The notes under the pieces were generated by a model. The model did not search any database. It saw only the letters and a list, made by a program, of their open reading frames with translations, and was not told where the DNA came from. From a virus: a stretch of 21,357 bases of DNA. This document shows, piece after piece, positions 1 through 21,357 of this stretch. The translations under genes were made by a program, and so were the position numbers. The stretch lies in IMG/VR virus record IMGVR_UViG_3300024999_000455, positions 1 through 21,357 of that record; one strand, 5' to 3'. How positions within the stretch are numbered: the stretch's first letter is position 1; each line of letters starts with the position of its first letter.

Positions 1-425
1 AAGATGCAGAACCTATAATATTAAAAATTTCAAGTTATGGCGGTTCAGTTTATGCAACTTTAAGTATTGTTTCTACTATTGAAACACTTAAAGATATGGG
101 ATATAGAATTATTGGTAAAGCATATGGGATAATTTTTTCTGGTGCTTTTAAAATTTTCATCTCTTGTTCTGAACGTATTTGTCAAAGACATACAAGATTT
201 TTATATCATCAACTTCAAAATTACGAATTAGGGCATATATCAGTAGAACAATCTAAAAGAAAACTTAAAGATTTAGAGGAATTATGGCGTAGATGTCAAG
301 ATATAATTTTAAAATATACCAATATTACTCAAGAAACACTTAATAGTATTACAGAACATGATTTAGACGTTTCACTTTGGCCTGAAGAAGCAATTATTAT
401 TGGATGCGTTGATAAAATTTTATAA
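1..425 (+). CDS. ClpP-like serine protease, 5' end outside window
   Basis: The reading frame is already open at the left edge (first full codon at base 3) and stops at 423-425, so the ATG at 96 is internal. The visible 140 residues match the C-terminal two thirds of a ClpP/S14 protease. A glycine-rich strand (SSYGGSV, residues 10-16) is followed by the nucleophile region FSGAF with Ser46, then FLYHQ with His69, and near the end EHD (Asp120) just before PEEAIIIGCVDKIL. This corresponds to the ClpP ending (EA..yGlvDkil). Ser-His-Asp therefore all appear present. The serine loop is about two residues longer than in bacterial ClpP. In phages such proteins are often head-maturation proteases; that role here is inferred from the neighbouring packaging and head genes. 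A recruited housekeeping ClpP is less likely given the divergence. Confidence 0.8.
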   Translation, partial: DAEPIILKISSYGGSVYATLSIVSTIETLKDMGYRIIGKAYGIIFSGAFKIFISCSERICQRHTRFLYHQLQNYELGHISVEQSKRKLKDLEELWRRCQDIILKYTNITQETLNSITEHDLDVSLWPEEAIIIGCVDKIL

Positions 426-440
426 ATAGGAGTAAAAAAT

Positions 441-794
441 ATGACAGATAAATGTAAAACTAATGAACAACTAGAAACCACTCCCCTACCCTCTTCGTCT
501 TCTGAAGTAATTTTATTCTTCGAACCATTAGAGATCAGTACAGATAATCTAGTAGAAGATGATAATATTCAATTAGATGCTAATGAATTTAAATCAGGAT
601 TGAAAGATGCAAGTTATTATGCAGGTTTCTATACTGGACTTATTAACTCAGGAATTAGTATGGATGACAGTGTGACGTTAATTTTGAATAAAATGAATGT
701 TGATCATAGTTTACAAGTTACTAGTATAAATGCAAATGCTAGTATCGAATGCTCTAAAAACACTTTAATGCTGAAAGAAAAGGATATGTTGTAA
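441..794 (+). CDS. Hypothetical phage protein, 117 aa
   Basis: I do not recognise this gene. The start is supported by TAGGAG upstream of the ATG, and it begins 15 bases after the protease gene, so the two are probably co-transcribed. The first 50 residues are polar, proline- and serine-rich, then acidic, and likely disordered. Residues 55-90 (ASYYAGFYTGLINSG then SMDDSVTLILNKM) look like two amphipathic helices. There is no signal peptide, membrane segment or metal motif. The helix pair could be a protein-binding module; that is a guess. Confidence 0.7.
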   Translation: MTDKCKTNEQLETTPLPSSSSEVILFFEPLEISTDNLVEDDNIQLDANEFKSGLKDASYYAGFYTGLINSGISMDDSVTLILNKMNVDHSLQVTSINANASIECSKNTLMLKEKDML

Positions 795-856
795 AATAAC
801 TTTACAATTAAATTAATATTATAATTAAATACATATTAAAAGGAGAATTTTATTAT

Positions 857-1561
857 ATGAATTTATTTGAAGCAAAGGCAATCTATGATTCTAAATCTGG
901 CAAGTTTATTGAGGAATTTTATATTAATGGTAATTCAGTGGATTGTGATGAATATTATTTTTATTTAGAAAGAGAAAAAGAAGTTGAAGATAAAAAATCA
1001 ATTTTAGTAAAAAATATAGAAAAATCAGATAAAAATCCTTATGAATATACCGAAGATGTTAACACTACTGATTGTCAATGTGAAACATGTAATGATTATG
1101 ATAATTGCTGTGAAAGTGGTGAATGTTGTGGAGAGTGTGAAGAAGATGAATATGAATGTATTGAAGAATTTGATTATAATAATTTATTAGATATTTTTGT
1201 AAGTAGGATTCAAGAAACTGAAGGTAATTCTTATAAAATTAGAAAAATATTAGATGAATTTGCAGATATTTTTATTGAAGATTATGAGGAAGATGAAATT
1301 GAAGATAAATGTGATGATTGTGAAGAAAATAAATGTCTAGGTTGTAGTGAATGTATAGATTGTAATGAAGAATGTGAGAATTATATTAGTTCTGAAGAAA
1401 TTGAAGAATTAAAATTAATTGCTTATTTTACTGAAGAAGTATTAAAAAGAGATAATTGTCCACAGTGTATTTTTAATTTAATTGGTGATATTTATATTAA
1501 AGGTAAGGAAATTGGATGGGAGAATCATAAGAATTATATTCAAATGTGTAATGATGAATAA
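857..1561 (+). CDS. Acidic cysteine-rich protein, 234 aa
   Basis: AAGGAGA lies about ten bases before the ATG. The protein is very acidic and has 20 cysteines in two clusters. Residues 73-101 hold nine (Cys73, 75, 78, 84, 85, 90, 91, 94, 101). Residues 152-173 hold seven, with a regular CxxC series (Cys152, 155, 160, 163, 166, 169, 173). A CPQC pair is at 201-204. Between the clusters, residues 105-150 look helical and acidic. CxxC repeats suggest zinc, iron-sulfur or other metal binding, or a redox role, but there is no recognisable zinc-finger order and almost no basic residues for DNA contact. No family is recognised. A hairpin terminator follows at 1579-1617, so transcription probably ends after this gene. 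Confidence 0.75.
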   Translation: MNLFEAKAIYDSKSGKFIEEFYINGNSVDCDEYYFYLEREKEVEDKKSILVKNIEKSDKNPYEYTEDVNTTDCQCETCNDYDNCCESGECCGECEEDEYECIEEFDYNNLLDIFVSRIQETEGNSYKIRKILDEFADIFIEDYEEDEIEDKCDDCEENKCLGCSECIDCNEECENYISSEEIEELKLIAYFTEEVLKRDNCPQCIFNLIGDIYIKGKEIGWENHKNYIQMCNDE

Positions 1562-1578
1562 GTAATATTAATGTAGAT

Positions 1579-1620
1579 AAAGTTCATCCTTGATATTATT
1601 TTTTAAGGGTGAATTTTCTT
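1579..1620 (+). terminator. Hairpin terminator after the cysteine-rich gene
   Basis: A 13-bp stem (1579-1591 with 1605-1617, two G-U pairs) has a U-rich 13-nt loop and a U-rich 3' arm. It is placed 17 bases after the stop codon. Confidence 0.6.
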
Positions 1621-1662
1621 GTGCATTAAATTATGCATAGAAGCAAGAATTTATTAATTTTA

Positions 1663-1707
1663 GGTAGTGTCTTACCACTAAAAATATTGGGTCATGTCCT
1701 ACCATGA
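1663..1707 (+). promoter_or_regulatory. Tandem small hairpins before the terminase-like gene
   Basis: Two units 27 bases apart each read GG, a 5-bp stem, and a six-base loop TCYTAC. Unit one is TAGTG/CACTA (1665-1680) with loop TCTTAC. Unit two is TCATG/CATGA (1692-1707) with loop TCCTAC. The stems differ in sequence yet both stay fully paired, while the loop is conserved. The second hairpin ends just before the Shine-Dalgarno AAGGAGA (1709-1715). This looks like a protein-binding RNA site or translational operator; the function is inferred. Confidence 0.45.
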
Positions 1708-1721
1708 GAAGGAGAGATATC

Positions 1722-2813
1722 ATGATAACAAAAGAAATTTTAAACAAAAACAGAGTATTAACTATGTCAAACAACCGTAAATGTGATTATTTAATTGTAG
1801 ATATAGGTAGTAATTCAGAAACAATAATGATGGGAATTAATATTCAAGGGAATAGAAAAGATATTATAGTAATAAAAAGATTAGTAAATAAATCATATGA
1901 AGACTTGGTAGATGAAGCAATCTGGTTATGTAATGAATTTTATATAAAAATTATTTTAGCAGATAAAAATGGTTATGGGTTAGGATTTATTGATATGTTT
2001 AAATTAAATATTAATCCTTTTAATATACAGATTAGAGAAATAGATGGTGTAAATGCTAAATATATTAATGATATATTAAATGATTTAAAATATGGTATGT
2101 TAAGATTTTTGCAAACTCCTGAATTAGCATTATCTTCATATATTAAACCATTTTTAGGATTATCTAATGTAATGGAATATCATAAAGAAACAGATAAATT
2201 AATTAATGAATTAAGCAATGTTGAATTTAAAATAGATAAAGGTAATATTAAGTTATCTTTAAAAGATGATAATATTGGTAAATTAAGAGTTAATTGTTTA
2301 TTAATGTTTTATTTTTATCCTGAAAATTTAATTAAATTTGATGAATTAATTAATGAATATAATAAAGATAACAATAAAGATAAATATGAAACTATAAAAC
2401 GTATTGCACAATATGAAGTGATTCATGGTATATTTTATAAATATTTATTCAAATGTATAGAAAATGATAAAATTAATGTAATATTTTATTATAGTAATAA
2501 AAATAAAATTGAACAATTTAAAAATATAGTCAAAGAAAATAATTTCGTTAATTTAAGTGAGAAATATATTGATAGAATTATTGTATCTAAGGATAGATTT
2601 GAAATTAGATTTAATAATGACAGTTTAATTAGTTTTATTTATGCTAATGATAATGCAAGAGGTTATAAATATCATTTTGCTGTAATTGATAGTGAAATTA
2701 ATAGAGATGTGTTTGATAATGTGATTGCTACTAATAGTATTTTATTTGATATGGCAAAAATAAATGGAAAGTTAGAGGAAGATAATTATTGTGTTGAGTT
2801 TGTTGAGATGTAG
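1722..2813 (+). CDS. Circularly permuted, degenerate large-terminase-like protein
   Basis: The ATG at 1722 is preferred over the ATG at 1704 because AAGGAGA lies seven bases before it; this gives 363 residues. Residues 22-200 resemble the RNase H-like nuclease of the TerL encoded at 5197: LIVDIGSN (Asp27) matches SMDVARS, ADKNGYGLGFID (Asp81) matches CDENGLGKGIID, and TDKLINELSNVEFK matches TDLFVEEVANLKIK. The third acidic site differs: IGKLR (185-189) stands where TerL has VDRDR. Residues 225-340 then resemble the later ATPase half: a strand INVIFYYSNK, FEIRFNNDSLI, ANDNARG and HFAVIDSE, like TerL EIKFVNNSRID, SSTSKGQ and HVIMIEES. No Walker A glycine-lysine-threonine is present. Domain order is thus nuclease then ATPase, the reverse of TerL. 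I expect no catalysis; a packaging regulator or structural partner is possible. The similarity is visible by eye only. Confidence 0.6.
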   Translation: MITKEILNKNRVLTMSNNRKCDYLIVDIGSNSETIMMGINIQGNRKDIIVIKRLVNKSYEDLVDEAIWLCNEFYIKIILADKNGYGLGFIDMFKLNINPFNIQIREIDGVNAKYINDILNDLKYGMLRFLQTPELALSSYIKPFLGLSNVMEYHKETDKLINELSNVEFKIDKGNIKLSLKDDNIGKLRVNCLLMFYFYPENLIKFDELINEYNKDNNKDKYETIKRIAQYEVIHGIFYKYLFKCIENDKINVIFYYSNKNKIEQFKNIVKENNFVNLSEKYIDRIIVSKDRFEIRFNNDSLISFIYANDNARGYKYHFAVIDSEINRDVFDNVIATNSILFDMAKINGKLEEDNYCVEFVEM

Positions 2814-2852
2814 ATTAAATTTTTGATTATAAATATAAATTTAATAGATTTT

Positions 2853-2920
2853 AAGAAGTTAGGTATTTTAAGGGGAGTCATGATCCCCTCTCTACACAAC
2901 CTAACTTCTTTTTTATTTTT
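2853..2920 (+). terminator. Branched hairpin terminator / 5' domain of endonuclease leader
   Basis: A perfect 12-bp stem (2853-2864 with 2899-2910) is followed by a run rich in U (2909-2920), as in an intrinsic terminator. It would end the transcript of the terminase-like gene. The loop is large and holds a second hairpin (AGGGGA 2871-2876 with TCCCCT 2884-2889) plus a free segment, CTCTACACA (2890-2898), that is complementary to downstream sequence. Confidence 0.75.
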
Positions 2921-2964
2921 AATTTAGGAAATGTGTAGAGAAAATTAAAATAATTGTGTGGAGG
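2889..2964 (+). promoter_or_regulatory. Anti-Shine-Dalgarno switch before GIY-YIG gene
   Basis: The segment 2889-2898 pairs perfectly over 10 bp with 2932-2941. Alternatively, 2890-2899 pairs over 10 bp (one G-U) with TTGTGTGGAG (2954-2963), which contains the Shine-Dalgarno GGAGG (2960-2964) of the endonuclease. The two pairings exclude each other, and both would form a pseudoknot with the 12-bp stem at 2853-2910. The layout suggests that read-through mRNA is translationally silenced. Pairing is read directly; the switch function is inferred. Confidence 0.5.
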
Positions 2965-2974
2965 ATGATTAGAA

Positions 2975-4147
2975 ATGAATAAAAAATTAAGTGGTGTTTA
3001 TTGTATTAAAAATTTAAAAAATAATAAAATTTATATTGGTAGTAGCATTGATATTGTAGATAGATGGAGACAACATAAAAGAGAATTTAGAAAAAATATA
3101 CATAGTAATAAGTATTTACAATATTCTTGGAATAAACATGGCAATAGTAGTTTTGAATTTTCAATAATAGAAGAATGTAATGAAAATGAAACTTTAGAAA
3201 GAGAGCAATATTATTTAGATTTGTATGAATCCTATAATAGAAATAAAGGATATAATATTTCAAAAAGTTCATCTGCTCCAATGATGGGAAGAAAACATTC
3301 AAAAGAAACATTAATTAAATTAAGCGAAGGAGTTAGAAGTAGAGATTCTTCTGTTTGGGTAAGAGGAGAAGATAAATTTAATGCAAAATTTAAAGATAAA
3401 GACATTATTATAATAAAAAGAATGATATATGAAGGCAACAGAATTATAGATATAGCAAATTTATATAATGTAGAACCTAATACTATTACTCAAATAAAAA
3501 CAGGTGAAAGATGGTCACATATAAAAACTGAATATGATGACTTAATTATTCAAACACCGAGACAAAAATTAAATGAAGAAAATATAATTGAAATTAAAAA
3601 ATTATTAATTGAAGAAAAATTAAATATAAAAGAAATTGCAGACATTTTTGAAATTACATTTGGTCAAGTATCTTCAATTAAAAATTTAAATAGTTGGGAA
3701 AATATTGGTGAAGAATATAACGAACAACTAATAAATAGATTATCTGTTAATAAATTAGATAAAAATAAAGTTATGGAAATTAAATATTTGCTTTTAGAAG
3801 GGAAAAGTTGTTCTGAAATAAGTAAAATTTACGATGTTACTCCTTCGACAATATCTTATATAAATCAAAATAAAACTTGGAAAGATGTTTTAATTGATGA
3901 AAATAATGTTTCAAATAAGGTATATCTTGAAAAAGGAGCCAAACCTAGTTCAAGAATTCCTATAATCCAATTATCAATTGATGGTAATTTTATAAAAGAA
4001 TGGACATCAGCATCTGAAGTTTCTAAAGTTTTAAATATTGATGCTAGTGCAATAGCAAAATGTTGCAAAGGAAAACAATTAACTTATAAGGGTTATAAAT
4101 GGAAGTATAAAAATGAATATACAAATGATTTAAAAGTAGTTATTTAA
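2975..4147 (+). CDS. GIY-YIG homing endonuclease with three HTH-like repeats
   Basis: A free-standing homing endonuclease that would nick or cut phage DNA near its own insertion site. The N-terminal nuclease (1-100) has GVY (7-9), YIG (20-22), Arg30, the LEREQYY glutamate (75/77) and Asn94 in GYN, so all hallmark residues appear present. Residues 103-120 (MMGRKHSKETLIKLSEG) match the NUMOD3 DNA-binding motif. Three repeats follow at about 141-185, 199-245 and 262-305. Each has the pattern IKxLLxEGxxxxEIAxxYxVxxxxIxxIKxxxxW, like small helix-turn-helix units. Residues 328-378 form a NUMOD1-type module ending in YKGYKWKYK. The gene lies between the terminase-like gene and the small-terminase candidate, behind its own structured leader. 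GGAGG precedes the ATG by ten bases. Confidence 0.9.
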   Translation: MNKKLSGVYCIKNLKNNKIYIGSSIDIVDRWRQHKREFRKNIHSNKYLQYSWNKHGNSSFEFSIIEECNENETLEREQYYLDLYESYNRNKGYNISKSSSAPMMGRKHSKETLIKLSEGVRSRDSSVWVRGEDKFNAKFKDKDIIIIKRMIYEGNRIIDIANLYNVEPNTITQIKTGERWSHIKTEYDDLIIQTPRQKLNEENIIEIKKLLIEEKLNIKEIADIFEITFGQVSSIKNLNSWENIGEEYNEQLINRLSVNKLDKNKVMEIKYLLLEGKSCSEISKIYDVTPSTISYINQNKTWKDVLIDENNVSNKVYLEKGAKPSSRIPIIQLSIDGNFIKEWTSASEVSKVLNIDASAIAKCCKGKQLTYKGYKWKYKNEYTNDLKVVI

Positions 4148-4164
4148 AGGAGGAATGTGGCTTT

Positions 4165-5196
4165 ATGCCAAGACCAAAAAATACTAATAGTAATACATCT
4201 ATAAAGTCACAAAAAAAAGTTTCACAGATAACATGTGCAGCCTGTGGAGAACCTAAAAAACCAACAGAGTATTATGTTAGTTATAATCCAATTCATCAGA
4301 CTTCAAGAATACCATACTGTAAACCTTGTTTAAAAAAAATGATTGCAGATGATAAAGGGATTGTTATTTTAGATAAAGTTAAAGAAACATTACGATTGAT
4401 TGATCGTCCATTTTTATATAACATATGGAAATCTTCTTTGGAAGATAAAATGGATACATTTAGTACATATATAAAAAATTTACAACTTTCTCAATATCGT
4501 AAATTAGGATGGGAAGATTCTAAATTTTTACCAGAGATTGAAAACGAGTTAAATTATGATAACTTAAGTAGTGAAAATATATCTCAATCGGATTATAAAT
4601 CTAATTTTATAGTTACAAATGAAATAATAGAAAAATGGGGAAAAGGTTATAAACAAGAAGAATTTGAAGCGTTTGAAAGAAAGTATGTTTTATTAAAAAA
4701 TAATTATAAAGAAATAACTAATTTACATACTGAAGCATTATTGAATTATATTAGATACAGAGTTAAAGAGGAAATTGCAACAGCAAAAGGTGATGTAAAA
4801 GAAGCTAAAGAATGGGGAGAACTTGCAAATAAGGCTGCAACATCAGCAAAAATAAATCCTAGTCAATTAAGTAAAGCAGATTTATCAGATGGACTCTCTA
4901 CTTTTTCAGAATTGTCTCAGGCAGTTGAAAAAGAAGTTGATATTATACCTATCCTTCCAAGATTTAAGTATAGACCAAATGATGCTTTAGATTTTAATAT
5001 TTGGTGTTACGTAAATTATATTAGAGATTTAAGCGGTTTACCACCATGTAATTATGAAGATGTATATTCTTTTTATGATAGGAGAAAAGAAGATTATATT
5101 AAACAATATGGAGATCCTTATGGAATATTTACAGATGATACTACAGAAAAAAATAGAGATAAAATAAAAATCTTTATTAAAGAAGATGGTGATTAA
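4165..5196 (+). CDS. Zinc-finger protein, candidate terminase small subunit
   Basis: AAAGGAGG precedes the ATG. Residues 24-55 form a four-cysteine zinc module (Cys24-x2-Cys27, Cys52-x2-Cys55), preceded by a basic, serine/asparagine-rich tail. The remaining 280 residues look helical and charged; residues 150-215 are long amphipathic helices (KWGKGYKQEEFEAFERKY onward). The TAA stop abuts the ATG of the large terminase, implying translational coupling. Position and DNA-binding potential suggest the packaging-recognition (TerS-like) role, but it is far longer than a usual TerS and lacks an obvious N-terminal helix-turn-helix. A conserved phage protein of another function remains possible. Confidence 0.6.
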   Translation: MPRPKNTNSNTSIKSQKKVSQITCAACGEPKKPTEYYVSYNPIHQTSRIPYCKPCLKKMIADDKGIVILDKVKETLRLIDRPFLYNIWKSSLEDKMDTFSTYIKNLQLSQYRKLGWEDSKFLPEIENELNYDNLSSENISQSDYKSNFIVTNEIIEKWGKGYKQEEFEAFERKYVLLKNNYKEITNLHTEALLNYIRYRVKEEIATAKGDVKEAKEWGELANKAATSAKINPSQLSKADLSDGLSTFSELSQAVEKEVDIIPILPRFKYRPNDALDFNIWCYVNYIRDLSGLPPCNYEDVYSFYDRRKEDYIKQYGDPYGIFTDDTTEKNRDKIKIFIKEDGD

Positions 5197-6957
5197 ATGT
5201 CATCATATGGGAATTTTCAAAGTGATAATGCAAAACATACAACAAAAGAAAGTAGAAATAATTATAATCCTGATTTTAATAGTACAGTAAATCCAAAAGG
5301 AGAAGAAGAAAATAATCAATTTAGAAGTAATTTAGATAAATATGTAGATTTTATTTCATGGGCAAGATTTTACCCTGATTTATGGTTAGATTTAATTAAA
5401 CCCAAAAAAGGTGGTATTAAATTACATTCTGATCAACGTACTTTTATGAGGATAGCAATGCGATTTTTAAGTATGTATGGCGTATATCCTAGAGGTTGGG
5501 GTAAAACATTTAATGAAGAAATTATAATGTTTATAGCATGTGTATTTTTTCCAGGTATAGAATTTGCACTAACGGCTCAAACAAAAGAAAATGCAGCAGA
5601 ATTATTAAAAGATAAATATAATGATATATTAAAAAAATATCCTTGGTTTAAAAATGAGATTTATGATGCTAAATTTTCTAAAAGTGACGCAGAAATTAAG
5701 TTCGTAAACAATTCTCGGATAGATGTATTGGCAAATTCTTCAACTTCAAAAGGTCAAAGACGGCACGTAATTATGATTGAAGAATCTGCTTTAATTGATG
5801 ATTTTACATTTCAAGATTCATTATTTCCAATTGTTGAACATGGTAGATTAACTGTTGGTGATTTAGGAATATTAAATCCTGAAGAATTAAGTCAAAAAGT
5901 AAATTTTTATACAACTGCTGGATTTAGAGGTAGTGATGAATTTACTAGAAGTATCCGTATGAAAGAAGACATGATAAAATTAGAAGGTAAAATAGTTATA
6001 GGTTCGGATTGGCATTTAGGATGTTGGTATGGTAGAGGATCAACTAAACAGCAGATTTTAGATAAAAAGAAAAATATGTCTCCTATTGCATTTGCACAGA
6101 ATTATGAATCGAAATGGTGTGGGAGTTCAGATGGCGCATTAGTTGATATTACTAAACTTTTAAAATTAAGAACATTGACATCACCAGAATTAATATATGA
6201 TGGTAAATCAGATTATTATGTTAGTATGGATGTTGCACGTTCTCAAAAATCTAGCAACAATCAATCTTCTATTGCTGTAATTAAAGTTAAAAGGAATAAA
6301 GAAGATAGAATTATAAATATGCAATTAGTAAATTTAATAAATTTAAAACAAGGATTAAATTTCACAGCACAAGCAATTGAATTTAAGAGGATAAGAAATT
6401 TATATAATGCAAAAAAGGCAATTTGCGACGAAAATGGTCTAGGAAAAGGAATTATTGATGAATTATTAAAAGAACAAGTTGATCCAATTACTAAAGAAAT
6501 ATTAAAATGTTGGGATACTATTAATACTGATAATGAACCAGATGTTCAAGGTTCAGAAAAATGTTTATATGCACTCCATTCACAGGGTATTAACTCTGAT
6601 ATAATTGTAAATTTTATTGATGTTGTTGAAGGTAAAAAACTTCAAATATTAGATAAACATCAAAATAATAATTATTCATTAAGCAATGAAGATTATATAA
6701 ATAATGTAGTTTTACCAAAAGTTCAAACAGATTTATTTGTAGAAGAAGTTGCAAATTTAAAAATTAAACATTTACAAGGTGGTAAATTATCTGTTGAACA
6801 AGTTACTAGATCGGTCGATAGAGATAGATTTTTCGCCGTTGCTTATGGTTTATGGTATATTAAAAATTTTGAAGATAAAGCTAAAAAGGCAATAATTAAC
6901 ATCTCCCCTTCATCATATTTTGCTATAGCAAATAAATCATCTCGTGCAAGACGATAA
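5197..6957 (+). CDS. terL: Terminase large subunit (packaging ATPase-nuclease)
   Basis: The packaging motor docks on the portal, hydrolyses ATP to pump DNA into the prohead, and cuts the concatemer. The ATPase domain has an atypical Walker A, PRGWGKT (98-104), an adenine-side LHSDQR stretch (76-81), Walker B VIMIEE (191-196) and the coupling motif YTTAG (238-242). The C-terminal RNase H-like nuclease shows SMDVARS (Asp345), ICDENGLGKGIIDEL (Asp411) and SVDRDRFFAVAYG (Asp541/Asp543), so all three acidic sites are kept. Length 586 aa is normal. The first 50 residues are polar and probably disordered. The start directly follows the upstream stop codon, with only a weak GATGGTGAT as ribosome site, consistent with coupled translation. 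Confidence 0.95.
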   Translation: MSSYGNFQSDNAKHTTKESRNNYNPDFNSTVNPKGEEENNQFRSNLDKYVDFISWARFYPDLWLDLIKPKKGGIKLHSDQRTFMRIAMRFLSMYGVYPRGWGKTFNEEIIMFIACVFFPGIEFALTAQTKENAAELLKDKYNDILKKYPWFKNEIYDAKFSKSDAEIKFVNNSRIDVLANSSTSKGQRRHVIMIEESALIDDFTFQDSLFPIVEHGRLTVGDLGILNPEELSQKVNFYTTAGFRGSDEFTRSIRMKEDMIKLEGKIVIGSDWHLGCWYGRGSTKQQILDKKKNMSPIAFAQNYESKWCGSSDGALVDITKLLKLRTLTSPELIYDGKSDYYVSMDVARSQKSSNNQSSIAVIKVKRNKEDRIINMQLVNLINLKQGLNFTAQAIEFKRIRNLYNAKKAICDENGLGKGIIDELLKEQVDPITKEILKCWDTINTDNEPDVQGSEKCLYALHSQGINSDIIVNFIDVVEGKKLQILDKHQNNNYSLSNEDYINNVVLPKVQTDLFVEEVANLKIKHLQGGKLSVEQVTRSVDRDRFFAVAYGLWYIKNFEDKAKKAIINISPSSYFAIANKSSRARR

Positions 6958-7024
6958 ACTAATAATATAATATTATACATTCAAAATAAACAACAAACAA
7001 TAATAAACAGAAAGGAGGTTTTAA

Positions 7025-8611
7025 ATGTCAGACCAAATACCCAACCAACAAAACCTCTCCCCTACCCTATTCTCATTAAAAAAATCATGGGAATCAGCAA
7101 AAAACTTTTCTCTATCAAGAATAGGTGGAATATTTACAAATAAAAGAAGAAATTTAAAAAATGTAACAATTGATAAAATAAAATTGTGGTTAGGCAATCC
7201 ACAAAAATATCAAAATGAGATACTTGATTTATCAGATAATTTATATGCACCTGAAGGAATGTATAAAGTATTAGTTAATTTAACTACAAATATGGCAACA
7301 TTAGATAATTATCTTCAACCTGATTTTTCTACAATGCAAAAATTAAAAGAAGAAATTGCTAATCAAACATCAAAAGAATTATCTGAAGAAGAATCACAAG
7401 AAATAATAAATAAACTTTTAAAAAATTTTAATAATGAATTTTCTACTGTTAGAAAATATATTGATAGTATAGATATAAAAAAAACTGGACGTAGAATTAT
7501 TGAAAGTTTAGTTAGGTATGGTGCGTATTGTGGATTTGAAAAAAATGATGGTAACTTTCCTTATTTATGGGATTTACCCATAAAATATGTTAGATTACGT
7601 TCAATAAAATCAGGACAATTTACTGTAGAATTTAACTTTAAATATTTTGAAGAATTATTAAGGGATAGTGAACTTTCTGAATTCGCATGGGAAGAAATAT
7701 ATCCTGATGAATTTAAAGTTTTGTATAATAAGTATAAAACTAATTCAGATAGATTAAGGTATCCAGAGTGGCAACCTCTACCTAGTGATAAAGTGTGTTG
7801 TATTAAATTAGGTGGCGATAATGACACGTTCTTTTTGCCATTGTATAGTCAATTATTTACTGAATTATATTTATTAAATGATTTAATTGATGAGGAGATT
7901 GAGAGTTCTAGGGATGATAAAATAAAACTCATCAATATTGAATTCCCAAATCAAGATGGGATACCTCTTGTAGAGCCAGATATTGTTGCACAATGGGTTA
8001 ATGTTGTTGCTTCAGGTGTTCCAGAAACTGTATGCGTAACTGGTTCACCTTTTCCTCTTAAAGAGATACCCTTTAAATCAATACAAAATGAAAAAACAAG
8101 TTTAATTGAATTTGCAAAATCAATGGCATACATGCAGAGTGGTGCTAATCCTCTACTACTAGGTGGAAGTTCAACCAATAGTTCAGTAGGTATATCTCAA
8201 AATTTGATATATATACAATCTCTTGTATTTTCAATGTTAGATAAGATTCAGAGTTGGTTTAACTATAGAATTTCTAATGTAAATTTAAGAAAAAAATATA
8301 CATTTAAATTAAATATATGGAAAACTACATGGTTTAATCAGCAAGAAATTTTTGACAGAGAATATAAATTAACTTCTATTGGAGGATCATTAAATATACT
8401 TACTAGCATCAATGGTCACAATACTAATGATTACAATGCTACTTTAGAATTTGAAAATTTAATTAAATCAAAAGGATTATGGGTTGCTCCTATTAGTATG
8501 AATCAAAATTCTGGTAGTCAAGATGACGAAGGAGGCCGTCCGTCAGTTGCAGATGGAGATTTAACTGATGGAGGCATTAAAGCGAGAGATGGAGAAACAA
8601 ATAAAAGGTAA
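7025..8611 (+). CDS. Portal protein
   Basis: The portal forms the ring at the head vertex through which DNA enters and leaves, and it binds TerL. AAAGGAGG lies before the ATG in a 67-base gap after the terminase. At 528 aa it has normal portal length and follows terL, the classic order. Recognisable traits are an N-terminal helical region, VLVNLTTNMATLDNYL, the wing/stem region with RRIIESLVRYGAYCGF and DLPIKYVRLRSIKSGQF, the helical crown region SVGISQNLIYIQSLVFSMLDKIQ, and a disordered acidic tail with GGRPSVADGDLTDGG typical of Firmicute phage portals. It has no membrane segment. Confidence 0.88.
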   Translation: MSDQIPNQQNLSPTLFSLKKSWESAKNFSLSRIGGIFTNKRRNLKNVTIDKIKLWLGNPQKYQNEILDLSDNLYAPEGMYKVLVNLTTNMATLDNYLQPDFSTMQKLKEEIANQTSKELSEEESQEIINKLLKNFNNEFSTVRKYIDSIDIKKTGRRIIESLVRYGAYCGFEKNDGNFPYLWDLPIKYVRLRSIKSGQFTVEFNFKYFEELLRDSELSEFAWEEIYPDEFKVLYNKYKTNSDRLRYPEWQPLPSDKVCCIKLGGDNDTFFLPLYSQLFTELYLLNDLIDEEIESSRDDKIKLINIEFPNQDGIPLVEPDIVAQWVNVVASGVPETVCVTGSPFPLKEIPFKSIQNEKTSLIEFAKSMAYMQSGANPLLLGGSSTNSSVGISQNLIYIQSLVFSMLDKIQSWFNYRISNVNLRKKYTFKLNIWKTTWFNQQEIFDREYKLTSIGGSLNILTSINGHNTNDYNATLEFENLIKSKGLWVAPISMNQNSGSQDDEGGRPSVADGDLTDGGIKARDGETNKR

Positions 8612-8638
8612 TATAATTTAAAGGAAGTGTTTTTAATT

Positions 8639-8809
8639 TTGAAACCTTTTTATTGTTACAGTAATAGACTTAAGAAAGAATTATTAAATATAGGTGAAAG
8701 ATATATTGCTAGAACATTAAATGAAAACACAAATAAATATTGTTGGGTATTTTTAAGGACTGAAATATTATGTGAATATCTTACAAAACGTAAACAAGGA
8801 CTGGTTTAA
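8639..8809 (+). CDS. Small DUF5659-like phage protein (copy 1)
   Basis: The chosen start is TTG at 8639, eleven bases after GGAAG (8623-8627); the GTG at 8627 overlaps that ribosome site. The 56-residue product KPFYCYSNRLKKELLNIGERYI followed by NTNKYCWVF resembles the DUF5659 family of small phage proteins (F-C-Y-S-x-x-L-K-x-x-L, then a F/W-V-F strand). A second, related gene lies at 9869, beyond the endonuclease. Function is unknown. The last codons form the 5' arm of a terminator hairpin. Confidence 0.65.
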   Translation: MKPFYCYSNRLKKELLNIGERYIARTLNENTNKYCWVFLRTEILCEYLTKRKQGLV

Positions 8810-8826
8810 TTGCTAGTCCTTTTTTA
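8796..8826 (+). terminator. Hairpin terminator overlapping copy-1 stop codon
   Basis: AAGGACT (8796-8802) pairs with AGTCCTT (8815-8821), extendable by two pairs including a G-U, and is followed by a run of T to 8825. The stop codon (8807-8809) is in the loop. Confidence 0.75.
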
Positions 8827-8859
8827 ATTTAAAATAAATTTATTTGGAGGATGATGATA

Positions 8860-9855
8860 TTGAGAAAATTATTATACACTGATATTAAAAATTTTGTAGA
8901 AAGTTTAAGTTATAAATTAATAGATAAAAATTATATAAATGCAAGAAGTAAATTAATCTTAAAAGACAATGAAGGATATTTTTTAAATTCTAGTTTAGAT
9001 AATTTAAAACATGGTTATATACCAATGAGGTTTCATAAGAATAATCCATATACAATAAAAAACATAAAACATTGGTTAAAATTAAATAATAAATTATTTG
9101 AATTAGTTAGCAATGAATACATTAATAGTAGTAAATTATTAAAATGGAAATGCTTAAAAGAAGATTGCAATGATTATTTTTATTTAAGTTGGGATTGTGT
9201 TCTTGCAGATATTGGTTGTGGAGTTTGTGCCGGAAGGCAAGTAGGATTATCAAATTGTTTAGCGACAAAGAATCCTAAACTTGCATCTGAATGGCATTCT
9301 ACTTTAAATGGAGAATTGACACCTTATGATGTTACTTATGGTTCTGGTATAGAAGTGTGGTGGAAATGTAAAGATTGTGGACATGAATGGCATAATTCTG
9401 TAAATAATAGAAATTGTAATAATACTGGCTGTCCAGAATGTAATAAATCAAAAGGAGAAAAAGAATGTAGTGTAGTTTTAATATCTAAAGGTTTTATAGA
9501 AATAAATAATAAAAAATTATCCAATGTAGATAACGCAATATGTTTTATTACACAAAAAGAATTTAAAGGTCTTATAGGTGTTGGAGGAGGTTTACTATCA
9601 TATGATTTCTACATACCTGATTTAAATTTATTAATTGAATATCAAGGAATTCAACACGAAAAATACATACCTGGTTTCCATAAATCATATGATGCTTTTG
9701 AAACGCAAATTGAACATGATAAAAGAAAACGAAAATACGCACAAATTAATAATATAAACTTATTAGAAATTTGGTATTATGATTTTGATAATATAGAAAA
9801 TATTCTTACTAAAGAATTAAATATTATATCATATAAATTACAAAATGCATCATAA
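8860..9855 (+). CDS. Zinc-ribbon / Vsr-like homing endonuclease
   Basis: The start is taken as TTG at 8860, nine bases after GGAGG; the ATGs at 8851 and 8854 are too close to that site. Of 331 residues, the N-terminal 80 resemble a DNA-binding repeat seen in phage endonucleases. A first zinc site is Cys98, 103, 120 and 123. Residues 133-194 form a DUF4379-type zinc ribbon (TKNPKLASEWH, GELTPYDVT, VWWKC, GHEW, CPEC; Cys170, 173, 191, 194). The C-terminus is Vsr/EDxHD-like: a glutamate near 200-202, YDFYIP (Asp249), IEYQGIQH (Glu260, His266) and EHDKRKRKYA (His286, Asp287). These are the features of the I-Bth0305I-type homing endonucleases. It sits behind a terminator between two paralogous small genes, next to the portal. 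Confidence 0.85.
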   Translation: MRKLLYTDIKNFVESLSYKLIDKNYINARSKLILKDNEGYFLNSSLDNLKHGYIPMRFHKNNPYTIKNIKHWLKLNNKLFELVSNEYINSSKLLKWKCLKEDCNDYFYLSWDCVLADIGCGVCAGRQVGLSNCLATKNPKLASEWHSTLNGELTPYDVTYGSGIEVWWKCKDCGHEWHNSVNNRNCNNTGCPECNKSKGEKECSVVLISKGFIEINNKKLSNVDNAICFITQKEFKGLIGVGGGLLSYDFYIPDLNLLIEYQGIQHEKYIPGFHKSYDAFETQIEHDKRKRKYAQINNINLLEIWYYDFDNIENILTKELNIISYKLQNAS

Positions 9856-9868
9856 GAAGGTGATTATT

Positions 9869-10045
9869 ATAAAATTTATCCATTGTTTCTCAGAAGAACT
9901 AAAAAATGTATTACTTCTAAATGGATTTAAACTATTATCTAAAAATAATAGTTTTTTTATTTTTGAGAATTCCCCTACTCTATCATTTAATTTTAATCAA
10001 ATAGATAAAAAGCAATTTATTTTTAGTAATAAAATGACTTTTTAA
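9869..10045 (+). CDS. Small DUF5659-like phage protein (copy 2), rare start codon
   Basis: The frame KFIHCFSEELKNVLLLNGFKLL, ending in QIDKKQFIFSNKMTF, is related to the gene at 8639 (KPFYCYSNRLKKELLNIG) and to small phage proteins of this type. The in-frame ATG at 9845 lies inside the preceding endonuclease gene and has no ribosome site. AAGAAGGTGATT (9854-9865) is a near-perfect site, after which the only initiation candidates are ATT (9866) and ATA (9869). ATA has the usual spacing and matches the N-terminus of the paralogue, so I place the start there with modest confidence; starting at 9866 adds one residue. Function is unknown. Confidence 0.6.
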   Translation: MKFIHCFSEELKNVLLLNGFKLLSKNNSFFIFENSPTLSFNFNQIDKKQFIFSNKMTF

Positions 10046-10061
10046 AGGAGGTGAATAAATT

Positions 10062-11765
10062 ATTGCTAAAATAATGCATATTAATTATTCTTCATCATTT
10101 GATAAAATAACTGAAATAAATTCTTCTTTCGATACAGGTATACTTAAAATTGCATATCATGGGCTTAATAGGAATAATAGTTTTATTTCAAAAGATAGTT
10201 TTGAAAGAAATATTAAAAGTATGTATAATTGTCCTATTGTAACTAATTATAATAGAAATATAACTGATGAAAATGGTAATAAAGGTGATTTTGGTTCACA
10301 TGATGCACATTTAGAAATAGATACAGATGAAAATGGTAATATTCAATCTGTTGATATTGTAAATGATACATATCCAATTGGTGTAGTTTATGAAAGTGCA
10401 GATTATTGGTGGGAAGAAATTGAAGATGAATCTGGAATACATGAATATCTTTGCACTAATGTTATATTATGGAAAAGACAGGATGCATATAATAAATTAA
10501 AAGAAGATAAGGTTTTTAATCATAGTATGGAAATTGAAGTTACTAATGGTAGTTTTTCAGACAAAGGATATTATGAAATTATAGATTTCCAATTTACAGC
10601 TTTTTGTATATTATCTAATTCAGTGGAACCATGTTTTGAAAATAGTAGTATACAATTATTTAATAAACAAAATTGTAGTGAACAATTTACTCAAATGATG
10701 AAAGAGTTAAAAGAAGTTTCTCAAATTTTTTCAAAAAATCAATCTTCTTTATTAGAAGTTGATAATATTAAGAAGGAGGTAAACAATATAGTGGATGAAA
10801 AATTAGAATTATTAAAAAAATATAATCTTACTGTTGATACTGTTTCATTTAGTATTGATGATTTATCTTTAGAAGAAATAGAAAGTAAGATTAGAGAACA
10901 ATTCTCTTTAAGTAATAGTCAGTTAATGACAGAGATTGATAAGATTCTTCAAACTATGACTGAAATGAAGAAAAATTATTGGGGAGAATTAGTTGAAAGA
11001 CGTAGTTTTTATTTAATGGATTTAAAAGATGAAAATGCTATTGTAGTTACTAATAGTTGGGATACATACTATGGTATTCCTTATAGTTTAAATGGCGATA
11101 TTGTAACTTTAGATTTTGAAGCAAAAGTAGAATTTATTCCTGATTGGAGACCAAAGCAAGCAGGTGATAGTGCTACATTTACTAATATTAATGAAGTTAT
11201 AACTTCTGAATTTGAACAAATTAAACAAGATACTGAATCTAAAATTGCTGAAGTTAATGATAAATTTACTATTTTAGAAAATGAGAAAAATGAAATTGAA
11301 ACTAAATTGGAAACAATTACAGCAGAATATGAAAAAGAAAATCCTAAATTTGAAACCCTTAAATCTAAAGTAGCAGAATACGAAAATAATATCTCTACTT
11401 TAACTGAACAATTTAATACTCTTAAATCAGAAAACGAAACTCTTACTCAATCTAATACTTCCCTATTGGAATTCAAATCTGAAATTACAAAGCAACAATT
11501 AGAAGCATTTGAATCTCAGCAAAAACAACTTAAAGCAGAATTAATTGAAAATTTCTCAAAAGTATTATCTGTTGAAGAAATTCAATCTATTCAAGATAAA
11601 GAAATTTCTATTGAAGATATGGAGAAAGAATTTAAACTTATGTATGCTTCTAAAGAATTATCTACAAAATTTTCTAAAACTAAAAAGAAAACTGAAACAG
11701 AGATTCCAATTTTTAATTTTTCTATTAAGAAAAAAGAAGATTGGACTTCATTAATTAAAAAATAA
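10062..11765 (+). CDS. Head protein: protease-like domain plus scaffold
   Basis: AAAGGAGGTG (10044-10053) points to an ATT start at 10062 (AKIMHIN...); the ATG at 10074 is 22 bases away, too far. N-terminal domain (about 1-200): CPIVTNYNR, FGSHD, YPIGVV, DYWWEE, EYLCTNVILWKRQ, NHSMEIEV, IIDFQFTAFCIL and EPCFE. This is a conserved Firmicute-phage head-protein block. SMEIEV...IIDFQFTAF recalls the SIGF...I..eL.E..LV core of S78 prohead proteases, but catalytic residues are uncertain. The middle (about 305-365) is a beta-rich insert (RRSFYLMDLKDENAIVV through WRPKQAGD). Residues 375-500 are a long coiled coil, and the end is basic. Protease plus scaffold in one chain, upstream of the capsid gene, suggests prohead assembly. 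A strong internal start at 10791 supports this. Confidence 0.75.
   Translation: MAKIMHINYSSSFDKITEINSSFDTGILKIAYHGLNRNNSFISKDSFERNIKSMYNCPIVTNYNRNITDENGNKGDFGSHDAHLEIDTDENGNIQSVDIVNDTYPIGVVYESADYWWEEIEDESGIHEYLCTNVILWKRQDAYNKLKEDKVFNHSMEIEVTNGSFSDKGYYEIIDFQFTAFCILSNSVEPCFENSSIQLFNKQNCSEQFTQMMKELKEVSQIFSKNQSSLLEVDNIKKEVNNIVDEKLELLKKYNLTVDTVSFSIDDLSLEEIESKIREQFSLSNSQLMTEIDKILQTMTEMKKNYWGELVERRSFYLMDLKDENAIVVTNSWDTYYGIPYSLNGDIVTLDFEAKVEFIPDWRPKQAGDSATFTNINEVITSEFEQIKQDTESKIAEVNDKFTILENEKNEIETKLETITAEYEKENPKFETLKSKVAEYENNISTLTEQFNTLKSENETLTQSNTSLLEFKSEITKQQLEAFESQQKQLKAELIENFSKVLSVEEIQSIQDKEISIEDMEKEFKLMYASKELSTKFSKTKKKTETEIPIFNFSIKKKEDWTSLIKK
10791..11765 (+). CDS. Nested scaffold protein from internal start
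   Basis: Inside the preceding gene and in the same frame, AAGGAGGT (10773-10780) is followed after ten bases by GTG GAT GAA. The product would be about 324 residues, holding the helical segment, beta insert, coiled coil and basic tail but not the N-terminal protease-like domain. In lambda, the scaffold Nu3 is made the same way from within the protease gene C; herpesviruses use the same logic. The Shine-Dalgarno is as strong as those of true gene starts here. Expression is inferred. Confidence 0.5.
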   Translation: MDEKLELLKKYNLTVDTVSFSIDDLSLEEIESKIREQFSLSNSQLMTEIDKILQTMTEMKKNYWGELVERRSFYLMDLKDENAIVVTNSWDTYYGIPYSLNGDIVTLDFEAKVEFIPDWRPKQAGDSATFTNINEVITSEFEQIKQDTESKIAEVNDKFTILENEKNEIETKLETITAEYEKENPKFETLKSKVAEYENNISTLTEQFNTLKSENETLTQSNTSLLEFKSEITKQQLEAFESQQKQLKAELIENFSKVLSVEEIQSIQDKEISIEDMEKEFKLMYASKELSTKFSKTKKKTETEIPIFNFSIKKKEDWTSLIKK

Positions 11766-11793
11766 TAAAATAAATTTAAGGAGGAATTAATTT

Positions 11794-12345
11794 ATGGCTA
11801 ATGTTAATAACGTAGCAACAGGAAGATATGGTATTGTTAATTTAAGAAAAGTAGCAGGTGTTAGAACAGGTGAGCATAATATTCAGTATGCTTTGAATGC
11901 AACTGATTTTGCTGCTACTGCTTGTCAAAATGGTTTTCTTTTAGAAGAAGAACATTATACTAAAACTCTTGGTTTACCTGCTAATAATACTGTAAGAGTT
12001 GGTTTAGTAGCATGTGTAGAAAAAATGTATGATGAAAGTGATATGTCTCTAGGTAATTTTAGACTTAATCTAAATGAATTTTTACCTAGAATTTATCGTT
12101 TGAAAATTGGGGATATGTTCGACACTAATAACTTTAAGTATGATGATGGTACTTATGCAAATTATGCTGCTATTGCTGCTGCTATTGTTGCTGGTACACC
12201 TGTATATGGTTATGCAACTAATACTGGACAAATTAGTTTAGTGGCTGTACAAGATGCAAATGCTGTAATTGAATTACAAGCAACTAGAGTTGTAACTTTA
12301 CCTGCTGGTGAGGCAGCATTGATGTTTACCTGCACAAAAGCCTAA
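11794..12345 (+). CDS. Capsid-associated small virion protein
   Basis: AAGGAGG precedes the ATG. The 183-residue product is alanine- and glycine-rich, beta-rich and uncharged late in the chain (AAIAAAIVAGTPVYGYAT, VVTLPAGEAALMFTC), like decoration or head-stabilising proteins coded just before the capsid gene. It has no catalytic motifs or membrane segment. Codons GCT and GGT are frequent, as in the neighbouring capsid gene, which fits high expression. The role is inferred from position and composition. Confidence 0.55.
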   Translation: MANVNNVATGRYGIVNLRKVAGVRTGEHNIQYALNATDFAATACQNGFLLEEEHYTKTLGLPANNTVRVGLVACVEKMYDESDMSLGNFRLNLNEFLPRIYRLKIGDMFDTNNFKYDDGTYANYAAIAAAIVAGTPVYGYATNTGQISLVAVQDANAVIELQATRVVTLPAGEAALMFTCTKA

Positions 12346-12387
12346 ATAATAAAATACAAATATAATTTTAAAGGAGGAATAGTTAAT

Positions 12388-13389
12388 ATGGAAAGAAAAT
12401 ACTTTGAATTAGCAAAAGCTACATATAATAGAGAAGATTCAGTAGTTGATGGTATTACATATACTTCTGCTGAAAGAAATGAAGCATTAAGAAATGCTTT
12501 TAAGGAATTAGTACCTGATGGTAAAAATAGGTATAAGAGTTTCAGAAAAAATAAAAATGAAATATTTGAATTAGTAGAAGAAAATGTAGATGAAATTCTG
12601 CCTAAGAGAGTTGATGATGCCTACGGTGGTTTCGTTGAATATCAAATGTTAGACCAAGGACAAAAACCTAAATTTAAAACTAAAAAAGGTAAAAGAGGTT
12701 TACTTAACTTTATTACTAAAGTTGGTTTAGGTGGTGTAATTGAAAGAACAAGATTAGATGTTGATTATATTAATATGACTATGGAAGCATATGGTGGTGC
12801 AGTTTATGTCGAATTTGAGCGTTTTTTAGACGGAGTTGTAGATTGGACTGATTTAATTAATGCTATTGTAGATGGTATTATGGAAAAAATTAATCTTCAA
12901 ATTCAAACTACTTTAATTGCTTCATTTACTGGTTTATCTGCTAATATGAAAGTACAAGCTAATGCTTTTGTTCCTAGTCAAATGGGTCAATTAATTACAA
13001 ATGTTCAATCTTATGGTGATAATGTAGTTATTTTCTGTACTCCTACTTTTGCAGGTACTATTGAAGAAACACCTGGATTTGTAAGTGATATGGATAGAAC
13101 TGAACGTAGGGAATTTGGTAGAATTGGTAAATTTAGAGGTGCAAGTGTTGTTGTATTACCTAATGCTTTTGCTGATGATACTAATACTACTAAAGTGTTA
13201 AGTGATCAATATGCTATTATTGTAGCAACTAATGAAAGTAAGATTGTTAAGATTGCATTTGAAGGGGAAACAATTGTAAGAGAAACTGAAAATGCTGATA
13301 TGAGTATTGATTTCGAAAGTTATCGCAAATTTGGAATTACCATTGTTTATAGCAATTACTATTCAATGTATAAAAATGTTGCCCTTTAA
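12388..13389 (+). CDS. Major capsid protein, HK97 fold
   Basis: AAAGGAGG lies eleven bases before the ATG. The 333-residue protein has features of an HK97-type capsid protein. The charged N-terminal arm is rich in Arg/Lys/Glu. A long central helix is likely at 150-180 (DWTDLINAIVDGIMEKINLQIQ). The P- and A-domain segments include NVVIFCTPTFAGTIEE, EFGRIGKFRGASVVVLPN and YAIIVATNESKIVKIAFEGE, and it ends MSIDFESYRKFGITIVYSNYYSMYK. The sequence ARG-free stretch GKFRGASVVVLPNAF followed by a peripheral-domain strand is typical of phage capsid proteins that carry a Firmicute-type C-terminus. It follows the scaffold and decoration genes and ends at a strong terminator. Confidence 0.85.
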   Translation: MERKYFELAKATYNREDSVVDGITYTSAERNEALRNAFKELVPDGKNRYKSFRKNKNEIFELVEENVDEILPKRVDDAYGGFVEYQMLDQGQKPKFKTKKGKRGLLNFITKVGLGGVIERTRLDVDYINMTMEAYGGAVYVEFERFLDGVVDWTDLINAIVDGIMEKINLQIQTTLIASFTGLSANMKVQANAFVPSQMGQLITNVQSYGDNVVIFCTPTFAGTIEETPGFVSDMDRTERREFGRIGKFRGASVVVLPNAFADDTNTTKVLSDQYAIIVATNESKIVKIAFEGETIVRETENADMSIDFESYRKFGITIVYSNYYSMYKNVAL

Positions 13390-13423
13390 TGATTATGCTT
13401 AATTAAATAAATAATATTATTTT

Positions 13424-13459
13424 AAAAGAGGGTATGAACAAAATACCCTCTTTTTATTT
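13424..13459 (+). terminator. Strong terminator after the capsid gene
   Basis: A perfect 12-bp stem (13424-13435 with 13443-13454) has a seven-base loop and is flanked by A-rich 5' and T-rich 3' sequence. It ends the capsid transcript and separates it from the endonuclease gene. Confidence 0.88.
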
Positions 13460-13492
13460 ACTCTATTTTTATATTTTAGTTATAGAAAAGAG

Positions 13493-14317
13493 ATGATTAT
13501 ATTAGAAACAATTAATTCACAAATTATCACAAATAATATGAAATATCCAGGTATCTATTTAATTATTAATCTAGTAAATAATAAATTTTATGTTGGTAGT
13601 GCTAAAAATATATGGTCGCGTAAATTAGGGCATCTTAGAGACTTAAGAAATAATAAGCATAAAAATATTTATTTGCAAAATTCTTATAATAAATATGGTT
13701 CACAATACTTCATAATTGTTTTATTAGAGAAAGTAGAATCTGAAAACAACCTAACTGAACGTGAACAATATTGGATAGACACATTAGATGCTACTAATAA
13801 AGAAATTGCTTATAATATATGCCCTAATGCCGAAAGTAAATTAGGTATCAAACATTCAGAAAAGACTAAAATAAAAATGAGCAATTCAATGAAGGGTATT
13901 AAACGTACTGATGAAGGTAGAAAAAATATGAGTATATCTAAAAGTAAACCTATTATTCAATGTACAATTGATGGTAAGTATATTCAAGAATGGGAAAGTG
14001 CTAATTATGCTTCTGAAAAATTAAATTTATCTCAAACTAATATTTCTAGAGCATGTCTTCATAATAATAATTATGCACATAATTATTTATGGTTTTTTAA
14101 ATCAGAATATGAAGATAATAATTTCAATATAAACAATTTCATACCTAGAATTGGTAAGAAAATTAATCAATATACCTTAGATGGTCAGTTAATAAAAACA
14201 TGGGATACATACAAAGATATAAAAATAGATTCTGAAATTAGAACAACTTATCTTCTTGGATGTTGTGAAGGAACATATAAATCCCATAAAGGTTTTATTT
14301 GGAAATATGTATCATAA
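13493..14317 (+). CDS. GIY-YIG homing endonuclease with NUMOD motifs
   Basis: The nuclease domain (16-112) has GIY (20-22), YVG (33-35), Arg43, the TEREQYW glutamate (89/91) and Asn108 in AYN, so it looks intact. Residues 117-150 match NUMOD3 (GIKHSEKTKIKMS; GIKRTDEGRKNMS). Two NUMOD1-type modules follow: PIIQCTIDGKYIQEWESANYA (153-173 onward) and KINQYTLDGQLIKTWDTYKDI (223-243 onward), each ending in a W-x-F/Y motif. It lies just downstream of the capsid terminator and before the next virion gene, the usual place for a free-standing mobile endonuclease. The ribosome site AAAAGAGATGAT overlaps the ATG at 13493 and is weak; ATG 13538 (KYPGIYLI) is an alternative start. Confidence 0.9.
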   Translation: MIILETINSQIITNNMKYPGIYLIINLVNNKFYVGSAKNIWSRKLGHLRDLRNNKHKNIYLQNSYNKYGSQYFIIVLLEKVESENNLTEREQYWIDTLDATNKEIAYNICPNAESKLGIKHSEKTKIKMSNSMKGIKRTDEGRKNMSISKSKPIIQCTIDGKYIQEWESANYASEKLNLSQTNISRACLHNNNYAHNYLWFFKSEYEDNNFNINNFIPRIGKKINQYTLDGQLIKTWDTYKDIKIDSEIRTTYLLGCCEGTYKSHKGFIWKYVS

Positions 14318-14364
14318 TACTAAAATAAATATAAATAAATAATAAAACAAAGGATGATTATTTT

Positions 14365-14892
14365 ATGGCAAGAAAAGATACTCAATTTAAAAACGACTTT
14401 AACACAATGTCAATCGATCCAGATGTAAAAGTTAGAATTATTAACAACTCCAATTCTAGAATTCATTGGATTCAATTAAATGGCAGACCTATTAATTTAA
14501 TGAAAATTGCTGCTCCTGCTTCATTGCCTTATGTAGAATTAGAAAACATGGCATACACTAGTGATTTAATTCAAACTGGAGATATTTATGTTCCAGATAA
14601 AAAAGTATTTGATTCATTAGGAATTTTAAATCTTAAACATGAAGATATAAAACTACATTCTGAATTGAAACGTATGTTAGCAAATTTAGAAGCAGAAGAA
14701 TTGAAAGAAGAAATTTTAAAACTTCCAGATGGTAATAAAGAATTATTAGCTGAATTAGCAATTAGTGAATATAGCAATTTAAAAGGTTCTGTAATTGATA
14801 CCATTGAAGATGAAACTAAAGTTAAGATTAGTCTTATAAAAGAAGATGAAAAAGCTAACAAAGAAAATCAAGATAAAAATAAAACTAAATGA
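14365..14892 (+). CDS. Virion/connector-region protein, unknown function
   Basis: AAAGGA precedes the ATG by about twelve bases. The 175-residue product has a beta-rich first half (DVKVRIINNSNSRIHWIQLNG; YTSDLIQTGDIYVPD) and a helical, acidic second half (KRMLANLEAEELKEEIL). The end is a charged, lysine-rich tail. Its position directly downstream of the capsid gene, interrupted only by the endonuclease, suggests a capsid or head-tail interface protein. I do not recognise a family. Confidence 0.65.
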   Translation: MARKDTQFKNDFNTMSIDPDVKVRIINNSNSRIHWIQLNGRPINLMKIAAPASLPYVELENMAYTSDLIQTGDIYVPDKKVFDSLGILNLKHEDIKLHSELKRMLANLEAEELKEEILKLPDGNKELLAELAISEYSNLKGSVIDTIEDETKVKISLIKEDEKANKENQDKNKTK

Positions 14893-14910
14893 TAAAGGAG
14901 GTTTGATATA

Positions 14911-15348
14911 GTGTCAACCTCTTATGACCTAATTTTTCAAAAATTTATGCACGAAATTGATGATTTTGATTTAACATCTTTGGATGAAGAAGATATGCTT
15001 ATTGAAAATAAATTAACTTTATCTAAAGCTATAACATTATTTAAAAAGTGTAAACAATCTTTAATCAGAGATGATACTTCAGAATTATTTACAAATAATT
15101 TAACTGAAGAAGAACAATGGATACTTGCAGATTATATGAGAAAAGTTTGGTTTGATGAAATAATAAATAATGGTAATTTATTAAAATTAAATCTTTCAGA
15201 TAAAGATTTTAAATTATTTAGTCCTTCCGATAAACTTCAAGTATTGAGTAAATTAAAAACACAATATGACAGAGAATTAAAATTAAAAGTTAATGATTAT
15301 TTGTATGATGGATATTCGTATTCAAATTTTTATAAATCAGGTGGTTAA
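14911..15348 (+). CDS. Probable head-tail connector / neck protein
   Basis: The start is GTG at 14911, behind AAAGGAGG. The 145-residue protein is mostly helical and acidic: YDLIFQKFMHEIDDFDLTSLDEED, an alternating helix region LTLSKAITLFKKC, LTEEEQWILADYMRKVWFDE, and SPSDKLQVLSKLKTQYDREL. This helical order and size resemble the small connector proteins that follow the capsid gene in Firmicute phages, which attach to the portal and receive the tail. The identification rests on pattern and position. Confidence 0.6.
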   Translation: MSTSYDLIFQKFMHEIDDFDLTSLDEEDMLIENKLTLSKAITLFKKCKQSLIRDDTSELFTNNLTEEEQWILADYMRKVWFDEIINNGNLLKLNLSDKDFKLFSPSDKLQVLSKLKTQYDRELKLKVNDYLYDGYSYSNFYKSGG

Positions 15349-15394
15349 GTATTAAATATATAATTAAATAATATTTTAGAAAAGGAGGATGATT

Positions 15395-16024
15395 ATGAGG
15401 GAGTTTAATTTGAAATCAGTTGGTGAAAATTCAACAGCAAGCGATATTACAGAAGGAACAATTAAGTCAAAAATAAAATTTTCACCATTAGCTTCATATG
15501 CAATTTCAGGTATTGATTTTCATAAATTATTTGCAATTGGAGATGTAACAGGAACAACGGCTTATGGATTTGGTGATCCAACAAAACCAACTACAGGTAT
15601 AATGGCTAGTTTTGGTAGAACTGCAATTGCAACAGGGACTCCAACTGATACAGGTTTAGATATTAGAGTAATAAATAAACTTGTAAATACAGGAGCAAAT
15701 ACAATTCAAGGTGCTTATATTAAAGCTAAAAACTATTCTACGGGAACAGTAGGAATAGTTAAGGGTTTATTTGTAGAAGTGGTTAATGATGGAACTGCTA
15801 CAACTGTATTGGGTATTGAAATAGGTTCTGATGGTACTGTACCTACAGCAGATGTTAAATTTAGCAATGGTGCATATCTTGTTGCTTTATCAACTGCAAT
15901 TACAGTAAATGTAACTACTACAACTGCTCCAGCAGGTTCTCTTGGATTTACAACTAATGCAACAGGTTTAGGTAAATTATTTATGTCTGATGGTTCAAAA
16001 TGGCAATATGCTGTAGTAGCATAA
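15395..16024 (+). CDS. Beta-rich virion surface / fiber-like protein
   Basis: The ATG at 15395 is used because AAAGGAGGATGATT precedes it; the ATG at 15389 overlaps that site. The 209-residue product is rich in Thr, Gly, Ala and Val, with repeated short strands (GLDIRVINKLVNTGANTIQG; GLFVEVVNDGTATTVLGIEIG) suggesting a stacked beta fold. It ends with GSLGFTTNATGLGKLFMSDG and SKWQYAVVA, a tail motif common at the C-terminus of phage surface and fiber proteins. A head fiber or decoration role is likely. No receptor-binding domain can be identified. Confidence 0.6.
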   Translation: MREFNLKSVGENSTASDITEGTIKSKIKFSPLASYAISGIDFHKLFAIGDVTGTTAYGFGDPTKPTTGIMASFGRTAIATGTPTDTGLDIRVINKLVNTGANTIQGAYIKAKNYSTGTVGIVKGLFVEVVNDGTATTVLGIEIGSDGTVPTADVKFSNGAYLVALSTAITVNVTTTTAPAGSLGFTTNATGLGKLFMSDGSKWQYAVVA

Positions 16025-16046
16025 TATAAATTTTGGAGGATTTTAA

Positions 16047-16217
16047 ATGACAATTGAATTGTTAAATGAACGTATGCAATTATTACTTTCACAAAAACAA
16101 GGTGCTTCTGATAGAATTAATCAAGCAATGGGAGATTTGAACGCAATTAATGGTGCAATTCAAGAAATAAATTTTTGGATTGAATATATAAATAATATAA
16201 ATAAGGAGGAATATTAA
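16047..16217 (+). CDS. Small coiled-coil protein, 56 aa
   Basis: GGAGGA (16035-16040) precedes the ATG at 16047. The 56-residue frame begins MTIELLNERMQLLLSQ and continues KQGASDRINQAMGDLNAING; it is one amphipathic helix with heptad-like leucine/isoleucine spacing. Its last codons (AAG GAG GAA TAT) contain the AAGGAGG ribosome site of the next gene, so translation is likely coupled. Related small helical proteins occur among phage virion genes, where they can act as oligomerisation or fiber-attachment pieces; that role is a guess. Confidence 0.65.
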   Translation: MTIELLNERMQLLLSQKQGASDRINQAMGDLNAINGAIQEINFWIEYINNINKEEY

Positions 16218-16218
16218 T

Positions 16219-16497
16219 ATGGCTAATATAACTGATTATGTAACTCTTTCTACTAATGCTACTGCTGTTGAAGCTAATACAGAAGTTAATTGCAATGAAA
16301 TTAAATTTTTAAAAAATGACGGTGCAGGAGATATTACTTTTAATATTGACAATGTTGTAGCAGATGGCAATACTATTGTATTAAAAGCAGGTGAAAGTTT
16401 AGAAAATTTTCCTGTTTACGTCCATAAATTATATTATAAAACTGCTGCTAATGCTACTGCTTTTAGATTTATTGGTTTACGAGAAAAAAGTTTTTAA
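16219..16497 (+). CDS. Small beta-rich virion protein, 92 aa
   Basis: The start, ATG 16219, is one base after the preceding stop, with AAGGAGG just inside the previous gene. The protein is almost entirely short strands and turns (EIKFLKNDGAGDITFNIDN; NTIVLKAGESLENFPVYVHK), with no charged cluster or membrane segment, typical of a jelly-roll-like virion ornament. Together with the two genes before it, this looks like a virion-surface cassette. The function is not otherwise known. Confidence 0.6.
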   Translation: MANITDYVTLSTNATAVEANTEVNCNEIKFLKNDGAGDITFNIDNVVADGNTIVLKAGESLENFPVYVHKLYYKTAANATAFRFIGLREKSF

Positions 16498-16512
16498 TAT
16501 TATATTAAAATA

Positions 16513-16538
16513 AATAGGGAGATAAATATCTCCCTATT
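16513..16538 (+). terminator. Palindromic hairpin, weak terminator candidate
   Basis: Twelve bases (16513-16524) are complementary to 16527-16538, with a two-base centre. Only a short T-rich stretch follows, so termination may be weak. Its outer arms, AATAGGGA and TCCCTATT, are identical to those of the leader stem at 20686-20742. Confidence 0.5.
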
Positions 16539-16580
16539 CTAATTATAATTTGTTAGAAATTTATAGGAGGTTGATATTTA

Positions 16581-17750
16581 TTGACTTGGTGGACTGACTA
16601 TCAAGCAAGACGAGGAATAGATAGAAAAAGTTTATATGTAAACAATATGAAAAGTATAATATCAACTGAATTTAAAAATTCTACAAGTTATAATTTAGTA
16701 AAAATTAATGATGTTGATAGAAATGTTCGTATTGTTGAAGATAATTCTTTAATTAAAAATCCAAATAAGAAAAGATTATTATGTTATCCAAATGAGACTA
16801 TTTATATTGGTAATATTATAAATTTTGATAGTTCTAAATGGATATGTACTGAAACAGATACTACTTCTCAGATAAATGATGTTGGATTGATTACTAGATG
16901 CAACAACACATTAAAATATTATGATCAAAACTCCGTTTTATATCAAATACCTTGTATTATTTCAAAATCACTTAATCTTAACACAGAAGAAAATAAATAT
17001 ATTGAAACTGTTGATAATTCATTTCTTTTAATTGTATCAAATACATTAATAACACAACAAATTAAAGTTAATGATATTTATAATTTAGGAAAATATAATT
17101 ATCAAATTTCAAGTGTTCCAGACGATATTTCAAGTATTGGATTGTTAATTTTTAAAATGAAGTATAGTGAGGTTAGTCAGGAAGAACATGTTTATACTCT
17201 TACAATATTGAATGGCAATTTAGTAGATATTCAAGAATCTACTACTCTACAGTTAAATTGTAATGTTTATAATAACAATAATTTAATTTCCCCTACTCCT
17301 TCATTAACTTTTGCAAGTAGTAATACTGGAATTTGTACGGTTAATTCTAATGGATTAGTTACAGCAACAAGTAATATTGGTAGTTGTAATATTACTGCTA
17401 AATTAACATCTGATAATACTGTATTGGATACTATTACTGTAAATGTGATTGAAGTACCTCAAGATAATATAACTTATGAATTGTTAGGTAATGCAGATAT
17501 TATTAAAAATTATTCTCAGAATTATATTGCAAAAAAATATAACAATGGAATTTTAGTTGAAGGAGCAGAATTTACTTTTAGCATTATTCCAGGTACTACA
17601 CCTATAAATGCTTATACTTTGAATATTATTGATGCAGATCAATGTAGTATTACTGCTAATTTAGTAACTTATAATATTATGTTGAGGGTAACGGATAATA
17701 GCAATGGTGAATTTGTTGAGAAGAGTATTAAATTGAAAAATTTATTCTAG
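16581..17750 (+). CDS. Virion neck-region protein with Ig-like (BIG2) domain
   Basis: The start is TTG at 16581, ten bases after AGGAGG. N-terminal 205 residues: WWTDYQARRGIDRKSLYVNNM, then a small beta barrel with KKRLLCYPNETIYIGNIINFD and SKWICTETDTT, resembling head-tail adaptor proteins. Residues 211-292 are a BIG2-type Ig domain (TLTILNGNLVDIQESTTLQL; SLTFASSNTGICTVNSNGLV; SCNITAKL). The last 97 residues look like a second beta domain (NADIIKNYSQNYIAKKYNN; FTFSIIPG). The gene is behind a hairpin at 16513 and before the tail-completion candidate. The Ig part may sit on the virion surface; the N-terminal role is inferred. Confidence 0.7.
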   Translation: MTWWTDYQARRGIDRKSLYVNNMKSIISTEFKNSTSYNLVKINDVDRNVRIVEDNSLIKNPNKKRLLCYPNETIYIGNIINFDSSKWICTETDTTSQINDVGLITRCNNTLKYYDQNSVLYQIPCIISKSLNLNTEENKYIETVDNSFLLIVSNTLITQQIKVNDIYNLGKYNYQISSVPDDISSIGLLIFKMKYSEVSQEEHVYTLTILNGNLVDIQESTTLQLNCNVYNNNNLISPTPSLTFASSNTGICTVNSNGLVTATSNIGSCNITAKLTSDNTVLDTITVNVIEVPQDNITYELLGNADIIKNYSQNYIAKKYNNGILVEGAEFTFSIIPGTTPINAYTLNIIDADQCSITANLVTYNIMLRVTDNSNGEFVEKSIKLKNLF

Positions 17751-17792
17751 TATATAGTTAATACAAACATAATTTAAAGTGAGATGGTGATA

Positions 17793-18317
17793 ATGTCAAA
17801 TATTATAAATTTATCTAATACAGGAACAATCTTATCAAATATCGGTAATAAATTAATAGAAAATAAAAATCTAATGCGTTGTATTGCATACGATACCCCT
17901 GATGCCTTATCACCTTCCTTACCTGATGTTCCAATACAAGAAATAATCAAATTAGTAGGTAAAGGTGATGATCCATTAAATCAACAAAGAATTTATAAAT
18001 ATCCTTTTAATAATAGTATTATAGATAGTGTTCGTTCAGAACTTCGTTTTTTTATTCCTAGATTTAAACCAGATAATATTTATATTACTGGAACAAATAT
18101 AGGATTTGAAACTATTGTTTACAATACTTTAGTAGATTTAGAGGATAATAAATTTAGATATTTAGTGATGGTTCAAGAAATTTTAAATTCATTAAATGGA
18201 TTTGATTGTGGAGGTATTGGTTTACTATATTTAACACAAAATTCATCTATTAATATTATATCTTATAATAATAATTTTTCAGGGTACTCTTTTTTCTTGT
18301 CTACTAGGACGGTGTAA
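17793..18317 (+). CDS. Probable tail-completion / neck protein
   Basis: ATG 17793 is preferred to ATG 17784 because GATGGTGATA just before it fits the ribosome site. The 174-residue protein has an N-terminal helix (NIGNKLIENKNLMRCIAY), a proline-rich segment (DALSPSLPDVPIQEIIKL), and a beta domain (SELRFFIPRF; YNTLVDLEDNKFRYLVMVQEI; FDCGGIGLLYL) ending in FSGYSFFLSTRTV. The pattern recalls virion proteins near the neck of large Firmicute phages. It is followed after two bases by the next gene, so the pair is coupled. Confidence 0.55.
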   Translation: MSNIINLSNTGTILSNIGNKLIENKNLMRCIAYDTPDALSPSLPDVPIQEIIKLVGKGDDPLNQQRIYKYPFNNSIIDSVRSELRFFIPRFKPDNIYITGTNIGFETIVYNTLVDLEDNKFRYLVMVQEILNSLNGFDCGGIGLLYLTQNSSINIISYNNNFSGYSFFLSTRTV

Positions 18318-18319
18318 CA

Positions 18320-19114
18320 ATGATTAAAAAAACTGAATTAGAAGAATATTTTACTTATGATAAACCTATACCATATAAAGAATTATTAATATATCCTGTA
18401 AAAGTAATAGACTACTTAAATTTTTTTACAAGCGTTAATTGTTTAACTTTTGAAAAAAATAAAATTCCTGATCCAAATATAATAAAGATGTCATATTTAG
18501 ATTTTTTATTTTATATTTTTGATAAAGATGAAAATGGAAAAATATATTTAATGATGTTACTTGAAATATTTAAAATATGTTTGAATATAGAATATAAACA
18601 AATTGAATATATCAAAGATGAAAAAGATAAATTAAATTTAATTTTTAATTTACAATATAATAGTGAAAATAAAAAAATAACAATAGATAAACAAGATTTT
18701 GATAATATTAAAAATATAATTTTACTTCAAAATATTCCTGATTATGATGATACTTATATAGATCCAAAAATGGAAAAAGCATTAAAAGATGCTCAAGAAT
18801 TTATGAATAAAAATAAAAAGAAAATGGCCTCTTTAGAAGATCAAATTGTATGTGTGATGCTTGCACTTCATGAAGTAGATGAAAAAAACATACATAATCT
18901 TACTATTAGAAAGTTCACAAAAATACTTCAAAGGTATGATTATAAATTGCATTATGAAATATATAAACAAGCAGAATGTTCAGGAATGGTTACTTTTAAA
19001 GAAGAAATTAATCATTGGATGAGCGATTTATCAGTTGATGATAAATATGCTGATGTTAAGGTTGATTTTGATGAATTTAAAAATAAAATTAATGGTAAAG
19101 GAAATATAAAATAA
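18320..19114 (+). CDS. Conserved phage tail-region protein, unknown function
   Basis: The ATG lies two bases after the previous stop. The 264-residue, lysine-rich, largely helical protein has two parts: residues 1-85 (PIPYKELLIYPVKVIDYLNFF; MSYLDFLFYIFD; IYLMMLLEIFKICL) and residues 168-245 (KMASLEDQIVCVMLALHEV; NLTIRKFTKILQRYDYKLHY; CSGMVTFKEEINHWMSDL). I recognise the pattern from phage tail modules but not its function; a chaperone or assembly factor for the tail proteins is plausible because it lies just upstream of the tail gene. No frameshift site was seen. Confidence 0.65.
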   Translation: MIKKTELEEYFTYDKPIPYKELLIYPVKVIDYLNFFTSVNCLTFEKNKIPDPNIIKMSYLDFLFYIFDKDENGKIYLMMLLEIFKICLNIEYKQIEYIKDEKDKLNLIFNLQYNSENKKITIDKQDFDNIKNIILLQNIPDYDDTYIDPKMEKALKDAQEFMNKNKKKMASLEDQIVCVMLALHEVDEKNIHNLTIRKFTKILQRYDYKLHYEIYKQAECSGMVTFKEEINHWMSDLSVDDKYADVKVDFDEFKNKINGKGNIK

Positions 19115-19135
19115 TAATTTTAAGGAGGAAAAATA

Positions 19136-20194
19136 ATGTCTAAAAAATTTTTAGTTGGTGTAGGGTCAGTGACAGCCTTTAATATTTCAACCGGTGATGT
19201 TTTATTTAGAAGTCGTACAATTTTAGATGATTCTATAGATATTACAACTGCGAGTGAAGAAATTTCTGGTGGACAAGGTAATGCTCTTCAATACATATAT
19301 TACCATTCAGGTAGATTTAATGCAAAATTAACAGAAATACAATTTTCACTTAATATGATTGGGCAAAACGTAGGTTCTTCAATTCTTACTGGGAAAAATA
19401 TCTGGACAGAAGAAAATGTTACATTGGGAGCAGGTGGAGTAGGTTCAGTAACAGGTACTCCTATTTTAACACCAGATGTAGGTGGTTCTGATGTCTTTGG
19501 TTATGTTACGGATTCTGCTGGTATTACAACCAAAGTTGTTTTTAGTACAAAAGAATTCACTTTAGTTGGTGGAACAGAGAATGATATTGTATGTGTTCAA
19601 TATTTTGCATTAGATTCTGCTGCAAGATATGTTACTGTTAACTCTAATTTCTTACCTTCAGTTGTTAGATTAGTAATTGATACACAATTAGCAAGTTCTG
19701 ATGAATCTAGTGCTGCTGGTTCTAGTATTATTGGTAAAGTTCAAGTTGAAGTTCCTAGATTTCAAATTTCTGGTAGTCAATCAATTTCAATGACTGCATC
19801 TGGTGTAGCACAGACTCCATTAGAGGGTATGGCTTTAAGTTTTGCTGGAACTGGTGGATGTAATGGTTCTGGATACTATGCTACAATTACAGAAATTATT
19901 GATGCTAATAATTGGTATGATCAGGTAGGATTTTTGGCTATATCTGATGATACTGTAGCACTTACTCACCCTGCTACTTCTACTTTACAAATATGGGCAG
20001 TACCTACTAATGGAGATGCTGCTTTTAAACCACCTGTGGCAGATCTTTCATTTACCTCTGGCACTGTTGGTACTTGTACAGTTGGATTACATACAGGAAT
20101 TATAAGTACTGTTGCAGCAGGTAGTTCAATAATTACATGTGTAATTACAGCGAAAAATACAGTAGGAACAACTGCTACTATAACAGTTAGTTAA
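19136..20194 (+). CDS. Probable major tail protein with C-terminal Ig-like domain
   Basis: AAGGAGG precedes the ATG. The first 275 residues resemble a tail-tube or other main tail subunit: FLVGVGSVTAFNISTGDVLF, TILDDSIDITTASEEISGGQ, NALQYIYYHSGRFNAKLTEI, then long glycine/serine-rich strands. Residues 295-352 form a short Ig-like unit (PVADLSFTSGTVGTCTVGL; GIISTVAAGSSIITCVITAK; TVGTTATITVS), related to the BIG2 domain of the protein at 16581. C-terminal Ig domains are a known decoration on tail proteins. A sheath protein is less likely since it lacks the usual length. Codon use (GCT, GGT, ACT rich) suggests high expression. Confidence 0.7.
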   Translation: MSKKFLVGVGSVTAFNISTGDVLFRSRTILDDSIDITTASEEISGGQGNALQYIYYHSGRFNAKLTEIQFSLNMIGQNVGSSILTGKNIWTEENVTLGAGGVGSVTGTPILTPDVGGSDVFGYVTDSAGITTKVVFSTKEFTLVGGTENDIVCVQYFALDSAARYVTVNSNFLPSVVRLVIDTQLASSDESSAAGSSIIGKVQVEVPRFQISGSQSISMTASGVAQTPLEGMALSFAGTGGCNGSGYYATITEIIDANNWYDQVGFLAISDDTVALTHPATSTLQIWAVPTNGDAAFKPPVADLSFTSGTVGTCTVGLHTGIISTVAAGSSIITCVITAKNTVGTTATITVS

Positions 20195-20206
20195 ATGATA
20201 TAATTT

Positions 20207-20644
20207 ATGAATATATATTTATGTGAGAATGGGATATATTTAACTGACGGTGTATCCCATTCTTTAAAATGTAAAATAATTAATGATAATTGTACTTTTA
20301 TTAGATGGTGTGTAAATGATAATTGTTTAAAGATGACTCCATTAGCTAATAAATGTAGATATAGAGGTGAAATAATGAAGGAAAAAGAAATTGAAATAGT
20401 TAAAGATGTTGATTTAGAAGTAAAAGAACAAATAGATTTTAAAAAGAATATCAAAAATAGTATTAAAGAAGAAATTTGTAAAGTTTGTTTTATTAAAGAT
20501 AATAAACTTATGTTAGATTTTAAAGGTTATGGAATAGAAATTATTTTAGATGATAATTTTGATAAATCTAAGATAAAAAACAATATTAATGTTAAATATA
20601 AATCTGATATTGGTAAATATGATTTTGAAATTATTTCATATTAA
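20207..20644 (+). CDS. Small unknown protein, two possible starts
   Basis: The open frame gives 145 residues. The first 56 contain a cysteine-aromatic pattern (KCKIINDNCTFIRWCVNDNC; KCRYRG) that looks like a genuine small domain. They lack a ribosome site at ATG 20207 and contain an 11-bp hairpin. ATG 20375 has a good site (AGAGGTG, six bases away) and would start a 90-residue protein, MKEKEIEIVKDVDLEVKEQI, acidic then beta-rich (KLMLDFKGYGIEIILDD; GKYDFEIISY). Either both parts are fused or two products are made. I do not recognise a family. Confidence 0.55.
   Translation: MNIYLCENGIYLTDGVSHSLKCKIINDNCTFIRWCVNDNCLKMTPLANKCRYRGEIMKEKEIEIVKDVDLEVKEQIDFKKNIKNSIKEEICKVCFIKDNKLMLDFKGYGIEIILDDNFDKSKIKNNINVKYKSDIGKYDFEIISY
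20226..20263 (+). terminator. 11-bp hairpin downstream of the tail gene
   Basis: AGAATGGGATA (20226-20236) pairs perfectly with TATCCCATTCT (20253-20263) around a 16-base loop; a short TTT follows. It may attenuate or end the tail transcript. It lies inside the next reading frame if that starts at 20207. Confidence 0.5.
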
Positions 20645-20653
20645 AAATAAACC

Positions 20654-20682
20654 TTGACAGATTGTAAATATAATAGTATAAT
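20654..20682 (+). promoter_or_regulatory. Consensus sigma-A-type promoter
   Basis: TTGACA (20654-20659), a 17-base spacer and TATAAT (20677-20682) match the vegetative consensus exactly. The start of transcription would be near 20689. It is the only perfect promoter I found in the window and drives the endonuclease-like gene through the leader at 20686. Confidence 0.9.
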
Positions 20683-20685
20683 ACG

Positions 20686-20770
20686 AATAGGGATAGGTAG
20701 GAGTAATTACCCTACTGATAAGAGCCTCACCTCTTCCCTATTTAAAATTTTGTGAGGGAAAAAGTGAGGT
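20686..20770 (+). promoter_or_regulatory. Structured leader with anti-Shine-Dalgarno loop
   Basis: An 8-bp stem (20686-20693 with 20735-20742) encloses a hairpin (20697-20701 with 20711-20715) and a small hairpin AGAG/CTCT (20721-20734). The six-base loop of the latter, CCTCAC (20725-20730), is complementary to GTGAGG at 20752-20757 and again at 20764-20769, the Shine-Dalgarno. A rival fold pairs TTCCCT (20734-20739) with AGGGAA (20755-20760) and CCTCAC with the Shine-Dalgarno, and cannot coexist with the 8-bp stem. The pairing is seen; the regulation is inferred. Confidence 0.55.
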
Positions 20771-20777
20771 AATAAAT

Positions 20778-21357
20778 ATGTTAATAACTAAAGAATTATA
20801 TGTAAAATGGAATCCAACAACTAGAAAATACTATGAAAATTTAGGGCATGAATATACTAAACACAATGATGAATTTTTAATTCCTATAGAACATTTACAT
20901 CATGGTTCAAATAAATACATAGAATTTCAATGTGATGAATGTAATGAATTTGATACTAGAATATATCGAGATTATGTTTTGTTAAAAACTAAATATAATA
21001 AAGATATATGTGGTATATGTCTTAATAAATTAAATATGAAAAATAGAAGTTCAAAAGCAAAAACAAAAGAAGATTTTGGATATTATACTAATCATGAGAA
21101 TATAAAATATGAATTAGATAAATATTTAAAAAAGTATAATGAATTATCAAATATGATTGACAATACAGAAGGTAAAAGATTGTATGATAACTTTCATAGT
21201 CATAAAGATGATATTTATGATACTGCAATAGAATTAGGTTATAAAATAGAAGATATTTGTAAATCATTACCTAAAAATTATTATATCAAGTATCCTGAAA
21301 TATTAAAAGAAAAATTATTAATATCCATAGAAGAAAATAAAAGATTCCCTAAAAGTA
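20778..21357 (+). CDS. Endonuclease-like zinc-finger protein, 3' end outside window
   Basis: ATG 20778 is eight bases after GAGG; the frame stays open to the window edge (193 residues). The N-terminal block LYVKWNPTTRKYYENLGHEY, then KHNDEFLIPIEHL and a four-cysteine zinc site (Cys52, 55, 78, 81), is the DNA-binding head common in phage homing endonucleases. Later GYKIEDICKSLPKNYY and ENKRFPKS resemble their spacer motifs (a RFP box typically preceding a helix-turn-helix and a Vsr-like nuclease). The nuclease itself is beyond the edge, so the activity is not demonstrated. Confidence 0.65.
   Translation, partial: MLITKELYVKWNPTTRKYYENLGHEYTKHNDEFLIPIEHLHHGSNKYIEFQCDECNEFDTRIYRDYVLLKTKYNKDICGICLNKLNMKNRSSKAKTKEDFGYYTNHENIKYELDKYLKKYNELSNMIDNTEGKRLYDNFHSHKDDIYDTAIELGYKIEDICKSLPKNYYIKYPEILKEKLLISIEENKRFPKS

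Follow-up and report, generated by a model that had tools for sequence, protein, structure and literature searches.

A terminase-derived, probable pseudo-enzyme with rearranged domains and a two-palindrome leader in a group of SPbeta-like phages

In this study, we analysed a gene in a 21,357-nt stretch of viral DNA (IMG/VR record IMGVR_UViG_3300024999_000455, positions 1 to 21,357; hereafter the window) and found that it encodes a terminase-derived, probable pseudo-enzyme, made up of a terminase-type nuclease domain with the middle part of a terminase ATPase domain behind it (Table 1). The gene, which we call the permuted gene, is carried by a group of SPbeta-like phages. Its descent from a terminase and the swapped order of its halves are almost certain, and the residues lost from both halves make it very likely that the product is catalytically dead. 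Our overall reading, to which we assign a probability of about 0.5, is that this dead terminase derivative regulates itself and acts as an accessory at packaging or DNA ends irrespective of the type of large terminase (TerL) that accompanies it.

Table 1. Coordinates of the permuted gene, its leader and the packaging genes downstream (positions in the window)
Feature	Position	Strand	Basis or remark
Leader repeat 1, GGTAGTGTCTTACCACTA	1663..1680	+	Palindrome TAGTG-TCTTAC-CACTA at 1665-1680; conserved in relatives
Leader repeat 2, GGTCATGTCCTACCATGA	1690..1707	+	Palindrome TCATG-TCCTAC-CATGA at 1692-1707
Shine-Dalgarno, AAGGAG	1709..1714	+	Sequence; kept in leader alignment; 7 nt 5' of ATG 1722
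Permuted terminase-like ORF, 363 aa	1722..2813	+	Omega 0.11-0.20
Terminase-type nuclease half, residues 1-200	1722..2321	+	Profile comparisons, alignment, modelled fold
Nuclease acid Asp27	1800-1802		Kept
Nuclease acid Asp81	1962-1964		Kept
Site of third nuclease acid, Leu188	2283-2285		
Truncated ATPase half	2379..2810	+	Spans the helix that follows Walker A up to the strand preceding motif III
Walker B Asp323 of ATPase half	2688-2690	+	Catalytic Glu missing
YonG-like protein (phrog_3314)	4165..5196	+	Possibly small terminase subunit, from its position
Resident full-length TerL, YonF type	5197..6957	+	Comparison protein

Homology to TerL and loss of catalytic residues

The reading frame of the permuted gene is already open from an ATG at 1704. 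On sequence grounds, the ATG at 1722, where the initial annotation had begun the gene, is the likelier start, since AAGGAG lies 7 nt upstream of it, several relatives start with MITKELLNK in the corresponding place, and ATG 1704 falls within an arm of a conserved palindrome. Residues are numbered here from 1722; numbering from 1704 would run 6 larger.

Single-sequence Pfam and BLASTP searches with the protein were too weak to decide its origin, and BLASTP against the resident TerL returned two separate pieces in swapped order with weak E values of 0.007 and 0.017. Profiles gave a firmer answer. When a first, small alignment of the family was compared with eight TerLs, profile against profile, residues 1-199 matched TerL 307-555 (E 6.4e-9, 204 columns), bearing out the nuclease-block match that had been claimed for residues 22-200, and this match begins at the linker between the ATPase and nuclease domains of TerL. 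The back half had been assigned to the TerL ATPase, and in agreement with this residues about 244-338 match phrog_15503 in a PHROG scan (E 8e-5), a profile whose match to the resident TerL spans its N-terminal ATPase half (E 1.7e-62) and that was hit by all 14 of the family members scanned. The segments FNNDS, NARG and VIDSE of the permuted protein align here with FVNNS, TSKG and MIEES of TerL. A TerL profile made from the sequences of five named phages, to the exclusion of all sequences from these metagenomes, matched family members through its segments 302-429, 466-576 and 105-202, in that order, at up to 45.9 bits (E 1.3e-10 for a search space of one million sequences), against a best score of 8.9 bits among about 5000 shuffled or reversed versions. 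The profile comparisons, a kind of check that the initial annotation had proposed, found terminase matches for each half. Of all members, the window copy diverges most and scores lowest, with 4.7 bits against the named-phage profile and 26.1 bits against a 14-sequence profile; it is counted in the family, which has about 14 distinct IMG/VR members, because these are 47-72% identical to it over aligned regions.

The protein is therefore homologous to both the ATPase and the nuclease domain of YonF-type TerLs, but its segments are rotated relative to theirs and the order of ATPase first and nuclease second is absent. The description "circularly permuted" holds in that the order is reversed, with TerL 302-576 preceding 105-202. 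It does not hold as a clean permutation: TerL residues about 1-104, which include Walker A, and about 235-305, from motif III to the lid, have no counterpart, and the permuted protein stops where TerL motif III begins. Because these two regions are absent, we describe the arrangement as permuted and truncated, not as a strict circular permutation.

Structure prediction suggests the same origin for the nuclease half. The full-length AlphaFold2 model, built with 11 homologues, has a predicted secondary structure that fits, and was left out of the fold search because its pLDDT was 44.9. The nuclease half of a relative, L014 (L numbers denote the IMG/VR stretches compared), was modelled at a pLDDT of 85.7 and a pTM of 0.85 from an input alignment that contained TerL rows, favouring a terminase fold. 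Its best Foldseek matches in the PDB are the terminase nucleases of Sf6, G20c, HCMV, D6E, HK97 and T4, and among predicted viral structures most of its named top matches are terminases. Since TerL rows had been supplied, this model backs the sequence result and is not independent evidence; with that qualification, the nuclease half is predicted to have a terminase-type RNase H nuclease fold. Sequence matches of the family profile in the PDB were mainly to de novo helical proteins (best E 0.0018) and were taken as chance.

The alignments also bear on activity. Asp27 and Asp81 correspond to the first two TerL nuclease acids, and in an LIxExxN segment the Glu and Asn are invariant across the family and the TerLs. 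The third acid, the Asp of a K/R-D pair in every TerL row, is Leu188 in the window copy; the change from VDRDR to IGKLR had been pointed out before, and we find L, T, S or G at this position in every family member, never Asp. In phage G20c, the RuvC-like terminase nuclease adopts an RNase H fold and has three catalytic Asp; D294N, D347N and D429N, among them the change of the equivalent third Asp, gave the lowest activity (PMC5389553). The counterpart of this third Asp is absent in the permuted protein. In the other half, similarity to TerL starts just past Walker A, and no Walker A is recognisable in the family, as had been noted for the window copy: members read IHG[TI]FYKYLF where TerLs have RGxxK[TS]. 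The Walker B Asp is present in all members and is followed by S, T, R, N or K, never by the catalytic Glu. The term "catalytically decayed" in the initial annotation thus fits both halves, as judged from the alignments. As for an intein scar at the HGT motif, only its position speaks for it, in that sister TerLs carry inteins at GK/T.

The family, its leader and the neighbouring genes

The carriers have neighbouring IMG/VR sample numbers (3300024999-3300025012), except L035 (3300001242), whose contig begins inside the ATPase half. No relatives of the permuted protein were found in a genome_contigs protein scan, and tblastn gave only TerLs in phage records and no matches in plasmid records. Reading frames are intact in all complete family members. 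A codon model over eight members gave omega values of 0.11 for the nuclease half and 0.20 for the ATPase half, indicating purifying selection and hence maintenance of both halves (codon runs with three taxa on this second half did not move from their starting values and were disregarded). We have little doubt that the protein has a selected function.

A long branch of 1.5-2.2 substitutions per site separates the TerLs from the family in the tree of either half. Since both halves form a deep branch outside all TerL types found, the permuted gene did not arise from the resident TerL, and its earlier description as a copy of the large terminase is unsupported. In L018 (5176-5625) and L022, the ATPase half stands by itself as a free ORF preceded by its own Shine-Dalgarno sequence, the leader repeats and the nuclease half being missing, and its ATG aligns with a Met at the junction of the halves in most fusion members. 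This free half raised the idea of a fusion of two older genes; a deletion in these phages was judged simpler because the copy is similar to those of the L013/L017 subgroup and some of the 5' flank is shared.

The gene is preceded by a 52-nt leader (1663-1714) in which GGTAGTGTCTTACCACTA, a spacer of 7-9 nt and GGTCATGTCCTACCATGA are followed by the ribosome-binding site. Relatives are 87-100% identical to the window in this leader and only 49-67% identical in the preceding 52 nt, a sharp boundary, although repeat 1 is altered in L013 and lost in L014. An exact scan of IMG/VR for repeat 2 returned 14 stretches, in each of which it lies directly before a member of the permuted family; the joined two-repeat element was not found in genome_contigs, and the window has no further copy of the pattern. 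The two-palindrome leader is thus known solely before the permuted gene in the collections scanned. In each repeat, a 5-bp palindrome surrounds TC[T/C]TAC. Between the two repeats, 5 of the 6 loop positions are the same and two stem pairs differ with compensation, and this retention of loops alongside compensatory change in stems points to RNA hairpins. Their folding energy is no better than that of shuffled sequence, and so the repeats may instead work at the DNA level or as RNA without structure. The leader therefore resembles an RNA operator or riboregulator in being a conserved element tied to one gene, but not in predicted structure or in Rfam membership, as no family reaches its gathering score. 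It is probably a control element of the permuted gene. Given that it is tied to this one gene, we infer that it is most simply an operator for the gene's own product, and we regard it as a putative translational operator.

Several further features of these genomes were recorded. Between the permuted gene and the next ORF, at about 2850-2910, lies a long inverted repeat, AAGAAGTTAGGT...ACCTAACTTCTT, followed by a T-rich run; it is terminator- or attenuator-like and has relatives in L019 and L021, both without the permuted gene. Which endonuclease-like ORF occupies the slot between the permuted gene and yonG varies from phage to phage. In the window, ORFs that lie between the packaging and head genes, at 2975-4147 (by Pfam) and 13493-14317 (by motif only), are read as GIY-YIG homing endonucleases, and an ORF at 8851-9855, just after the portal gene, has a DUF4379 treble-clef zinc finger (E 7.9e-21) and is possibly an endonuclease. 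A gene upstream of the permuted gene (L014:108-776), missing in the window, has counterparts in L003, L011, L013, L018, L019 and L023; its N-terminus is YonG-like in L014 and L023 (phrog_3314, E 1e-15 in L014) and is joined there to a constant LRETLDLIKKYDWxLMYSEY segment.

The TerLs themselves also vary. PHROG 15503, 24618 and 26582, listed as of unknown function, match the ATPase and nuclease regions of YonF-type TerL. In L020, L023, L039, L057, L058, L066, L068 and L005, among which are close sisters of the window phage, TerL carries a LAGLIDADG intein of about 440 aa exactly at Walker A (GK/...HN/T). The C-terminal tail of the resident TerL, NISPSSYFAIANKSSRARR (6898-6957), is common to the L011 TerL despite bodies that are about 30% identical, and other TerL types end in DSDYDFVFSFS; the tail may be swapped independently, perhaps to suit the portal.

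Proposed role and alternatives

We propose that the permuted protein would have lost cutting and pumping and, by analogy with the vestigial nuclease of phi29 gp16, would have retained nucleic-acid binding. It would bind the two palindromic repeats before its ribosome-binding site and so limit its own synthesis, and it would serve as an accessory factor at a DNA-packaging or DNA-end step, whichever TerL the phage carries. These parts differ in strength: autoregulation by the product is a tentative proposal, somewhat short of even odds, and action on packaging or DNA ends is possible but rather doubtful. A more specific version, in which the dead, domain-swapped terminase binds hairpins in its own leader RNA and acts across unrelated terminase types, is improbable; it might then serve, for example, as a decoy for terminase-sensing immunity or as an RNA-dependent packaging modulator, comparable to the vestigial nuclease of phi29 with its pRNA.

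The protein could instead be a dedicated partner of the resident motor that joins or caps the TerL, YonG or portal of its phage and modulates packaging. Its homology to TerL would suit such a partner, as would its position directly upstream of yonG-terL, which comparison of carriers in IMG/VR extended to related phages as the initial annotation had anticipated, and the N-terminal MxSYxNFNS of some members, which is like the TerL leader MASYKNFTS. The window copy, however, lacks this leader peptide, and the one family precedes six TerL types with 20-38% mutual identity (that of the window; L003/L014; L011; L012/L013/L015/L078; L016; and L086). L013 and L014 carry near-identical permuted genes, yet their TerLs are 23% identical. 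Terminase modules therefore swap beside the permuted gene while the gene stays, and YonG types change together with TerL types. Moreover, sister phages L019, L021 and L023, with YonG proteins 86% identical to that of the window, are without the permuted gene in the stretches examined, and so the gene is dispensable, an accessory. Because the family is decoupled from TerL type, we consider a dedicated partner unlikely.

This independence of TerL type, together with the patchy distribution, would also suit an accessory gene whose product displays terminase surfaces, with no activity of its own, to bacterial TerL sensors (Avs/AVAST) or to the motors of other phages infecting the same cell. Avs1-Avs4 respond to terminase or portal proteins (PMC12931631), and an Avs3-bound terminase (8dgc) is among the solved structures nearest to the L014 nuclease model. 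On the other hand, the ATPase half is incomplete, a decoy might instead activate the sensor, and no member gave a convincing match to a PADLOC model, in a library of host defence systems. Decoy or interference is, in our judgement, an improbable role.

It is very unlikely that the gene is a translated yet functionless relic of terminase-module exchange at a homing-endonuclease hot spot. Such an origin would agree with the varied endonuclease-like ORFs that adjoin the gene, with the swapping of modules beside it, and with its loss or shortening in several phages, but not with the low omega over eight members, the frames intact in every complete member, or a leader better conserved than its surroundings. 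Lastly, an unrelated fold that resembles TerL by chance, for which the weak single-sequence scores and the poor full-length model might speak, is contradicted by the profile-profile and named-phage profile matches with their shuffled controls, the nuclease model and the phrog_15503 matches throughout the family, and can practically be dismissed; neither of the outcomes that the initial annotation had named as fatal to its view, an unrelated fold or the want of a terminase match in either half, occurred when we looked for them.

Relation to known terminases and implications

The closest known proteins are the YonF-type TerLs of SPbeta-like phages (phrog_15503, phrog_2, phrog_24618), with which the permuted protein has in common the homology of both halves, the terminase nuclease fold, the first two nuclease acids, the Walker B acid and an R/K-G-x-R/K motif before Walker B. 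It differs from them in its reversed order, in lacking Walker A, the catalytic Glu, the third nuclease acid and the counterparts of the two TerL regions described above, and in being encoded by an extra gene upstream of yonG-terL. Partial forms of a terminase are made beside the full protein in phage T4, as short products of gene 17. Those products come from terL itself and keep its order, whereas the permuted gene is separate and diverged.

The C-terminal domain of phi29 gp16 is a vestigial terminase nuclease that retains DNA and RNA binding (PMC7672431). Like gp16, the permuted protein has kept a terminase-type nuclease domain whose catalytic residues are lost, and it shows the fold without the full catalytic set that marks a vestigial nuclease of the phi29 type, although, unlike in gp16, two of the three acids remain. 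In contrast, gp16 is a working packaging ATPase with the normal domain order, while the ATPase half of the permuted protein is truncated and a complete TerL is encoded nearby. No dead or permuted terminase paralogue with reversed domains is described in the literature searched, which left most subscription journals outside. What is new is the domain arrangement of this terminase-derived protein and its 52-nt two-palindrome leader.

Altogether, terminases have a central part in phage assembly; bacterial immune sensors target them, and a herpesvirus drug target is among their relatives. Given the selection on the permuted gene, its private leader and its independence of TerL type, our data indicate that these phages keep a dead terminase for something besides pumping DNA, and the permuted protein offers a compact test case for the reuse of terminase parts.

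Follow-up and report, generated by a model that had tools for sequence, protein, structure and literature searches.

Two endonuclease leaders in the window

The window, a 21,357-nt stretch of viral DNA (positions 1 to 21,357 of IMG/VR record IMGVR_UViG_3300024999_000455), ends within a zinc-finger homing-endonuclease-like gene that starts with an ATG at 20778, runs on the plus strand until the window end cuts it (20778..21357), and matches the homing endonuclease family phrog_12131 (E 4.9e-12). Its leader, on the same strand, folds as a three-way junction of helices P1, P2 and P3. A promoter that agrees with the consensus at 12 of 12 positions (TTGACA-17-TATAAT, 20654..20682) places the expected RNA start at about 20689, inside P1. 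This helix pairs AATAGGG (20686..20692) with CCCTATT (20736..20742). The core AUAG (20693..20696) leads into the P2 hairpin (GTAGG-AGTAATTAC-CCTAC, 20697..20715), which carries the palindromic hexamer TAATTA in its loop (20704-20709), and the core UGAU (20716..20719), which reads YGAN across the family, leads on to the P3 hairpin (AAGAG-CCTCAC-CTCTT, 20720..20735). The loop of P3 is gene-specific and constitutes an anti-Shine-Dalgarno sequence, here called C (CCTCAC, 20725-20730). Two complements of C follow, both reading GTGAGG: a decoy, C' (20752..20757), and the Shine-Dalgarno sequence itself, C'' (20764..20769). The three helices are supported by covariation, AUAG belongs to the conserved core of an RNA family, and the P2 loop and the C elements were assessed by the palindrome survey and the complement test reported below.

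A second leader precedes a GIY-YIG homing endonuclease gene (ATG 2975, 2975..4147, plus strand; PF01541, 50 bits). Here an outer stem of 12 bp (2853-2864/2899-2910) encloses a hairpin (2871-2889) with the palindrome TCATGA (2878-2883), followed by C (CTCTACACA, 2890-2898). Downstream on the same strand lie C', an exact complement of C (2932..2940), and C'' (TGTGTGGAG, 2955..2963), which pairs with C through one G-U and overlaps the Shine-Dalgarno sequence. P3 and the junction core are absent from this leader. Only two relatives carrying the 2853-type leader were found, L003 and L004, in which C and C' change together, from UCUACACA/UGUGUAGA to UCCACACA/UGUGUGGA; in L004 the hairpin loop also changes from UCAUGA to UAGCUA.

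An earlier note on this DNA had proposed the same order of elements, from outer stem to start codon, before both genes. This order is borne out in each leader, with every element present where it had been placed. The elements at 20686 are real, but a third helix, the loop palindrome and the promoter had been overlooked, and the anti-Shine-Dalgarno sequence is the loop of a separate hairpin, P3. The order is alike in the two leaders, but their homology is unsupported, since the covariance model described below as R2 gives no match at 2853 (a score of 9.9 bits, with E 0.052 in 251 bases and an alignment out of register); the 2853 leader is either a reduced relative of the other or the same plan reached separately.

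The folding z-scores of the two window leaders are -1.90 and -1.85, with 8 and 9 of 200 shuffles as stable. The check that the note had suggested looks for a segment able to pair both with the ribosome site and with a stretch lying before it; evaluated against 200 shuffles, it was not decisive. With Watson-Crick pairs only, the leader of the 20778 gene was equalled by 17/200 shuffles and that of the 2975 gene by 192/200, and two ordinary genes, at 17784 (6/200) and 20207 (5/200), scored better than either leader. In one sequence alone the leader pattern is weak and not significant, and the proof is comparative. For the 20686 leader, comparison across phages settles what these single-sequence tests leave weak, and by this evidence the leader at 20686-20770 is real and a member of a large RNA family.

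A family of junction RNAs in phages

The leader is kept before four relatives of the zinc-finger gene and also precedes the GIY-YIG gene of two large phages, the product of which is 39% identical to the GIY-YIG protein of the window. A degenerate core pattern returned 60 stretches of viral contigs, about two-thirds of which were the same RNA on inspection. A covariance model, R1, was grown from five equal-length members from five other phages, because MAFFT alone misaligned P3; the window leader was outside this seed. R1 was built from pattern matches, and its alignments lean toward its own structure. It returned 60 matches at E <= 1, in 57 loci, and found the window leader at 59 bits (E 3.5e-12). 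The model rebuilt from these 60 matches, R2, which include the window leader and three weak matches (E 0.19-0.91), scores that leader at 68.9 bits (E 1.2e-11) and yields a first set of 66 matches from 62 sources (65 once one duplicate is dropped). A second set was gathered by two further patterns, in which GAUAG and the P2 loop alone are fixed (82 and 78 stretches). R2 found 55 matches in 75 new loci and 49 in 56 new loci; these 104 rows reduce to 91 distinct ones, 88 of them with enough sequence. The DNA patterns that gathered the members were blind to the genes downstream.

The family has one layout, in which P1 closes the junction, AUAG leads into P2 and YGAN out of it, and P3 starts with AAG and ends with CUU. 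Pairing was found in 94.0% of 1292 pair cells of the first set, compared with 70.2 +- 0.8% in shuffled alignments and 42-53% with slid partners, and 318 cells show double changes (89 +- 8 when shuffled). In the two halves of the second set 92.3% and 88.8% of cells are paired, with 235 and 196 double-change cells, values reached by 0/500 shuffles. Compensatory changes occur at 16/21 pairs in the first set and at 15/21 and 16/21 in the halves of the second, where pairing of the first A of AUAG with the N of YGAN is without support. The leader had previously been taken for conserved architecture rather than copied sequence; for the 20686 leader this does not hold, as it belongs to an RNA family whose members are homologous and keep a common core (GAUAG, YGANAAG, CUUC), and is thus more than a shared architecture.

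A -10 box or a Bacteroidetes -7 box adjoins P1 in 41/63 members of the first set (null 15.6 +- 3.4, max 24) and 70/87 of the second (null 14.9 +- 3.5, max 27), so the RNA mostly starts at P1. Three leaders (L023, L025, L026) lie directly after a tRNA gene.

The P2 loop carries a central 6-nt palindrome in 57/65 distinct leaders, of seven kinds (UAAUUA, UAGCUA, UCAUGA, UGAUCA, UUAUAA, UUGCAA and UCGCGA), with two bases before the hexamer and one after it. L007, unparsed by the script, reads UAGCUA by eye. Among distinct central 10-mers 22/27 are palindromic, against 3.6 in shuffled sequences (max 10). In phage G014, which has three leaders, each palindrome is of a different kind.

Loop C and its two complements

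C differs in nearly every gene, with 46 distinct loops among the 57 first-set members that could be parsed (8/65 could not). We compared each C with its downstream region and with downstream parts swapped between members. The longest complementary run averages 7.18 nt against 4.93 in the permuted control (max 5.28), and a second, non-overlapping run averages 6.28 against 4.25 (max 4.51). With the 46 distinct loops only, the two runs are 7.15 and 6.17 (4.82 and 4.17 permuted); in the second set (n=88) they are 7.20 and 6.08, compared with 4.72 (max 4.99) and 4.08 (max 4.24), and both reach at least 5 in 80/88 members. This test is not circular, because C' and C'' lie outside the covariance model. 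In the 45/57 first-set members passing filters, C' starts a median of 16 nt after P3, and the median distance from the end of C'' to the start codon is 7 nt. Members with Bacteroidetes-type promoters also have C'' at the start region, though in these it is not a Shine-Dalgarno sequence. The matched changes across phages thus show, at the level of sequence, both the junction and the double complementarity of C.

For the same 45 members, the mean duplex energies of C:C' and C:C'' are both -10.30 kcal/mol. This equality is partly expected, as both sites complement the same loop, and it fits a poised switch.

Genes downstream of the leader

The suggestion that the leader recurs as a control module of mobile endonucleases in phages gains strong comparative support for the 20686 type, but the genes served are not endonucleases only. 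Proteins of at least 70 aa were available for 54 first-set genes, of which 50 were scanned (the window gene was scanned separately; L014, L088 and L150 were left out). Of those scanned, 31/50 match Pfam families linked to homing or to nucleases at E <= 0.01, a count that takes in the treble-clef family DUF4379 and one GIY-YIG match below the cut-off. Six more first-set proteins (18 given) match endonuclease PHROGs. Other first-set genes encode a DnaB-like helicase (L035), a replication initiation protein (L113) and an antirepressor (L162), and the remaining proteins include some without any match. Among 85 second-set proteins (three shorter than 75 aa were left out) we found HNH_3 (37), NUMOD4 (32), DUF4379 (8), HNH (5), GIY-YIG (3) and phage integrase (4) domains. 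Hence the leader belongs mainly, not solely, to homing nucleases, and these come from unrelated families: HNH, GIY-YIG and treble-clef.

By eye, at least four further first-set genes encode GIY-YIG proteins with TAG as glutamine. Genes open only under this reading lie at 3918-4706 and 5160-5939 in L025, 462-1304 in L163 and 1099-2355 in L050; two of these phages have many tRNA genes, and all three are likely amber-recoded.

Two isolated phages also carry the leader: Bacteroides phage C3_41T2LP has three copies, and in Parabacteroides phage PD491P1 it precedes a gene annotated I-HmuI. Up to four leaders (at 631, 2957, 6824 and 10402, two of them weak) occur in the 13-kb stretch L070, where genes for treble-clef nucleases follow the two strong ones. 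The same NUMOD4-HNH element is found behind the leaders of L022 (1000-1069) and L032 (3759-3828); its gene is interrupted by stop codons in L022 and open in L032, and the leader is nearly identical in the two despite those stop codons.

The two other endonuclease genes of the window, at 8851 and 13493, lack the leader, as had been noted before, and R2 finds one site in the window. By eye, relatives of the two proteins carry it elsewhere (L041/L069/L070 and L148/L150, respectively). Conversely, the leader is absent before the zinc-finger relatives of Lactococcus AM2, Geobacillus E3 and Bacillus Goe17 and before the GIY relatives L005-L006, and 20 further phage records with homing-type genes or a weak motif, most of them from named phages (T4 and phage G among these), gave no match at E <= 0.01 (best 0.10). 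In 84,980 genomes of bacteria and archaea the pattern returned 24 stretches, of which the model confirmed none; within the reach of this pattern, the family was therefore found in phage records only.

A possible switch of translation initiation

Homing endonucleases are selfish genes that have to cut DNA and yet do no harm to their own phage. We think it fairly probable that the leader acts in cis to switch translation initiation between two states. The compact three-way junction would present loop C. In an ON state C would pair with the ribosome-site mimic C' just behind the junction, leaving the real site free; in an OFF state it would pair with C'' and hide that site. The two pairings would be mutually exclusive, and some signal would tip the balanced system. 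Of the two exclusive states that characterise a riboswitch, the structure and both complements are seen, and the exclusion we infer. A homing gene with its own promoter and its own putative brake would have its expression contained wherever it lands. Counting against a switch, C' is nearer and is transcribed before C'', so the leader could be fixed in ON and pair with C'' only rarely. An alternative helix that would unlock P1 gained no support, as pairing of the P1 3' arm with the spacer between C' and C'' scored 3.93 (3.98 permuted), and this test found no conserved partner locking P1 away in the OFF state.

How such a switch might be set is a further matter. The two halves of the P2 palindromes change in step, which suggests that two copies of the RNA pair with each other, as in the kissing loops of retroviruses (PMC7357161). 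It is conceivable, if on the unlikely side, that the P2 loops of two leaders kiss through them, so that the state follows the amount of mRNA. In the HIV-1 DIS loop two bases precede the hexamer and one follows it, as in P2. The DIS kissing loop likewise has a 6-nt palindrome in an apical loop, with conserved flanking purines (PMC7357161), but it is not related to the phage leader, in which dimerisation is putative. Furthermore, most of the P2 hexamers are all A-U, so weak binding is expected; nothing visible connects a dimer with C; and the palindrome, present in 57/65 leaders, could also be a DNA site.

Rather unlikely is an orphan riboswitch, in which the core GAUAG and YGANAAG would bind a small molecule or ion and favour one pairing. 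In its favour, the core bases are few and nearly invariant and the C:C' and C:C'' energies are balanced, but the pocket would be small and the genes encode DNA-acting enzymes without a common pathway.

The junction together with a C:C' pseudoknot might instead shield the mRNA by halting 5'-3' exonucleases such as RNase J, in the manner of flaviviral xrRNA. A flaviviral xrRNA blocks RNase J1 and shows the same topology (PMC5760640), a three-way junction with its L3 paired downstream, and the 5' end of the leader RNA lies at P1. We regard this as improbable nonetheless, as it does not account for a further complement of C at the start codon (C''), and xrRNA has no sequence in common with the leader. 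It also differs from the leader in place (3' UTR) and function.

A timing hairpin of the T4 kind masks the ribosome site in read-through transcripts alone and leaves it open in those that begin at the promoter of the gene itself. This is known for I-TevI, segB and mobE, where RNA from the late promoter lacks part of the structure (PMC2988022, PMC3014915). These, too, are structures over the ribosome site of a phage homing endonuclease, but as described they are simple hairpins timed by promoter position, with no junction core and no decoy copy. The promoter of the leader lies before P1, hence its RNA holds the whole structure, which makes this explanation very improbable.

Finally, a DNA operator or transcription terminator would account for the palindromes and for the U-rich stretch behind the P1 3' arm in many A+T-rich members, but is barely credible given that compensatory changes track RNA helices, that C'' lies at the start codon, and that L055, L057 and others have no U run after this arm.

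Relation to known RNAs

Rfam 15 gave no match over the window leader and no curated-level match over the leaders of 15 loci. The int-alpA model (RF02996) matches a single member, L264, at 31.9 bits (E 0.004, or 2.9e-5 in 171 bases), below the gathering cut-off of 35.8. A fast search with int-alpA hit 0/22 records and also missed L264. Like the leader family, int-alpA is a three-way junction, of 71 nt, with a core of CUAG and CGAAAAG, the latter being present in 10/88 second-set members, and its 3' tail AgGG is complementary to CCuU of its last hairpin loop. Judged as an int-alpA RNA, L264 has the junction with UAG and CGAAAAG, but its score, the best of any member, stays under the cut-off of 35.8 bits. 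The differences are that the window leader and the other scanned members are unmatched, that Rfam files int-alpA as an sRNA gene, and that its model lacks a second complement at the start codon. The neighbours of int-alpA are, as the name says, an integrase and alpA; phage integrases stand behind the leader in 4/85 second-set genes, most being nucleases.

Because the core is shared and one member is weakly matched, the leader family can be seen as a wider relative of int-alpA; from their sequences, int-alpA looks like a distant branch of the same superfamily, of which the leaders would be the wider, unrecognised part. In the one paper that we found to name it, int-alpA is a predicted sRNA only, and the open literature searched contained no description of a shared leader of phage homing genes. 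The family is thus probably a new and wide variant of cis-acting phage leaders, predicted to switch translation initiation of homing nucleases. It is an unlikely, more speculative extension that unrelated homing genes share a protein-free RNA that counts transcripts, with kissing dimers shifting C between decoy and ribosome site and int-alpA as one branch.

If nucleases of the HNH, GIY-YIG and treble-clef families do share an RNA brake, the control unit would spread independently of the enzyme. With C reprogrammed for each gene and the frame constant, the leader would offer a natural template for programmable translation switches, and the family gives int-alpA, now filed as an sRNA, a testable function.

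Matches to other RNAs were also observed. A weak fluoride riboswitch match at 12577-12630 of the window scores 23.2 bits, under the cut-off of 34; it falls within the gene at 12388-13389 and is probably due to chance. A group I intron (92.6 bits) lies at 1353-1571 on the minus strand of L208, at the same locus as the leader, and a DUF2693-FD RNA (59.4 bits) at 2125-2175 on the minus strand of L033, a contig that also carries the leader.
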